From Geminocystis sp. NIES-3708 (GTDB lineage Bacteria > Cyanobacteriota > Cyanobacteriia > Cyanobacteriales > Cyanobacteriaceae), in assembly GCF_001548095.1 (NCBI RefSeq), contig NZ_AP014815.1, forward strand, positions 3,719,656-3,783,655: a stretch of DNA of 64,000 nt. Direction: 5' to 3'. The position numbers were made by a program, and so were the translations under genes. The notes under the pieces are model-generated. The model ran no database searches. It was not told the origin of the DNA and saw only the letters and a list, made by a program, of their open reading frames with translations. Below are positions 1-64,000 of this stretch, piece after piece (the stretch's first letter is position 1; each line of letters begins with the position of its first letter).

Positions 1-48
1 TATTTTTATTTTACTCATACTATTTATTTTAAGAACAAAAATTATTGA

Positions 49-1227
49 TTATTTATAGCTAAATCCTTTCAAAGTAGATTGATTTTGCAATAATGAGAGA
101 TTTTTACTTTGTAATAAAACACAAAAATTACCTAAACCTTCAGGATTAATTAAACTATGCAATTGTTGTCTTCTTTGCAATATTTCTGTTAAAGACATTT
201 TACCATTGGATAATTCATTTAAACGATCGCCTAATCCTAAACTCATTAAAAATAATGCTTGTTTTGTGTATCCTAGATTACTTAAACCAAATAATTTTCC
301 ATATTCTTCTAAGACTGTAAAATTAGCATGACAAGTAATATCTTGATTACCAATATTGACATAAGGGTTATCATGATGACGATGTTGATAATAACATTTT
401 AACGTGCCTTGACTACGTTGAGGATGATAATATTTTTGGGCGGAATAACCATAGTCAATAGTCAATAAATAACCTTGTTTTAATTTAGTAAATACTTGGT
501 AAAGCCAGTCAATAGCTTGTAAATTTACTTCTGTTTGATAATTATCAGGATAAATATCTTTAGAAAAATGAATATCGATTATTTGAAAATAATTAGATAT
601 GTTTTCATGAGAAAGAGAATCGGTAATCGTAAATAATTTATTATTATTTTCAGTAATATATATTTCTTGTAATTTTTCTTGAGAATATCTTATTAAATGA
701 ACAGGCATGGCATCAATTAATTCATTACTAACAAAACAACCAGTAACTGAATTATCACCAAGAGAATTCCAATCTTTCCACTTGATTGAAATATCATCAT
801 TAAAATGCTCTAATAATAACTTTTCTTGTTGAAGTTTTAAAGTTTGAGATTTTTCAATAATAATATATTCAACATGAGAAGCAAAATCAGGATAATAATG
901 AAGAATATAATTAATAATGGCAAAAGCTAAATTACCATTTCCTGCACCCATTTCTACTAATTTAAAGTTAGGTGGTTTACCTAAAACTTGCCAAAATTCT
1001 TCTAGTTGAATTGCTAATAATTCTCCAAAATCTGAAGATAAAGAGGAGGAAGTAAAAAAGTCTCCTTGGTTGCCGATAATAATTTTGTCTGAGTTATAAT
1101 AACCATATTCTGAATCGTATAAACATAAATTCATATATTCAGCAAAGGTTATTTTTTTATGGGGAGAATTATTAATAATCTCAAAAATTTTTTCTAAAAA
1201 TGGATTATTTTTACTAACAATATTCAT
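49..1227 (-). CDS. MidA/NDUFAF7-like SAM-dependent methyltransferase
   Basis: A 392-residue class I methyltransferase of the DUF185 (MidA/NDUFAF7) type. The S-adenosylmethionine motif EMGAGNG is at about residues 92-98. The N-terminal block (ITFAEYMNLCLYDSEYGYY) and the conserved FFTSS and VSNELIDAMPVH blocks match the family. Its mitochondrial relative methylates an arginine of a complex I subunit, so a role in NDH-1 assembly is possible but only inferred. The ATG at 1227 has no strong Shine-Dalgarno. It lies downstream of cpcT on the same strand with a palindromic repeat in the 81-bp gap, so it may be transcribed separately. The family call is firm; the substrate is unknown. Confidence 0.85.
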   Translation of the reverse strand: MNIVSKNNPFLEKIFEIINNSPHKKITFAEYMNLCLYDSEYGYYNSDKIIIGNQGDFFTSSSLSSDFGELLAIQLEEFWQVLGKPPNFKLVEMGAGNGNLAFAIINYILHYYPDFASHVEYIIIEKSQTLKLQQEKLLLEHFNDDISIKWKDWNSLGDNSVTGCFVSNELIDAMPVHLIRYSQEKLQEIYITENNNKLFTITDSLSHENISNYFQIIDIHFSKDIYPDNYQTEVNLQAIDWLYQVFTKLKQGYLLTIDYGYSAQKYYHPQRSQGTLKCYYQHRHHDNPYVNIGNQDITCHANFTVLEEYGKLFGLSNLGYTKQALFLMSLGLGDRLNELSNGKMSLTEILQRRQQLHSLINPEGLGNFCVLLQSKNLSLLQNQSTLKGFSYK

Positions 1228-1256
1228 CTAACTTATAATTAAAGTGAATGACTAAT

Positions 1257-1278
1257 TTGGGCGAATACCATTCACCTC
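1257..1278. repeat. Palindromic intergenic repeat (GGTGAATnnCATTCACC family), copy 1
   Basis: An imperfect palindrome, GGGCGAATACCATTCACC, lies about 30 bp past the cpcT stop. Three better copies occur at 15759, 55931 and 57658, each just 3' of a gene. It could form a hairpin and act as a terminator or mRNA stabiliser, or be a small mobile repeat. Confidence 0.6.
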
Positions 1279-1308
1279 TGAGATAACAATTATTAATTAC
1301 TAATTATT

Positions 1309-1893
1309 TTAAACTTCATGAGCAAAACTTTGTACTCTAGTAAAATGAAATGGTCCTGCAACTGAACCCCATAATAATTCATCAGTAATCAAGTCTCTTC
1401 CTCTATCAAAACTGATTAATTTTTCTTCATTGATTTCAAAGCTATTATCAAGATAAGATTCTTTTCCTTTTCTAACAACAATACAGGCTTTACCCGGTTT
1501 AACATAACCTTTAAAATGATCAATATTCCAATGGGCAATCATATCGCAACCATTCATTTTTTCAATATCATCAAGAGTTAATTCTTTTAATTTTTGTAAA
1601 TTTCTCGAAGCACCATAAAATTTAGTTTCTTCTTTTAATTTATAATGTTCTAATTCTAAATGATCATCTACTGCTTGAATCTTGAATACTCTTAAGCGGT
1701 AAGGTTGACTAGGTAAAAAATCGTAGGCTTGTTCTAAAAATAAACTTATACCATCTAATAAAGACTCAGGTAATGGGCGCATACAAACTCTAATATGTGC
1801 AAAAAAAGGTGGATTATCTAATGCTTGTTGTTGGTTGCTAAAATCTGCTGCCATCAACCTCGCTAAGGCTTTAATATTAGTGGAATGACTCAT
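1309..1893 (-). CDS. cpcT: CpcT-type phycobiliprotein lyase
   Basis: A 194-residue CpcT/CpeT-family chromophore lyase. In the family, CpcT attaches phycocyanobilin to the second cysteine (Cys-153 type) of phycocyanin beta. Supporting blocks are the N-terminal LARLMAADFSNQQQA, the segment AHIRVCMRPLP, then EQAYDFLPSQPYRLRV, FYGASR and the C-terminal WGSVAGPFHFTR, all typical of true CpcT rather than distant relatives. Length matches the family (about 195-200). cpcF lies 8 bp upstream on the same strand, so the two lyases are probably cotranscribed, away from any cpc structural operon in this window. Cytoplasmic. Confidence 0.93.
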   Translation of the reverse strand: MSHSTNIKALARLMAADFSNQQQALDNPPFFAHIRVCMRPLPESLLDGISLFLEQAYDFLPSQPYRLRVFKIQAVDDHLELEHYKLKEETKFYGASRNLQKLKELTLDDIEKMNGCDMIAHWNIDHFKGYVKPGKACIVVRKGKESYLDNSFEINEEKLISFDRGRDLITDELLWGSVAGPFHFTRVQSFAHEV

Positions 1894-1901
1894 TTAAAAT
1901 G

Positions 1902-2555
1902 TTATTTATTATCTATTTTTTTCAATGCTAGTTTAGCACGGCTTTGAATGGTAATTTCGACATCTTCATTCATTATTCGCATCAAATTTTCTTTAATTTT
2001 ATTACGCAAATTTTCCTGACAAAAATCAATAGCCTGATATAAATTCTCAAGGGAAACTACTGAAGCATAACGTACAACCCATTCACCATCATTTATAGTA
2101 ATTAAAAGAGTATCTAAAATTTGAGATTGGGTAGAAATAATTTTTTCTGAGGGTAATTGATGCCATTGTAAACTACCTAAGCCCTTTGTCGCCGCCCGTC
2201 TAACACTTAAAGAAAAGTCATTAATCGCAGTTTTTATCAACAAATCTAACGCCCGAATATCACCAATTCCCGCAAAAATTCTTACAGCCCATGCTCTTGC
2301 ACCATAGTTGTATTGATCTAAACTATGCCATAAAGGTTCAATGACAGAATCACCGATGGCAATTAAACCATCCGTAGCGGCAACCGCAGCACCCGGGTTA
2401 TTATAACCTAATACTTGAATTAAAGTTGGTATAGCTTCTGTCGATTTACTTTCTGCTAATTCTTTGACGGCATCTAATAACTGATTCGCTGAATCGGCTT
2501 TTTCTACTGCCTCAATTAGTTGACTGATAGCTTTAATATTTGTTTGGGTATTCAT
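1902..2555 (-). CDS. cpcF: Phycocyanobilin lyase subunit CpcF
   Basis: A 217-residue protein made of HEAT-like helical repeats, close to the usual CpcF length (about 210-215). CpcF works with CpcE as a heterodimer that attaches phycocyanobilin to Cys-84 of phycocyanin alpha. The sequence shows the repeat pattern AIPTLIQVLGYNNPGAAVAA, GARAWAVRIFAGIGD and VRRAATKGLGSL seen in E/F-type lyases. The cpcE partner is not in this window. It is the first gene of the likely cpcF-cpcT unit. Assignment as F rather than another E/F-type HEAT lyase rests on length and the ARAWAVRI block. Confidence 0.85.
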   Translation of the reverse strand: MNTQTNIKAISQLIEAVEKADSANQLLDAVKELAESKSTEAIPTLIQVLGYNNPGAAVAATDGLIAIGDSVIEPLWHSLDQYNYGARAWAVRIFAGIGDIRALDLLIKTAINDFSLSVRRAATKGLGSLQWHQLPSEKIISTQSQILDTLLITINDGEWVVRYASVVSLENLYQAIDFCQENLRNKIKENLMRIMNEDVEITIQSRAKLALKKIDNK

Positions 2556-2758
2556 AATGATTAATTTTAATTATGTGAAGAAAAAATTCTTGATGAGGGT
2601 AAAAGTTAAGAGAAATATTTATAGACGAATTTGAATAACTATAGTAATATTATATGAGTTTTAAGAAAAAACCTAATGAAAAAGGCAATAGGTAAAAAGC
2701 AAAACTAACAGTATCTTCAGTATATTTTTCTCATCATCGATTTTTCACAAATCATTTC

Positions 2759-3043
2759 TTATTTCTGGGACAAATTTAAAAATTCTGATGGTGTTAAGTT
2801 ACCTTGAATATAATTGGGATTGATAGGGTTATACGGGCTAACTAAACGATCAATAGTGAGGATCTCAGCAGTAGATGATAACATAGGTAAATCAGGATCA
2901 AATTCTGTTGCACCACTTAAGTTACTGGAAAAACCTTTAAAAATCATAATCTCTATTTCTTCTTGATTATCTCTGGCTTTGACGATTAAAACCTCTTGAG
3001 GATTTTGTTGACTATAGGTTTCTAGTTGTTCAATAGTAATCAT
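2759..3043 (-). CDS. Small conserved cyanobacterial protein (DUF7734-like)
   Basis: A 94-residue soluble protein with no signal peptide or membrane segment. The pattern of an acidic EVLIVKARDNQEEIEIMIF strand pair, then FDPDLPML, IDRLVSPYNP and a C-terminal SEFLNL looks like a small protein family found in cyanobacteria and plastids, from memory DUF7734. Function unknown. It stands alone between cpcF and a membrane-protein gene, both on the same strand but more than 90 bp away. Confidence 0.65.
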   Translation of the reverse strand: MITIEQLETYSQQNPQEVLIVKARDNQEEIEIMIFKGFSSNLSGATEFDPDLPMLSSTAEILTIDRLVSPYNPINPNYIQGNLTPSEFLNLSQK

Positions 3044-3136
3044 GACAGTAAATAAACACTGATAACAATTAATAGGATAATTTCTTTTTTTTTATTTTTT
3101 ACCACTCATCTTTATCTACAAATCAAAAAAATTCAC

Positions 3137-3730
3137 TTATTGTTCTAAGGCAATTCTACCCTGTTTAATGAGTCGAAAAGTTAAAAAGTAGAAAAAGTAA
3201 ATACCATAAATAATTAAGCCTGTCATTCCTAAAAAGCCTAAAAATCCAGGAGTGGCATTAGGATGAAACCAAGTTTTAAAATGCCAAGGTGCTTCTAACC
3301 ATACTCGACAAGAAATTTCAACACTAGCATCAGGGGAAAAAGCACAGGGTAAAAAAGGAATAAACGAGATCGCACTAATAGTACCATAGAAACTGATTGC
3401 CCAACGCCATGCCGTAACCATAAATTTCAGAGCAGTTTTTGGTAAATCTTTAATTTCATCGTTAATATCAACCCAAAACCATAAGCTAATGACTACAAAT
3501 ATATGAGCTAAAAACCATGCTAAATATCCCACTTGCCATACAGGAATAAATAAATAGATAGCAATAGCCATTAAACTAGCTACACGCCAAAAAATTACTA
3601 ATAAACGTTGTATAGAAGGAATTTGAGCTAATAATCCCCAAATAGAGAGAATTAAAGGCAAAATTAAACATAATAAAATAAACAATTTATAATTAGTCCA
3701 CACTAATGATTTTAGTAACGCTTCTTCCAT
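3137..3730 (-). CDS. DUF3177-family membrane protein
   Basis: A 197-residue integral membrane protein with about five hydrophobic segments. Features seen: the N-terminal EEALLKSLVWTNYKL, the block RLLVIFWRVASLMAIAIYLF, SLWFWVDINDEI, and a cysteine-containing external loop (FLPCAFSPDASVEISC). These match the cyanobacterial DUF3177 family, of unknown function. An in-frame TTG at 3754 would add eight residues. The ATG at 3730 is preferred because family members begin close to the MEEALL motif. Confidence 0.75.
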   Translation of the reverse strand: MEEALLKSLVWTNYKLFILLCLILPLILSIWGLLAQIPSIQRLLVIFWRVASLMAIAIYLFIPVWQVGYLAWFLAHIFVVISLWFWVDINDEIKDLPKTALKFMVTAWRWAISFYGTISAISFIPFLPCAFSPDASVEISCRVWLEAPWHFKTWFHPNATPGFLGFLGMTGLIIYGIYFFYFLTFRLIKQGRIALEQ

Positions 3731-3796
3731 AAAATAAATTAGATACTTAAACAAACTTAATTGTATCTCTAATGGTCAATTTGCCTCTGAAAAGCC

Positions 3797-3822
3797 ACAA
3801 AAAAGGTGGGAAAACCCCACCT
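3797..3822 (-). terminator. Rho-independent terminator of cp12
   Basis: Read on the minus strand, a perfect 7-bp stem AGGTGGG/CCCACCT with a 5-nt loop is followed directly by a run of T. It lies about 30 bp past the cp12 stop codon, as expected for an intrinsic terminator. Confidence 0.85.
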
Positions 3823-3853
3823 ATCGAATTTATACCGTGAATCTATTGAAAAA

Positions 3854-4078
3854 TTAATCTTCGTAAAGACGACATTCAGCAGCGTCTGGGTTATCATCAC
3901 AATATTGCTCTAAAGATGTTTTATGAGGCTCATTGTCTTTTTGATGAGATGCTTCCGCCTGTAACTCTTCTACTGCATCCCAAGCAGCTGCACATTCAGG
4001 AGAGTCTTTTCCGTTGACATCACATACCTCCCTAGCTTCTTTTAATTCTTCTTGAATTTTTTCTTGTATATTCGTCAT
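3854..4078 (-). CDS. cp12: Calvin-cycle regulatory protein CP12
   Basis: A 74-residue intrinsically disordered redox protein. In the light-dark switch CP12 bridges GAPDH and phosphoribulokinase and inhibits both when its cysteines are oxidised. Both cysteine pairs are present: C19/C29 in CDVNGKDSPEC and C60/C69 in CDDNPDAAEC. The core AAWDAVEELQAEA (residues 31-43) is the AWD_VEEL signature. The C-terminal LYED is the GAPDH-binding tail. Monocistronic, with its own terminator 30 bp downstream. Divergent from the permease gene at 4270. Confidence 0.97.
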   Translation of the reverse strand: MTNIQEKIQEELKEAREVCDVNGKDSPECAAAWDAVEELQAEASHQKDNEPHKTSLEQYCDDNPDAAECRLYED

Positions 4079-4269
4079 ATATTTTAGATATTCCTTTGAA
4101 TATTTTTCTTTATCCTTCTATAGCTTATAACAGAATTTTATTATTCGTTATCGGGAAATATCCCATTGCTATTTCAGAAATTATATCTTAATCTCAGAGA
4201 ACTATAACAATTTTTTCGTTAAAATCACATTAGATTTTTTATTGTTAATTATTATATTATAGCCTGATC

Positions 4270-5487
4270 ATGAAAATTACTGATAGCATCAAAATGGCTA
4301 CTACTACTTTAATGGCTAACAAAATGCGTAGTAGTTTAACTATGTTAGGGATTATTATAGGTAATGCTTCAGTCATTTCTATGATAGGAATTGGACAAGC
4401 TGCACAAAAATTAGCTTCTGATCAATTTGAATCTTTAGGTGCGAATGTATTATTTGTCGTCCCCGGTAGTCGAGAATCTCGCCGTACAACTTTTGAAGTG
4501 CCTAAAACCCTTGTGTTAGATGATGCTGATGCGATCGCCACTCAAGTTCCTAGTGTTATGGAAGTTGCTCCACAAATCAACTCTCGTTTACTGGTTACCT
4601 ATGGCAATAAAAATAATAATACCTCAATTGTCGGTACAACTCCTTCATTTTTAACTGTTCGTAGCTTTGATGTATCACAAGGCAGATTTATTAGTGAATC
4701 AGACTTACTGCGTAATAAAAAAGTAGTTGTTTTAGGTTCACAAATAGCAGAAGATTTTTTCCCTAACAATAACCCCATTGGCAAACGTTTAAGAATTAAA
4801 AACGTCTCTTTTGAAGTAATTGGCATTATGGAGTCAAAAGGCTCTTTTTTAGGCACAAATCAAGACGAAATTTTATATATACCTTTAACGACAATGGCAA
4901 ATCAAATCGTGGGAAAAACTTCTAATTATGGACTAGAATTAAGCTTTATCTCTATTTCCGCTAGAGATGCTGAATCTATTGCCGCAGCTAGATTTCAAAT
5001 TGAAAATTTATTACGTTTAAGACATAAAATTGTCGGAGAAGATGATTTTCGGGTAGAAACTCAAAAAGATATTCTTAGTATTGTTGGCACTGTTACTGGC
5101 GGGTTAACGATGATGTTAGGTGCGATTGCTGCTATTTCTTTATTAGTAGGTGGTATTGGAGTAATGAATATCATGTTAGTATCTGTAAGCGAGAGAACTC
5201 AAGAAATTGGTTTAAGAAAAGCGATTGGAGCGACAGAGAACAACATATTATCACAATTTTTGATTGAAGCAATTATCATCTCAGCCGTAGGTGGTTTCGT
5301 CGGCACAATAATAGGTATTAGTGGCTTAACTATTATTGGTTTAGTCTCTCCTTTACCTACTAATATCTCCATCACAACTATTTTCTTAGCCGTGGGAGTT
5401 TCTGGAGGAATAGGTTTATTTTTTGGAGTTTTACCTGCTAAACAAGCCGCAAAATTAGACCCTATTGTTGCTTTAAGAAGTGCTTAA
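4270..5487 (+). CDS. MacB/FtsX-type ABC transporter permease
   Basis: A 405-residue permease with the MacB topology: one N-terminal membrane segment (about 20-45), a large periplasmic core (about 50-270), and three C-terminal membrane segments with the FtsX signature (VGGIGVMNIMLVSVSERTQEIGLRKAIGA). Such permeases pair with an ATPase and a membrane-fusion protein for mechanotransmission or efflux of lipoproteins, toxins or peptides. No ATPase or fusion protein adjoins it here, so the partners must be encoded elsewhere. Substrate unknown. Confidence 0.88.
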   Translation: MKITDSIKMATTTLMANKMRSSLTMLGIIIGNASVISMIGIGQAAQKLASDQFESLGANVLFVVPGSRESRRTTFEVPKTLVLDDADAIATQVPSVMEVAPQINSRLLVTYGNKNNNTSIVGTTPSFLTVRSFDVSQGRFISESDLLRNKKVVVLGSQIAEDFFPNNNPIGKRLRIKNVSFEVIGIMESKGSFLGTNQDEILYIPLTTMANQIVGKTSNYGLELSFISISARDAESIAAARFQIENLLRLRHKIVGEDDFRVETQKDILSIVGTVTGGLTMMLGAIAAISLLVGGIGVMNIMLVSVSERTQEIGLRKAIGATENNILSQFLIEAIIISAVGGFVGTIIGISGLTIIGLVSPLPTNISITTIFLAVGVSGGIGLFFGVLPAKQAAKLDPIVALRSA

Positions 5488-5832
5488 AAAATAATGACAG
5501 AAGAAAATCTTGATATTCTTTTCAAAAAAACTTAAAAATATTAATTTTTGTAACAATTATTTAATAAAAATTAATGTTTAAATATGAAAATTTTGATCTT
5601 CAAGTTTCCCTATTATTTAAACTTTGTGCATCATTGAGGTAAAAATTCTTATGTTTAAATTAATGATTATAATTTTTGTAAATAAAGACTCTTAATTTGG
5701 TAAAGTAGATCACGATAATTCTAACTATACCTATTCTTAAAAATCCTAATCGATTAATTAGGAATCATAATTAGGAGTAAGTACAACTTAAGATTAAAAA
5801 TTTAAAAGAGATTAACTGAGAGAGGTCAAATT
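5488..5832. other. Intergenic region upstream of psbO
   Basis: 345 bp, very AT-rich, with no gene recognised. It must hold the psbO promoter and leader. The purine-rich AGAGAGG at about 5819-5825, 8 nt before the psbO ATG, is a plausible ribosome binding site. A local inverted repeat, CTAATCGATTAATTAG, is present near 5745-5762. No promoter hexamers were identified with confidence. Confidence 0.5.
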
Positions 5833-6666
5833 ATGAGGTTTCGCAACCTATTAGTAGCTTTCCTAATAGTATGTTTAGGATTCTTAGGTGCTTGTAGTGA
5901 TGGTGCTGCTAAGGCTTATGATCCTAAATCTATCACCTATGATGAAATTCTTAATACAGGATTGGCTAACAAATGTCCAGAAATTTCTGAGTTTACTCGT
6001 GGTAGTATTGCTATTTCTAAAGATCAACCCTTGGCGATCTTAGATATGTGCTTAGAGCCACAAGAATATTTCGTTAAAGAAGAACCCGTTAATAAAAGAC
6101 AAAAAGCAGAATATATACAAGGTAAACTCTTAACTAGAGATACAAGCAGTCTTGAACAAATCAGAGGGACTCTTTCTGTAGATGATAGTGGTGTTTTAAC
6201 TTTAACAGAACTAGACGGTATTGATTTCCAAATCGCTACAGTATTATTACCCGGTGGAGATCAAGTGCCTTTCTTCTTCACTATTAAGAAATTAGTAGCT
6301 CAAACTGAAGCTGGTTTTACTGCTGTAAATACTTCTGCTGATTTTGTTGGTAAATTTAAAGTTCCTTCCTATCGTGGAGCATCTTTCTTAGATCCTAAAG
6401 GACGTGGTTTAACTTCTGGTTATGATAATGCGGTAGCTTTACCTGCTGGTGCTGATAAAACAGAATATACCCGTAATAACATCAAAAATGCTGATTCTTA
6501 CCAAGGTGAAATCTCTTTACAAATTACTAAAGTAGATCAAGAAACTGGAGAAATTTCAGGTGTCTTTGAAAGTGAACAACCTTCTTCTACTGATTTGGGT
6601 GCAGAAGATCCTGAAGAAGTTAAAATTCGTGGTGTATTCTACGCTCGTTTAGAACCACAAGTTTAA
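5833..6666 (+). CDS. psbO: Photosystem II manganese-stabilising protein PsbO
   Basis: A 277-residue lumenal extrinsic subunit that stabilises the Mn4CaO5 cluster. It has a signal peptide (residues 1 to about 28) containing a lipobox-like GACS, as in other cyanobacterial PsbO. Mature-protein landmarks are ITYDEILNTGLANKCP, the disulfide partners in LANKCP and LDMCLEP, the LTRDTSSLEQIRG strand, and the C-terminal GEISGVFESEQPSSTDLG and KIRGVFYARLEP blocks. Length is normal. Monocistronic, followed by a heptamer-repeat region before accD. Confidence 0.98.
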   Translation: MRFRNLLVAFLIVCLGFLGACSDGAAKAYDPKSITYDEILNTGLANKCPEISEFTRGSIAISKDQPLAILDMCLEPQEYFVKEEPVNKRQKAEYIQGKLLTRDTSSLEQIRGTLSVDDSGVLTLTELDGIDFQIATVLLPGGDQVPFFFTIKKLVAQTEAGFTAVNTSADFVGKFKVPSYRGASFLDPKGRGLTSGYDNAVALPAGADKTEYTRNNIKNADSYQGEISLQITKVDQETGEISGVFESEQPSSTDLGAEDPEEVKIRGVFYARLEPQV

Positions 6667-6689
6667 AATGAACTAATAAGTAATAGGTT

Positions 6690-6770
6690 AGGATAGGCAA
6701 TGGGTAATGGGCAATGGGCAATGGTTAAAATAAAGTTTAATTGTTCATTGTTCATTGTTCATTTTTCATT
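6690..6770. repeat. Short tandem heptamer repeats between psbO and accD
   Basis: Tandem, slightly variant heptamers of the type GGGCAAT (6697-6724) are followed by TTCATTG units (6743-6765). They resemble the short tandemly repeated repetitive sequences common between cyanobacterial genes. Confidence 0.7.
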
Positions 6771-6792
6771 ATTAATTGTCTTTTGTTAAAAA

Positions 6793-7680
6793 ATGTCATT
6801 ATTAGATTGGTTTGATAATTTAAGAAAATCTGAGCCGGAAATAAAACCCCAACAGGAAAGAGAAATTGCTGATGGTTTATGGACAAAATGTCCTGAATGC
6901 GGAGTTTTAGCCTATACCAAAGATTTACAAGCTAATAATATGGTGTGTTTAGAATGTGATCACCATATGCGTATTTTTAGTGATGAAAGAATTGACCAGT
7001 TAATCGATACTAAAACATGGCAACCTTTAAATCATCATCTTATTCCCACAGATCCTCTTCATTTTCATGATCGTAAAAGTTATGGCGATCGCCTTAAAGA
7101 ATTACACGCTAAAACCCCTTTAACAGACGCAGTACAAACAGGTACAGGATTAATTGATGGTTTACCCATAGCTTTAGGAGTAATGGATTTTCGTTTTATG
7201 GGTGGCAGTATGGGATCAGTCGTTGGAGAGAGACTCACTAGATTGATAGAATATGCTACAGAAAAAACCTTCCCTGTGGTGATTATTTGTGCTTCTGGCG
7301 GTGCAAGAATGCAGGAAGGAATGTTAAGTTTAATGCAAATGGCGAAGATTTCAGGGGCTTTAGAACGTCATAGAGAGAAAAAATTGCTATATATTCCTAT
7401 ACTGACCCATCCCACGACTGGGGGAGTTACCGCAAGTTTTGCTATGCTAGGAGATTTGATTATAGCTGAACCCGGTGCAACTATTGGTTTTGCTGGAAGA
7501 AGGGTTATCGAGCAAACTTTGAGGGAGAAATTACCTGATGGTTTCCAAACTTCTGAATATCTTTTACAGCATGGTTTTGTTGATGCCATTGTGTCTCGTA
7601 CGCAACTAAAAAAGACTTTGGCACATCTAATTAGTTTACATCAACCTTTTTATCCTATTAATTTAGGCATAAAAAATTAG
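6793..7680 (+). CDS. accD: Acetyl-CoA carboxylase carboxyltransferase subunit beta
   Basis: A 295-residue AccD. It forms the carboxyltransferase with AccA and transfers the carboxyl group from biotin-BCCP to acetyl-CoA, the first step of fatty-acid synthesis. The N-terminal zinc ribbon is present (C33, C36, C52, C55). The crotonase-fold core includes [30 protein letters not shown] and [15 protein letters not shown]. Length is typical. The next gene starts 34 bp downstream on the same strand but is functionally unrelated. Confidence 0.97.
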
Positions 7681-7714
7681 TAAAGATGAATCATATTCAT
7701 CCACAACATTAGTA

Positions 7715-8887
7715 ATGAAAATCATTAGATTATTTATTCTGTTTTTTTTAACTATCATTTTTGTTTATAACAGTAGTCAATTTATCCATGCTCAACCTCT
7801 TAATAAAAAAGAAATTCGGGGGGTTTGGTTGACGAATATTGATAGTGATGTTTTATTTACTGCTGAAAATACCAAAAAGGCGATCGTTAATTTACACCAA
7901 TTAAATTTTAATAGTCTTTATCCCACAGTTTGGAATTGGGGTTATACTTTATATCCTAGTCAAGTAGCTGAAAAAGTTACAGGAATCAAAATTGATCCCA
8001 CAGAAGGTTTGAACAGTAGAGATATATTACAAGAAATCATCACTGAAGGACATAAAAAAAAGATGGCGGTGATACCTTGGTTTGAATTTGGTTTTATGGC
8101 ACCAGCAGATGCACAATTAGCGAAACGTCATCCAGAATGGTTAACTCAAAGACGAGATGGTAGTAAAATTTGGTTAGAAGGCAAAACCCATGAAAGAGTT
8201 TGGTTAAATCCCTTACATCCAGAAGTACAAACTTTTATTACTGATTTAATCTTAGAGATTGTTACTGAATATGATATTGATGGTATTCAAGTTGATGATC
8301 ATTTTGGCTATCCTTCAGAATTAGGTTATGATCCTTATACTTCCGCTTTATATAGAAAAGAACATCAAGGAAAATTACCTCCTTTAGATTCTAAAAATCC
8401 CGAATGGATACAGTGGCGATCAGATAAAATTACAAATTACATGGAGACATTATTTCAAGAGATTAAAAAAGTAAAAAATAACGTCATAATTTCTGTTTCT
8501 CCTAATCCCCAAGAATTTTCTAAAGATGAGTTTTTAATGGATTGGGCAAAATGGGAAAGAAAAGGTTTAATTGAAGAATTAATTGTCCAAATTTATCGCA
8601 ACAATATAGAATCTTTTAACCGTGAATTAGCTCAAAAAGATCTACAATTAGCTAAAAATCATATTCCCTCTGCCATCGGTATTTTAGCAGGTTTAAAAGG
8701 GAAAAAAATGGATCTTAATTTGATTAATAAAAAAATAAAATCTACTCGTGAACAAGATTTTAGTGGAGTAAGTTTTTTCTTTTATGAAAGTCTTTGGAAT
8801 TTTGGACCTGAAACAAGTCAACAAAGACAGAACTATTTTCAAGAAATTTTTGCTCAACAAGTTGATCGATTAACTATTAACAATTAG
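7715..8887 (+). CDS. GHL10/DUF187-family glycoside hydrolase-like protein, exported
   Basis: A 390-residue protein with an N-terminal signal peptide (about residues 1-27). The mature start KKEIRGVWLTNIDSDVLF and the TIM-barrel motifs FNSLYPTVWNWG, IPWFEFGFM and IDGIQVDDHFGYP are typical of the GHL10 (DUF187) family. Family members are thought to act on cell-wall or polysaccharide glycans. Likely catalytic carboxylates sit in EFGF and QVDDHFG by family analogy. Exact substrate unknown. Convergent with the protease gene, with a hairpin between them. Confidence 0.85.
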   Translation: MKIIRLFILFFLTIIFVYNSSQFIHAQPLNKKEIRGVWLTNIDSDVLFTAENTKKAIVNLHQLNFNSLYPTVWNWGYTLYPSQVAEKVTGIKIDPTEGLNSRDILQEIITEGHKKKMAVIPWFEFGFMAPADAQLAKRHPEWLTQRRDGSKIWLEGKTHERVWLNPLHPEVQTFITDLILEIVTEYDIDGIQVDDHFGYPSELGYDPYTSALYRKEHQGKLPPLDSKNPEWIQWRSDKITNYMETLFQEIKKVKNNVIISVSPNPQEFSKDEFLMDWAKWERKGLIEELIVQIYRNNIESFNRELAQKDLQLAKNHIPSAIGILAGLKGKKMDLNLINKKIKSTREQDFSGVSFFFYESLWNFGPETSQQRQNYFQEIFAQQVDRLTINN

Positions 8888-8971
8888 GGTGTAGTGAAAA
8901 ATCCCTTTGGCGAGAGTAAGAGTCTGAGATCTCCTCTCTTTGGCAATAATTATATATAGAAATTAATTAAT

Positions 8972-8997
8972 GCTGGGTTTAAGATATTTAACCCAGC
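8972..8997. terminator. Hairpin between convergent genes
   Basis: GCTGGGTT and AACCCAGC form an 8-bp perfect stem around a short AT-rich loop. It lies between the 3' ends of the glycosidase and protease genes and could stop transcription from either side. No long T-run follows directly, so efficiency is uncertain. Confidence 0.55.
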
Positions 8998-9022
8998 CTA
9001 AGTTACTTTTTAACGATAAATT

Positions 9023-10240
9023 TTATTGAGGTTGAGGTTTATTATTCGTAGGCAAAATACCTAATTTTACGGGTATTTTTAACTCTTGTTTTTCTCGTCT
9101 TAAATCTAAAGTTAAATCAGATCCCACTTGACTAGATTCTACTTTTTTCTGTATCTGTGAAGGATCAGCAATTTTTTCTCCTTCAATACCTTGAATAATA
9201 TCCCCTGATTTTAAACCAGCTTCTGCGGCAGGAGAATTAGGCATAACTTTGACGACGATGACTCCTTCTTCATTGGTGAGTTTAAAGCCTTCATTTTGAT
9301 TAAGTTGTTGTTTAGTTTGTTCATTTAAAGGCACCATAGCAATGCCTAAATAAGGATGATCTACTTTTCCTTGTAAGATTAATTTTTCTGCAATCTCCGC
9401 CGCTCGATTAATAGGAATAGCAAAACCTAATCCTTGAGCATTTTTAATGATTGCAGTGTTAATAGCAATTACTTCTCCTTGAGCATTCAAAAGTGGTCCT
9501 CCTGAATTACCCGGATTAATGGCGGCATCAGTTTGAATAAAATCTAATCGTTTATCACCAACACCAATTTGAGAACTCGATCTGCCTGTGGCACTAATAA
9601 TTCCTGTGGTAACTGTGTTATCTAAACCTAAAGGATTACCAATAGCGATCGCCCATTCACCAATAACAAGATTATCAGAATTACCTAATTGAGCGACAGG
9701 TAAATTTTCTCCTTGAACTTGAATAACTGCTAAATCCGTAAGAGAATCTACTCCTAAGACTTTACCTTCTAACACTCGTCCATCTTTTAAGTTAACAGTT
9801 ACTTTAGTTGACCCCTCTACTACATGAGCATTAGTTAAGATTTTACCATCATCACTGATAATAAACCCAGAGCCTGTACCCTGTTGAATTTGTTGCTCAG
9901 GAGTTTGAGGGATTTGATCTCCAAAAAATTGACGGAAAAAAGGATCATTAAATACAGGAGGTACATTTTGATTACTGGCGACTGTTCTTTCTGCGTTAAT
10001 TCTAACAACAGCAGGACCGACTTCTTGAACTACTTTAGAAACAAAATTAATGTCTGTATTATCTGCCAATGAGGGTAACTTAGCACTGGTTAAATTTTCT
10101 TTTTGTTCAATGGTTGTATTATTATTTGTACTAGCGAATATTTGAGGGGTATTGACTAAATAATTGACACCCACACCAATACCCGCACCTAATAAAAGTA
10201 AAGAAGTGCAAGTTGTTGCTTTTTGAATATATTTGCTCAT
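9023..10240 (-). CDS. HtrA/Deg-family serine protease with PDZ domain
   Basis: A 405-residue trypsin-like protease. Residues about 10-32 form a membrane anchor or signal sequence. The catalytic triad is visible: H139 in TNAHVVEG, D169 in SLTDLAVI and S246 in NPGNSGGPLL. One PDZ domain follows (about 290-390; GVIVVKVMPNSPAAEAGLKSGD). Cyanobacteria usually have three such proteases (HhoA, HhoB, HtrA) that handle misfolded envelope and thylakoid proteins. One PDZ domain fits all three, so a specific symbol is not assigned. A long hairpin lies about 90 bp upstream of its start. Confidence 0.92.
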   Translation of the reverse strand: MSKYIQKATTCTSLLLLGAGIGVGVNYLVNTPQIFASTNNNTTIEQKENLTSAKLPSLADNTDINFVSKVVQEVGPAVVRINAERTVASNQNVPPVFNDPFFRQFFGDQIPQTPEQQIQQGTGSGFIISDDGKILTNAHVVEGSTKVTVNLKDGRVLEGKVLGVDSLTDLAVIQVQGENLPVAQLGNSDNLVIGEWAIAIGNPLGLDNTVTTGIISATGRSSSQIGVGDKRLDFIQTDAAINPGNSGGPLLNAQGEVIAINTAIIKNAQGLGFAIPINRAAEIAEKLILQGKVDHPYLGIAMVPLNEQTKQQLNQNEGFKLTNEEGVIVVKVMPNSPAAEAGLKSGDIIQGIEGEKIADPSQIQKKVESSQVGSDLTLDLRREKQELKIPVKLGILPTNNKPQPQ

Positions 10241-10330
10241 GATAAAGACTCCTATTTTGAGTTTTTGGGGAATAAAATAAAAATAAATAATATTGCAGGA
10301 ATAATAATAAGTATATATGTTGAGAAAAAA

Positions 10331-10380
10331 GTCAGCTTAAGTGCGAAGGAGCAAAAGAGGAAAACCTTTTTTAAGCTGAC
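10331..10380. other. Long inverted repeat upstream of the HtrA-type gene
   Basis: GTCAGCTTAA (10331-10340) and TTAAGCTGAC (10371-10380) are perfect complements separated by 30 nt. The loop holds a second small stem, AAAAGAGG against CCTTTT. It may be a terminator of the upstream dehydrogenase gene (about 145 bp past its stop), part of the protease mRNA leader, or a small RNA. The sequence alone cannot decide. Confidence 0.5.
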
Positions 10381-10524
10381 AATTAATAATATAAAGTACT
10401 GATTTGACTTTTCTGTGACAATGAGATGAACAATTATTGACTAATTTCTAATGGATAATTGATCAGCAGAAAGATTATGTTTCTTGCTCATCAATAAAAT
10501 TATTTTAAAAAGCATAAATCTTGT

Positions 10525-11406
10525 TTACTTGTCCACTTGTTTCGTTTGTTGGGCGATGCTTTCAATGAGTGCTGAATAATCACTATCCCCATAACCTTTA
10601 TTTACCGTTTGTGATACGATCGCCTTAATCCCTTCTAAACTCTGTGTATTTAAACCTTTTTCTGCCGCCGATGTCAAAAATAAATTTATATCTTTCAGTA
10701 AATGTTTTGTCGGAAAATTGGGATTCTGATAATTGCCATCAGACATTCTCGATAATTTTTTATCAAAAGTAGGAGCATATAAAGCACTATTACGTAAAAT
10801 GTCCATAAAAGTTGACACCTCAACCCCTTGTTGTTGAATAAAACGTAAACTAAGGGCAAAGGTACTGGTTAATCCTGCTATCATTTGATTCAAAGCTAAT
10901 TTTAAGGCTGAGGCTGTTCCCACTTTACCTACCAAAATCGGTTCAGGGCTATAATTTTTGAGTAAATCTTGCCATCTGTCAAATTGATTTTTAGTTGCAC
11001 CTACCATAACTAATAAATCACCATTTTTAACTTCAGGAATACTCCCTAAAACTGGTGCTTCTAAATATTCTCCGCCTCTTAATTCTATTTGTGTTAATAA
11101 TTTTTGACTCTCATCAGGGGAAATAGTACCCATTTGAATAATAGTTTTATCTGTTAAGTCGGCATAAGAATCTAAAATTACTGCTTCTATTGCTTTAATA
11201 TCCGTCAACATCAAAATTAAACAATTACCAAAGATGATGGCATCTTGTGCATTATTAGTGATAGGAATATTTTGGGCTTTGAATGATGTTAATTTTTCTA
11301 ATGTGCGATTGTAAACCATGACGGGAATATTTGCCTGACATAATTTTATTGCCATTGGTTGCCCCATTAATCCCATACCGAAAATACTCACAGTCAATTG
11401 ATTCAT
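10525..11406 (-). CDS. 3-hydroxyisobutyrate dehydrogenase-family oxidoreductase
   Basis: A 293-residue NAD(P)-dependent beta-hydroxyacid dehydrogenase. The Rossmann motif GMGLMG is at residues 10-15 (IFGMGLMGQPMAIKL). The substrate-binding block IIQMGTISPDES, the GGEYLEAPVLGS block and the catalytic-lysine segment GTASALKLALNQM follow the family order. Substrate could be hydroxyisobutyrate, glyoxylate or succinic semialdehyde, and cannot be told from sequence. Divergent from purE with a 93-bp shared upstream region. Confidence 0.88.
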   Translation of the reverse strand: MNQLTVSIFGMGLMGQPMAIKLCQANIPVMVYNRTLEKLTSFKAQNIPITNNAQDAIIFGNCLILMLTDIKAIEAVILDSYADLTDKTIIQMGTISPDESQKLLTQIELRGGEYLEAPVLGSIPEVKNGDLLVMVGATKNQFDRWQDLLKNYSPEPILVGKVGTASALKLALNQMIAGLTSTFALSLRFIQQQGVEVSTFMDILRNSALYAPTFDKKLSRMSDGNYQNPNFPTKHLLKDINLFLTSAAEKGLNTQSLEGIKAIVSQTVNKGYGDSDYSALIESIAQQTKQVDK

Positions 11407-11499
11407 TGATTAATTTTCCTTTAAGTTTGATAATATTATTGAACTGAAATAACGATAAATTCATTTCCTCAGAAATTCTTTTTATATTTAAACAAAATA

Positions 11500-12018
11500 A
11501 TGTTTCCTGAAATTGGTATTATCATGGGTAGTGATTCTGACTTACCCACTATGAAAGCGGCGATAGCCATTTGTGAAGAATTCACCATTAATTATGAAGT
11601 AGAAATTGTTTCTGCCCATAGAACTCCCTTAAGAATGGTAGAATATGCTCAAAATGCTCATAAAAGAGGCTTAAAAGTTATTATTGCAGGAGCAGGAGGT
11701 GCGGCACATCTTCCGGGTATGGTAGCCTCTTTAACTCCTTTGCCTGTAATTGGAGTACCAGTACAAACTAAACATTTACAAGGTGTTGATTCTTTATATT
11801 CTATTGTACAAATGCCCAGAGGAATTCCTGTTGCGACTGTTGCCATTGGCAATGCTGAAAATGCTGGTTTATTAGCTGTTAGAATTTTAGCCAGTCAACA
11901 ACCAGAATTATTACAAAAAGTTGAACAATATAGCCAAAATTTAGAAAAGATGGTTAGAGATAAACAATCAGAATTAGATAAATTAGGTTATCAACAATAT
12001 TTAACACAAAAACTCTAG
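11500..12018 (+). CDS. purE: N5-carboxyaminoimidazole ribonucleotide mutase
   Basis: A 172-residue PurE, which converts N5-CAIR to CAIR in purine synthesis. The nucleotide-binding GSDSDLPTM, the catalytic SAHRTP loop and [12 protein letters not shown] are all present, and length is normal for a stand-alone bacterial PurE. It is not next to purK here. The 185 bp after the gene hold nothing recognised. Confidence 0.96.
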
Positions 12019-12206
12019 TAATTCTGCGGAAGTCGTGAGATTTTTAGAAGTATTAGTTTATCAAAAGATTTAGAGATTTTCGAGTAGTTTATACTCATTA
12101 TTGTTGATTTTTTAAAATTTACTGAATGTTGTGAATCTTTTTAAAACATTCATGTAGTTAATAATAAGTTTTTGTTTTTATTAACTAAATACAATAATAT
12201 TTTTTC

Positions 12207-12548
12207 TTAACCACCGAACTGTCTATCTGTTAATAGTTTAAAACCACCTACCATTGACACAATTGATAGAAAAAAATGCCATAAACTAATGGGATTAAGT
12301 ACTGCTCGACTACTATAAATGACAAAAACTACTCCAAAACCAATTAAAATCCATCCTAAAATTTTTTCTGTTTTCGGTAGCATGAATAAGCTAATAACAC
12401 CCGAAGTTAAGGCTAATACTGAAATATCTGCCGCAATACCACGCCAAAAATAAGGATAAGCACTCGTGGTAAAGAAAATATTTTTACCTAATAAATAAAC
12501 CCCTAAAAGCATCAAACCAATACCTAATAATTGACAAATAAATTTCAT
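12207..12548 (-). CDS. Small integral membrane protein, unknown
   Basis: 113 residues with four predicted membrane segments (about 5-22, 35-58, 63-82, 88-106). No family recognised. The short start region (MKFICQLLGIGLMLLGVYLLGK) looks like a typical inner-membrane protein. The gene lies 15 bp downstream of the RHH/GIY-YIG-like gene on the same strand and may be cotranscribed with it. Confidence 0.65.
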   Translation of the reverse strand: MKFICQLLGIGLMLLGVYLLGKNIFFTTSAYPYFWRGIAADISVLALTSGVISLFMLPKTEKILGWILIGFGVVFVIYSSRAVLNPISLWHFFLSIVSMVGGFKLLTDRQFGG

Positions 12549-12563
12549 TTTTTTGCTCTCTTT

Positions 12564-13844
12564 TTAATTGTTTAAATATGGATTATCATTTAGGTTAACT
12601 TTTTGAAGATAATCGTGCAATAAGTTATTCTTCATGTTATGTAAATAACGATTAGAATCGAGAATAATAAACAATATTTTAATGTTATTTTTACTGTTTA
12701 TTTTTTTGTTAAGTTTATGATTTTCCCAATGATAATAAAGATTTTTAGTAAACCCAAAAGCATAAATGTTGGTATCTTCTACAACAAAATATAAGCCTGA
12801 TTTGTGAGGTAATTCATCTTTATTGATAAAATCAATTTGGGCAAAATTGTCTAAATCTAAATCATTAAAATCTTGCTCTTTAGTAAAATAAACTAAATCA
12901 AAAATAAAACTAGAAAAATAAACAAAGTCATAATGTAAAAATCCTAGCTCTTGACAATAACCTTCTAAATCTTTTAAAAATTCCGTTCTTAGTTCAAAGT
13001 ATTCAGAATTGATATAACCTGAAATATCAGCTTCCCGCTTATCTTCATCTTCTAAAAAAGATTCAATATCAATATCCCCAGAATTGATTAGTAACTGATG
13101 GTCATACCATTCTTTCCACCATTGTTTAACTTGTTTAGTGGAAAATTTTGATTTACTTAAACAAAAACAATTTTCAATGGCTTTTTTCAAAGGTGTATAT
13201 AACTCTGGATACATCATTCGTATTTCTTTAGAGTCAGACGGTAACGGTTCTAAATCAACACTAACGATTCCTAAATGCTCTAATTCAGTGAATCTCAGTG
13301 ATTGATCTATGGGTTCAATGGTGTCTATTTTTGTGACCACTGATGATGAAATTTGAGGATTTATGGTGTTAATAATTTCCGCTTCAATAGTGTCTGTAGC
13401 ATCATCATCTTGAAAGTAAAAATCAATGTGATAATTAATTTTTAGATACCCTGTTTTCCATGGCTTCCCCGGTTTTAAAACTTCAATCTTTCTAACTCCT
13501 TGAAAAAACTCTCCTAATGAATTACCGTCTAATCGGGCGATCGCTAATTCTCGTTTAATTTCTTCTAACCATTGAGAAGCAACTTTTACAGTATTGCGTA
13601 ATTTAGGATTGGTATGATCGATATAAGGCTTAATGATTACATTCTCATTATTAAAATTTTCCTCGAAAGAAGAATAATCCCAATTTCCCTCTTCAAAGTT
13701 GTTTGGCTCATAACTAGTTTCACCTGTCTTACTTTTAGTAATTTCAAGGTTGATAGCCTGACGACAAACTTCCGACCAATTCGCCTCCACCAAAGCCATT
13801 TCTTCTTTCAAATCATCATTGATATAAATATTAATACTAGCCAT
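12564..13844 (-). CDS. Ribbon-helix-helix N-terminus with degenerate GIY-YIG-like C-terminus
   Basis: A 426-residue protein of unknown function. Residues 1-35 (INIYINDDLKEEM, then WSEVCRQAINLEI) resemble a CopG/Arc-type ribbon-helix-helix DNA-binding motif. The middle (about 40-330) is acidic and unrecognised. The last 85 residues (LPHKSGLYFVVED, IYAFGFTKNLYYHWENH) follow a GIY-YIG nuclease outline, but YIG is YAFG and the usual catalytic Arg and Glu are not evident, so activity is doubtful. The ATG at 13844 is chosen over 13880 because the RHH strand begins there. Both domain calls are by eye and moderate. Confidence 0.6.
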   Translation of the reverse strand: MASINIYINDDLKEEMALVEANWSEVCRQAINLEITKSKTGETSYEPNNFEEGNWDYSSFEENFNNENVIIKPYIDHTNPKLRNTVKVASQWLEEIKRELAIARLDGNSLGEFFQGVRKIEVLKPGKPWKTGYLKINYHIDFYFQDDDATDTIEAEIINTINPQISSSVVTKIDTIEPIDQSLRFTELEHLGIVSVDLEPLPSDSKEIRMMYPELYTPLKKAIENCFCLSKSKFSTKQVKQWWKEWYDHQLLINSGDIDIESFLEDEDKREADISGYINSEYFELRTEFLKDLEGYCQELGFLHYDFVYFSSFIFDLVYFTKEQDFNDLDLDNFAQIDFINKDELPHKSGLYFVVEDTNIYAFGFTKNLYYHWENHKLNKKINSKNNIKILFIILDSNRYLHNMKNNLLHDYLQKVNLNDNPYLNN

Positions 13845-14427
13845 AGTCTTATTTATTTTTATATTTTTTATTATGCACATAAACTATGCGCATAACAAGG
13901 GTATAAAAAACAGACCTCACAAAAATAACCTTAAACCCTTTCTATAATTGAACAATAATCCTTTGTTAATTTTTTTATCATTTCAACTTTCGTATATTGT
14001 AATCTCAAGGTTGCAAATTTGTTTTTTGAAGCATTTGTGGTTCTAATTTTGGAAAACTATGACAATAAGTCTCAATTTTCATTGATCAATTAAACCTTCT
14101 ACTGATATACCTTTCTTTGTAATTAATAAACAATACGAAAAATATGTCTGAATAATAAAAATAATGGGGTAGAGTTCTTGTTGTAGTATTCAATACTGCG
14201 ATTTAATTTTATTACACTATATGTCCTATGCTTTTAATTTTTTAAACATTCTTTTGGCAATTATGACTATAATAGAAACTGATTTAACAAATATATAAAA
14301 ATATTAATCCTTAATAATAATTAAACAAATAATAAGTAAAATAACTGTTTAATTCAAAGCATCTTTAATGTTGAAAACTTCTTAAAAATTAACTATAATT
14401 TAAATTTAAAATTTTATTCTACAAATC
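13845..14427. other. Long intergenic region between divergent genes
   Basis: 583 bp, strongly AT-rich, with no convincing gene, tRNA or hairpin terminator. It must contain the promoters for the RHH gene (minus) and the FAD-oxidase gene (plus). Confidence 0.5.
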
Positions 14428-15750
14428 ATGATTGATTATTACACAATTATTGAAGAACTCAAAAATATTAAAACTATTGAAAATGTAGAAGAAATCAAAA
14501 AGCTATCTCAAGATTATTATTATTTTAGTCCAATCTTAATACCAATTTTACAAAATAAACAAGCCGATTTAGTTGTTATTCCTACCAATGAAGAAGAAGT
14601 ATTAAAAATAGCTCAAATATGTATTAAATATAAAATACCTTTAACTATTAGGGGTGCTGGTACAGGAAATTATGGGCAGTGTATTCCTCTTAACGGTGGC
14701 ATCGTTTTAGACATGACAGAAATGAAAAAAATTCACTGGATAAAATCAGGAGTTGCTTGTGTTGATGCAGGAATAAAAATCAGTTTATTGGAAAGAGAAA
14801 CTAAAAAACAAGGTTGGGAATTACGTATGATTCCTTCTACTTACAAAATTGCAACTTTAGGGGGATTTATAGGAGGTGGAAGTGGTGGCATTGGTTCGAT
14901 AAATTATGGACAATTAAGAGATCGAGGAAACTTAAATAAAGTTAGAGTTGTTACCTTAGAAAAAGAGCCAAGAATTATAGAATTATTTGGTGATGAAACT
15001 CAACAAGTTAATCATGCTTATGGCACAAATGGCATTATTACTCAATTAGAAATTCCTCTCGCACCTGCCTATAATTGGGTCGATGTTATTGTAACTTTTG
15101 ATAACTTTATTTCTGCTTTAAAATTTGGTCAAGCTTTAGCTGATAGTGATGGAATCACTAAAAAATTAATTAGTATTCATGCTCAACCTATTGCTAATTA
15201 TTTTATTGCCCTTAAATCTTATTTACCTAACGGAGAAAATTGTGCTTTATTAAGCATGGCTGAAATTTCTTTATATCCTTTACAAGAATTAGTTAAAGAA
15301 TATCAAGGAAAAATTACTTATCAACAAGATTTATCCAAAAATAGTAATATTAATTTAATTGAATTTACGTGGAATCATACTACTTTTCATGCTCGAAATA
15401 TTGACTCTAATATCACATACTTACAAACTTTCTTTTTTACCATTGATAAAGTAGAAAAAATGTATAATTATTTTGGAGATGAGGTGATGATACACCTGGA
15501 ATTTTTAAGGGTAGGAGGAAAAGCTATTCCGGCTGGTTTACAACTGGTCAAATTTACCACTGAAAAAAGACTAAATGAAATTATCAAATATCACGAAGAA
15601 AATGGTATGTTTATCGCTAATCCTCACACTTATATTTTAGAAGATGGAGGAAGGAAAAATATCGATATTGAACAACTTAATTTCAAAAAAAAGGTTGATC
15701 CTTATGGTTTAATGAATCAGGGCAAAATGAAGGCATGGAAAAACAATTAA
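14428..15750 (+). CDS. FAD-binding oxidoreductase (GlcD/FAD_binding_4 type)
   Basis: A 440-residue flavoprotein with the PCMH-type FAD domain at the N-terminus. Visible blocks: ADLVVIPTNEEEVLKIAQ, the pyrophosphate-binding IRGAGTGNYGQCIPLNGGIV, and TLGGFIGGGSGGIGSINYG. The C-terminal half (about 230-440) is the variable substrate domain. Relatives include glycolate/D-lactate dehydrogenase GlcD and plant-type oxidases. With gcvP 95 bp downstream, a link to glycolate-glycine photorespiration is tempting but only inferred, since a palindromic repeat separates the two genes. Confidence 0.83.
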   Translation: MIDYYTIIEELKNIKTIENVEEIKKLSQDYYYFSPILIPILQNKQADLVVIPTNEEEVLKIAQICIKYKIPLTIRGAGTGNYGQCIPLNGGIVLDMTEMKKIHWIKSGVACVDAGIKISLLERETKKQGWELRMIPSTYKIATLGGFIGGGSGGIGSINYGQLRDRGNLNKVRVVTLEKEPRIIELFGDETQQVNHAYGTNGIITQLEIPLAPAYNWVDVIVTFDNFISALKFGQALADSDGITKKLISIHAQPIANYFIALKSYLPNGENCALLSMAEISLYPLQELVKEYQGKITYQQDLSKNSNINLIEFTWNHTTFHARNIDSNITYLQTFFFTIDKVEKMYNYFGDEVMIHLEFLRVGGKAIPAGLQLVKFTTEKRLNEIIKYHEENGMFIANPHTYILEDGGRKNIDIEQLNFKKKVDPYGLMNQGKMKAWKNN

Positions 15751-15758
15751 GTATCTTT

Positions 15759-15779
15759 AGGGGTGAATGGCATTCACCG
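15759..15779. repeat. Palindromic intergenic repeat, copy 2
   Basis: The perfect palindrome GGTGAATGGCATTCACC (15762-15778) lies 11 bp past the stop codon of the FAD oxidase. Same family as those at 1257, 55931 and 57658. Confidence 0.75.
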
Positions 15780-15845
15780 AAATAATAAATTGATTAAATT
15801 AAGATATATTAAGATATATATCAATTTATTAACTCCCATCAGCCA

Positions 15846-18791
15846 ATGCTTGACTTAAAAAATATTACCTCTTCTACTGCTCCCGAATATACTCAAATCA
15901 CCTCATCTCAAGCTCAAACTTCCATTGCTGAAGATATATTTAAGCATCGTCATCTCGGTATTAATAAGAAAGCACAACAATTGATGTTAAAAAAACTAGG
16001 TTATGATAACTTAGATTCATTAATTAATACTGCTGTACCTTCATCTATTCGTTTACAAAATTCCCTTAAGTTACCCTCTTCTCTCACAGAAACTAAAGCC
16101 TTAGCTACTTTAAAAGTGATTGCCGAAGAAAATCAAGTATATAATTCTTACATTGGCATGGGTTATTACAACTGCATCACTCCTGCGGTTATTCAACGTA
16201 ATATCCTTGAAAATCCCAATTGGTACACAGCTTACACCCCTTATCAACCAGAAATTGCTCAAGGAAGATTAGAAGCCTTGCTCAACTTCCAAACCATGAT
16301 TATCGACTTCACGGGGTTAGAAATAGCCAACGCTTCTCTTTTAGATGAAGGCACTGCGGCTGCCGAAGCCATGACGATGAGTTATCAAGTTACTAAACAT
16401 AAATCTAATACTTTTTTTATCGATATAAATTGTCATCCTCAGACTATCGAAGTTATTAAAACTAGAGCAAAATATCTCGATATTGAGCTAATTATTGACA
16501 ATCCTCAAATATTTAACTTTAACACTCCTATATTCGGGGCATTATTTCAATATCCTGCCACTGACGGCACAATTTACGACTATCAAGATATTATTGAGCA
16601 AATTCATCAACAAAAAGGCATCGTCACCCTAGCCGCTGATTTGTTGAGTCTTGCTTTGTTAAAATCTCCGGGTGAATTAAATGCCGACATTGCCGTAGGA
16701 AATACTCAACGTTTCGGTGTACCATTAGGTTATGGTGGTCCTCACGCTGCTTATTTTGCCACGAAAGAAGAGTATAAAAGACAAGTACCAGGGAGAATTG
16801 TTGGCGTCTCAAAAGATGTACATGATCAACCTGCCCTAAGACTGGCTTTACAAACCAGAGAGCAACATATTCGTAGAGATAAAGCCACTAGTAATATTTG
16901 TACGGCTCAAGTTTTATTAGCTGTAATCGCTTCTAGTTATGCCGTTTATCATGGAGAAGAAGGGATAAAAAATATTGCTTTAAGAGTTAACCAATTAACA
17001 AAAATTCTTGCAAAAGGTTTAGAAATACTTGGTTATAAAACTAAATCTCATCATTTTTTCGATACTATTACCATAAAAGTTGATGATATTAATAGTGTAC
17101 GTTTAAAAGCAGAAGCGAATTTGATTAACTTCCGTTACTTTGAAAATTCCATCGGCATCAGTATCGATGAAACGAAAACTATTGAGGATATTAAACAAAT
17201 TTGGTCAATTTTTGCTCAAAATAAAGAATTATCTTTCAATAGCTCGGATTTATATGTTGATAACTTAGGTATTCCTTCTCAATTAAAGCGTCAATCTCGT
17301 TATTTAACAGAAGCCGTTTTTAATCAATATCATTCAGAAACAGAATTATTACGGTATTTATATCGTCTTGAAACCAAAGATTTATCTTTAACCACTTCCA
17401 TGATTGCGTTAGGTTCGTGTACGATGAAATTGAATGCTACTGCAGAGATGATACCCATTACATGGGCAGAATTTAACAACATTCACCCTTTTGCACCTTT
17501 ATCTCAAACTAAAGGCTATCAAACTATTTTCACTCAATTAGAGGCATGGTTAGCTGAAATTACTGGCTTTGCGGCTATCTCCTTGCAACCTAATGCTGGT
17601 TCACAAGGAGAATATGCAGGATTACAAGTTATTCGTAAATACCACGACAGCAAAGGAGAAGGTAATAGAAATATTTGCTTAATTCCTGAATCTGCCCACG
17701 GCACAAATCCAGCTAGTGCAGTAATGTGCGGTTTAAAAGTAATCGTAGTCAAATGTGATGCGGAAGGAAATATTGATATTGAAGACTTAAAAGCTAAAGC
17801 TGAAAAACATCAAAAAAACTTAGCGGCTTTGATGATTACCTATCCTTCTACTCATGGGGTTTTTGAGGAAGGAATAAAAGATATATGTGGAATTATTCAT
17901 GCTTATGGAGGACAAGTATATCTTGATGGTGCGAATATGAATGCTCAAGTTGGCTTATGTCGCCCAGGTGATTTTGGTGCTGATGTATGTCACCTAAACC
18001 TACATAAAACATTTTGTATTCCTCATGGTGGAGGTGGTCCTGGTGTAGGTCCTATCGGAGTAATGCCTCATTTAATACCTTTTTTACCTATCAACTATCA
18101 ACTATCAGCTATCAGTTGTCAACAAAATAATGATGATGATAGTCAATCAATCGGGATGATTTCTTCTGCACCGTGGGGTAGTGCAAGTATTTTACCTATA
18201 TCTTGGATGTATATTGCCATGATGGGTAGTGAAGGGTTAACAGATGCTACAAAAATTGCTATTCTCAATGCTAATTATATCGCTCATCGTCTTGCCCCCC
18301 ATTATCCCATTCTTTTTACTGGTAAATCTAATTTGGTTGCGCATGAGTGTATCATTGACTTACGCCCGTTACGCAAAACGGCTCAGATAGAAGTGGAAGA
18401 TGTAGCTAAACGTTTAATTGATTACGGTTTTCATGCACCTACTATGTCGTGGCCCGTTGGCGGTACAATGATGATTGAACCGACGGAAAGTGAATCTTTA
18501 TCAGAATTAGATCGTTTTTGTGATGCTATGATTGGTATTAGAGAAGAAATAAGAGCCATAGAAAAGGGAGAAGCGGATATTAAAGATAATGTTTTAAAAA
18601 ATGCTCCCCATACTGCAATGAGCTTAATTGCTTCTGACTGGAATCACCCTTACAGTCGAGAATCGGCGGCTTATCCTGATACCTTCACAAAACAACATAA
18701 ATTTTGGGCTACGGTAGGACGTATTGATAACGCTTATGGTGATCGCAATCTCATATGTTCATGTATAGGTATTAATAATTATAATTATTAA
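15846..18791 (+). CDS. gcvP: Glycine dehydrogenase (decarboxylating), P protein
   Basis: A 981-residue homodimer-type P protein of the glycine cleavage system. It decarboxylates glycine and passes the aminomethyl group to GcvH, central to photorespiratory glycine breakdown in cyanobacteria. The PLP lysine is K721 in HLNLHKTF, followed by the glycine-rich [14 protein letters not shown]. Other markers are [37 protein letters not shown] and [17 protein letters not shown] poorly conserved loop after PHLIPFLP (about residues 747-765) is encoded by an intergenic-type heptamer repeat, which is unusual. No glycine riboswitch was seen in the 95-bp upstream gap. Confidence 0.97.
18088..18121 (+). repeat. 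Heptamer tandem repeat inside gcvP
   Basis: Four tandem heptamers (CTATCAA, CTATCAA, CTATCAG, CTATCAG) run in frame through codons for [10 protein letters not shown] in a surface-type loop of the P protein. Similar heptamers are otherwise intergenic in this window. Confidence 0.7.
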
Positions 18792-19031
18792 TTAACAATT
18801 AACAATTAACAATATTTGTAATAGTTTTAAGCTAAAAATTTCGATTTTTGGTTATTTAAACTTATAACTTAAGGGTAATAAGCTGAAACACATTTAACTT
18901 GCATTTTTTTTAAACGAATGGGAATACCTTAAAATGTTACTCATTCATTGCCTATTGCCTGTCTTTAGCAGTAAACTTAGATGAATTTAGCTAAACCTAT
19001 CAAGATAAAATACTTTTTCAGCAGACTTTAT

Positions 19032-20240
19032 TTAGTTAATAATTTCTAAATAATCTCGTAACTGTTTTTTTTGGGTTGGTTGTCGTAATTTTTGAATTGC
19101 TTTAGCCTGAATTTGTCTAACTCTTTCCCTTGATAAATTCATCATTAATGCCGTATCAGATAAAGAGTAAATTTTTCCGTCTTCAAAACCAAAACGTAAT
19201 CGAAGGATTTTTTGCTCTCTGTCATTTAAACTGGACATCATTAAAAGTAAATCTTGCTGCATTGATACTCGCATTAAATTTTCTTCAGGAGTTGCCGATG
19301 GAGTTTCGATTAATTCGACTAACTCAGTATTATAATCTTCTCCTACTTTCATCTCTAAAGAAATTGAGCGAGGAATTTGATTTAAAAACTGTCGCAGTTG
19401 TGGAGGTGTCATGGACATTTTTTCAGCAATTTCATCCACTGTTGCCATGCGTCCTAATGTTTGAGATAATTGTCTTTGAACTTTTTTGAGTAAATTTAAT
19501 TTTTCAGTAATGTGAATCGGTATTCTGATTGTCCGTCCTTGAGTTGCGATCGCCCGTGTCATACCTTGACGAATCCACCAATAAGAATAAGTACTAAAAT
19601 GATAACCTTTAGTATAATCAAATTTTTCAACTGCCTTTTCTAAACCTAAAGTGCCTTCTTGAATTAAATCTAATAATTCTAAACCACGATTTTGATATTT
19701 TTTAGCAATAGAAACCACTAAACGTAGATTGGCATTAATCATTTTCTGTTTAGCTTTAACTCCCATTCCTAGAGTTTTATCTAATTCTTCTACAGATAAA
19801 TTAGCTAAACTAGCCCATTTTTCTTTACCTTGTATAATAATTTTTTGTAATTTAACTGCAGAAAGATCTAATTGTTGCCCTAACTTTTCTAAAATAATAT
19901 CTTGAGAATAATTTCCTTGTAGAGAATCATAGGCATTCATAACCCGAATATATTCCTTAATTTTAGGATTAGAATCATTTTCAGTTTTAATTTGATGAAG
20001 AGATTGTGCCATTTGCACTTGTCTAGCGAGGGTAATTTCTTCTTCCTTTGTTAATAAAGGAATACGCCCAATATCACGAAGATATAGGCGCATTAAATCA
20101 CGAGAACTAATATTTTGACTGTTTTGAGAATGGGATAAAGAAAGATTTTGAATCGGCGAGTCATGATGAGGATAGGGAGAGTAAGAAGTGGATAATCCCG
20201 ATGAGTGATTCCCTAAAGCTTGAAAATAAAACTTTGACAT
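19032..20240 (-). CDS. Group 2 RNA polymerase sigma factor (sigma-70 family)
   Basis: A 402-residue primary-like but dispensable sigma factor. Region 1.2 is DLMRLYLRDIGRIPLLTKEEE. Region 2 is INANLRLVVSIAKKYQNRGL followed by DLIQEGTLGLEKAVEKFDY and FSTYSYWWIRQGMTRAI. Region 3 follows from RTIRIPIHITEKLN. Region 4.2 ends LSRERVRQIQAKAIQKLRQ. The roughly 45-residue N-terminus is Ser/His/Gln-rich and lacks a large region 1.1. This is the layout of cyanobacterial SigB-SigE factors. Length is close to SigC-type proteins, but the exact subgroup cannot be set by eye. Monocistronic. Confidence 0.93.
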   Translation of the reverse strand: MSKFYFQALGNHSSGLSTSYSPYPHHDSPIQNLSLSHSQNSQNISSRDLMRLYLRDIGRIPLLTKEEEITLARQVQMAQSLHQIKTENDSNPKIKEYIRVMNAYDSLQGNYSQDIILEKLGQQLDLSAVKLQKIIIQGKEKWASLANLSVEELDKTLGMGVKAKQKMINANLRLVVSIAKKYQNRGLELLDLIQEGTLGLEKAVEKFDYTKGYHFSTYSYWWIRQGMTRAIATQGRTIRIPIHITEKLNLLKKVQRQLSQTLGRMATVDEIAEKMSMTPPQLRQFLNQIPRSISLEMKVGEDYNTELVELIETPSATPEENLMRVSMQQDLLLMMSSLNDREQKILRLRFGFEDGKIYSLSDTALMMNLSRERVRQIQAKAIQKLRQPTQKKQLRDYLEIIN

Positions 20241-20447
20241 AATCTCTGTTCCTTTCCTAAATGACTAATATTTATATAAATTAGATTACTTTGAATCTTA
20301 ACTTTCCCTCAATATACATTAAAAAAAACAAAATGAGTCATTTTTGCTATAAAAATTTATGGAATTTTTCTTAATTACTTATATCTTACTAGTAAATTTG
20401 TAGTGACTGCTTTTGCCCTGAAGTTAAGTGCGAAAAGATTACCACTA

Positions 20448-20571
20448 TCAAACCTCTCCAACAAAAGATGATCATACTTGATCTCACAAAAGTTGATCGA
20501 ACTCCACCCCACAAAATCGAACTCCTCAATAAAAGTAGATCGAACCTCCTCCATAGCAATTGATCGCACCT
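20448..20571. repeat. GATCGAACTCC tandem repeat, locus 1
   Basis: Five to six degenerate units of about 18-25 bp with consensus ACAAAAGTTGATCGAACTCC plus a C-rich spacer. It occupies the 382-bp gap between the sigma factor and the decayed toxin gene. Small minus-strand frames through it are repeat-encoded and not taken as genes. Four more loci follow at 21351, 23071, 23868 and 27198. Confidence 0.75.
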
Positions 20572-20622
20572 AGAAGAATAAATGATAGTATAATCATTCA
20601 CATAAAAATTGTTAATTTATTT

Positions 20623-21003
20623 ATGACAAAAAGTTTTGAGAATATTTAAGAACAAAAGTTTTGACAGATTTGGTCGTAGCGAAGGAATTAAAGATGAGGA
20701 TTTATGGGAAGCAGTAGAAAGAGCGAATATAGGTTGAATTTTTGCTGATTTAGGAGGCGGTTTAATCAAACAAAGAATCGCACGTTCTGGGTGGGGAAAA
20801 TCTGGAGGATTTCGTAGTATTATTATTTTTAAAGCAGGTGATAAGGCTTTCTTTGTCTATGGTTTTGCGAAAAATCAAAGGGCAAATATAAATAAAAAAG
20901 AATTAAAAGCTTTGAAAAATTGAGTATTCAGTTACTTTCTTATTCTGAACAAGATTTATTAAAAGCAATTCAAAATGGAATATTTCCTGAAGTAATTTTA
21001 TGA
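20623..21003 (+). pseudogene. Decayed RelE/HigB-like toxin gene
   Basis: Conceptual translation gives blocks of a RelE-superfamily toxin (DUF1044/HigB-like): KNKSFDRFGRSEGIKDEDLW, then IFADLGGGLIKQRIARSG, KSGGFRSIIIFKAGDKAFFV and YGFAKNQRANI. Three lesions are visible. The ATG at 20623 is out of frame with the first block. A TGA interrupts before IFADLGGG, where leucine TTA is expected. A one-base shift occurs near 20920 before LLSYSEQDLLKAIQNG. The frame ends TGA overlapping the antitoxin ATG by 4 bp, the usual toxin-antitoxin spacing. The toxin is therefore probably inactive. Confidence 0.85.
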
Positions 21004-21323
21004 ATAATGAAAAAATTTATGAGAGTGATATTCTGGCGGCCATTCATGAAACCGTATCCGATTTACATTCTGCTAATTTATTAGATGAGTCTATTAAAAA
21101 GGAATTTGATGAGATTTGTTTAACACCTATTAAGTCACTTAAACCTGCTGAAATTAGAGCAATTCGTCTCCAAGAAGATGTTAGCGAGGAAGTTTTTGCT
21201 AAATATTTGAATGTTTCACCTCATTTAATTCGTCAATGGGAAAGTGGCGAAAAAAAACCTCAAGGTTCTTCTCTGAAACTTTTATCTTTAGTGCAAAAAA
21301 AAGGTATTTCTCTCCTGATTTAA
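21000..21323 (+). CDS. XRE-family antitoxin (NadS/HigA-like), now without active toxin
   Basis: A 107-residue helix-turn-helix protein. The C-terminal XRE domain (about 52-105) includes LKPAEIRAIRLQEDVSEEVF and VSPHLIRQWESGEKKPQG, typical of antitoxins paired with RelE/HigB-type toxins. Such proteins neutralise the toxin and repress their operon. The ATG overlaps the end of the degraded toxin frame (ATGA). The gene is intact while the partner is broken, so it is an orphan antitoxin that may still regulate or protect against a related toxin. Confidence 0.85.
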   Translation: MNNEKIYESDILAAIHETVSDLHSANLLDESIKKEFDEICLTPIKSLKPAEIRAIRLQEDVSEEVFAKYLNVSPHLIRQWESGEKKPQGSSLKLLSLVQKKGISLLI

Positions 21324-21350
21324 AAACTATAGATAGATTCTAAGATTAAG

Positions 21351-21427
21351 ATGCGATCAAACTTTCAGCTCCATAAAAATCGAACTCCCCCACAAAAGTC
21401 GATCGAATCTTCCACAAAAAAAACGCA
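21351..21427. repeat. GATCGAACTCC tandem repeat, locus 2
   Basis: Three to four degenerate units, including ATCGAACTCCCC and CACAAAAGTCGATCGAATC. It lies between the convergent 3' ends of the antitoxin and the 260-residue gene. Confidence 0.7.
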
Positions 21428-21446
21428 TCTTAATTTTAAATAAGAA

Positions 21447-22229
21447 TCAAGGCTGTGATGAAATAATCTCATCTTCAGATTTAGTTTTAAAACTGGGAAA
21501 ATCATCAGGTAATTCTCCTTGAAAATCATTCAGTATAGTATCCCAAAAATTTTGAATTGTATGTAAACAATCTAATTCACATTCATTTATTGCTGAGTAA
21601 AGTTCATCATCCGATATTGTCTCATCATCACACCAACTATAAAGTAAAGATGTCGTAATTTTTGCTTCATCATCCCCACATTTTTGATAAATTGAATAAA
21701 GTGATGGCATTTTCTGTTTCTGCTTAAAGAGTGAGTCAACTGCTATTGACCAAATCCAAGCCCATTTAAAATCAAGAAATTCCTCTGACTCAAACCAATC
21801 CCACCCCGATTCTTCTCTCTTTAGTCTCTCTTTTTCATCATCATCGAGTATATCTTCATTAATAATTACAGCCTGTTTGTGGACTAAGCAATTTTCATCA
21901 TTATCCCAATCCACATCTCCTTCTGATTTAATCCAACTGGTGGTAAAGTAATAACCTTGACTTTGAGAGGGTCTGACATATTCAAAACAGGCAATCGCCC
22001 CTTTGTACTTTTCTAATAGTTTTTGAAATAGTAAATCTGCATATCCCTCCTCATAACCATAACAACCATAGCCTCCTGAGTTGAAGAAAACTGAGTTATC
22101 TTCAATCCTTAAATCATTAACGGCGGAAGTCTCATAATCATCATCATTATCGATTTCTTCGATTAATTGTTTGACTTTTTCTGGTTCTAAACTGATTACT
22201 TCTGCATGAGAATGCCAAGATACGCCCAT
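21447..22229 (-). CDS. Acidic hypothetical protein, 260 residues
   Basis: No family recognised. The protein is soluble and strongly acidic, with an aromatic-rich centre (ESGWDWFESEEF, FKWAWIWSIAVDSLF) and an N-terminal MGVSWHSHAEVISLEPE. A glycine/tyrosine patch, GGYGCYGYEEGYADLLF, lies at about 52-68. No signal peptide or membrane segment. The ATG at 22229 has no clear Shine-Dalgarno. The frame is intact and codon use resembles its neighbours. It sits in the accessory island between a toxin-antitoxin locus and a decayed duplicate gene. Function unknown. Confidence 0.6.
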   Translation of the reverse strand: MGVSWHSHAEVISLEPEKVKQLIEEIDNDDDYETSAVNDLRIEDNSVFFNSGGYGCYGYEEGYADLLFQKLLEKYKGAIACFEYVRPSQSQGYYFTTSWIKSEGDVDWDNDENCLVHKQAVIINEDILDDDEKERLKREESGWDWFESEEFLDFKWAWIWSIAVDSLFKQKQKMPSLYSIYQKCGDDEAKITTSLLYSWCDDETISDDELYSAINECELDCLHTIQNFWDTILNDFQGELPDDFPSFKTKSEDEIISSQP

Positions 22230-22271
22230 TGTTTTTAATTCCTTTGATTTTTACTGATGTTTAATGTGTTC

Positions 22272-22337
22272 TTACTATTTATCCTATTGATTTTGAGGAT
22301 TTATGCAGTTTGCCCTTAATATTTTTTGATGAAGTTT
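22272..22337. repeat. 60-bp cassette-flanking repeat, copy A-left
   Basis: Contains the core TTTATGCAGTTTGCCCTTAA within about 60 bp shared with 22994-23057, 26409-26473 and 27120-27182. Copies bracket each AbrB/EVE-like gene in direct orientation. This copy lies past the 3' end of the decayed gene. Confidence 0.8.
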
Positions 22338-22346
22338 AAAAATGGG

Positions 22347-22363
22347 AGGGGGCAAGTACCCCT
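22347..22363 (-). terminator. Terminator of the decayed EVE-like gene
   Basis: A short GC stem (AGGGG/CCCCT) around a 7-nt loop, followed on the minus strand by a pyrimidine-rich stretch. The same hairpin follows both other copies (26484 and 29036). Confidence 0.55.
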
Positions 22364-22384
22364 AATTTCCCGATACGATTGAAT

Positions 22385-22954
22385 CTAATTAAACTTGTTT
22401 TCTAACTCTTGAATTAGTAATTCAGCTTCTTCATTTTTAACAATACGAACGGATGTAGGAATGGGATGACGTATATTAAATTTGTTAAAAATATCCCCTG
22501 CGGTAATAGCATTTTCGATTTTGTCCGCTACACATTACCACTCAATTTTTAATCGATGCAAATGTTGACCATTTTTAACGTTTTCCGATGAATCAATTGG
22601 AATTAGTTGATAGCTAGAATCTTTTTGAATCATACCCCAACCGATCGCACCAAAACTACTAGCATAAGCAATTATAGTATCTCCTTGATGATAAGAAGTT
22701 AAAAGTTTTTCTCCCTCGTCACCAGCCTGATTAGTAAAGTTAGCGGTAATAATTTGATTAGTTTTCAGATATTCCCACCAATCTTGCTCATTAAAACCAA
22801 TATTATGCCAATATATGTTTTCTGAAATGGATAATAAACGAATTTCCCCTTCTTTGACGATAATTCTGACTTTATCGCCGAAATTAGCTTTTTCTAACCA
22901 GTTTTAAGGAATAGAAAGCTCTTTGTTTAATGTGATTGATTGAACCGTAATCGT
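22385..22954 (-). pseudogene. Decayed AbrB/EVE-like gene (copy A)
   Basis: Homologous over its whole length to the intact gene at 26516-27073. The start codon is ACG where the intact copy has ATG. Two CAA codons have become TAA: one before NWLEKANFGDKVRI and one in the segment corresponding to LEWQCVA. The reading frame is otherwise kept for 190 codons, so decay is by point mutation only. Recognisable blocks are IRLLSISENIYWHNIGFNEQ, GDTIIAYASSFGAIGWGM and LLIQELENKFN. It is more diverged from the other two copies than they are from each other. Confidence 0.9.
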
Positions 22955-22993
22955 GTGATTATACCTATAGATATTCAAAAAAGTTAATGTTTG

Positions 22994-23057
22994 TACTTAT
23001 TTATCCAGTTGATTTTCAGAATTTATGCAGTTTGCCTTTAATTTTTTTTGATGAAGC
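22994..23057. repeat. 60-bp cassette-flanking repeat, copy A-right
   Basis: Direct repeat of 22272-22337, sharing ATTTATGCAGTTTGCC and the following TTTTTTGATGAAG, upstream of the decayed EVE-like gene. It is closer in sequence to the equivalent upstream copy at 27120 than to the downstream copies. Confidence 0.8.
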
Positions 23058-23070
23058 TATGAAAGGCTTA

Positions 23071-23125
23071 CATTGATCGAACTCTCCTCTACAAAATCGA
23101 TCGAACTCCCTTCACAAAAGTTGAT
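23071..23125. repeat. GATCGAACTCC tandem repeat, locus 3
   Basis: Two to three units (TTGATCGAACTCTCC, AAATCGATCGAACTCCC, ACAAAAGTTGATTG) just past the stop codon of the PIN-domain gene. Confidence 0.7.
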
Positions 23126-23138
23126 TGTATTGGATAAA

Positions 23139-23573
23139 TTAACATTCATTAGCTAAATAAGAGATTAATGTATCGGTTGTCCAGATAGCTATGCCACACC
23201 CGAAAAAATCTTGATCTTGAGTCCAAATACTAGCAGATAAAGATAAGGCTAAGGCTACAGTTTGCCAATCATTGGGATCTCTGGGAATGCGAGTGAGTGC
23301 TATAGTTTGATAATCTGAATAAAACTTTAGTGGAATCAATGTAACTTTTGTTTGAGCCAATTTAAGAGAATCTTGTAATAAATTTTGCCCAGTAGAAGGA
23401 GAAAATACTCCTTTTTTGATCATGGTATTGATTCTTTTTTCTAATTCATAACAAGACTCCTCCCATTGTTTTTCAGGCATATAAAGTTCCCATATAGGAT
23501 CAAGAATTAACTCTCTTCCCCGTTGGCGAATCAACTCAGCTACTAAGATATTTGCATCGATTACTAAACGCAT
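23139..23573 (-). CDS. PIN-domain toxin (VapC-like)
   Basis: A 144-residue PIN-domain protein from the ATG at 23573. The first acidic residue is D6 in RLVIDANILVAEL. Later acidic positions are in RIPRDPNDWQTVALA and SIWTQDQDFFGCG, giving the usual Asp-rich metal site of a PIN ribonuclease. VapC-type toxins cleave RNA and are held inactive by the cognate antitoxin. An upstream in-frame start at 23600 would overlap the antitoxin gene and is rejected. One base separates it from the antitoxin stop, so the pair is an operon. Both frames are intact. Confidence 0.82.
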   Translation of the reverse strand: MRLVIDANILVAELIRQRGRELILDPIWELYMPEKQWEESCYELEKRINTMIKKGVFSPSTGQNLLQDSLKLAQTKVTLIPLKFYSDYQTIALTRIPRDPNDWQTVALALSLSASIWTQDQDFFGCGIAIWTTDTLISYLANEC

Positions 23574-23574
23574 T

Positions 23575-23823
23575 TTAGTCTTCTTTTTTCGATAAATCAA
23601 AGGCTTTACTCAATTCATCTTCTGATAATCCACTTTCGGCTAAGGCATTATTTACCGTTGCTGATAATTTGCTGAATGCTTCTTGAATTTCAATCTCTGT
23701 TGATTCTTGAATAGGAATATAAAAACCGACTACTTTTTGATGCTTTTTAATGGCTAGAATCTCATTACTACCAATATAATGGGATGCTTTATCTCGAAAT
23801 TGTTTTACACCAATACTTTTCAT
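23575..23823 (-). CDS. Antitoxin partner of the PIN toxin (Phd/YefM-like)
   Basis: An 82-residue protein starting MKSIGVKQFRDKASHYIG, an N-terminus typical of Phd/YefM-type antitoxins that bind their own promoter. The block NEILAIKKHQKVVGFYIPI matches the family's strand-turn-strand. The C-terminal half is acidic and helical (ALAESGLSEDELSKAFDLS), as expected for the toxin-binding tail. The ATG at 23823 is chosen over one at 23853 because the conserved fold begins there. It directly precedes the PIN gene. Confidence 0.82.
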   Translation of the reverse strand: MKSIGVKQFRDKASHYIGSNEILAIKKHQKVVGFYIPIQESTEIEIQEAFSKLSATVNNALAESGLSEDELSKAFDLSKKED

Positions 23824-23867
23824 AATTGATAATTGTGACCACTTTATGACCATTTTATCATTTTTTA

Positions 23868-23940
23868 GCTCGATCGAACCCTCCCCTCACAGAAATCGAT
23901 CGAACTCCTCACTCCACAAAATCCAATCTCCCCATAAATA
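23868..23940. repeat. GATCGAACTCC tandem repeat, locus 4
   Basis: Three units (CTCGATCGAACCCTCC, AATCGATCGAACTCCTC, CACAAAATCCAATCTCC) between the toxin-antitoxin start and the stop codon of the pentapeptide-repeat gene. Confidence 0.7.
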
Positions 23941-24838
23941 CTATTCTTCAGGGATTTCTATTTTGGTATTTTCATCAGTAATAATCCCCTCTAAATTGGC
24001 ATCGGTTAAATCCGCATTCGTCAAATCAGCACCCGATAAATCTGCATCCCATAAAGTAGCACCACTTAAATCAGCATTACTCAAATCAGCATTTATTGAA
24101 TCAGCACCAGTTAAATTAGCATCACTTAAATCAGCATTTATTAAATCTCTTCCTTGAATAGAATGATTGACAATATCCCATACTAATCGCCATTTATCAT
24201 CTATTGTCGTATCTTCACTTAATATAGTACTCCTTAAATCAGCACGAATTAAATTAGCATTAGTCAAATCAGCACCAGTTAAATCAGCATCAGTTAAATC
24301 AGCATTTATTGAATCAGCACCAGTTAAATTAGCATCACTTAAATTAGCACCAGTTAAATTAGCCCCTGATAAGTTAACTCCTGATAAATTAGTTTCTGTT
24401 AAATCAATATCACTTAAATTTAATTCTTCTTCTTGATGTTCAGATTTCCATCGATTCCATTTATCAATGTTCCCTTCTTTTAAAAAATTTAGGGCAATTT
24501 CTTTAGATGGTTTTTCAGGGATTTGCATTTTAGTATTTTCATCAGTAATAATCCCCTTTAACTCGGCATAGCTTAAATCCGCATCCGTCAAATCTGCACC
24601 TGTCAAATTAGTATTACTCAAATTAGCACCCGATAAATCTGCTTTTCTTAAATTAGCACCTGATCAATTAGCATTAGTTGAATAAACACTTGATAAATTA
24701 GCATCACTTAAATTGGCATCACTTAAATTGGCATGAGCTAAATTAGTACCTGATAAATCAGCACCACTTAAATTAGCATCACATAAAATTATGTTACTGA
24801 ACTGGACAGTAGATAAATTAGCACCCTTTAAATTAGCA
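23941..24838 (-). pseudogene. C-terminal part of an IS-split pentapeptide-repeat gene
   Basis: Continues in frame from the fragment at 25810-26372 once the IS982 element is removed. Translation begins YANLKGANLSTVQFSN and runs through many A(N/D)LS-type pentapeptides, which fold into a right-handed quadrilateral beta-helix. A stop (TGA at about 24664, where TTA leucine is expected) interrupts the run. After it a 226-residue open frame could be used from ATG 24621. A second module starts near 24530 with FLKEGNIDKWNRWKSEHQ, repeating the N-terminal motif of the whole gene. The tail ITDENTKIEIPEE recurs in the gene at 27287. Function unknown. Confidence 0.85.
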
Positions 24839-24844
24839 TAATTA

Positions 24845-25809
24845 ACCTGAGTTTTGGTTAAGCAGATTGAGGTAAAAGCCATTCTAAACGGAGACTCGGC
24901 TTTTTTGCTTGGTGAGAATATGCGATTAATCCACATAATAAGTTGACACAAAAATTTATTGGTGAACGATGGCGTGAATGTTCTATTTGTGAGATATTCT
25001 TTAATTGATCATTAATGGTTTCGACAATCAATCGCTTACGAGATAGTAATTTGTCGTGAAGACGCATTAATTTGTTTTTCATGTTACGTTTCCTCTTGGC
25101 AAAAAACTCGATTCCGTAATCTTTCAAAAGTTTGGTCGTTAATTTTTGAGATACATAACCTCCATCAGCAAACACTTTACCCCAAAGTTTTTGGAGAAGA
25201 TCAATTACTGGTTTTCGGTCATCCACATTTCCCCCAGTCAGACTCATATGGAGAATTTCTCCCAGTTCATTGACTACTAGATGAAGTTTAAAACCAAAAA
25301 ACCAATCCACAGAGGTTTTTCCTCTCGCCCCTAAATCCTGAAATACCTTATGTCGTGAAATACGTCGATTGTGACACACTTGAATCTTCGTAGAGTCAAT
25401 AAAACTAATCCCTGTACAATTGCCAAAGCAATGTTTGAGATAAACACACAAAGGAATGACAGTTGATGGTACCCATTGAATAAAACGTTGATAACTAGGT
25501 AGTTTTGGAAAAGCATCGAACCAATATTGTTGAACGTGATTGAGATAAAAATGTTTGAAATTACGGTAATGGTTCTGATGGAAAGCGATAAGGATGGTCA
25601 TAATTTCACTTAGACAAAGACTTTTGGCTCTAAGACGAGTAACAGCTCCATGAGATAAGAGCTTTTGTTGCCATTGAGTCTCAAATTGTTGGCAGAAATC
25701 ATCGACATGACAAAATAAATAGTCTAAATTAAACATAAGGCAGTAGTTAGTTTGATAGTTTGCTATATTCAGCTTACTATTTGCCTGTTTTCTTATCCAA
25801 AACTGAGGT
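24845..25809 (-). mobile_element. IS982-family insertion sequence
   Basis: A 965-bp element. The ends are inverted repeats: ACCTGAGTTTTGGTTAAG at the left end matches the complement of the right end at 16 of 18 positions. It is flanked by the 6-bp direct repeat TAATTA (24839-24844 and 25810-25815). One complete transposase gene fills it. Excision restores a continuous reading frame through the pentapeptide gene, confirming the boundaries to within a base. Confidence 0.92.
24858..25736 (-). CDS. IS982-family transposase
   Basis: A 292-residue DDE transposase. Blocks typical of the family are LCLSEIMTILIAFHQNHYR, FIDSTKIQVCHNRRI with the first catalytic Asp, KLWGKVFADGGYVS with the second, and IEFFAKRKRNMKNK near the end. 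The frame is complete with no internal stop, so the element may still be active. It lies inside the inverted repeats with about 12 bp at its 3' end and 73 bp at its 5' end. Confidence 0.93.
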   Translation of the reverse strand: MFNLDYLFCHVDDFCQQFETQWQQKLLSHGAVTRLRAKSLCLSEIMTILIAFHQNHYRNFKHFYLNHVQQYWFDAFPKLPSYQRFIQWVPSTVIPLCVYLKHCFGNCTGISFIDSTKIQVCHNRRISRHKVFQDLGARGKTSVDWFFGFKLHLVVNELGEILHMSLTGGNVDDRKPVIDLLQKLWGKVFADGGYVSQKLTTKLLKDYGIEFFAKRKRNMKNKLMRLHDKLLSRKRLIVETINDQLKNISQIEHSRHRSPINFCVNLLCGLIAYSHQAKKPSLRLEWLLPQSA

Positions 25810-26372
25810 TAATTAAAGTAACTGCCACAAAAATCAGTATTAGTAAAATTGCAACCACTAAAGTCTATAGACCATTCATTAGAATTACTATTATTCTCTG
25901 CTATATTTATAGATGATTCTGTAAAATTACAGTCAATAAAAGATATGCAATTTTCTTGATCAAAAAGATACATTGTCAAGTCTGAACATGAAAAATTACA
26001 GCTGATACAATTCAGTTGTATCTCATCAGACCCTTCTGAGGAGTATCGATTAAAATTAAATTCCGCATTCTCTAAGTTACAATCTTCAATTTGAATTATA
26101 TTCTGACCATAATTATTTTCAATACTAATTTCTGTGTGTGTTAAGTTACAGTTTCTCAGTTCTACATTTTCAAGGGTAATATCTGTATTGCTTAAATCAA
26201 CATCCCTCAAAACTAAATTAGTCGAATTTTCTTTTGATATTTGTTCTACATCAAAATATTCACTAGATATAGTAAAAGACAATCTTTGTTTATCCTGATT
26301 TTCTGACTTCCATTGATTCCATTCATCAATTTTTCCTTCTTTTAAAAGATTGACAGGGATTTGTTCACTCAT
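25810..26372 (-). pseudogene. N-terminal part of the IS-split pentapeptide-repeat gene
   Basis: Starts at ATG 26372 with MSEQIPVNLLKEGKIDEWNQ, a short helical head common in cyanobacterial pentapeptide proteins. Divergent pentapeptide-like repeats follow (NLVLRDVDLSNTDI, CNLTHTEI, CNLENAEF, CNFTESSI, CNFTNTDFCGSYF). The present stop TAA at 25809-25811 is created by the IS982 insertion. Joining across it gives SYFN-YANLKG with the pentapeptide register intact. The rebuilt protein would be 486 residues with one internal stop. Confidence 0.88.
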
Positions 26373-26408
26373 TTTTTTTCTCCTATAATGTTGATTCGTT
26401 TCAGCTCT

Positions 26409-26473
26409 ACTTATTTATCCTATTCACTTTGAGGATTTATGCAGTTTGCCCTTAATATTTATTGATGAAGTTT
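26409..26473. repeat. 60-bp cassette-flanking repeat, copy B-left
   Basis: Direct repeat with the core GAGGATTTATGCAGTTTGCC, past the 3' end of the intact EVE-like gene. It matches 22272-22337 closely. Confidence 0.8.
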
Positions 26474-26483
26474 AAAAAGAGGA

Positions 26484-26500
26484 AGGGGTTGAGTACCCCT
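26484..26500 (-). terminator. Terminator of the intact EVE-like gene
   Basis: AGGGG and CCCCT form a stem with a 7-nt loop, followed on the minus strand by TTCCTCTTTTT. It is nearly identical to the hairpin after the VWA fusion gene at 29036. Confidence 0.65.
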
Positions 26501-26515
26501 AATTTCCCGATATGA

Positions 26516-27073
26516 TTAAATTGAATTAAACTTGTTTTCTAACTCTTGAATTAGTAATTCCGCATCCTCATTATTCATAATACGAGAAAAAGCAGCTAGT
26601 GGATGATGTATGTTAAATTTACTCAGAATATCAGCACCTTTAATTCCATCTTCGATATTATTCGCTACACATTGCCACTCTAAATCTTTTAATCGATATA
26701 AATGTGTACCATTTTTAACATCTTCTACTGAACCTTCCTCAATTTTTCTATAGGTAGTATCTTTTGTGATAATTCCCCAACCTAACGCCCCATATTCATT
26801 AGCGTAAGCAATGATTGTATCTCCTTTACAATAGGTAGCATTTTTTTGTTCTGGATTAATACAACTTAAAACATTATTAGTTTTGACGTATTGCCACCAA
26901 TCTTGCTCATTAAAGCCTATATTATGCCAATATATGCTTCCAGAAATAGATAATAAACGAATTTCCCCTTCTTTGACGATAATTCTCACTTTATCGCCGA
27001 AATTAGCTTTTTCTAAGCAGTTTTGAGGAATAGAAAACTCTTTGTCTAATGTGATTGATTGAACTGTAATCAT
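26516..27073 (-). CDS. AbrB-like head with PUA/EVE-like domain (copy B, intact)
   Basis: A 185-residue protein from the ATG at 27073. Residues 1-42 (MITVQSITLDKEFSIPQN, then CLEKANFGDKVRIIVKEG) look like a swapped-hairpin AbrB/MazE head. Residues about 45-145 (IYWHNIGFNEQDWWQYVKTN, then GDTIIAYANEYGALGWGII) follow the outline of PUA/ASCH/EVE-like domains: tryptophan-rich start, GD..IAY, then GALGWG. EVE-type domains read modified bases, but a ligand here is only a guess. Two relatives in the window are a decayed copy (22385) and a fusion to a VWA protein (29068). An upstream start at 27097 was rejected because the homology begins at MITVQS. Confidence 0.7.
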   Translation of the reverse strand: MITVQSITLDKEFSIPQNCLEKANFGDKVRIIVKEGEIRLLSISGSIYWHNIGFNEQDWWQYVKTNNVLSCINPEQKNATYCKGDTIIAYANEYGALGWGIITKDTTYRKIEEGSVEDVKNGTHLYRLKDLEWQCVANNIEDGIKGADILSKFNIHHPLAAFSRIMNNEDAELLIQELENKFNSI

Positions 27074-27119
27074 GTTGTTATACCTATAGACATTCAAAAA
27101 AGTTAATGTTTGTTGTTAC

Positions 27120-27182
27120 TACTTATTTATTCAGTTGATTTTCAGAATTTATGCAGTTTGCCTTTAATTTTTTTTGATAAAG
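27120..27182. repeat. 60-bp cassette-flanking repeat, copy B-right
   Basis: Direct repeat with the core CAGAATTTATGCAGTTTGCC, upstream of the intact EVE-like gene. Nearly identical to 22994-23057. Confidence 0.8.
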
Positions 27183-27197
27183 TTCCGAAGGGTTTAC

Positions 27198-27286
27198 AAC
27201 GATTGAACTCCTCACAAAATCGAACTCCCCCCACAAAATGCGATCGCATCTCCCCATCACAAAAATTGCACTTCACCTACAAAATA
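27198..27286. repeat. GATCGAACTCC tandem repeat, locus 5
   Basis: Four to five units, including GATTGAACTCCTC, AAAATCGAACTCCCCCC and a variant carrying the HIP1 octamer GCGATCGC (about 27240). It ends at the stop codon of the next pentapeptide gene. Confidence 0.72.
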
Positions 27287-28052
27287 CTACTCTTCAGGGA
27301 TTTCTATTTTGGTATTTTCATCAGTAATAATTCCTTCTAAATTGGCATTGGTTAAATCTGCCCCTGATAAATCTGCATTACTCAAATTAGCACCTGATAA
27401 ATTTGCATTACTTAAATCTGCATCACTTAAATTAATATCACTGAAATTGACACCAGTTAAATTTTGGCTACAGAGGCTAGACTCTTCATCAATATAATGT
27501 TCGAAAAAATATTCAAATTTTTCATCCCCAAAAGCATTACGATAACAATTTAATAAATCTGATAAAACGCATGGAGGTTCATCACCCCAATCAGTTTCAA
27601 CAATACATCTATATAGATGATAGAAAAACTCATTTATATCAACATTCGTTGGAAAATTGTGTAATGGTAAATAATTTTTAATTAAATACTCTACTAAAGC
27701 AACTACTTCGTATTCAATCTCACGACCATCTATTATCTCCAAGCCCAAAAAAAATCCAGATACTTTATCTCCTAGTATTAAAACTACTGTTTCCAAAAAG
27801 TCAAACTCTTGTTCTAGAAATGTGTAATTCCTGCTAAGAATACGAGATAAAAAATTACCACCTCCTCCCTGAGAGTCGTAATCTGCAAATGATGCAAGAT
27901 AAGCATAAGGAATAGCATATTCTATGTGATAATCATAACCAAATTCAACATCAGAATAGTTCGTATATTCTCCATTACAGCGTATCCACAGAGGCTTTAA
28001 ATAATCTTCTACTAATGAAAATTCGATCGCTTCTCCCTTTATTTCAAATTCG
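27287..28052 (-). pseudogene. C-terminal part of an IS1-split gene with pentapeptide tail
   Basis: An apparent frame of 256 codons begins at an ATG lying inside the IS1 end, so that start is artificial. The real protein continues from the fragment at 28855-28978. Residues up to about 190 are an unrecognised, acidic, aromatic-rich domain (YAYLASFADYDSQGGGGNFL, FYHLYRCIVETDWGDEPP). The last 60 residues are pentapeptide repeats (NLTGVNFSDINLSDADL, ANLSGANLSNADLSGADL) ending ITDENTKIEIPEE, the same tail as the gene at 23941. Rebuilt length is 293 residues with no other lesion. Function unknown. Confidence 0.85.
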
Positions 28053-28854
28053 GGCATTGGTGATTTTAGGTATGAAGAAGACTAAAAGTAGGTCTCCCTA
28101 AAGGACGAAAAGGAATTGGTATATCTTTAAATTTGAGATAGTGAATCAATAGTGAAACAGAATACTTTAAAATCTCCATGGATTTTGAATAACATAAAGT
28201 TTTTCGATGTACTCTAGCAAGATAATGTCTTAATCTCGTATTTTTCTCCCTCCACTCTGGTCATGTATGTTTTACAGATGATTTGGTCGCCCTCAGGAAT
28301 AAAGTTTCCATAGACTTTCCACCCTTCTGTTACATAAAAATAACAATGCCATTTTTTTACTTGCTCCCACAACGGTCTAAATGTTTTTGCACTTCTATCC
28401 CCTATGACCTATTCCAATATACCCTCGTGAAAATGATCTACCGCTGTCCATCGCCAGATTGGTTTTTTTTTGAGCCGACAAAGGTTTGCAATTCATCTAA
28501 TTCTCCAACTTCTGGTCGCGTTTCTGGATGATAGCTCTGTGGCAAAATTTGACCCACTGCTTTAACCCAAGAGATGATCGTTGTATGATGCACCTGTTTA
28601 ATCCTCCCAATAGCTCGAAAACCCATACCATTGACGTACATTTTTAAGCATTCTTTTCTGAGATCATCACTATAACCTTTACCACTGAGTTGTTCTGGAG
28701 CTATAAATTGTCCGCGACAATGAACACAAATATGATTTTGTTTTCCTTTTTTTATGCCATTTTTATTGATATTCTTGGAGCCACATTCTGGACATTTCAT
28801 GTTTTTTTACTTCACTTTTTTCCTCTTTCTATCATACCCTCATTCACCAACGCC
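28053..28854 (-). mobile_element. IS1-family insertion sequence (degenerate)
   Basis: An 802-bp element with 23-bp imperfect inverted ends. Both begin GGC(A/G)TTGGTGA and, after five unmatched bases, share GGTATGA. It is flanked by the 8-bp direct repeat CAAATTCG (28045-28052 and 28855-28862), the usual IS1 duplication size. Excision restores the host reading frame exactly. Its transposase gene carries inactivating changes. Confidence 0.93.
28066..28800 (-). pseudogene. IS1 transposase InsA/InsB, inactivated
   Basis: InsA-like part starts MKCPECGSKNINKNG with a C4 zinc finger (CPEC, CVHC) and a helix-turn-helix region (GMGFRAIGRIKQVHHTTI). The catalytic part continues ELDELQTFVGSKKN and then needs a -1 shift in a run of nine A to read PIWRWTAVDHFHEGILE. 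A TAG follows where Trp is usual, then VIGDRSAKTFRPLW and MTRVEG. A further extra A separates the C-terminal block NTRLRHYLARVHRKTLCYSK. The first shift could be programmed; the stop and second shift mark decay. Confidence 0.88.
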
Positions 28855-28978
28855 CAAATTCGTTGTTAACTAAATAAATGGCTACTTCTTCATGTAATTT
28901 GATAGCTTCTTCATCACTGAGAGAATTTAAGTCTATTTCACCATTGAAAAGTTGATTAACCGAAATTTCCTGAGTCAT
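28855..28978 (-). pseudogene. N-terminal part of the IS1-split gene
   Basis: The original start is ATG 28978, preceded by AAAGGAG at good spacing. It encodes MTQEISVNQLFNGEID, then LSDEEAIKLHEEVAIYLVNN up to the 8-bp target duplication. The duplication is read C-GAA-TTT-G in the same frame on both sides, so codons 40-41 (Glu-Phe) join straight to the fragment at 27287-28052. Confidence 0.88.
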
Positions 28979-29035
28979 TTTAGTCTCCTTTGATATTTGG
29001 ATGATTAATAAAGTTTTATAAACTAAAAAACAGGA

Positions 29036-29052
29036 AGGGGTTGAGTACCCCT
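29036..29052 (-). terminator. Terminator of the VWA fusion gene
   Basis: The same AGGGG/CCCCT hairpin and flanks as at 26484, about 16 bp past the stop codon. It was evidently copied together with the EVE-like domain. Confidence 0.6.
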
Positions 29053-29067
29053 AATTTCCCGATATGA

Positions 29068-30732
29068 TTAAATTGAATTAAACTTGTTTTCTAACTCTTG
29101 AATTAGTAATTCCGCATTCTCATTATTCGTAATACGCGAAAAAGCAGATAGTGGATAATGTATATTAAATTTACTCAGAATATCAGTACCTTTAATTCCA
29201 TCTTCGATATTATCCACTACACATTGCCACTCCAAATCTAATCGATAGAGATGTGTACCATTTTTAACATCTTCCACTGAACCTTCCTCAATTTTTCTAT
29301 AGGTAGTGTCTTTTGTGACAATTCCCCAACCTAACGCACCATATTCATTAGCGTAAGCAATAATTTTATCCCCTTTAAAATAGGTCGCATTTCTATCTTC
29401 TGGATTAATACAACTTAAAACATTATTAGTTTTGACGTATTGCCACCAATCTTGCTCATTAAAACCAATATTATGCCAATATATGTTATCAGAAATCGAT
29501 AACAAACGATTACGGCGTTGGTTATAATTTTGATATTGAGCTTTTTTGCGCATACTTTTCTGATTTCCCCCCTCTAAATCCTGCAATAAATCATCAACTT
29601 GTTCCATTTCTTCAGACATACTATGACAAGCAGGTGCAGACATTATCTCTTGTTTTACCTGTTCTAAACGTTTTGTTGCACCAGTAATATCACCTTCATC
29701 AAGGTTTCTGACTACCTCTTCTTTTGCCCGTGAAATATTTAATCTTAAAACTTTAGCATTAACCTCCTCATTCTCTGGATAAGTTGCCAATTCGGCACTG
29801 GTAACAACGAGTAACTGTAGTTGAGCATGAGATATTTTTCTTGATTTTGTTTCCATGTCGTCATAGGCTAAACGAAAATCTGCCAGTGTCATGGGCTGTA
29901 TCATGGCTGGTATTTTTAACCGTAATACTAAATCAAAGGAGTTTCCTGTGATAAGATTCGGTAGTTTATAGTTACCGTATTGTGTCTTATCTAAATCGTT
30001 GAACACATCCACTAATCGTACTTCTGCTAAGGTTTTAATACCGATACTGACTTTTTGCCCAACGGTTGCGATAATGCCTTGTAACTCATTCTCAAAAATA
30101 TTAGGTAACTGTTCAGCATCTTGAATATAATAGTAATTACCGTCACCGCTAAGGGCGATACCCTGCATCAAATCTTCATTGAAGTCGTCTCCAATACCCA
30201 TAGTCGTAGTACTAACACCGTGTTTACTTAAACCATTAACATTCGTAGCGATCGCATCTGGATTAGTTTCTCCTACATTAGCCAAACCATCGGATAAGAG
30301 GATAACACGATTTAACCGCTCAACTTCATTGAATTTACTAACTTGAGTTGCACCTTCTAGCCAACCATCATATAAAGCCGTCATACTTCGTGCCGTGATG
30401 GACTTAATTTTATTGAGTATATATTCCTTATTATTAGCTAAAGTACTAGGCACTATTACTTCTATTTGATCATCATAAATTGTAACACTAATTCTATCTG
30501 TTGATAAAAGTTGATTGACTGCAAAACAAGCAGCTTTTCGAGCATATTCTATTTTTTTACCTTCCATTGAACCTGATCTATCTATAACTAAACCTAAATT
30601 TAAAGGTAATCTTTGTTTCCTACTTTTAATTTCTGGAACGGTAATTCTGACGATTAAATCTAATTCCGTGATAGCGTCAGATGCAACAGCATTTTTGATA
30701 GGAATAAAAGTGATTTGCGGTTGTATAGTCAT
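29068..30732 (-). CDS. VWA-domain protein fused to a PUA/EVE-like domain
   Basis: A 554-residue protein. Residues about 45-225 form a von Willebrand A domain with a complete MIDAS motif (D51-R-S-G-S55), ARSMTALYDGW supplying the conserved Thr, and LLSDGLANVG supplying the Asp. A beta-rich part and a helical region end near residue 409 (KAQYQNYNQRRNR), where related VWA proteins usually stop. From residue 410 the sequence becomes nearly identical to the EVE-like protein at 26516, and the matching DNA continues through the stop and terminator. This indicates a recent recombinational fusion. It overlaps the MerR-like gene upstream by 4 bp (ATGA). The role is unknown; VWA proteins usually mediate metal-dependent protein contacts. 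Confidence 0.85.
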   Translation of the reverse strand: MTIQPQITFIPIKNAVASDAITELDLIVRITVPEIKSRKQRLPLNLGLVIDRSGSMEGKKIEYARKAACFAVNQLLSTDRISVTIYDDQIEVIVPSTLANNKEYILNKIKSITARSMTALYDGWLEGATQVSKFNEVERLNRVILLSDGLANVGETNPDAIATNVNGLSKHGVSTTTMGIGDDFNEDLMQGIALSGDGNYYYIQDAEQLPNIFENELQGIIATVGQKVSIGIKTLAEVRLVDVFNDLDKTQYGNYKLPNLITGNSFDLVLRLKIPAMIQPMTLADFRLAYDDMETKSRKISHAQLQLLVVTSAELATYPENEEVNAKVLRLNISRAKEEVVRNLDEGDITGATKRLEQVKQEIMSAPACHSMSEEMEQVDDLLQDLEGGNQKSMRKKAQYQNYNQRRNRLLSISDNIYWHNIGFNEQDWWQYVKTNNVLSCINPEDRNATYFKGDKIIAYANEYGALGWGIVTKDTTYRKIEEGSVEDVKNGTHLYRLDLEWQCVVDNIEDGIKGTDILSKFNIHYPLSAFSRITNNENAELLIQELENKFNSI

Positions 30733-31460
30733 GATTTTTTCCTTGCTAAAAATTGGATTAATGTTTCGATTAAATATTGATTTAAAGACTCTTGTTCTTT
30801 GATACTATTAGGATAAATAAAATCATCTCGAATATGTATTTCTAAACCATCTAAAACTTGTAAATGATTCCATTGATTGACTTTAGATGAAGATGATTGG
30901 AGTTGACTAAATTGCGGTTGATTATTAATACCCTCTAAATTTGTGTTTAAATCAATAGCATTTTGACTTTTTTTTGAATCATTAATATTAAAGTTTTTTT
31001 GTTCATTAATACTAAGATTTTTTTGCTTACCTTTTTTGAGATTAGCCAAATATTCCAACGCTGAATTATGAGAATTAGAATTTTCCGTTAGATTAGGATG
31101 TGCTGTCGTCAGACGAATTTGAATACCGCCAGTTAATAAACTCTTTAATTCTTCATTAGTTTTACTGGTTAATAAATCATTAATTGCCGCCGCACCGATA
31201 CCATCACTTAATAAACGTCTTACCAGAAGTAATTGGAGAAGATGACGATAACAATAAAAAGCATAACGATTTTTACGGATAGCCTCATCCATCAATCTTT
31301 GACTTGTATAATGCCGAACAAGACGAGGATTAATTTCTTCTTTAACTTTAGTATTACCTTTTATTTCAGGCAAATAATGGGGTAATAATTGATTAGCTAC
31401 CTCCACAAAATCTTCAATTAACCATTCATGATGGCTGTTTTCTAGTTCTTCTAATTTCAT
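30729..31460 (-). CDS. MerR-like helix-turn-helix protein, partner of the VWA gene
   Basis: 243 residues. The segment at about 44-88 (NPRLVRHYTSQRLMDEAIRK, then YCYRHLLQLLLVRRLLSDGI) resembles a MerR-type winged helix: an R-HYT turn, an arginine/tyrosine wing and a second helix pair ending in SDG. Residues about 130-190 are an Asn/Ser/Gln-rich linker. The C-terminal 55 residues (LQVLDGLEIHIRDDF, YLIETLIQFLARKKS) form a further small domain. The stop overlaps the VWA start (ATGA), so the two are translationally coupled and probably act together. The MerR call is by pattern only. Confidence 0.68.
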   Translation of the reverse strand: MKLEELENSHHEWLIEDFVEVANQLLPHYLPEIKGNTKVKEEINPRLVRHYTSQRLMDEAIRKNRYAFYCYRHLLQLLLVRRLLSDGIGAAAINDLLTSKTNEELKSLLTGGIQIRLTTAHPNLTENSNSHNSALEYLANLKKGKQKNLSINEQKNFNINDSKKSQNAIDLNTNLEGINNQPQFSQLQSSSSKVNQWNHLQVLDGLEIHIRDDFIYPNSIKEQESLNQYLIETLIQFLARKKS

Positions 31461-31748
31461 ATTTTTACTATAACGAAAACAATGTAAAGTGTCAATGACT
31501 TTTTAAATTGATAATTATTGCTTTTAATTTAGATCTTGCATCATTACATTTATATAGATACAAAAAGAGAAAATCAATTTTTATGTAGTTAAGGTCAATT
31601 TTTTCTACTATTAACTATTGCATATTGACCATTCCTTACCTTAACCGACAATTTATATCTCAGTTGTAAGATCTCAGTCTAACTTATCCTCACTGACAAT
31701 CATATGTCGAACTTAGGTATTATCCATTACCCATTGCCGATAAAATGA
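31461..31748. other. Intergenic region upstream of rnpB
   Basis: About 290 bp, AT-rich, between the MerR-like gene start (minus) and RNase P RNA (plus). No gene, tRNA or strong hairpin was seen. It marks the right border of the accessory island. Confidence 0.5.
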
Positions 31749-31754
31749 TATATT
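31749..31754 (+). promoter_or_regulatory. Candidate -10 box of rnpB
   Basis: TATATT lies 6 nt before the inferred 5' end of RNase P RNA, the right spacing for a sigma-70 -10 hexamer. No clear -35 was found. Confidence 0.4.
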
Positions 31755-31760
31755 GGACAA

Positions 31761-32141
31761 AGAGAGTAAGAGAGGTAGTTGCAAATTAAATTTTCCCTAA
31801 AAGGTCTGTTTAGTTTGAGGAAAGTCCGGGCTCCCGAAAGATCAGACTTGCTGGGTAACGCCCAGTGCGCGCGAGCGTGAGGATAGTGCCACAGAAAAAT
31901 ACCGCCGAATTATTCGGTAAGGGTGCAAAGGTGATGGTAAGAGCTCACCAGCAATATCGAGAGGTATTGGCTCGGTAAACCCCGGTGGGGAGCAAGGTCG
32001 GAGGAATTACGGTTGATCTTTTTCCGATTCCGATTTCGGTGTACCGCTTGAGGTGATTAGTAATAATCATCCCAGATAGATAACTACCCCTTAGATTCTA
32101 TGAATTTTGAGGAACAGAACCCGGCTTACTCCTTACTCTCA
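31761..32141 (+). ncRNA. rnpB: RNase P RNA
   Basis: The catalytic RNA of RNase P, which removes 5' leaders from tRNA precursors. Conserved bacterial type A blocks are in order: GAGGAAAGTCCGGGCTCC near 31817, ACAGAAAAATACCGCC near 31892, GGGTGCAAAGGTGATGGTAA near 31921, GGTAAACCCCGG near 31974, and AGATAGATAACTACCCC with ACAGAACCCGGCTTAC at the 3' end. The 5' end (AGAGAGTAAG) pairs with the 3' end (CTTACTCTC), which sets the limits to within a few bases. A run of T follows directly as terminator. Confidence 0.96.
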
Positions 32142-32178
32142 TTTTTTTATTTATATAATTTATTATTTTCAATTTATC

Positions 32179-33291
32179 ATGGCTGAATCATATTTATTAG
32201 AAAAATTAGCCTCTGTAGAAACAACTTTTACGGAATTAACTAGGCGTTTAGGAGATCCTGATATTGCTACGAATCCCGACGAACTCCAAAAAATTGCTAA
32301 AATGCGTTCTTCTTTAGAAGAAACAGTTATTACTTATCAGGAATGGCAAAAAGCCCAAGAAGACTTAAAAGATACTCAAGAAATTTATAAAGAATCTAAT
32401 GCTGATCCTGAAATGAAAGAATTAGCAGGAATGGAAATTGAGGAATTAAAAATACAAATAGAAGATTTAGAAAAAAAACTCAAACTTTTACTATTACCTA
32501 AAGATCCTAATGATGATAAAAATATTATGTTAGAAATCCGAGCTGGTACTGGTGGTGATGAAGCAAGTATTTGGGCTGGGGATTTAGTGCGTATGTATTC
32601 TCGTTATGCCGAAATTTTGAATTGGAATGTCAAACTTTTAAGTGAATCTCCTGCGGAAATGGGAGGCTTTAAAGAGGCAATTTTAGAAATTACAGGAGAT
32701 AGCGTTTATAGTAAACTCAAGTTTGAAGCAGGAGTCCATCGAGTACAAAGAGTACCTTTGACAGAAGCAGGAGGAAGGGTTCATACTTCTACCGCTACGG
32801 TGGCTATTATGCCCGAAGTTAATGATGTTGAGGTACACATTGATCCTAAAGATATTGAGTTAACTACCGCACGATCTGGTGGTGCTGGAGGACAAAACGT
32901 TAACAAAGTGGAAACGGCGGTGGATTTAATTCATAAACCAACGGGTATTCGAGTTTTTTGTACTGAAGAGCGCTCTCAACTTAAAAACCGTGAACGGGCA
33001 ATGCAGATTTTACGAGCAAAACTCTATGATATTAAACTCAAAGAGCAACAAGACGAAGTTAGTTCTATGCGGCGATCGCAAGTAGGTACTGGCTCAAGAT
33101 CCGAAAAAATACGCACTTATAACTATAAAGATAATCGAGCAACGGATCATCGATTAGGTCAAAACTTTGATTTAAACACTATTTTGGAAGGAAAAATCGA
33201 TCATGTAATACAGGCTTGTATCGCTCAAGATCAACAAGAAAGATTAGAACAAATGGCTTCTTCTCCTACCACCGCAGATGCACTTATTTAA
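32179..33291 (+). CDS. prfA: Peptide chain release factor 1
   Basis: A 370-residue class I release factor for UAA/UAG. The catalytic GGQ is in [16 protein letters not shown]. The decoding region and the N-terminal coiled domain (residues 1-100) have normal lengths. The start ATG 32179 (MAESYLLEK) is chosen because an in-frame ATG at 32107 lies inside RNase P RNA. It follows rnpB by under 40 bp. Confidence 0.96.
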
Positions 33292-33315
33292 TTGGGAATT
33301 AGGAATTAGCCATTG

Positions 33316-33729
33316 TTAATTGTCTTCTGGCATACTATCGGTAGATACTTCTTCTATATCTTGATAGAGTAAGTAAAATTCCTTCGTTTTTTCTCCACCA
33401 ATAATAATATCTTGAGATTTTAAGATTGCCTCTAAGGAAATGCGATCGCCAACTTTAGGAATAGTACCTTGAGTAACAACCCAAATAGAACCAGTTTCAT
33501 CTTTAATTTCAAAGCCCTTGCGATCAAGTAAAGGTACAATTTTTTTAACAATACCTTCAACTTTAATGGGTTGTGTTGTCTGAGCTAGATTGTGAATTTC
33601 ACTAATTTGGGTAACTTGAGGAGAAGCTAAACCTAACTTAATTAAAGAGGTACAACCAGTGATTCCCCAAAAAAAAAAGATAGTGAAAGTAAACTGAAAG
33701 ATTTTAGTGCTAATTTCATAAAAATTCAT
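33316..33729 (-). CDS. Putative small lipoprotein with OB-fold-like region
   Basis: 137 residues. A hydrophobic signal (about 8-25) ends in a lipobox, GITGC, suggesting lipidation at Cys-26. The mature part (KVEGIVKKIVPLLDRKGFEI, SIWVVTQGTIPKVGDRISLE) has the strand pattern of a small OB-fold, as in cyanobacterial tRNA_anti-like/OB proteins. Function unknown. Convergent with prfA with 24 bp between stops. Confidence 0.65.
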   Translation of the reverse strand: MNFYEISTKIFQFTFTIFFFWGITGCTSLIKLGLASPQVTQISEIHNLAQTTQPIKVEGIVKKIVPLLDRKGFEIKDETGSIWVVTQGTIPKVGDRISLEAILKSQDIIIGGEKTKEFYLLYQDIEEVSTDSMPEDN

Positions 33730-33813
33730 TAAATAAACGATATTTTCTGACTACTTGCTTTTATAATCGTTTGGAGTATCAGTCAAATTTTATTTTTAAT
33801 AATCAATAGTAAC

Positions 33814-34680
33814 ATGGTAGCTAAGATTTTAGACGGTAAAAATTTAGCCAAAAAAGTACAATCTCGTTTACAGTTGGCTATTCAAGAAAAAATTACCGAA
33901 AAAAAACGTCCTCCCGGATTAGCTGTGTTAATGGTGGGAAATAATCCAGCTAGTGCTGTTTATGTCAATAATAAAGAAAAATCCTGTCAAAAAATTGGGA
34001 TGGCATCTTTTGGGAAACATTTTCCTGAGAATATCAGCCAAGAAGAGTTAGAAACAGTTATCAGAGAATTAAATCATGATCCTAAAGTTGATGGAATTTT
34101 AGTACAATTACCTTTACCTGACCATTTTGATTCCGTCGCATTATTACTCACAATTGCACCAGAGAAAGATGCTGATGGACTTCATCCTACAAACTTAGGA
34201 AAATTGGTAAGAGGAGAAACAGGCTTAAGAAGTTGCACTCCTGCGGGAGTTATGGAAATTTTGAAAGAATATAATATCCCCATTTCTGGAAAAAAAGCCG
34301 TAGTAGTAGGTAGAAGTATTTTAGTCGGAAAACCTTTAGCTTTAATGTTACTCGAACAAAATGCTACTGTAACAATCGCTCATTCCAAAACACCTAACTT
34401 AGCACAAGTAACAAAAGAAGCAGATATATTAATTGCCGCTGTAGGCAAACCTGAAATGATTACCTCTGATATGATCAAACCGAATGCAGTCGTTATTGAT
34501 GTGGGAATTAATCGCCTAGAAACTCCTGATGGGAAAGGGCGTTTAGTAGGAGATGTTGCCTATGATGAAGTGAAAGAAATTGCCAGTTATATTACTCCCG
34601 TACCAGGAGGTGTCGGTCCTATGACAGTAGCAATGTTATTACAGAACACCTATGAAAGCTATTTAACAATTAATAATTGA
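33814..34680 (+). CDS. folD: Methylene-THF dehydrogenase/methenyl-THF cyclohydrolase
   Basis: A 288-residue bifunctional enzyme interconverting methylene-, methenyl- and formyl-THF. The catalytic lysine sits in [13 protein letters not shown]. The signature [13 protein letters not shown], the NADP-binding [17 protein letters not shown] and the C-terminal [15 protein letters not shown] are all present. Normal length. Heptamer-like TTAACAA repeats follow the stop. Confidence 0.97.
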
Positions 34681-34762
34681 TCATTAACAATTAACAACTT
34701 TTAATGTAAAATAGTATGTTTGGATCTAAATATAAAAAATATCTAAGGAGAAATTAGTAAGT

Positions 34763-35371
34763 ATGTCTCGATATACAGGACCTCGCTTGAGGGTAGTACG
34801 TCGTTTGGGAGATTTACCCGGCTTAACCCGTAAAAATGCTCGTCGTCAATATCCCCCCGGACAACACGGACAAAATCGTCGTAAACGTTCAGAATATGCG
34901 ATTCGTCTTGAAGAGAAACAAAAACTTCGTTATAACTACGGTGTGAGTGAAACTCAATTAGTTCGCTATGTCAAAAAAGCACGTAGAGTTACTGGATCTA
35001 CAGGTCAAGTATTATTACAATTATTAGAAATGCGTCTTGATAATACTGTTTTTCGTCTTGGCATGGCACCCACAATTCCGGGTGCTCGTCAATTGGTGAA
35101 TCATGGTCATATTATGGTTAATGATAAAGTAGTTGATATTGCTAGTTATCAGTGTCGCCCCGGTGATGTCATAAGTGTGAGAAAAAGAGATCGCTCTGTA
35201 AATATTGTCAAAAATAATTTACTCAACCCCGGTTTAGCTAATCTTCCCAGTCATTTAGAATATGATAAAGATAACCTTGTAGGTAAGGTTAATGGTATTA
35301 TTGAAAGAGAATGGGTAGCCTTAAATATTAACGAACTACTTGTAATTGAGTACTATTCTCGGAAAGCATAA
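34763..35371 (+). CDS. rpsD: 30S ribosomal protein S4
   Basis: A 202-residue S4 that nucleates 16S rRNA 5'-domain folding. It begins [20 protein letters not shown] and has the S4 RNA-binding domain ([27 protein letters not shown]). A good Shine-Dalgarno, AAGGAG, precedes the start. It stands alone, as is usual in cyanobacteria, rather than in the alpha operon. Confidence 0.98.
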
Positions 35372-35823
35372 TCGAATATTTATTCTTATTTTACAAATAT
35401 TGCTGTTTCTCGGTAATATTTTTTCCATCAAGTATCGCCGATAAATCTTCTTCCTGATTTAGAAGATAAGGAAGACAATCAGACAAGGAAATCTTTTCAT
35501 AGATTTTTTAAATAATCCTCTCTTTCATCTGTCTAACTGTCTTCCCCTTCTTTCCCCTCTTTTGGTTCATTGCCTTTTGAATTGATGACGTTGAATGAGG
35601 TTGTAAGCACAAAATATTAAAGTTTATCCATTTGAAGTCTAATTTAAACAAGAATTTTAAAAATTAAGCTCAACAAATTTTATAGAAATTCTTAAAATCA
35701 ATAACCATAAAAAAACTGTCAAGAAAACTAGATAAACAAATACAGAATTTATTTACTGATTGGATTACAATGATCGAGATCACCTAAGTTCGATATAAAC
35801 TAAAGAATTAAAGCGATAAATCT
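35372..35823. other. Intergenic region between rpsD and carB with imperfect inverted repeat
   Basis: 452 bp without a gene. GGAAGACAATCAGACA (35470-35485) pairs with the complement of TGTCTAACTGTCTTCC (35530-35545) at 14 of 16 positions across 44 nt. It could be a long-stem terminator for rpsD or an old repeat. The rest is AT-rich and presumably holds the carB promoter. Confidence 0.45.
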
Positions 35824-38800
35824 ATGCCACGTCGTGAAGATATAAACAAAATACTTATTTTAGGTTCAGGACCGATTATTATTGGACAAGCCTGTGAATT
35901 TGACTATTCTGGGACACAAGCCTGTAAAGCACTACGAGAAGAAGGTTATCAGGTAGTTTTGGTTAACTCTAACCCTGCTACCATTATGACTGATCCTGAG
36001 ACGGCTGAACGTACCTATGTTGAACCGATTACTCCTGAAATTGTCGAAAAAGTAATCGCAAAAGAACGTCCTGATGCACTTTTGCCTACAATGGGAGGAC
36101 AAACTGCCCTTAATACCGCAGTATCTTTAGCTGAATCTGGAGTATTAAATAAATATGGAGTTGAGTTGATTGGTGCTAAGTTACCCGCTATTAAAATGGC
36201 GGAAGACAGAGAATTATTTAAAGAAGCGATGGCGAGAATTGGTGTACCTGTATGCCCTTCAGGTATCGCTAGTAACTGGGAAGAAGCTAAAGCTGTAGCG
36301 GAAGAAATTGGTACATATCCTTTGATTATACGCCCTGCTTTTACCATGGGTGGTACTGGTGGCGGTATTGCTTATAACCAAGAAGAATATGAAGAAATGG
36401 CAAAATTTGGGATTGATGCTTCTCCCATGTCTCAGATTCTCGTGGAAAAATCTCTCATTGGTTGGAAAGAATATGAGTTAGAAGTGATGCGCGATTTGGA
36501 AGATAATGTTGTTATTATCTGTTCCATCGAAAACATTGATCCTATGGGGGTACATACTGGAGATTCTATCACCGTAGCTCCTGCTCAAACTTTAACAGAT
36601 AAAGAATATCAAAGATTAAGGGATTATTCTAAAGCAATTATTCGAGAGATTGGGGTAGAAACAGGAGGTTCAAATATTCAGTTTTCCGTTAACCCTGTCA
36701 ATGGGGATGTTATCGTAATTGAAATGAACCCTCGTGTATCTCGTTCTTCTGCTTTAGCATCGAAAGCTACTGGTTTCCCTATCGCTAAATTTGCGGCAAA
36801 ATTAGCCGTAGGTTACTCTTTAGATGAAATTTCTAATGATATTACGAAGAAAACTCCTGCATCTTTTGAGCCAACTATCGATTATGTTGTTACGAAAATA
36901 CCACGTTTTGCCTTTGAAAAATTCCCTGGCTCATCTCCTGTTTTAACTACACAAATGAAGTCTGTCGGCGAAGCCATGGCGATCGGACGTACTTTTGCGG
37001 AATCTTTTCAAAAAGCCTTAAGATCTCTTGAAACTGGACGTTTTGGCTTTGGTTGTGATAAAAATGAGACTTTACCGACATTATCGCAAATTAGCTCTCA
37101 ATTACGCACTCCTAATCCTGAAAGAATTTTTAGTGTTTACCATGCTTTTCGTTTAGGTATGAGTGTTGAGCAAATTTATGAATTAACGGCGATCGATCCT
37201 TGGTTTTTGGATAAAATGCAGGAAATTGTTGATATTGAGAAGTTTATGAGACGTACTTCTTTACAAAAAATTACTGCTCCAGAAATGCGTTTTATTAAAC
37301 AATATGGTTTTAGCGATCGCCAAATTGCCTTTGCCACCAAAACCTCAGAGGATGAAGTGAGAGATTTTCGTAAATCTTTAGGTATTTTACCAATTTATAA
37401 ATTAGTTGATACTTGCGCCGCCGAATTTGAAGCTTTTACCCCTTACTATTATTCTACTTATGAAAGTGGAGAAAATGAAAGCATCCCCACCGATAGACGT
37501 AAAGTCATGATTTTAGGAGGTGGACCTAATCGCATCGGTCAAGGTATAGAATTTGATTATTGTTGTTGTCATGCCTCTTTCTCTCTCCAAGATGCAGGTT
37601 TTGAAACCATTATGGTTAACTCGAATCCTGAAACTGTATCTACAGATTATGATACTAGTGATCGCCTTTACTTTGAACCCTTAACGAAAGAAGATGTTTT
37701 GAATATCATCGAAGCAGAAAATCCTGAAGGGGTAATTATCCAATTTGGTGGACAAACACCGCTAAAATTAGCAGTACCATTGAAAAACTATCTTGCTGAT
37801 CCTAATACATTAGTAACAACCAAAATTTGGGGTACTTCTCCAGATTCTATTGATACTGCTGAAGATAGAGAAAAATTTGAGGCTATTTTAGGTGAATTAG
37901 ACATAAAACAACCCCCTAACGGTATCGCAAGAAGTTTTCAAGAATCGAAAATTATTTCTAATAAAATTGGTTATCCCGTAGTTGTTCGTCCTTCCTATGT
38001 ACTTGGTGGGCGTGGTATGCGTATCGTTTATAATGATACTGAATTAGAGCAATACATGAAATATGCTGTGGATATTGAGCCTGATCATCCTATTTTAATC
38101 GATAAATTCTTACAAAATGCCATCGAAGTTGATGTTGACGCTATCTGTGACATGACAGGAAAAGTCGTTATTGGTGGTATTATGGAACATATCGAAGAAG
38201 CAGGAGTACATTCGGGAGATTCTGCTTGTTCAATTCCTTATATTACTCTTTCTGACAATATTTTAACTACTTTGCGCACATGGACAGAAAAACTCGCACA
38301 ATCCTTAAAAGTAGTGGGTTTAATGAACATTCAATACGCTGTACAAGGTGAAACTGCTTATATTTTAGAAGCGAATCCTCGTGCATCTCGTACTGTACCT
38401 TTTGTGTCGAAAGCCATAGGACGACCTTTAGCGAAAATTGCTTCTTTAGTTATGTCGGGTAAAACCCTTGAGGAATTGGGGGTAACAGAAGAAATTATCC
38501 CTAAGCACGTTGCTGTTAAAGAAGCTGTATTGCCTTTTAATAAGTTTGCAGGTACAGATACTTTACTCGGACCTGAAATGCGTAGTACGGGGGAAGTAAT
38601 GGGCATAGATAGCGATTTTGGGAAGGCATTTGCTAAAGCTGAAATAGGTGCAGGCGTAGCAATTCATACCTCAGGCACTGTATTTATTTCCATGAATGAT
38701 AGAGATAAAGAAGCAATTGTACCTGTAGCTAAAGAGTTGGTAGAATTAGGTTTTAAAATTGTTGCCACCGAAGGTACAAAAAAAGTATTGATTGATCATG

Positions 38801-39069
38801 GTGTCAAAGATGTTGAATTAGTTTTAAAATTACACGAAGGTCGTCCTCATGTAGTTGATGCTATTAAAAATAAGCAAATTCAATTCATCATCAATACTCC
38901 TAATAGTGACGAAGAAACTCAAATGGATGGACGTAAAATTCGGCGATCGGCATTAGACTATAAGTTACCGATTATTACTACTATTGCTGGTGCAAAAGCT
39001 ACTGTTGAAGCAATTCGTTCTTTACAGTCAGAACCTTTACAGGTTAAGGCTTTACAGGATTATTTCTAA
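35824..39069 (+). CDS. carB: Carbamoyl phosphate synthase large subunit
   Basis: A 1081-residue CarB that makes carbamoyl phosphate for arginine and pyrimidines with CarA. Two homologous ATP-grasp halves are visible, each beginning with a nucleotide-binding start ([38 protein letters not shown]) and each with an [10 protein letters not shown]- or [10 protein letters not shown]-type motif. The C-terminal regulatory MGS-like domain starts near residue 945 ([15 protein letters not shown]). Full length. carA is not in this window. Confidence 0.98.
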
Positions 39070-39150
39070 TATTTTTAGTGGGGTGGTGCTAACTGCCCTA
39101 CTTTTGAGGGCTAGACTTTTTAAATTTGTAGTAAAAATGCATTTTTAAAA

Positions 39151-39346
39151 GTCGCTTTAGCAGATTTCGGCTATTAGCTTTGTCAATTTATTGCAAAGCG
39201 GTTTATGATTCGATCCTATGAATTAATTTAAGAAATTTTGATGAAATTTTAGGAAAAGTTCGATCTGACATTTTATCTTAGGTTATATATCATGGTATGC
39301 CAAGAAATAAATTTCATGGCTCATAGCAAAAGTCTGCTAAAGCGAC
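39151..39346. repeat. REPIN-like element, left of the RAYT gene
   Basis: A 196-bp element with perfect 14-bp inverted ends, GTCGCTTTAGCAGA and TCTGCTAAAGCGAC. Each arm holds an internal hairpin: GCTTTG/CAAAGC on the left and GCCA/TGGC around AT-rich arms on the right. A second copy lies on the other side of the transposase gene. Confidence 0.85.
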
Positions 39347-39411
39347 TAAGAGAAAAAATATTTTTTCGTTATGATCAAAAATTATTTCAGAGATGTATAT
39401 AAAAATAAATC

Positions 39412-39846
39412 GTGGCTTTATGGCGTTTATATTATCATCTTGTTTGGGATACAAAAGATAGACTTCCTTTAATCTTACCTAAGTATAAAGATGATTTATA
39501 CAATTATATAATTGGCAAATCTAATCATTTTGGTTGTATTGTTCATGGTGTTAATGGAATGCCTGATCATCTTCATGTTATTGTTTCTATTCCGCCTAAA
39601 ATATCTATTTCTGAATATGTGCAAAAAATTAAAGGCAGTACTTCTCATTATCTCACAGAAAAATATTTTTCCTCTTTTCAATGGCAAAAAGGTTACGGAG
39701 TTTTTTCTATTAGTCACAAAAATTTAGATCAGGCGATCGCATACGTTAAAAATCAAAAAAAACACCACGCAAATTCTAGGATTATTACCATATTAGAAGA
39801 AATCAAAAATGAAGATGATCCTCCTCTTAAATATTCTCAAAAATAA
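39412..39846 (+). CDS. REP-associated/IS200-like tyrosine transposase (RAYT)
   Basis: A 144-residue single-strand transposase of the Y1-HUH class. The HUH motif is HLH in GMPDHLHVIVSI. The nucleophile is probably the Tyr in QAIAYVKNQKKHH. The start WRLYYHLVWDTKDRLPL is typical. Translation appears to start at GTG 39412. No TnpB follows and no IS200 ends are seen. Instead it sits between two REPIN-like elements, the arrangement expected of a domesticated RAYT that propagates REP sequences. Confidence 0.85.
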   Translation: MALWRLYYHLVWDTKDRLPLILPKYKDDLYNYIIGKSNHFGCIVHGVNGMPDHLHVIVSIPPKISISEYVQKIKGSTSHYLTEKYFSSFQWQKGYGVFSISHKNLDQAIAYVKNQKKHHANSRIITILEEIKNEDDPPLKYSQK

Positions 39847-39860
39847 GAATGAAATCATAA

Positions 39861-40020
39861 TCGCTTTAGCGGATTTTCACTATTAGCTTTGTCAATTTAT
39901 TGCAAAGCGGTTCTTATCTTCATAGAATTCCATTAATTAGAGTACCATATTAGAAAAGATAAAAATGAATCCGCCAAGAAATAAATTTCACGGCTCATAG
40001 CAAAAGTCTGCTAAAGCGAC
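39861..40020. repeat. REPIN-like element, right of the RAYT gene
   Basis: 160 bp, same architecture as 39151-39346. It begins TCGCTTTAGC and ends AGTCTGCTAAAGCGAC, with the same inner blocks CTATTAGCTTTGTCAATTTA and GCTCATAGCAAAAG. The central part is shorter by about 35 bp. Confidence 0.85.
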
Positions 40021-40171
40021 TAACCGATAGACACATTTTTTCATTATTGTAATTGAAAAATTATCCCAGATGAATAAATTATCGATATTAATAAAATAAT
40101 TTGTTAGAATAAAACTAGAATTTTAATCAAATATTCGAGCTTTTTAGAGTGTTGATTTAATGTAAGTAAGG

Positions 40172-40185
40172 GTACGGTATCGTAC
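40172..40185. promoter_or_regulatory. Candidate Crp-family operator upstream of the Crp-type gene
   Basis: GTACGGTATCGTAC is a near-perfect palindrome of the GTA-N8-TAC form bound by NtcA-like Crp-family regulators. It lies about 57 bp before the regulator's start. A matching site is at 41081. A second palindrome, GTAACTTTGTTAC, follows at 40195-40207. Confidence 0.55.
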
Positions 40186-40242
40186 AGACAGTAAGTAACT
40201 TTGTTACAATAATTATTAGTATTCTGTTTTGTATGAAATACT

Positions 40243-40959
40243 TTGATTAGCAACAACTTAACTTCTTCAAATAAATTACTTAATCATTTATCTCTTTCCG
40301 AATATCAACAAATTGCTCCATATTTTCAAGAAGTTACATTAAAAGCAGGACAAATACTGTATGATCCTTACGATCCCATTACATTTGCCTATTTTCCCTT
40401 GACGGCAATGATTTCTTTAGTATCGATCATGGAAAATGGTGCAACCACAGAAATTGGTTTGATTGGTAATGAAGGCATGATTGGATTACCGATATTTTTA
40501 GGTGGAGAATATACGACGAGTCAGGTAATTGTACAAATAGCGGGGACAAGTCTCAAAATAAAAGCTCAGATATTAAAACAAGAATTTGCTAAAGGTGGAA
40601 CATTACAAAAAATATTATTACTTTATACTCAAGCTAGATTAACACAAATTGCTCAAAGTGCAACCTGTAATCGACAACATAAAATAGAAGCAAGATTAGC
40701 TCGTTGGTTGTTATCGGTTTATGATTCGGTGTTGATAGATGAATTACCATTAACCCAAGAATTTATTTCTAATATGTTGGGAGTTCGTCGTGCAGGAGTA
40801 ACTATAGCGGCAAATGGGTTACAAAAAAAAAGCATAATCAGCTATAACAGAGGAAAAATTGTTATTCTTGATCACGAAAAATTAAAAGAAACTTCCTGTG
40901 AATGTTATCGAGTGGTGGAAGAAGAATTTATCAGATTAATAGGCGCTCGAAGAGGTTAA
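40243..40959 (+). CDS. Crp/Fnr-family transcriptional regulator
   Basis: A 238-residue regulator with an N-terminal cyclic-nucleotide-binding-like beta barrel (about 15-130; LKAGQILYDPYDPI, TEIGLIGNEGMIGLP) and a C-terminal winged helix with recognition segment FISNMLGVRRAGVTIAANGL. The barrel lacks a clear cAMP-binding arginine motif, so the effector is unknown. The start is TTG at 40243. Divergence of the first residues makes it uncertain by a few codons. Palindromic GTA-N8-TAC sites precede this gene and the GGDEF gene, so it may control itself and its neighbour. Confidence 0.87.
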   Translation: MISNNLTSSNKLLNHLSLSEYQQIAPYFQEVTLKAGQILYDPYDPITFAYFPLTAMISLVSIMENGATTEIGLIGNEGMIGLPIFLGGEYTTSQVIVQIAGTSLKIKAQILKQEFAKGGTLQKILLLYTQARLTQIAQSATCNRQHKIEARLARWLLSVYDSVLIDELPLTQEFISNMLGVRRAGVTIAANGLQKKSIISYNRGKIVILDHEKLKETSCECYRVVEEEFIRLIGARRG

Positions 40960-41080
40960 ACAAAACAGACTTCAAGTATTAATAATACAAAGAAAAGAAG
41001 ACTGATTGATTTACTTATTCGTAACAAAAATATATGTAACTTCAATCTGTCTTGGCTTAAGGGTAAAAAAAGATAAAAAA

Positions 41081-41094
41081 GTACGATAACGTAC
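41081..41094. promoter_or_regulatory. Candidate Crp-family operator upstream of the GGDEF gene
   Basis: GTACGATAACGTAC has the same GTACGnTAnCGTAC form as the site at 40172. It lies about 170 bp before the GGDEF gene. Confidence 0.5.
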
Positions 41095-41263
41095 CGACAA
41101 ATTAGAAGATACAAATTAAAGTCAAATTAGATTAATACGTATGTGAATACACTTAAGTAAATATACGTGGTAGTACAAGGGTGTGAAAAATTATATTCTA
41201 CTGGAGAAATAATTAATTAAATTTTTCCTCTTATCATTTGTGATTTTGAAGGAGACTAAAATT

Positions 41264-42760
41264 ATGTCCTATCAAGTTTTTAATTCCACTTTACCCATTG
41301 TCAGGACAGAAGTTGATCAATTTTTAAAAAAATATTCCATTGACCATCCATATAAAAAAGCATTATCTCTACCTTATTTTCGTCAAAAATTTATCAGTAA
41401 AATACTTAATAATATTCCCAATAATCATATTTTAATTGATGAATGTCATGGTTTTGCTGATGATGCAACTTTTTGCATTGGTTTATTAGAAGAAAAACTA
41501 TTAATTAATCAGCAAATCATCGATAATATTTCAACAATAGTTAAAGAATATAATGAGTTTATAATGGCAAATAATAATATTAATAAGAATCACCAAAGAG
41601 ATAATTTTATTAATTTTTCTGAAGTCAATTGGTGGATTAGGATTGATACTGTTAAGCCTTCTATGACTTATTATTTTGGTCCATTTGATAATTTATTAGA
41701 AGCAACAGAAAATTATCATGGTTATGTTGAAGATTTAATGGAGGAAAAAGCAGAAGGTATAGCTTTTGACTTTCAATTCATCAATCCTCCTTCATTAACC
41801 ATTGAAAATGATACAGAAGATTTACGATTAGAAAATCAAGAATTATTAAAAAATTGGTTAGATGTGGAGCGAGAAAAAAAATATTATGAAAATTTATTTT
41901 TATTTTCCCCTGATAGTTGTTTAATTATAGATACAAATTCTGTGATCAAAGTTGTTAATAATCAAGCTGAAAAACTTTTACAAACAGACAAAAGTAATCT
42001 CATCAACCAATCTCTTAATAAATTTTTATGTCTTGATAATTTTCAGTCTTTTTTTGACATACTAGGAACATTCAATGGAGAATTAGATAATTCAATAAAT
42101 AATTCTTTTTCCTCTTTAAAATTAATATTACCTAATAATTCATCTATTATTGTAAGTATTAAAGCAGAAATAATTAAAAATATTCATAATGAGATAATTG
42201 GTTACTATTTGTCTCTTCACGATATAACTCAGTTACAACAAATGAAAGATGAGTTTTTCTACCAATCTCGTTATGATTCTCTTACAAATTTACCGAATCG
42301 TCGTTCATTATTAGAGTTTTTAGAAAATATTTTAGCTAAAGGAGAACAAAATCATTCTAATCAGTTTGCGGTATTATTTTTAGACATCAATAAATTTAAA
42401 CATATCAATGATTTTTTTGGGCATTCCATTGGAGATGAAGTGTTAATTAATTTCGCAAAACGATTAATCACCTGCGTCAGAAGTTGTGATCATGTAGCAC
42501 GATTAAGTGGTGATGAATTTATGATTGTCTTAACTCATATTCATTCTCCTCAAGAAGCCAAAGATTGTGCTTATCGCATTCAAAATTCTTTATCTACTTC
42601 TTTTCACATCAATCAAAAAGAAATTATGATTAGTGTCAGTATTGGTATTGTTATTGGTGATGTAACAACTGCTAATTTCTCAAACCTTTTATCCAATGCA
42701 GATATAGCTATGTATCAAGCTAAATCTAATGGACAACTTTTTTCTATGTATCGTTGTTAA
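41264..42760 (+). CDS. DUF1816-PAS-GGDEF protein (probable diguanylate cyclase)
   Basis: 498 residues from ATG 41264, which follows the strong site AAGGAG; an upstream GTG in frame is rejected. An unrecognised N-terminal region (1-105) comes first. A DUF1816-like segment follows (about 110-180; NWWIRIDTVKPSMTYYFGPF), a family otherwise found as a small cyanobacterial domain. Then comes a PAS domain (about 195-310), and a GGDEF domain (about 325-490) with the motif SGDEF at 415-419 and YDSLTNLPNRRSL before it. Ser in the first position is tolerated in some active cyclases, so c-di-GMP synthesis is likely but not certain. No EAL domain. Confidence 0.87.
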   Translation: MSYQVFNSTLPIVRTEVDQFLKKYSIDHPYKKALSLPYFRQKFISKILNNIPNNHILIDECHGFADDATFCIGLLEEKLLINQQIIDNISTIVKEYNEFIMANNNINKNHQRDNFINFSEVNWWIRIDTVKPSMTYYFGPFDNLLEATENYHGYVEDLMEEKAEGIAFDFQFINPPSLTIENDTEDLRLENQELLKNWLDVEREKKYYENLFLFSPDSCLIIDTNSVIKVVNNQAEKLLQTDKSNLINQSLNKFLCLDNFQSFFDILGTFNGELDNSINNSFSSLKLILPNNSSIIVSIKAEIIKNIHNEIIGYYLSLHDITQLQQMKDEFFYQSRYDSLTNLPNRRSLLEFLENILAKGEQNHSNQFAVLFLDINKFKHINDFFGHSIGDEVLINFAKRLITCVRSCDHVARLSGDEFMIVLTHIHSPQEAKDCAYRIQNSLSTSFHINQKEIMISVSIGIVIGDVTTANFSNLLSNADIAMYQAKSNGQLFSMYRC

Positions 42761-42954
42761 TTTTTTATTATCATTATGGGTTGGGTTTAAGAGAAAAATT
42801 AAGGTTAGAAACCTGACTATGGAAAAGTTTTAATGTACTACCACAAACCAAAAAGAAATTAAACTTAGATGTTGCACTAAAGATAAAATATACTGATGAG
42901 AAAAAAAATCTGAGTGATTATTAATTACTCATTATTAATTATTAGTTATTATTT

Positions 42955-44388
42955 ATGCCTTTCCAAGCTAATCCGATTAAATTTGGCACTGATGGCTGGC
43001 GTGGAGTCATTGCAGCAGATTTTACCTTTGAGCGTGTTGCAAAACTAGCCCCTTTATGCGCTCAAGTTTTACAAGAGTCTAACCCCAATTCTAATTTAAT
43101 GATAGTTGGTTATGATCGTCGTTTTATGGCAGAAGATTTTGCTTATCTAACAGCAGAAACTTTACAGACATCAGGCTTTGATGTATTATTATCAGAGGGT
43201 TTTGCTCCTACTCCTGCTTTTAGTTGGGCGGCGAAGGCAGAAAATGCTCTAGGGGCAATAGTTTTAACTGCTAGTCATAACCCAGCCAAATATTTAGGTT
43301 TAAAAGTAAAGGGTGGTTTTGGTGGTTCAGTCTCACAAGATGTTACAGCTAAAATTGAAGCACTTTTAGAACAGGATAGCCCAAAAGCCAATAAAAAAGG
43401 CACTTTAACATTATTTGATCCTTGGGAAAGTTATTGTAATCAATTGCGTTCTTTAGTTGACATAGATTTAATCAAAAATGCTATTATTTCAGGCAAATTA
43501 AAGATTTTAGTAGATGTAATGCACGGGGCGGCTTCCACGGGTTTAAGTCGTTTATTAGGCTGTGATATTCCTGAAATTAATTCTCAAAGAGATCCTTTAT
43601 TTGGAGGTGCTGCCCCTGAGCCTCTAGCCCGTTATATTCCTGAGTTATTTCGTCAGGTCAAAGAAACAGCAAAAAGTCATCCTCATAGCCTTAGAGTTGG
43701 TTTAGTATTTGATGGAGACTGCGATCGTATTGCCTCTGTGGATGGAAATGGCAATTTTTGTAGTACTCAGATTTTAATCCCTATTTTTATCGAACATTTA
43801 GCTACCCGCAAAAAACTTGAGGGAGAAATTGTTAAAACCGTCAGTGGCTCAGATTTAATCCCGAAAATAGCCGATTTATTCAAAGTGCCTCTTTATGAAA
43901 CTCCTATTGGTTATAAATATATTGCCGAAAGAATGTTAACTCATCAAGTATTGGTAGGAGGAGAAGAATCGGGAGGTGTTGGCTATAGTAATCATATTCC
44001 CGAACGTGATGCTTTATTATCAGCGTTATATGTATTAGAGGCTGTAGTAGAGTCTGGAAAAGATATAACTGAACTTTATGATAATTTACGTCACCAAGTC
44101 AACTTTGATTCTGCATACGATCGCATTGATTTAACTTTAGCAAACTTAGAGCAAAAAAATCAATTACAACAAAGATTAGAAAGCACTCCTTTAACAGAAA
44201 TTGCAGGGAAAAAAGTCACTAATTGTTTAGCCATTGACGGTTATAAATATCGCCTTGAAGATGACAGTTGGCTACTAATTCGTTTTAGTGGTACTGAGCC
44301 TTTGTTACGTTTATATTCCGAAGCTCCTACTTTAAAAATAGTACAGGAAAATTTAGCTTGGGCGAAAACATGGGCAAAGGGTAATTAG
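42955..44388 (+). CDS. Phosphoglucomutase/phosphomannomutase-family protein
   Basis: A 477-residue alpha-D-phosphohexomutase. The phosphoserine loop is TASHNP with S107. Metal-binding DGDCDR is present, the sugar-specificity loop is GGEESGGVG, and the phosphate-binding loop is RFSGTEPLLRLY. These enzymes interconvert 1- and 6-phosphates of glucose, mannose or glucosamine. GEESGG favours a gluco/manno substrate, but family members in cyanobacteria are not resolved by motif alone. Confidence 0.92.
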   Translation: MPFQANPIKFGTDGWRGVIAADFTFERVAKLAPLCAQVLQESNPNSNLMIVGYDRRFMAEDFAYLTAETLQTSGFDVLLSEGFAPTPAFSWAAKAENALGAIVLTASHNPAKYLGLKVKGGFGGSVSQDVTAKIEALLEQDSPKANKKGTLTLFDPWESYCNQLRSLVDIDLIKNAIISGKLKILVDVMHGAASTGLSRLLGCDIPEINSQRDPLFGGAAPEPLARYIPELFRQVKETAKSHPHSLRVGLVFDGDCDRIASVDGNGNFCSTQILIPIFIEHLATRKKLEGEIVKTVSGSDLIPKIADLFKVPLYETPIGYKYIAERMLTHQVLVGGEESGGVGYSNHIPERDALLSALYVLEAVVESGKDITELYDNLRHQVNFDSAYDRIDLTLANLEQKNQLQQRLESTPLTEIAGKKVTNCLAIDGYKYRLEDDSWLLIRFSGTEPLLRLYSEAPTLKIVQENLAWAKTWAKGN

Positions 44389-44511
44389 AAGACTAGAAGA
44401 CTGGGAGAATGGGAGACTAGAGGAGGAAAATGTGTTTATGCTTTTTTCCTATTGCTCAACTTCGACGAATGACGAATCACAACGACAAATAACCAATTAT
44501 TTATAGAAAAA

Positions 44512-45456
44512 ATGTCAAATCAAATTCAACCAAAATTAATTATTCACGGTGGTGCAGGTAGCTCATTAAAAGGGAAAGGTGGCTTAGATGCTGTACGCCA
44601 AGCGTTACATGAAATTGTAGCAGAAGTTTATCAATTATTATTAGAAGGAAAAAGTGCCACAGAAGCAGTAATCAAAGGATGCCAGTTATTAGAAGACAAT
44701 CCTCGTTTTAATGCTGGTACTGGTTCAGTATTACAATCTGACGGACAAATTAGAATGAGTGCATCTTTGATGGATGGTGAAAAACAAAGATTTAGTGGTG
44801 TCATTAATGTTTCTAGAGTAAAAAATCCCATTAATTTGGCTCAAACCCTCCAAAATCAAGAAGATCGAGTTTTATCAGATTACGGTAGTTTAGAATTACT
44901 AAGAGAATTAAAATACTCCATATATGATCCTTTAACAGACTTAAGATTACATGAATGGATTGAAGAAAGAAAAGAAAACTTCACCAGAAAAATGGCGGGA
45001 GTTGTTGCCGAAAGTAGCGAAAATGCTCGTCGAGGTACAATTGGAGTTGTCGCTTTAGATACACAAGGTAGAATTAGTGCTGGTACTTCTACTGGGGGTA
45101 AAGGCTTAGAAAGGATTGGTAGAGTTAGTGATTCGGCTATGCCTGCGGGAAATTATGCTAACTTTCAAGCGGGAGTAAGTTGTACGGGTATCGGCGAAGA
45201 TATTATTGATGAATGTTTAGCGGCTAAAGTCGTAATCCGTGCCACCGATGGTTTATCTTTAGCTGAAGCTATGGAAAAATCTATTAAAGAGGCTTCTGTT
45301 AATAAACGGGATTTAGGTGCGATCGCCCTTGATTGTCATGGTAAAATAGTATGGGGTAAAACCAGTGAAGTATTATTAGCGGCTTATCATAACGGTAAAA
45401 ATATTGGCGATTGTTTAGAATGGGATGATGATAAATTAATTAACATCAGTGAATAA
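44512..45456 (+). CDS. Isoaspartyl peptidase/L-asparaginase (Ntn type)
   Basis: A 314-residue plant-type asparaginase of the N-terminal nucleophile family. It self-cleaves before the catalytic threonine, T176 in NARRGTIGVVALD. Other landmarks are LIIHGGAG at the start, FNAGTGSVLQSDG, and STGGKGLERIGRVSDSAMPG-type substrate loops. It hydrolyses isoaspartyl dipeptides and asparagine. A 50-codon gene begins within its stop codon. Confidence 0.94.
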   Translation: MSNQIQPKLIIHGGAGSSLKGKGGLDAVRQALHEIVAEVYQLLLEGKSATEAVIKGCQLLEDNPRFNAGTGSVLQSDGQIRMSASLMDGEKQRFSGVINVSRVKNPINLAQTLQNQEDRVLSDYGSLELLRELKYSIYDPLTDLRLHEWIEERKENFTRKMAGVVAESSENARRGTIGVVALDTQGRISAGTSTGGKGLERIGRVSDSAMPAGNYANFQAGVSCTGIGEDIIDECLAAKVVIRATDGLSLAEAMEKSIKEASVNKRDLGAIALDCHGKIVWGKTSEVLLAAYHNGKNIGDCLEWDDDKLINISE

Positions 45457-45608
45457 TGAAGATTAAACGTCAATATATTATTCTTCTCTCACTCTTAATC
45501 TTAACGGCTACGATTATGCCTAATTATTGGCAATTGGGGATGACAGGAGTAGTCGGTTTTTTTCTGGCTTATTTAACTAAAGGTAGTCGTAAAGCGAAAA
45601 AACAATGA
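45456..45608 (+). CDS. Small membrane protein, 50 residues
   Basis: ATG 45456 shares its A with the asparaginase stop (TAATG), suggesting translational coupling. The product begins MKIKRQYIILLSLLILTATI. It has two hydrophobic stretches (8-20 and 30-42) separated by a short polar turn, and a strongly basic tail (KGSRKAKKQ), consistent with a hairpin membrane protein. A bidirectional terminator follows. No family recognised; the coupling and clean end support a real gene. Confidence 0.62.
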   Translation: MKIKRQYIILLSLLILTATIMPNYWQLGMTGVVGFFLAYLTKGSRKAKKQ

Positions 45609-45676
45609 GATTATAATGAGGACGTGATGAAAAAGTTTTTTAGCAAATCCTATTCCCTAAATCTTATCATCACAAA

Positions 45677-45711
45677 AAAAGGTAGAAATATTAGCATTTT
45701 TTCTACCTTTT
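45677..45711. terminator. Bidirectional terminator between the small gene and psbJ
   Basis: AAAAGGTAGAAA and TTTCTACCTTTT form a 12-bp perfect stem with an 11-nt loop. The flanking A and T runs give a U-tract in both directions. It serves the asparaginase unit (plus) and the psbEFLJ unit (minus). Confidence 0.85.
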
Positions 45712-45739
45712 CCCTTGTTTATTCTATTTTATCTTAATC

Positions 45740-45856
45740 TTATAAAGATGAGCCTAGACCAGCGTAAGCACCATAGAAAAATAATGCTACCACGGCTAAA
45801 ACACCCATTCCAGCAACTGTACCAACGATCCAGAGGGGAATTCTTGCATCTCCCAT
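45740..45856 (-). CDS. psbJ: Photosystem II protein J
   Basis: A 38-residue single-span PSII subunit near cytochrome b559, involved in plastoquinone exchange and assembly. It reads [20 protein letters not shown] with a membrane span (about 9-33) and the conserved end [14 protein letters not shown] precedes the ATG. Last gene of psbEFLJ. Confidence 0.97.
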
Positions 45857-45888
45857 AATGAAACCTCCTAAATTAAATAAAGTAGTTT

Positions 45889-46008
45889 TTAGTTAAAGAA
45901 ATAACTAGAGAATAAAACACCAAGCACCGCTACAAATAATAAACCCAAATATAGGGAAGTACGGTTTAATTCTACAGATTGTCTGTTAGGATTTTGATTT
46001 CTGTCCAT
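45889..46008 (-). CDS. psbL: Photosystem II protein L
   Basis: A 39-residue single-span subunit at the PSII dimer interface. It begins [20 protein letters not shown], the family hallmark, and ends YFFN. AGGAG precedes the ATG. Third gene of psbEFLJ, 10 bp after psbF. Confidence 0.98.
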
Positions 46009-46017
46009 TGATTTCTC

Positions 46018-46149
46018 CTATCGTTGAATAAATTGCATCGCAGTAATCGCACCTATGAAAAATACAGAAGGTACTGCCAAAGTATGTACAGCTAACCATC
46101 TGACGGTAAAAATAGGATATGAAACTGGTTGATTAGGACTATTGGTCAT
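46018..46149 (-). CDS. psbF: Cytochrome b559 beta subunit
   Basis: 43 residues with the heme-ligating histidine in [15 protein letters not shown], pairing with the PsbE histidine. One membrane span (about 17-40). Second gene of psbEFLJ, 28 bp after psbE. Confidence 0.98.
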
Positions 46150-46177
46150 TTTTTATTTACCTTTTTATCTAATTAAA

Positions 46178-46423
46178 CTATTTATTAAATTGCTCAATTT
46201 GTTGAGTTGCTTCATAGCGATCGCTAATAATAGGCAACTCTTCACGGGTTTGATTAAAATATTGATCAGGACGAGGAGTACCAAAAGCATCATAAGCTAA
46301 ACCAGTACTCACAAATAACCAACCAGCGATAAAAAGCATGGGGATAGTAATACTATGAATAACCCAATAGCGTACACTGGTAACTATATCAGTAAATGGA
46401 CGTTCACCTGTATCTCCAGCCAT
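46178..46423 (-). CDS. psbE: Cytochrome b559 alpha subunit
   Basis: 81 residues. The heme ligand histidine is in [18 protein letters not shown], next to the single membrane span. The lumenal tail ([20 protein letters not shown]) is typical. GGAGG precedes the start. First gene of psbEFLJ, 62 bp downstream of ycf48. Confidence 0.98.
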
Positions 46424-46485
46424 AAAAGCATTGCCTCCTAAATTTTTTTACTATTTAACTAATTTACAACATTAAGTGACTCAAG

Positions 46486-47487
46486 TTATGCCGCACTTTG
46501 AGTATTATATTTTAACAGAACGCCACGCTGTCCTAAAACAAAACCTTGATCTGGATTTACAAAGACGATTTTATAGAAATTAGACGGTACAGATTCGACT
46601 TGCCGATCTTTTTCCCATTTCACACCACCATCAGAACTAACTAATAAATTTGCACTACCCCCAGCTAACCAAATTTCATTCTCTTGACGGGTAGCTAAAT
46701 CTAAGAATCCCCAACTGGTAGAATATTCAGGAGAAATAGGTTCTTCCCATTCTTCAAAGTTATCAACTTTACTTAATTGAATTTGTCCTCCTCTAGCAAT
46801 TAACCAAAGACGATCATTTCCTAAAAAGCCCATATTCTGTAAGCGGCGAGAAGAAGTTCGATTATGGGGAGTCCACTCTGTGTCACCGGGTTGCCATGTG
46901 GAATAAAAATTACCTCTAGCACTGACGGCGACATACTTACCATCTTCAGAACGACTTATATTTCTAGCAACACCTACAGAACCTTCAACTAAGGCTTTCC
47001 AATTTTTTCCGCCATCAGTAGTTTGATAAATTGCTCCTAAATTTGTCACCATTTCTGCGGTATTTGGTGCAAGGGCAACTATATCGTAAGGTAAACCGGG
47101 TAATTTATCGCTCAAAGGAATGCGTTCCCAAGTATTACCAGCATTAGAGGTATGTAATAAAATAGAAGGCTCACCAGTAATCCAACCTTCATCACCATTA
47201 AAACTAATACCTGTAAAATTAATTTTTTCTTCCCCTAATTCAATAATTTTGGGTTGCCAAGTTTCGCCACCATCTTGGGTTTCAAATAAACTAGCTTTAG
47301 TACCAACTAACCAACCATGATTTGAGTTGCTAGTAAAGGCTAAATCTGCGAAGGTAGCATCAGTATTTAAAGTAATTGCTTGCCAAGGATTTTGAGTAAT
47401 AGAAGGCACATTAGAGCAACTAATACATAAAAAACTAATGACTATTAATACTAAAAATTGTTTTAGTCGATTAAATAACAAATTCAT
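46486..47487 (-). CDS. ycf48: PSII assembly factor Ycf48 (HCF136)
   Basis: A 333-residue seven-bladed propeller that binds precursor D1 in early PSII assembly. A signal with lipobox (FLCISC) precedes [15 protein letters not shown]. Repeats include [39 protein letters not shown] and [23 protein letters not shown] 47487 is preferred over an in-frame TTG at 47499, because GGA lies 8 nt upstream of the ATG. Standard cyanobacterial order rubA-ycf48-psbEFLJ. Confidence 0.96.
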
Positions 47488-47554
47488 TTTTATTTCCAAA
47501 ATATAATTATTTTATGGATTCATCTTACAAAGGACAAAAGCTGAAAATCGAAGT

Positions 47555-47902
47555 TTAATTTAATCCATATAAACTGAAGAAAAATAAAACACCTAAGGCT
47601 AAAGCACCAAAAATTAATAAATTTTTCTGCCCTGGTGTTAACTTATTAACTCCAAAACCAAACTCTAAGTTTTCCGCAAATCCTGATGGTGCATCCTGTG
47701 CTCCAATATTTACAAATGCTGTACGACTTGCTCCACACACTGGACAACGCCAATTACTGGGTAAATCAGTAAATAATGTACCGGGAGCTATATTCGTTTT
47801 ACTGTCACCTTTTGAAGGTGCATAGGTATAACCACAGGAACGACATTCATAACTAGGAGGTGCTTGTTCGGCTAAAGTTTTTTCTTTGGCTGCTTCACTC
47901 AT
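47555..47902 (-). CDS. rubA: Membrane-anchored rubredoxin RubA
   Basis: 115 residues. The rubredoxin iron site has four cysteines, C20 and C23 in CRSCGYTY and C53 and C56 in [15 protein letters not shown]-terminal membrane anchor (about 93-113) tethers it to thylakoids. RubA is needed for PSII and possibly PSI assembly. First gene of the rubA-ycf48-psbEFLJ cluster. Confidence 0.97.
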
Positions 47903-48006
47903 GACGATATGTTAAGCAAATCTTAAAAGTTCTTTAAGAATTATTACATAAAAAGGGGGAATTATTAATAATAAACAATTCAAAATTAATAATAGAAAAA
48001 GTTAAT

Positions 48007-48441
48007 TCAACAAAGTTTAATTAATTCGATAGGTAAATTATCTATATCAGCGATGAAAGCGACTTCATAAACTCGATCGCCAATCATCTGTTGTTGTGGT
48101 GGTAATAATATTTTTAAAGGTGAAAAAAGAGAAGGATTTTCTAAACTAGCTTTGTAAAACTTATCTTCTAATTCCTTTAACCAAGAAGGTAAGTTAGTTT
48201 TATTATCGGTAACGTTAAGGGAAAGATGATAATAACCTACATAATGTTCATCATAAAAGCTATCAGGAGCTGGTTTTGGTTCAGGTATCTGCATTAATTC
48301 TAATCTTCCGCCTAATCCTTCCAACCAACAGGCTAAAGTATAACCCGTAGTAAATCTTTCTTTGACGGTAAACCCCAACAATTCATAAAAAGCGATAGAT
48401 TTCATTATATCCGCCGTGCGAATAGCTACATGATGTATCAT
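48007..48441 (-). CDS. VOC-superfamily (glyoxalase-like) protein
   Basis: 144 residues with a glyoxalase/dioxygenase fold outline: HHVAIRTADIMKSIAFYELL at the start, FTVKERF, and a second half ending RVYEVAFIADIDNLPIELIK. Metal ligands are plausible (His near the start, Glu in GRLELMQ and PIELIK), but the substrate is unknown. ATG 48441 is chosen over a TTG at 48447. It lies 14 bp downstream of the TIGR02652-type gene, so the two are probably cotranscribed. Confidence 0.82.
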   Translation of the reverse strand: MIHHVAIRTADIMKSIAFYELLGFTVKERFTTGYTLACWLEGLGGRLELMQIPEPKPAPDSFYDEHYVGYYHLSLNVTDNKTNLPSWLKELEDKFYKASLENPSLFSPLKILLPPQQQMIGDRVYEVAFIADIDNLPIELIKLC

Positions 48442-48455
48442 CGGCAAATATTAGT

Positions 48456-48965
48456 TTATTCAAATAAACGAAAGTAAGGGTAACGAGAAGGAGCACCTTT
48501 TTCTTTTTCTAAGATAAAATTAATGATTTCCCAACAAGGTTCATCACTAGCTTTACTACTAAATTCTACAGGTAAACCATACAATTTATATACTTTAGTT
48601 TCTTTTTCCCCCTGCCAATTGTTTCCTTTTTCTAAATAAGAACTAATTAAAGAGTAGTAACGTTCAGATATTATAACTTTTGTGGCTCGATAACCTTCTG
48701 TATAGAGACGGTCTAAAGCCTCATGAATTTCAAAGCGAATACCATCAGGATGAGTATGCTGTCGATACCATTTATCTTCCCATAATCGCCAATGTCGCCC
48801 TGATTGTAAATGTACAAGTACCTTAGTATTGGGATCCGCTTCAAAAGCTCCATGACGAGGACATAAGTAAGTATCTGTGAGAGTTAATGCTTCGATAGTT
48901 TGCCGACAATGGGGGCATTTTATGTCTGGACCAAAAATAGGATACTGAAAGTTTACATTAGTCAT
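48456..48965 (-). CDS. TIGR02652-family cyanobacterial protein
   Basis: 169 residues. An N-terminal zinc-ribbon-like motif (CPHCRQTIEALTL followed by CPRH) and the block HWRLWEDKWYRQHTHPDGIR match a conserved cyanobacterial family, from memory TIGR02652. The second half (TEGYRATKVIISERYYSLIS) is helical. Function unknown. Upstream partner of the VOC gene. Confidence 0.78.
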   Translation of the reverse strand: MTNVNFQYPIFGPDIKCPHCRQTIEALTLTDTYLCPRHGAFEADPNTKVLVHLQSGRHWRLWEDKWYRQHTHPDGIRFEIHEALDRLYTEGYRATKVIISERYYSLISSYLEKGNNWQGEKETKVYKLYGLPVEFSSKASDEPCWEIINFILEKEKGAPSRYPYFRLFE

Positions 48966-49198
48966 AATCTATTCTTACAAGATCAAATCGATCATTCATT
49001 ACCACAGTTTGTTTTTATTATAGTTCGCTTATAAAAAAAAGCATCAAGCTCATTCATATTAACTTTTATCTAAATATTCAATTACACATATTCTGTGGAT
49101 CTAAAATAGAAGGGGAAACATAAAAACTCCTCTAATATATTTTCTGGCATTCCGTTAGGTTAAATCAGTAAAAACGGAATTGTTAGAAGGAGGTAAAT

Positions 49199-51143
49199 AT
49201 GATGATTCAACAACTTACAAATAATGATGATGATGACGTTGTTTTTATCCTATCAATTCGCAATGACAATATTGTTTGGGAAGATGACGATGGTCATGAT
49301 AAAGAAATTTACTTTTATGATGGAAATAAGATTGTTCAATTAAGTGATAATAACTTTGATGATAAAATCACTGGATTTCCTATTTATTCTGACACAAATG
49401 ATCTTATCTGGACAGCCGAGGTTTCTGATCATCATGGCACATACTCGGCGATATATTTATATGATGGAGAGAAAACAATCCAAATCACTGAAAATATATA
49501 TGGATCTATAGCTGAAGTTTCTGTTAATCAAAATTATATCATTTGGATTGCGAATACTTACACAGAGAGTGGCAGAGAATCTAATATATATAAATATGAT
49601 CAGGAAAAAATAACTAAAGTTACTGATAATATTTTTAATTACTATATCAATCAACTGCAAATCTCCGATGACCATATTTTTTTGGGTTGCAAAAGATAGT
49701 AATGATGATAGTCAGTTATATCAGTATGATGGCGAATTGGTAAATCAACTCACGAACAATAATTCTACTGACAATAATTCTACTGATCCTGTTCCTTATA
49801 TTTATTTTATTTCCGAAGTTAAGATTAATAAATCTAATGGCAATATTGTTTGGGTTAACGGTAAACAATTTATTTCAGTTGTTCTGGATAATCCTACCTT
49901 TTATTCTGATGTGGCAATTTATTTATATAATGGAGAAAGAAGAATACAGATAACGGATGATAATTTTTCTGCCTATTCTTATAATAATCTTCAATTCATG
50001 GGTAGCAATCTTGTTTGGATTGCATCTTTGAATGGTTGGAATCGTTCTGATGACATCTTTTTGTATAATAGCGAGGAAGTAATCCAAATTACCGAGAATG
50101 ATTTTAATGAGTCTATCAGTGAACTTCACATATTGGGTGACAATCTTTTTTGGGTTAGCAATACAATAGTTTATCTATACAAAGACAATGAAGTAATCAC
50201 CCTTATGGACAATGATTTTGATTTTATTGATGCTTCAATTGTTGGTGATAATTTTGTCTTTACTGGTTATAATGGCGATCGCTCAGAAACTTATCTATAT
50301 AAAAATAATGAGATTACTCCATTAGTTAGTCATGATTCTTCCATGGTATTTACCTATACAGATAATAGCAATAGTATAGTTTGGTATGATGCTGATACAA
50401 TCAAATTTTATAATGGTTTTGAAGTAATTGAAATCACTGACAATTATTTTAATGATATTCAATATCTCGAAATACTTGATAACTCCGTTGTTTGGGCAGG
50501 AAAGAAAGATGCTGACTACGAAGTTTATTTATATGACGGCACAGGAATAATTCAACTTACTAACGATAATATTGATAATTTTCCCAGACTGGTAGGTGAT
50601 AAATATATAGTGTGGAATGGGAATGATGGTAATGATGACGAAATTTATCTTTACGATATTAATAAAAATAAAAATGAAGATATTACTTATATTGAAATAG
50701 ATTTATTAAATCATCCTATTTATCGTTTCCAAAATACTGATGTCTTGGGTACTTATATTTTTGTGGGGGAAGAAGAAAGACAAAATATTATCACTAACTA
50801 TCCTAACTTTATCGAAGAAGGCGAGGCTTTTAAAGTAGCAATAACACCTGATGATGATTTAATAGTGATGAATCGTTTTCAAAATAAAGATATACCCGGT
50901 ACTTATCTTTATGCAGGAGAAGAAGAAAGTATCAGTATTCGTGCTAATTATCCTAACTTTGTCGAAGAAGGCATTGCTTTTTATGTCTATGACTCCAATG
51001 CAGGAAAAGGCATTGATTTTTACCGTTTTCAAAACAGTCAAATACCGGGTACATATATTTTTGTAGGAGAAGAAGAAAGACAAGCGATGCTCCTTAACCC
51101 TAACTTTATTGAAGAAGGAGTTGCTTTTGAAGTATTAGTTTAA
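49199..51143 (+). pseudogene. Frameshifted beta-propeller protein with three C-terminal DUF5648-like repeats
   Basis: Two frames (49199-49699 and a continuation to 51143) belong to one gene. They join at a run of seven T (49677-49683): six T would read DDHIFWVAKDSNDDSQ in one frame. The start has a strong AGGAGGT. The first 510 or so residues are repeats of the type DNIVWEDDDGHDKEIYFYDG followed by QLTDN, a beta-propeller outline. The end has three copies of a roughly 45-residue unit (YRFQNTDVLGTYIFVGEEE, then NPNFIEEGVAFEV) like DUF5648. It may be an extracellular or surface protein, but no signal peptide is visible. It could be a true frameshift, slippage-based switching, or a sequencing error. 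Confidence 0.8.
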
Positions 51144-51919
51144 CTCTCAGGAAATTGACGAGATTTAACATCTTCAGAAAAATGAGTTACAGAATCAAGA
51201 ATATTTTGACGTAAATTGGCGTAAGGTTTCGCAAAAGGTGGTAGTTTTTCTGATAATCCTAATAAATCCGCCGTTACTAATACTTGTCCATCACAATGAT
51301 TTCCTGCACCAATACCGATGGTGGGAATTGATAAGGTTTTCGTGATCTGAATAGCTAAATTTTTGGTAATATGCTCTAATACAATCGCAAATGCTCCAGC
51401 TTGTTCTAGGGCTATGGCTTGATTTAAGATTTTTTCTTGGGCTTCGATGGTTTTACCCTGCTGTTTATAGCCTAAAATTCTCACCGATTGAGGTGTTAAA
51501 CCCACATGAGCCATGACAGGAATACCAATTTCTGTTAAACGGCTGACGGTATCAATCATCGCTGGATAACCGCCTTCTAATTTTACTGCTCCTGCGTTGG
51601 TTTCTTTGATGATTTTTCCCGCAGATTGGATAGCTTGAGTGATATTGGTTTGATAAGTCAAAAAAGGTAAATCAACCACTACTAAGGCTCGATTAACCCC
51701 TCTACACACCGCTTTTGTGTGGTGGATCATATCTTCTAAAGTAACGGGTAAGGTGCTAGAATATCCTAAAGCTACCATGCCTAAAGAATCCCCTACCAAA
51801 ATTAAGTCTATTCCTGCTTGATCTAATAATTGGGCGATGGCATAATCCCAAGCAGTTAAACTAACAATAGGGCGTTTTTCTTGTTTCCACTGTTGTAAAT
51901 TTTGGATGGTAACTTTCAT
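51140..51919 (-). CDS. panB: Ketopantoate hydroxymethyltransferase
   Basis: 259 residues. PanB adds a hydroxymethyl group from methylene-THF to ketoisovalerate for pantothenate and CoA synthesis. The metal and substrate motifs [24 protein letters not shown] and the catalytic Glu in VLEHI are visible. The [20 protein letters not shown] block is diagnostic. It ends 4 bp inside the 3' end of the convergent propeller gene. Confidence 0.96.
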
Positions 51920-52196
51920 GGGATAATCACGACAATAAATGGGTAGAGAGATTATTATGCCATAGTTAAGTAATCAATAATTAGGAATCATTAAGCTAAA
52001 ATGTATTAAATTCATTGATGAACATTAGACAAGTGGGAGAGATTTGTCACAGCGTAAGATTTGAATCTCCTACGAATCTTTGTATTTAATTATTGATTAT
52101 TATTCAGTCTTTTGCTTTTTGATACAATGGTGAGTTAAATTGAAAAGTTGACCATAGAAAATTAGTTATTTTTAACGAATCGAAATCTAAATATTA

Positions 52197-52715
52197 ATGA
52201 AGCACACTATTTCTGTATTAGTAGAAGATGAAGCAGGGGTTTTGACGAGAATTGCTGGATTGTTTGCCCGTAGAGGTTTTAATATTGAAAGTCTAGCCGT
52301 AGGACCTGCAGAACAAGTTGGTATTTCAAGAATTACAATGGTTGTCCCTGAAGATGAAGATACCATCGAACAGCTAACAAAACAGTTACATAAATTAATT
52401 AATGTGATTAAAGTGACTGACATTACAAAAATTCCTTGTGTAGAAAGAGAATTGATGTTAGTTAAAGTCAGTGCCAATACTAATACTAGAGGAGAAGTTT
52501 TACAAATCGCTCAAATTTTCCGAGCTAGGGTAGTAGATATATCTGATGATAGTTTAATTATAGAAGTAGTAGGCGATCCGGGTAAGATGGTAGCTATTAT
52601 TTCTATGTTAAGCAAATTTGGTATTAAAGAAATTGCTCGTACAGGAAAAGTAGCATTAGTGCGTGAATCTGGAGTTAATACCGAATATTTAAAATCTTTA
52701 GAAACGAAGGTTTAA
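52197..52715 (+). CDS. ilvN: Acetolactate synthase small (regulatory) subunit
   Basis: 172 residues. An N-terminal ACT domain (about 2-75; [20 protein letters not shown]) binds valine for feedback inhibition. The C-terminal domain ([20 protein letters not shown]) activates the IlvB catalytic subunit. Length matches the family. The catalytic gene is not adjacent, as is usual in cyanobacteria. The symbol ilvH is used equally. Confidence 0.95.
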
Positions 52716-52756
52716 TTAATAATTAATAATTAACAATTAACAATTAACAATTAATT
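52713..52756. repeat. TTAACAA heptamer tandem repeat after ilvN
   Basis: TAATTAA-type units turn into at least three TTAACAA heptamers. The same heptamers occur after gcvP (18788-18811) and folD (34681-34700). A typical cyanobacterial short tandem repeat. Confidence 0.65.
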
Positions 52757-52845
52757 TTTTATCTTTTAATTTATTTTTCTAGTTATTATATTAATTTTTA
52801 TATCATCTTAAAATCGGTAACTAAATACCGAACTTTAAACTTATT

Positions 52846-53895
52846 ATGTTATCCCTTTTCTTGATCGTTATTATCGTTTTGTTAGGTTCTGCTTTTTGTT
52901 CTTTTGCCGAAACAGTATTGTTGACTATTTCTGAAATTAAGGTTAAACAATGGGCTCAATCTAAAAAACCTGCGGCATTAGCATTATTACACATCAAGAA
53001 AAAAATGAATCGACCTATTGCAACGGTCGTTATGCTTAATAATATTTTTAATATTGTTGGTAGCATTATTATTGGTAGTTTAGCTACGCAAGTTTTAGGT
53101 AATCACTTGTTAGGTGTTTTTTCTGCATTATTAACTTTTTTAATTATTATCTTTGGAGAAATATTACCGAAAACTATTGGTCAAAGATATGCTGAAAATT
53201 TTGCTTTACTTTTAGCTTTACCTATAAAATTTTTAACATTTTTATTCATTCCTTTAGTGTGGTTAATAGAGAAAGTAACTGAACCTTTTACTCAAGGAAA
53301 AGTTCTCCCAACTACAAATGAAATGGAGATAAAATTATTAACAAATATTGGTAGTCATGAGGGTGTAATTGAAGCGGATGAAGCAGAAATGATTACCCGT
53401 GTTTTTCACTTAAATGATCTTTCGGCGGCTGATTTGATGACTCCCAGAATTATTATTACTTATCTTAAGGGAGACTCTATTTTAAAAGACTGTCAAGATA
53501 TTATTATTAATTCTGAACATAGTCGAATTTTAGTAATTCAAGAGTCTATTGATGATGTAATTGGCATTGGTTTTAAAAATGAATTATTAACGGCAATTAT
53601 TCAAGGAAGACAAGAGGAAAAGATAGCTAATTTGGTGCGTAGTGCTAACTTTGTACCCGAAACAATTAAAGCTGATCATTTATTAAAACAATTTCAAGAA
53701 ATTCGTCAACATTTAATGGTGGTAATTGATGAATATGGAGGAGTTTCAGGTGTTGTCACCCTTGAAGATGTTTTGGAAGTTTTAACGGGGGATATTGTCG
53801 ATGAAACTGATAAAATTATTAGTCTGAGAGAAATTGCTAAGAAAAAAAGAGAACGACTTTTAATCTCTAAAGGTATAGAAGAAATTGAGCATTAA
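52846..53895 (+). CDS. CNNM/DUF21-family transporter with CBS pair
   Basis: 349 residues. A DUF21 membrane domain with three or four spans (about 1-150) contains FSAETVLLTISEIKVKQWA-like and FGEILPKTIGQRYA motifs of CNNM/CorC-type magnesium or cation exporters. A CBS-domain pair follows (about 200-325; DLMTPRIIITYLKG, VVIDEYGGVSGVVTLEDVLE). The C-terminal CorC/HlyC transporter-associated domain is absent, making it the short form. Older annotations call these hemolysins, without good evidence. Confidence 0.88.
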   Translation: MLSLFLIVIIVLLGSAFCSFAETVLLTISEIKVKQWAQSKKPAALALLHIKKKMNRPIATVVMLNNIFNIVGSIIIGSLATQVLGNHLLGVFSALLTFLIIIFGEILPKTIGQRYAENFALLLALPIKFLTFLFIPLVWLIEKVTEPFTQGKVLPTTNEMEIKLLTNIGSHEGVIEADEAEMITRVFHLNDLSAADLMTPRIIITYLKGDSILKDCQDIIINSEHSRILVIQESIDDVIGIGFKNELLTAIIQGRQEEKIANLVRSANFVPETIKADHLLKQFQEIRQHLMVVIDEYGGVSGVVTLEDVLEVLTGDIVDETDKIISLREIAKKKRERLLISKGIEEIEH

Positions 53896-53964
53896 GAATA
53901 TAGAATATATAATCATCAAAAAAGAAGATAAACTATATCCTATATTTTGTTTGTATAAAACCAA

Positions 53965-54783
53965 TTATTCAAAAATTAAAATCTGATAATTAATTAAGTT
54001 AAATTGACTAAATATTTCTAATCCTTTTGCTGTCATCCAATCATTAAAATTATCAACAATTAGTTTATTAATTACTGGATAAGTTGGCTGAACATTTTTA
54101 TTAATATCGATTACTTTTTCCAGTTTAAATCCTGTTTTATTAGCTATTTTCTCATATTCTTTTATACCTATAAATTTTACTTGATTGGTAGCTTTTGAAC
54201 CGTAAGTATCAGTAATTAAACGACTCAAAATTTGAGCTTCAAACCATGTCCAAAAGTTACTAATTGTAGGATTAATAATAAAATCAACTACAATTAATTT
54301 TCCAGAAGATTTAAGATTTTTTCTTACTTGTTGAAAGAATATTTCTCGACTAGGAAATGCAAAAATACATTCTAAGGCGACTGCATAGTCAAATAATTCC
54401 CTAAAATGAGGCAAATCACAAGCATTACCATTAATAAATTGAATTTGATTATTATTTTGTGGTTTAATTATTTCTGTTGCTCTTTCTATCTGTGCATTAT
54501 CAATATTTACGCCAAATAACTTTAAATTACTAAAAGTATCATTAAGTAAATTAATAGTACCACCAAACCCACAACCTGCATCAAGAATGGTTACTCCATC
54601 ACTAATTTGAGCTTTTTCAATGACTAATTTAGAAAGATTATTTGCCGCCATCGCAAAATCCGTTAAAGTGCCAGTAGCAGTGGCAGGATTTTCCCAATAA
54701 CCCCAGTGTATATGTTTTCCGAAGGCTTGTTCTAATTCTTTATCTTCCGCAAATTTGTCGATTAATGTATCAAAATAACCCAT
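53965..54783 (-). CDS. SAM-dependent methyltransferase (UbiE/sterol-MT-like)
   Basis: 272 residues. The SAM site is TILDAGCGFGGTINLL. It begins YFDTLIDKFAEDKELEQAFG and has HIHWGYWENP, as in small-molecule methyltransferases such as sarcosine/dimethylglycine or tocopherol-type enzymes. Post-motif ALECIFAFPSREIFFQQV is consistent. Substrate not determinable. AATTGAT-type tandem repeats lie just upstream of the start. Confidence 0.85.
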   Translation of the reverse strand: MGYFDTLIDKFAEDKELEQAFGKHIHWGYWENPATATGTLTDFAMAANNLSKLVIEKAQISDGVTILDAGCGFGGTINLLNDTFSNLKLFGVNIDNAQIERATEIIKPQNNNQIQFINGNACDLPHFRELFDYAVALECIFAFPSREIFFQQVRKNLKSSGKLIVVDFIINPTISNFWTWFEAQILSRLITDTYGSKATNQVKFIGIKEYEKIANKTGFKLEKVIDINKNVQPTYPVINKLIVDNFNDWMTAKGLEIFSQFNLINYQILIFE

Positions 54784-54836
54784 GACTGTAATTGATAATT
54801 GATAATTGATAATTGTCTATTGTTCATTGCTCATTG

Positions 54837-55601
54837 TCAATTAATATTCCAACCTAAGCGAGTTGGTTGTTGATAAATTTTTTTCAAGGTATTTATATCT
54901 TGAGGCGAAATAGCAGGAATTTCTTTTGTATGAGAAAAATACATTACATCAGTATTCTTTAAACTATGCCCCCAAATACCTAGTGCATGTCCTAATTCAT
55001 GGGTAATATTACTAGTTAAATATTCAAAAGTTTGATGAGGATTAACTTCAATAGTCATTCTATGGCGTAATTGACTAGGTTGAGTTTCTGTTAAATAAAA
55101 TTTAACTGTCGTAGTCGCTGCTTTTGCCCTAGGAAGATTATATAATCCCGTTTCAGGGTTAATTTTGGCTTTAAATTCTGGATAACGACGATAAATGAGA
55201 ATATCAGCTTCTTCTAAGGTATTTACTTCTATTAAAGGCAAATAAGGATTCCATGAAGCGATCGCCATTTTAGCGGCTTTTTCCCATTGTTGAAAATCTT
55301 TTAAACCAGCAGGAGATAAATTAGTATCAGGAGATTGTAGATAAATTTTAACAGGAAAAATTGACCAAATCAAATAACCTGCTAAATGAGTTTCAATTTC
55401 ATTAAAATAATCTTCTTGAATGTCAGAAGTCCAATTTTGTAAAGAAACAGGTAAAGGATGAACTTGTAACGGTGGTAAATTATTATTTTCAGCCCTAACA
55501 AAATGACTAAAATTCACCACCAATAAAGTTACTAAAAATATTAACAAGATAGGATTTAAACCAATTTTTACTAACTTTTTAATCAGTTTTCCAACCTCCA
55601 A
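54837..55601 (-). CDS. Matrixin-like zinc metalloprotease, exported
   Basis: 254 residues with an N-terminal signal or anchor (about 15-37). The metzincin zinc site is HELGHALGIWGH (H201, E202, H205, H211), followed by the Met-turn DVMYFSH with M220. This is a peptidase M10 (matrixin) type catalytic domain, probably acting outside the cytoplasmic membrane. The only in-frame start is TTG 55601, which itself overlaps a GGAGG, so the exact start is uncertain. It ends only 53 bp before the methyltransferase start. Confidence 0.87.
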   Translation of the reverse strand: MEVGKLIKKLVKIGLNPILLIFLVTLLVVNFSHFVRAENNNLPPLQVHPLPVSLQNWTSDIQEDYFNEIETHLAGYLIWSIFPVKIYLQSPDTNLSPAGLKDFQQWEKAAKMAIASWNPYLPLIEVNTLEEADILIYRRYPEFKAKINPETGLYNLPRAKAATTTVKFYLTETQPSQLRHRMTIEVNPHQTFEYLTSNITHELGHALGIWGHSLKNTDVMYFSHTKEIPAISPQDINTLKKIYQQPTRLGWNIN

Positions 55602-55624
55602 ATTTAATTCCTAATTCCTAATTC

Positions 55625-55858
55625 CTAATTATTTAACCAACCAGCACTTAAAACAACGGTTAAACTAATAAAAGTTAAACTTAAAATCCATGTAATTCTA
55701 TTAAGAGTTGCTTCTGCACTTTTTGTACTAGAAAAAAGTTGTGCTTGTCCTCCAATGCCTCCTAATCCATCACCTTTAGGAGAATGTAACAATACTAGAA
55801 TTATTAACAATGTACAGGAAACAGCCCAAATAATTTGTACTAACTGATAAACATTCAT
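55625..55858 (-). CDS. secG: Preprotein translocase subunit SecG
   Basis: 77 residues with two membrane spans (about 4-24 and 54-74) and the cytoplasmic loop SPKGDGLGGIGGQAQLFSST, the SecG signature. It assists SecYEG translocation. It lies between the metalloprotease and gpmI on the same strand. The gap to gpmI holds a palindromic repeat. Confidence 0.95.
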   Translation of the reverse strand: MNVYQLVQIIWAVSCTLLIILVLLHSPKGDGLGGIGGQAQLFSSTKSAEATLNRITWILSLTFISLTVVLSAGWLNN

Positions 55859-55930
55859 AACTAATTAAATTTAATATTTTCAATAGTCTATTATACTTAG
55901 ATCTGGGATGACTATTATAGTTTAGATCTT

Positions 55931-55950
55931 GGGTGAATATCATTCACCCC
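55931..55950. repeat. Palindromic intergenic repeat, copy 3
   Basis: GGGTGAATATCATTCACCC is a perfect palindrome around its centre. It lies about 10 bp past the gpmI stop codon. Confidence 0.78.
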
Positions 55951-55958
55951 TACTCATC

Positions 55959-57557
55959 TTAAACTGGGATACTAACAGGAGTGCGATTTTGCTTTACTTG
56001 ATACTCTGATTTTTGGATTAAAGATTCTCCTGTCATTTCTTTCGGTTTAGGCAACTGTAATATTTCGAGGATTGTAGGTGCAATATCTGCTAATTTACCA
56101 TTTTCTCGTAATTGCACATTACCACCATGACCAATTATTTTACGTCCTTCACCTTCAACTAAAATAAAAGGTACTTGATTCGTAGTGTGTGCAGTCCAAG
56201 GATTTCCGTCTTCATCTTTCATATATTCTGCATTACCATGATCTGCGGTTATAATAGCTGTACCACCTACTTGATTAATCGCTGATAACAGTTTACCTAC
56301 ACAAGTATCAACTGTTTCAATTGCTTGTTGAGCCTTGTCTAATTTGCCTGTATGACCTACCATATCAGGATTTGCATAGTTTATCACAATAAAAGAATAA
56401 ATTCTTTTCGCAATAGCTTTAGATCCTACCATGGTTAATTCTTCTGCTGACATTGCTGGTGCTTTATCATAGGTTGAAACCATTGGACTTTGCACTAATT
56501 CCCTGTCTTCACCTTCTAAAGGTTGCTCTAAACCACCGTTAAAAAAGTAGGTAACATGGGGATATTTTTCCGTTTCTGAAGTCCTAAATTGTTTTAAACC
56601 TGCATTAGCAATAACTTCTCCGAGAATATTAGTTAACTGTTGAGGCTCAAAAGCGACTTTTACAGGTAAGCTAGGATCATATTGAGTAAAAGTGACAAAA
56701 CTGAGATTATCGATTTTTTCTCTTTCAAAACCATTAAAATCATCCATGGTAAAAGCATAGCAAATTTGTCTAGCTCTATCAGGACGAAAATTATAAAAAA
56801 TTACTCCATCTCCGGAATTTACAGCTCCTTTTGCGATGCGAGTTGGTTCAATAAATTCATCATTGATATTTTGTTCATAAGAATCTTCTATGACTTGCAA
56901 GGCACTTCTACCATCTCCTTGATCTTCATTGGTGTATAAATCATAAGCTTTTTTTATTCTATCCCAACGACGATCACGATCCATTGCATAGTAACGACCA
57001 CAGACAGTAACTATTTTACCTATACCAATTTTTTTGATATGTTCTTCAATGGCTTTGACATAATTAACACCAACTTGAGTATTAGTATCTCTACCATCAG
57101 TAATAACATGAACACAAACATCAGAAATACCTTGTAATTTTGCTAAATCAAGTAAACCTAGTAAATGATCTACGTGAGAATGAACACCACCATCAGAACA
57201 TAAACCCATCAGATGTAATTTACCCTTCGATTGGAGTACACTATGACAAACTTCTTCTAATACTGGATTTTTAAAAATCGATCCGTCTTCCACAGCGTCA
57301 GAGATTCTAACTAATTCTTGAGGAACTACTCGTCCTGCACCTAAATTCAAATGTCCTACTTCAGAATTGCCCATTTGTCCATTGGGTAATCCCACTGCTT
57401 TGCCAGATGCGTTAATTAAAGTATTAGGATAAACTTCCAATAAACTGTCCATTACGGGAGTTTTTGCTAAAGCGATGGCATTATCTCGTGTATCTTCTCG
57501 ATAACCCCAACCATCCAGAATTACTAACACTACGGGGGAGACTTCTTTTTGATACAT
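55959..57557 (-). CDS. gpmI: Cofactor-independent phosphoglycerate mutase
   Basis: 532 residues. It interconverts 3- and 2-phosphoglycerate using two manganese ions and a phosphoserine intermediate. Metal residue D15 is in LVILDGWGYR. The catalytic serine is S65 in GQMGNSEVGHLNLGAG. The later cluster TADHGNAEYM and HTTNQVPF completes the metal sites. Normal length. Usually followed by secG in cyanobacteria, as here. Confidence 0.97.
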   Translation of the reverse strand: MYQKEVSPVVLVILDGWGYREDTRDNAIALAKTPVMDSLLEVYPNTLINASGKAVGLPNGQMGNSEVGHLNLGAGRVVPQELVRISDAVEDGSIFKNPVLEEVCHSVLQSKGKLHLMGLCSDGGVHSHVDHLLGLLDLAKLQGISDVCVHVITDGRDTNTQVGVNYVKAIEEHIKKIGIGKIVTVCGRYYAMDRDRRWDRIKKAYDLYTNEDQGDGRSALQVIEDSYEQNINDEFIEPTRIAKGAVNSGDGVIFYNFRPDRARQICYAFTMDDFNGFEREKIDNLSFVTFTQYDPSLPVKVAFEPQQLTNILGEVIANAGLKQFRTSETEKYPHVTYFFNGGLEQPLEGEDRELVQSPMVSTYDKAPAMSAEELTMVGSKAIAKRIYSFIVINYANPDMVGHTGKLDKAQQAIETVDTCVGKLLSAINQVGGTAIITADHGNAEYMKDEDGNPWTAHTTNQVPFILVEGEGRKIIGHGGNVQLRENGKLADIAPTILEILQLPKPKEMTGESLIQKSEYQVKQNRTPVSIPV

Positions 57558-57657
57558 AATTTTTGACTGCTAATAATTTAGAGCTTATTAATTAGTATTC
57601 TACCTATATTTAACTCAAATCTTGCACTGAGATTCAAAATAACGTAGAAAATCCGTA

Positions 57658-57677
57658 GGGGTGAATAGCATTCACCC
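57658..57677. repeat. Palindromic intergenic repeat, copy 4
   Basis: GGGGTGAATAGCATTCACCC, about 25 bp past the thrC stop codon. Same family as at 1257, 15759 and 55931. Confidence 0.78.
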
Positions 57678-57702
57678 AAATAATGACGATTTTTAAAGTT
57701 AA

Positions 57703-58809
57703 TTAGTCAAATCCCATAATCCGAGCTACTTCTTGTAAATCAGGCTCAATGCCAGATCTAATGCCTAGTTCGCTAGTTTTCATTGCATTGTCAGGATCTT
57801 TTAAACCATTCCCTGTCAATACGCAAACAACAGTGCCATTATCGGGTATTTGATCTTTTAATTTCAAAACTCCTGCCACAGATGCTGCACTCGCTGGTTC
57901 ACAAAAAACACCCTCATCTCTGCCTAAAATACGATAAGCTTCTAAAATTTCACTGTCAGTAACGGCGTTAAATTCACCTTTAGATGCCTCTTTCACTCCC
58001 AAAGCTTTTTCCCAATTTGCGGGATTACCAATTCTAATGGCAGTGGCTACGGTTTCAGGTTTTAAAACTTGATGCCCTTCTACAAAAGGAGCAGAGCCAG
58101 AGGCTTGAAATCCCATCATCCGAGGTAAAATATCACATCTATTTTCACTATGGTATTGACAAAAACCCATCCAATAAGCCGTAATATTTCCTGCATTTCC
58201 CACGGGAATAGCTAACCAATCAGGTGCATATCCCAAAGTGTCCACCACTTCAAACGCTGCGGTTTTTTGCCCTTCCAAGCGATAAGGGTTTACGGAATTG
58301 ACTAAAGTTACAGGGTAATTATCAGCTATTTGACGCACAATAGTTAAAGCATGGTCAAAATTACCTTTTATTGCTAAAACTTCAGCACCATAAATTAATG
58401 CTTGGGCTAATTTTCCTAAAGCTACGTAACCATCAGGGATGATCACAAATGCTTTCATTCCTGCTCTTGTGGCGTAGGCGGCGGCAGCAGCAGATGTGTT
58501 TCCCGTACTTGCACAAATTACGGCTTTTGCTCCTGCTTCTTTAGCTTTTGATATTGCCATAGTCATGCCTCGATCTTTAAATGATCCGGTGGGATTTAAT
58601 CCATCATACTTGACAAATACTTTGACGTTACGACCGATCATGTTTGAGATCACAGGGACAGGAATTAAAGGAGTATTTCCTTCTCTCAAGGTGATAATAG
58701 GTGTTTCTGGAGTTACTGGCAAGTAAGATTTGTATTCTTCAATTAAGCCTTTCCAGCCTGTTCTTAGATGATGATTTGTATGGGGTTGATGAATTTTCGT
58801 CGCTACCAC
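57703..58809 (-). CDS. thrC: Threonine synthase
   Basis: 368 residues. This PLP enzyme converts O-phosphohomoserine to threonine. The PLP lysine is K78 in [14 protein letters not shown]. Phosphate-binding [26 protein letters not shown] and the C-terminal [13 protein letters not shown] are present. The start is GTG 58809; no nearby ATG fits. The short form of the enzyme, as in other cyanobacteria. Confidence 0.96.
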
Positions 58810-59169
58810 GGGCGTTAAATCTAAATGGACAATACCCTCAATTATGACATAATATTTGCACCTTTACACTTCTATTTTTAACTTAAATTTAAACTCAGAC
58901 CCATTTAATAGAATGGTGGAATTAAGCAATGGGTAATGAATGATACCTCAGTTTGACAAAAGAAAAATAATGAAGACAAGGCAGTTGGACAGGTGGACAG
59001 GTAGAAAAATTCCCAGTATTTCGATACATTTTTGAGAGAACTTTATTCATTCACAAAAAATATAGTCTGTCTGTCTATAGAGTCGAAGAGAGTCAGTCAT
59101 TACTTACTTTTATATCGAATTTATGTGTTAATAAGAAATCAATTATAATGCACAGAGTAAGAGTTTTGT
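58810..59169. other. Intergenic region between thrC and the WD40 gene
   Basis: 360 bp without a gene. It holds direct repeats of GGACAGGT type (about 58985-59003) and GTCT tandem units (about 59069-59080), which are partly complementary. The thrC promoter must lie near its left end. No tRNA or operon terminator was recognised. Confidence 0.5.
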
Positions 59170-60198
59170 TTATTTATTGCTAAGAATTATGATCTCACCA
59201 CGATCACTTCCTAATGCTAATTTTTGTCCTAAAAAATCCCATTTTAAACAAGATAATCCTCCTGATAAGAGGGTTGAATTTTGAGTTAAGTTTTCTGCTT
59301 TTGACCATAAAAATAACTGACCTTTTTTATTGCCACTAGCTAATAAAAGTTTTTGAGGATGAAATTGTAAATCATTAATATTACAATCATTGGAGGTTAA
59401 AACAGAGGCATCCCAACTATTATTGATTTTCATTTTTTCCCAAATAATAATATCTCCCATGGAAGAAGTAGCTAATACGGGAACTTCTTGTGATGAGATT
59501 TTTGACCAACAAAGGTTTCTGATTTTCCCTCTAAATCCTGATAATCGCCACGGGACTAAATTTCCTCCTCCCCACACTAAAACGATTTTATCAAGGGATG
59601 TCATAGCTAAATATTCCCCATCTTCAGACCACGCAATTTTCAAGGCGGCTGCATCCATTTCGATATAGAAAGGATCATCCTCCCAATTTGTAGAGTCCCA
59701 AATTTTAACACCTCCATTTCCTGCGATCGCTAAAAGTCCTATTTTAGGATTCCAAGCTAAATCTAACACGGAGGAATTTTCAAAGGGTAAAGTAATCAAA
59801 ATTTCTTGAGAAACGACATCCCAAATTTTGACATAACGTCCCTCACTGAAGGCAATGCAATTTTCATGGGGATGCCAAGCTAAATTTTCTAGCCATTGTA
59901 AATTACCATCAAGGGTATTGATTAATTTTAATTCTGGTAATTGCCAAATTTTTAATTGACCATTTTGCCCCCCTACAGCTAAAAATTGACCATCGGCAGA
60001 AAAATCCAAACAGTTAATAGAGTCTTTTTTTTCGTTGGGGTTGAGAACTAATTGTGGTTTATCAGTAAAAACAAGAACTTCTCCCCCCGCAGAACTTACC
60101 GCTAATTTTCCATCTTTTGACCAACTTAAAGCTGTAATATATTCTTCTAATTCCCCTTGCCACTGTAACTCTAGTGTAAGATTATTTAGTTCAAACAC
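59170..60198 (-). CDS. WD40-repeat protein coupled to a CobW-type GTPase
   Basis: 342 residues forming about seven WD40 blades. Repeated signatures are ITALSWSKDGKLAVSSAGGE, INCLDFSADGQFLAVGGQNG, VLDLAWNPKIGLLAIAGNGG and LQFHPQKLLLASGNKKG. No other domain. The start is GTG 60198, which lies 13 bp inside the end of the upstream CobW gene, so the two are translationally coupled. A scaffold role for the metallochaperone is an inference from this arrangement. Confidence 0.86.
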   Translation of the reverse strand: MFELNNLTLELQWQGELEEYITALSWSKDGKLAVSSAGGEVLVFTDKPQLVLNPNEKKDSINCLDFSADGQFLAVGGQNGQLKIWQLPELKLINTLDGNLQWLENLAWHPHENCIAFSEGRYVKIWDVVSQEILITLPFENSSVLDLAWNPKIGLLAIAGNGGVKIWDSTNWEDDPFYIEMDAAALKIAWSEDGEYLAMTSLDKIVLVWGGGNLVPWRLSGFRGKIRNLCWSKISSQEVPVLATSSMGDIIIWEKMKINNSWDASVLTSNDCNINDLQFHPQKLLLASGNKKGQLFLWSKAENLTQNSTLLSGGLSCLKWDFLGQKLALGSDRGEIIILSNK

Positions 60199-61157
60199 TC
60201 TTTAAAATCCTCTTTTAATTGCTTTTCATCTAAATTACGTCCAATAAATACCAGCTCATTTTTACGAGTTTCTTCGGGTTTCCAAGGACGATCAATAGTT
60301 ACATCAAACAACATATGCACTCCCTGAAAAACCACTCTATCATCCATTTGTGATACGTTTAAAATACCTTTCATACGGAAAATATCAGGTCCTTGAGTAC
60401 GCAATAATTGTTCCATCCAGTTATATAATTTATCTAAATCTAATTCTCCTGATTCGATAATCGCTACAGAATAGACGGATTCATCATGTTCATGAGCATC
60501 TTCTGAAAGGAAATTAGGATCAATTTCTAAGGCTTTTTCTAAATCAAATGCTCTAATACCTAACAGATTATTCATGTTAATATTAGCATTTTCTGTCGGA
60601 TAAATTTTGGCGATCGCATTCATCTCTCGAATACGTTTTTTCAAATCTTCTAACTCATCAAGAGTAACTAAATCTATTTTATTGAGTAAAACAATATCAG
60701 CAAAAGCAATTTGCTCTTGTGCTTCATCTGCATCCCAATGTTGATGAATGTGTTTAGTATCTACCACTGTCACTACAGCATCTAAAAGTAGTTCTGATTT
60801 TAAATCCTCATCCACAAAAAAAGTTTGTATTACTGGTGCAGGATCAGCTAATCCTGTTGTTTCAATGACAAGATGATCAAATTTATCTCGTCTTTTAAGT
60901 AGATTGCCAATAATACGCATTAAATCGCCTCTGACGGTGCAACAGATACAACCGTTATTCATTTCAAATATTTCTTCATCTGTGGAAATAACCAATTGAT
61001 TATCAATGCCAACCTCACCAAATTCATTAACTATTACTGCAACTTTTTTTCCATGTTCATGGGTAAGAATATGATTAAGTAATGTGGTTTTTCCTGCACC
61101 TAAATAACCCGTTAAAACTGTTACAGGCACTAAGCTTTTATCGGTTTGTGTGAACAT
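60186..61157 (-). CDS. CobW-family metal chaperone GTPase
   Basis: 323 residues. Walker A GYLGAGKTTLLNHIL at about 17-31, the metal-binding CxCC in NNGCICCTVRGDL at about 67-79, and NKIDLV as the guanine-specificity motif. The C-terminal CobW_C domain has GILNVSQMDDRVVFQGVHML. Such G3E GTPases deliver zinc (COG0523/ZNG1-like) or cobalt to target enzymes. No cobalamin genes are near, which favours the zinc-type role. Coupled to the WD40 gene downstream. Confidence 0.92.
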   Translation of the reverse strand: MFTQTDKSLVPVTVLTGYLGAGKTTLLNHILTHEHGKKVAVIVNEFGEVGIDNQLVISTDEEIFEMNNGCICCTVRGDLMRIIGNLLKRRDKFDHLVIETTGLADPAPVIQTFFVDEDLKSELLLDAVVTVVDTKHIHQHWDADEAQEQIAFADIVLLNKIDLVTLDELEDLKKRIREMNAIAKIYPTENANINMNNLLGIRAFDLEKALEIDPNFLSEDAHEHDESVYSVAIIESGELDLDKLYNWMEQLLRTQGPDIFRMKGILNVSQMDDRVVFQGVHMLFDVTIDRPWKPEETRKNELVFIGRNLDEKQLKEDFKECLN

Positions 61158-61486
61158 TGATAACTTTTTTTCTTAGATGATAACTATTTTGTTGAGTGTA
61201 ACAAATATTGGATCAAGTTTGTATCAATTCTTACTGCTATCTACTAAAAACTCGACACATCTAAATTGACTGCTAAAAGTAGGCAAAAAGTACAATGGAG
61301 AATAGTTTTTTTATTTTTTTACTAATTTTAAAAAATATAAGTTAAATACGTATTAGTTTATTTTCTCTCTCTTCTGTTTTTCTTCACCAACAATGTTATC
61401 TGGGATTTCCGAGAATTAAGACTTGATTAGTTAATTAAACCTAATTAATAATAGAATAGAAAAAACTGTAAAAGTATGTTGAAAGA
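61158..61486. other. Intergenic region between cobW-type gene and mutS
   Basis: 329 bp of AT-rich sequence holding divergent promoters. No gene, hairpin or regulatory box was identified with confidence. Confidence 0.5.
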
Positions 61487-64000
61487 ATGAGCGAGATTGT
61501 CACAAGTAAAGCCACGAGAAATGCCCCCCATGAGGATTATCGCCCCATCAAACAAGAAGATTTAACCCCGATGTATAAGCATTATGTGGAAGTAAAAGAG
61601 CAATATCCTAACTCATTATTACTCTATAGGGTAGGTGACTTTTTCGAGTGCTTTTTTCAAGATGCAGTGACAATTTCTCAAGAATTAGAATTAGTTATCA
61701 CCAGTAAAGAAGCAGGGCAAAATGTTGGTAGAATTGCCATGACGGGTGTACCTCATCACGCCCTTGATCGATATGCACGACAATTGGTAGAAAAGGGTTA
61801 TGCAGTGGTAATCTGTGATCAAGTGGAAGATGCGGCAACGGCGGCGGCGGAGAAAAGAATTGTTAAACGGGCGATTACAAAGTTATTAACTCCGGGTACA
61901 ATCACTGAAGATGAGATGTTACCCTCGAAACAAAATAACTTCTTGGCGGCGGTAGTAGTAGCGAAAGATTATTGGGGCTTGGCTTATGCAGACATCTCCA
62001 CAGGAGAATTTTTTACGACTCAAAATCAAGATTTAAACTCTTTATCGACTGAATTACTGCGTTTACAACCAGCAGAGGTGCTTTTCCCCGTTAATGCTCC
62101 TGATATTAATAGTTTACTGCGTCCGGGTCAAAAATCTGAGAGTCTTCCCGACTTTCTTCCCGATTGCTTTTGTTACTCCTTGCGATCGCAAAAAGCCTTT
62201 GACATCAACGAAGCCAAGCCCAGATTATTAGTAGAGTTTAAACTCAAATCCCTAGAGGGTGTAGGTTGTGAACATTTACCCTTAGCCATTCGTGCGGCAG
62301 GAGGATTACTAGAATATGTACAAGATACCCAAAAGGCAAATCAAGTACCATTACAATTAATTCGCACTTATAGTATAGCCGATTATTTGGTTTTAGACAG
62401 CACCACACGGCGAAACCTCGAAATCACAAGCACAGTAAGAGATAACACCTTTCATGGCTCTTTATTGTGGGCTTTGGATAGAACTTGTACAGCTATGGGA
62501 GCAAGAGCTTTAAGACGATGGTTATTGCAACCCTTAATCAATAAGCTAGGGATTATTGCCCGTCAAGATACGATCGCCGAATTGATGGAAAATCTGCCTT
62601 TGAGAGAAGAAATTAGGCAATTATTTAAGAGTATTTACGATTTAGAGAGGATAACGGGGAGAGTCGGTGCAGGGACAGCAAATCCCAAGGAATTACTCAA
62701 TTTAGGCGATTCTTTAGCAAAATTGACCTATTTAGCAGAATTAGCGAAGGAAGGCAAATCACCCTATTTTCAAGCGTTGCAAAATGTGCCTCCTGAGTTG
62801 GAAGAATTAGGGAAAAAAGTGTTAGATACCATTGTGGAGTTTCCACCCCAACACGTCAAGGAAGGAGGGATTATTCGAGATGGTGTCAATCAGCAGTTAG
62901 ACGATATGCGCACATTGATTGATGGTGATAGAGAATGGTTAGCTAATCTGGAAGTGACGGAAAGGCAACGCACAGGCATTACTAATTTGAAGGTGGGTTA
63001 TAACAAAACCTTTGGTTATTATATCAGTATGCCTCGATCAAAAGCTGAATTAGCCCCAGAAAATTATCAACGCAAACAAACTTTATTGAACGAAGAAAGA
63101 TATATTACTGCTGAGTTAAAAGAAAAAGAAAATCGTATTTTAAATGCTAAAGATGACTTGGCAAAATTCGAGTATGAAATATTTGTAAATTTACGTTCTT
63201 TAGTAGCTGAAAAAACGGAAGAAATTAGAAAAGTAGCCCGAGCAATAGCGGCGATGGATGTTTTATCAGGATTAGCAGAGTTATCTGTCTATCAAGATTA
63301 TAACCGACCTGAGATTACGAACGATAGAATTATTAAAATTAAAAATGGTCGTCATCCTGTGGTAGAAAAATTATTAGGATTTGGAATGTTTGTGCCTAAT
63401 TCTAGTTATTTAGGCGATCAAAATTCACCAGATTTGATAATATTAACAGGACCAAATGCTAGTGGTAAAAGTTGTTATTTGCGTCAAGTAGGATTGATTC
63501 AATTAATGGCACAAATAGGGAGTTTTATTCCCGCCGAAAGCGCTAAATTATCTATCTGTGATCGTATATTTACGAGAGTAGGTGCAGTAGATGACATCGG
63601 TACAGGGCAATCGACTTTTATGGTAGAAATGAATGAGACGGCGAATATCTTAAACCATGCCACCGATAAATCATTAGTATTGCTTGATGAAATAGGGAGA
63701 GGTACAGCTACTTTTGACGGGCTTTCTATAGCTTGGGCTGTTGCGGAATACTTAGCGATCGAGATACAGTGTCGTACAATTTTCGCTACTCATTACCACG
63801 AATTAAACGAATTAGCCTCCATTCTTGACAACGTTGCTAACTATCAAGTCACGGTGAAGGAATTAGAGAATGACATCATATTTTTGCACGAAGTTAAAGC
63901 AGGAGGAGCTGACAAATCTTATGGTATTGAGGCGGGAAGATTGGCAGGTTTGCCAAAAGTAGTAATTAGCCGTGCGAAACAGGTAATGAGTCAAATTGAA
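61487..64000 (+). CDS. mutS: DNA mismatch repair protein MutS (3' end outside window)
   Basis: The frame opens at ATG 61487 and is still open at the window end (838 codons), so about 30-50 residues are missing. The N-terminal mismatch-binding domain has YRVGDFFECFFQDA, keeping the Phe-x-Glu that stacks on the mismatch. The clamp and lever domains follow (KVGYNKTFGYYISM). Walker A GPNASGKS is at about 655-662. Then come VDDIGTGQSTFMVEMNETAN, Walker B LVLLDEIGRGTATFDG and the helix THYHELNELA. MutS recognises mispairs and recruits MutL. It opens a new plus-strand unit. Confidence 0.97.
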   Translation, partial: MSEIVTSKATRNAPHEDYRPIKQEDLTPMYKHYVEVKEQYPNSLLLYRVGDFFECFFQDAVTISQELELVITSKEAGQNVGRIAMTGVPHHALDRYARQLVEKGYAVVICDQVEDAATAAAEKRIVKRAITKLLTPGTITEDEMLPSKQNNFLAAVVVAKDYWGLAYADISTGEFFTTQNQDLNSLSTELLRLQPAEVLFPVNAPDINSLLRPGQKSESLPDFLPDCFCYSLRSQKAFDINEAKPRLLVEFKLKSLEGVGCEHLPLAIRAAGGLLEYVQDTQKANQVPLQLIRTYSIADYLVLDSTTRRNLEITSTVRDNTFHGSLLWALDRTCTAMGARALRRWLLQPLINKLGIIARQDTIAELMENLPLREEIRQLFKSIYDLERITGRVGAGTANPKELLNLGDSLAKLTYLAELAKEGKSPYFQALQNVPPELEELGKKVLDTIVEFPPQHVKEGGIIRDGVNQQLDDMRTLIDGDREWLANLEVTERQRTGITNLKVGYNKTFGYYISMPRSKAELAPENYQRKQTLLNEERYITAELKEKENRILNAKDDLAKFEYEIFVNLRSLVAEKTEEIRKVARAIAAMDVLSGLAELSVYQDYNRPEITNDRIIKIKNGRHPVVEKLLGFGMFVPNSSYLGDQNSPDLIILTGPNASGKSCYLRQVGLIQLMAQIGSFIPAESAKLSICDRIFTRVGAVDDIGTGQSTFMVEMNETANILNHATDKSLVLLDEIGRGTATFDGLSIAWAVAEYLAIEIQCRTIFATHYHELNELASILDNVANYQVTVKELENDIIFLHEVKAGGADKSYGIEAGRLAGLPKVVISRAKQVMSQIE

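Follow-up and report, generated by a model that had tools for sequence, protein, structure and literature searches.

How a VWA protein, a metal-dependent protein-protein module, came to end in a probable EVE-like domain, of a kind that would sense chemically modified DNA, and whether this tail does any work, are the questions raised by one gene of Geminocystis sp. NIES-3708, whose genome (4.04 Mb, 6 contigs) belongs to the same family as that of Cyanobacterium sp. HL-69 (recorded as Geminocystaceae). The gene lies at 29068-30732 on the reverse strand of the window, the 64,000-nucleotide stretch analyzed here, and is an intact open reading frame of 554 codons. Residues 1-409 constitute the VWA protein, with the VWA domain itself at residues 46-214 (30091-30597, reverse strand; PF00092, 7.9e-17, 62.5 bits against a cut-off of 23.8), and residues 410-554 the EVE-like domain, called the reader here (29068-29505, reverse strand, including the stop codon; delimited by its match to a stand-alone gene, copy A). 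The gene upstream, at 30729-31460 (reverse strand), shares 4 nt with the start of the VWA gene and matches MerR_1 at 2.4e-06, so that the VWA and MerR-like labels of the first-pass annotation both hold in Pfam. Domain searches match no nuclease family anywhere in the fused protein, which therefore does not class as a type IV restriction enzyme. A terminator composed of a hairpin and U-run follows at 29020-29052 (reverse strand); its hairpin, 29036-29052, is common to the fused and the stand-alone copy.

The fusion is real, occurs in one genome, and is the sole case found among the relatives searched. A search with the full protein in 60 genomes, this one included, finds 11 genomes with a total of 12 further close VWA loci, at 64-84% identity; in all 12 the VWA protein stops at the junction or no more than a few codons away, eight with the ending RRxRP and a stop, and none is a second VWA-reader fusion (one, L052, has lost its N-terminal part). 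These relatives confirm that the protein is fused in frame at a natural VWA C-terminus and that the boundary, at RLLSIS, is where such proteins usually end. The event had also been called recent, which stands only in the sense that none of the 12 close relatives carries it and is otherwise unproven. The reader itself is rare, being present in 4 of 195 genomes and, in a draw from the phylum, in 3 of 386 (own genome included in both counts), one of the latter matches, in G479 (E 0.003), being rejected as spurious, as it lies opposite a frame judged by eye to be flagellin-like. A species-representative collection yields two loci, which are the contigs of G001 and G031, and relatives of the window-type domain are neither confirmed in the viral contigs scanned nor found in phage records.

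The assignment of the reader to the PUA/EVE-like domains, proposed earlier, is probable by remote homology through bridging families, and falls short of proof because the direct EVE comparison is not significant. The fused protein, copy A, and the G001 and HL-69 copies do not reach the Pfam cut-off for EVE (PF01878), and a bridging domain from Cupriavidus, located N-terminal to an HNH domain in homologue P0002, scores 21.8 bits against a cut-off of 23. Compared as a profile with cyanobacterial Pfam-EVE proteins, the window-type domain alone gives E 0.048 and a probability of about 1.1, which is not significant; inclusion of the Cupriavidus domain gives E 8.3e-5 (probability 61) and a 17-member set E 6e-5 (probability 65), against controls of 0.083 to 0.45 for reversed sequences and 0.018 to 0.13 for the unrelated MazE family. 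A wider family that sits C-terminally on GmrSD and NucS-like proteins, represented by eight members, matches the window-type domain at E 3.2e-4 (probability 39) and the window-type domain with Cupriavidus at E 6.3e-7 (probability 92), with controls of 0.23-0.29 (reversed) and 0.018 (MazE). The ASCH family, represented by three real sequences only, shows no similarity (E 0.22 to 0.61). Searches of solved structures with the domain profiles find no EVE entry, and AlphaFold predictions of copy A and of the fusion's EVE-like part by itself, each from a four-row alignment, have a pLDDT of 36 and give no usable model.

Relatives of the reader also occur on nucleases. A GmrSD protein from a Prochloraceae MAG carries the same domain family at 54% identity, its reading frame ending inside the domain near the contig end, and a PDC-S11/NucS-like protein on a Pseudoalteromonas plasmid (L068:7344-8435) has the reader at its C-terminus (32% identity, E 1e-10). 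The Pseudoalteromonas protein is a candidate defense protein, with viperin about 6 kb away and viperin's kinase also near.

Three similar reader copies lie within one 7.2-kb part of the window: the fusion, copy A, and copy C. Copy A (26516-27073, reverse strand; supported by its reading frame, alignment, and profile) is a stand-alone gene with an AbrB/MazE-like N-terminus of about residues 1-42 followed by the EVE-like domain; its first ~43 residues align with the MazE family over 29 columns in hhalign (probability 72, E 3.4e-5), and Pfam gives no MazE (PF04014) match. This N-terminus is absent from the fusion. Copy C (22382-22951, reverse strand; identified by alignment) is a pseudogene that has lost its start codon, contains in-frame stops, and has a divergent reader core. 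From Arg409 through the stop codon and hairpin, the fusion (29026-29509) matches copy A (26474-26960) at 452 of 487 nt (93%), an extent of match that the first-pass annotation had observed; "nearly identical", its phrase for the two proteins, reflects a high match in slightly strong words, the domains sharing 90% protein identity and 92.9% of 438 codon-aligned nucleotides.

The origin of the fusion is best explained by deletion between neighboring genes, because plasmid pCHL69-2 of HL-69 still has VWA and reader genes side by side, in the order MerR, VWA, a 78-nt gap, stand-alone reader, and pentapeptide gene. The ancestor would have had a VWA gene followed by an AbrB-like/EVE-like gene, as on this plasmid, and a deletion that took out the VWA stop codon, the repeat-bearing spacer, and the AbrB-like segment would have left a single in-frame gene; starting from the HL-69 order, arithmetic on the HL-69 sequences makes such a deletion ~255 bp long and in frame. 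The sister genome G001 (Cyanobacteria bacterium CG_2015-22_32_23) retains a remnant of a VWA C-terminus upstream of its reader gene, with one other gene between, and has its intact VWA gene on a different contig. DNA 3' of the fusion is orthologous to DNA 3' of the stand-alone G001 reader: directly downstream of the fusion is an N-terminal remnant of a pentapeptide-repeat gene (28844-28978, reverse strand), orthologous to the gene after the G001 reader, and a further pentapeptide-repeat gene (27287-28057, reverse strand) matches residues 40-371 of the G001 gene at 30%. The fusion was probably a local event. On this evidence from sequence and gene order, we give a probability of roughly 0.6 to fusion by deletion of adjoining VWA and AbrB-like/EVE-like genes, with the tail being EVE-like.

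The junction, as placed by alignment of VWA ends with reader genes, is the tetranucleotide TCGT at 29506-29509 (reverse strand), which may represent microhomology. With a slash at the junction, the VWA gene of HL-69 ends in AATCGT/CCATAA, the readers of copy A and G001 read ATTCGT/TTATTATC, and the fusion reads AATCGT/TTGTTATCG. Both VWA genes, that of HL-69 and that of G001, carry TCGT at their 3' ends, and copy A and G001 carry it in their readers; a deletion bounded by these letters would account for the junction. The reader of HL-69, in contrast, reads GTGCGC/TTGTTATCG (that is, GTGCGCTTG, with TGCGC in place of TCGT), and the letters that follow CGT in the window agree with this reader and not with copy A; a microhomology of 4 nt consequently hinges on which reader was the parent. 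Synonymous divergence between HL-69 and the window is 0.25-0.34 for the reader genes and about 1.8, which is saturated, for the VWA genes. Because the readers are so much more alike, the genes on the HL-69 plasmid may have come together independently instead of preserving the ancestral order; the reader gene has probably moved by horizontal transfer and could have arrived next to VWA on more than one occasion.

A working product of the deletion would probably be a VWA protein with a C-terminal domain able to bind nucleic acid that is modified or unusual in some other way. Through this tail the VWA part would be brought to such DNA.

That the tail works is only slightly more likely than that it is a neutral passenger. 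In the latter case the same deletion would have produced an accidental fusion that left the job of the VWA protein unchanged, an account to which we assign somewhat less than an even chance. A tail of this kind could be harmless, since the VWA part is whole but for its last residue or so and remoter relatives have large C-terminal domains at that place. The fusion occurs in one genome only and so is not itself conserved, and the decay of copy C indicates that a reader copy is dispensable in this genome. The fused copy also has Tyr at the His of the NIHHP motif, a residue kept in copies A and C, G001, G006, Pseudoalteromonas, and Cupriavidus. Against a passenger, the reader frame contains no stops, and its private changes (8 nonsynonymous and 6 synonymous on about 351 and 87 sites, respectively) are proportioned similarly to those of free-standing readers (5/4, 7/8, and 12/9), although the counts are small and the changes in the fused reader could predate or postdate the fusion.

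The first-pass annotation had favored recent recombination with the gene at 26516 as donor, and this part of it fails. Recent insertion of a copy of that gene, or conversion by it, at the VWA 3' end would account for the 93% DNA identity that extends past the stop codon and terminator; the fusion also has its smallest synonymous distance of three to this gene (0.19-0.23), and its last 141 nt differ from it at 7 positions and from G001 at 17. The first 150 nt, on the other hand, are closer to G001 (9 differences) than to the 26516 gene (15), and the three sites that divide the four intact readers two against two all group the fusion with HL-69 and never with the 26516 gene. Since no such site supports the pairing and the downstream DNA is orthologous to that of the G001 locus and not that of 26516, the fused reader was not recently copied from the 26516 gene, an origin that we consider quite improbable. 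Gene conversion from copy A limited to the last third, the part closest to A, was considered and set aside, with no two-against-two site in its favor. An assembly artefact that joined two similar repeats, conceivable with three similar copies in 7.2 kb, is the least probable explanation, because the fused copy differs from both others along its length, the downstream sequence is syntenic with G001, and the shared letters at the junction amount to only about 4 nt.

Apart from the deletion that we favor as its origin, the main interest of the fusion is that remoter relatives of the VWA protein bear other domains at the same spot. Among 17 loci (L016-L032), 16 encode complete VWA proteins (L021 has none): 5 end at 411-420 residues, 3 are extended by a macro domain (Pfam 3e-36 to 3e-40), and 8 (L025-L032) end in a duplicated ~70-residue domain that has no Pfam family in the three of the eight scanned. 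The slot is therefore empty or occupied by a macro or duplicated domain in these proteins, and the window reader fills a slot that others fill differently. Macro domains bind ADP-ribose. In the VWA-macro loci L156, L157, and L159, a MerR-like gene precedes the VWA gene in two and a short reading frame in the third.

Restriction and toxin-antitoxin genes are often found downstream of VWA, for which "hotspot" is a description, the genes having been hand-chosen without a null model. On pCHL69-1 of HL-69 the VWA gene is followed by a GmrSD gene with a reader-like tail and by genes annotated MazEF, and on pCHL69-2 by the stand-alone reader, a PDC-S37 helicase-nuclease, and SspB. Downstream genes elsewhere encode PemK, a pentapeptide protein, and GmrSD in G009; C-5 cytosine methylases in G008 and G011; HicA in G003; a PIN protein in G020; ParE/YoeB-like and nucleotidyltransferase proteins in G004; and GmrSD in G013 and G042. 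Two genes scanned in G002 and one in G001 have no Pfam match. These scans, of hand-chosen genes, left out G012, G045, G047, G049, and G053. Small proteins with the pattern LxWTKNVxP...GDLIxLxQHxxV also lie beside VWA (L076:4054-4533, L158:11012-11596, and a G012 gene in L044); by eye this family looks like another PUA-type reader, and the two members scanned have no Pfam match.

The pattern would fit a conserved MerR-like/VWA pair on whose downstream side restriction, toxin-antitoxin, pentapeptide-repeat, and reader genes accumulate. A bolder proposal, which we regard as rather unlikely, is that the pair forms the core of an uncharacterized cyanobacterial defense or conflict module. Its C-terminal slot would accept interchangeable readers (macro for ADP-ribose marks, EVE-like for modified bases) that work with neighboring GmrSD-type nucleases; the fusion would be a Rosetta Stone for this coupling, and the AbrB/EVE-like paralogues, of which A and C have near-identical ends and different cores, would shuffle reader specificity. 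Should the pair act together with readers of modification, its fusions to macro and EVE-like domains would give it a testable role in the sensing of marked nucleic acid; if it does not, the locus is still a clear snapshot of a gene fusion arising by deletion among defense-type genes.

Several known systems resemble parts of this arrangement. Among them are the MerR/VWA-macro proteins of G045, G047, and G049, which belong to the same VWA family (45-51% identity) and whose extra domain starts at the same place, although theirs is a macro domain and that of the window EVE-like. EVE-HNH endonucleases such as VcaM4I (PDB 6yex; PMC7897488) are related through Cupriavidus P0002, the HNH part of which matches 6yex at 2.7e-24 in phmmer, leaving the EVE part uncovered; the window protein differs in having no nuclease and in that its domain is C-terminal and has no Pfam EVE match. 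EVE domains on GmrSD type IV restriction enzymes are described as "rare fusions" in an EVE survey (PMC7641849), and they have counterparts in the Prochloraceae GmrSD protein and in a more distantly related C-terminal domain on GmrSD near VWA in pCHL69-1 and G009, but the partner in the window is VWA and not GmrSD. MoxR-vWA ternary conflict systems, which according to PMC8195603 occur mainly in multicellular bacteria including cyanobacteria, likewise combine vWA, within conflict loci, with C-terminal domains that vary; the partner in the window is instead MerR-like, and no MoxR-like gene is recognized by eye among the reading frames around the pair. The combination of VWA with EVE is absent from the main text of the EVE survey, with no mention of VWA or von Willebrand (PMC7641849), and PMC7159879 contains none of the whole words EVE, macro domain, modified base, MerR, or PUA. 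A full-text search of the literature lists a single work, in two versions, for the EVE domain together with von Willebrand, and does not pair AbrB with an EVE domain.

Copies A and C differ unevenly along their length. Across the 5' repeat and the AbrB-like part, 270 of 293 sites are identical; the count is only 236 of 336 in the reader core and 133 of 151 for the 3' end and repeat. These figures are sums of 60-column bins, with segment limits set after inspection of the bins. The core of copy C is identical to the Prochloraceae GmrSD reader at 61 of 98 positions and that of copy A at 52 of 92. In a sample of two copies, this suggests that reader cores may be exchanged between conserved ends, as in specificity-domain exchange.

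An intergenic repeat of ~70 bp flanks both copies, downstream and upstream of copy A at 26402-26474 and 27115-27185, and downstream and upstream of copy C at 22267-22338 and 22989-23059 (all reverse strand). In the window it has the same strand as the adjoining genes; it occurs in 8 of 15 genomes, own included, lies directly after VWA in G002, G006, G011, and G013, and is also present at L038, L050, L052, L067, and L075-L079. The repeat could be an integron-like recombination site or platform or, equally well, a terminator-promoter spacer duplicated with its genes. A transposase-like fragment (28438-28800) lies beside the pentapeptide-repeat gene that is broken past its N-terminus (28844-28978). 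The gene at 21447-22229, whose product begins MGVSW, has a homologue at L038:4642-5373, and in both genomes it adjoins a reader gene.
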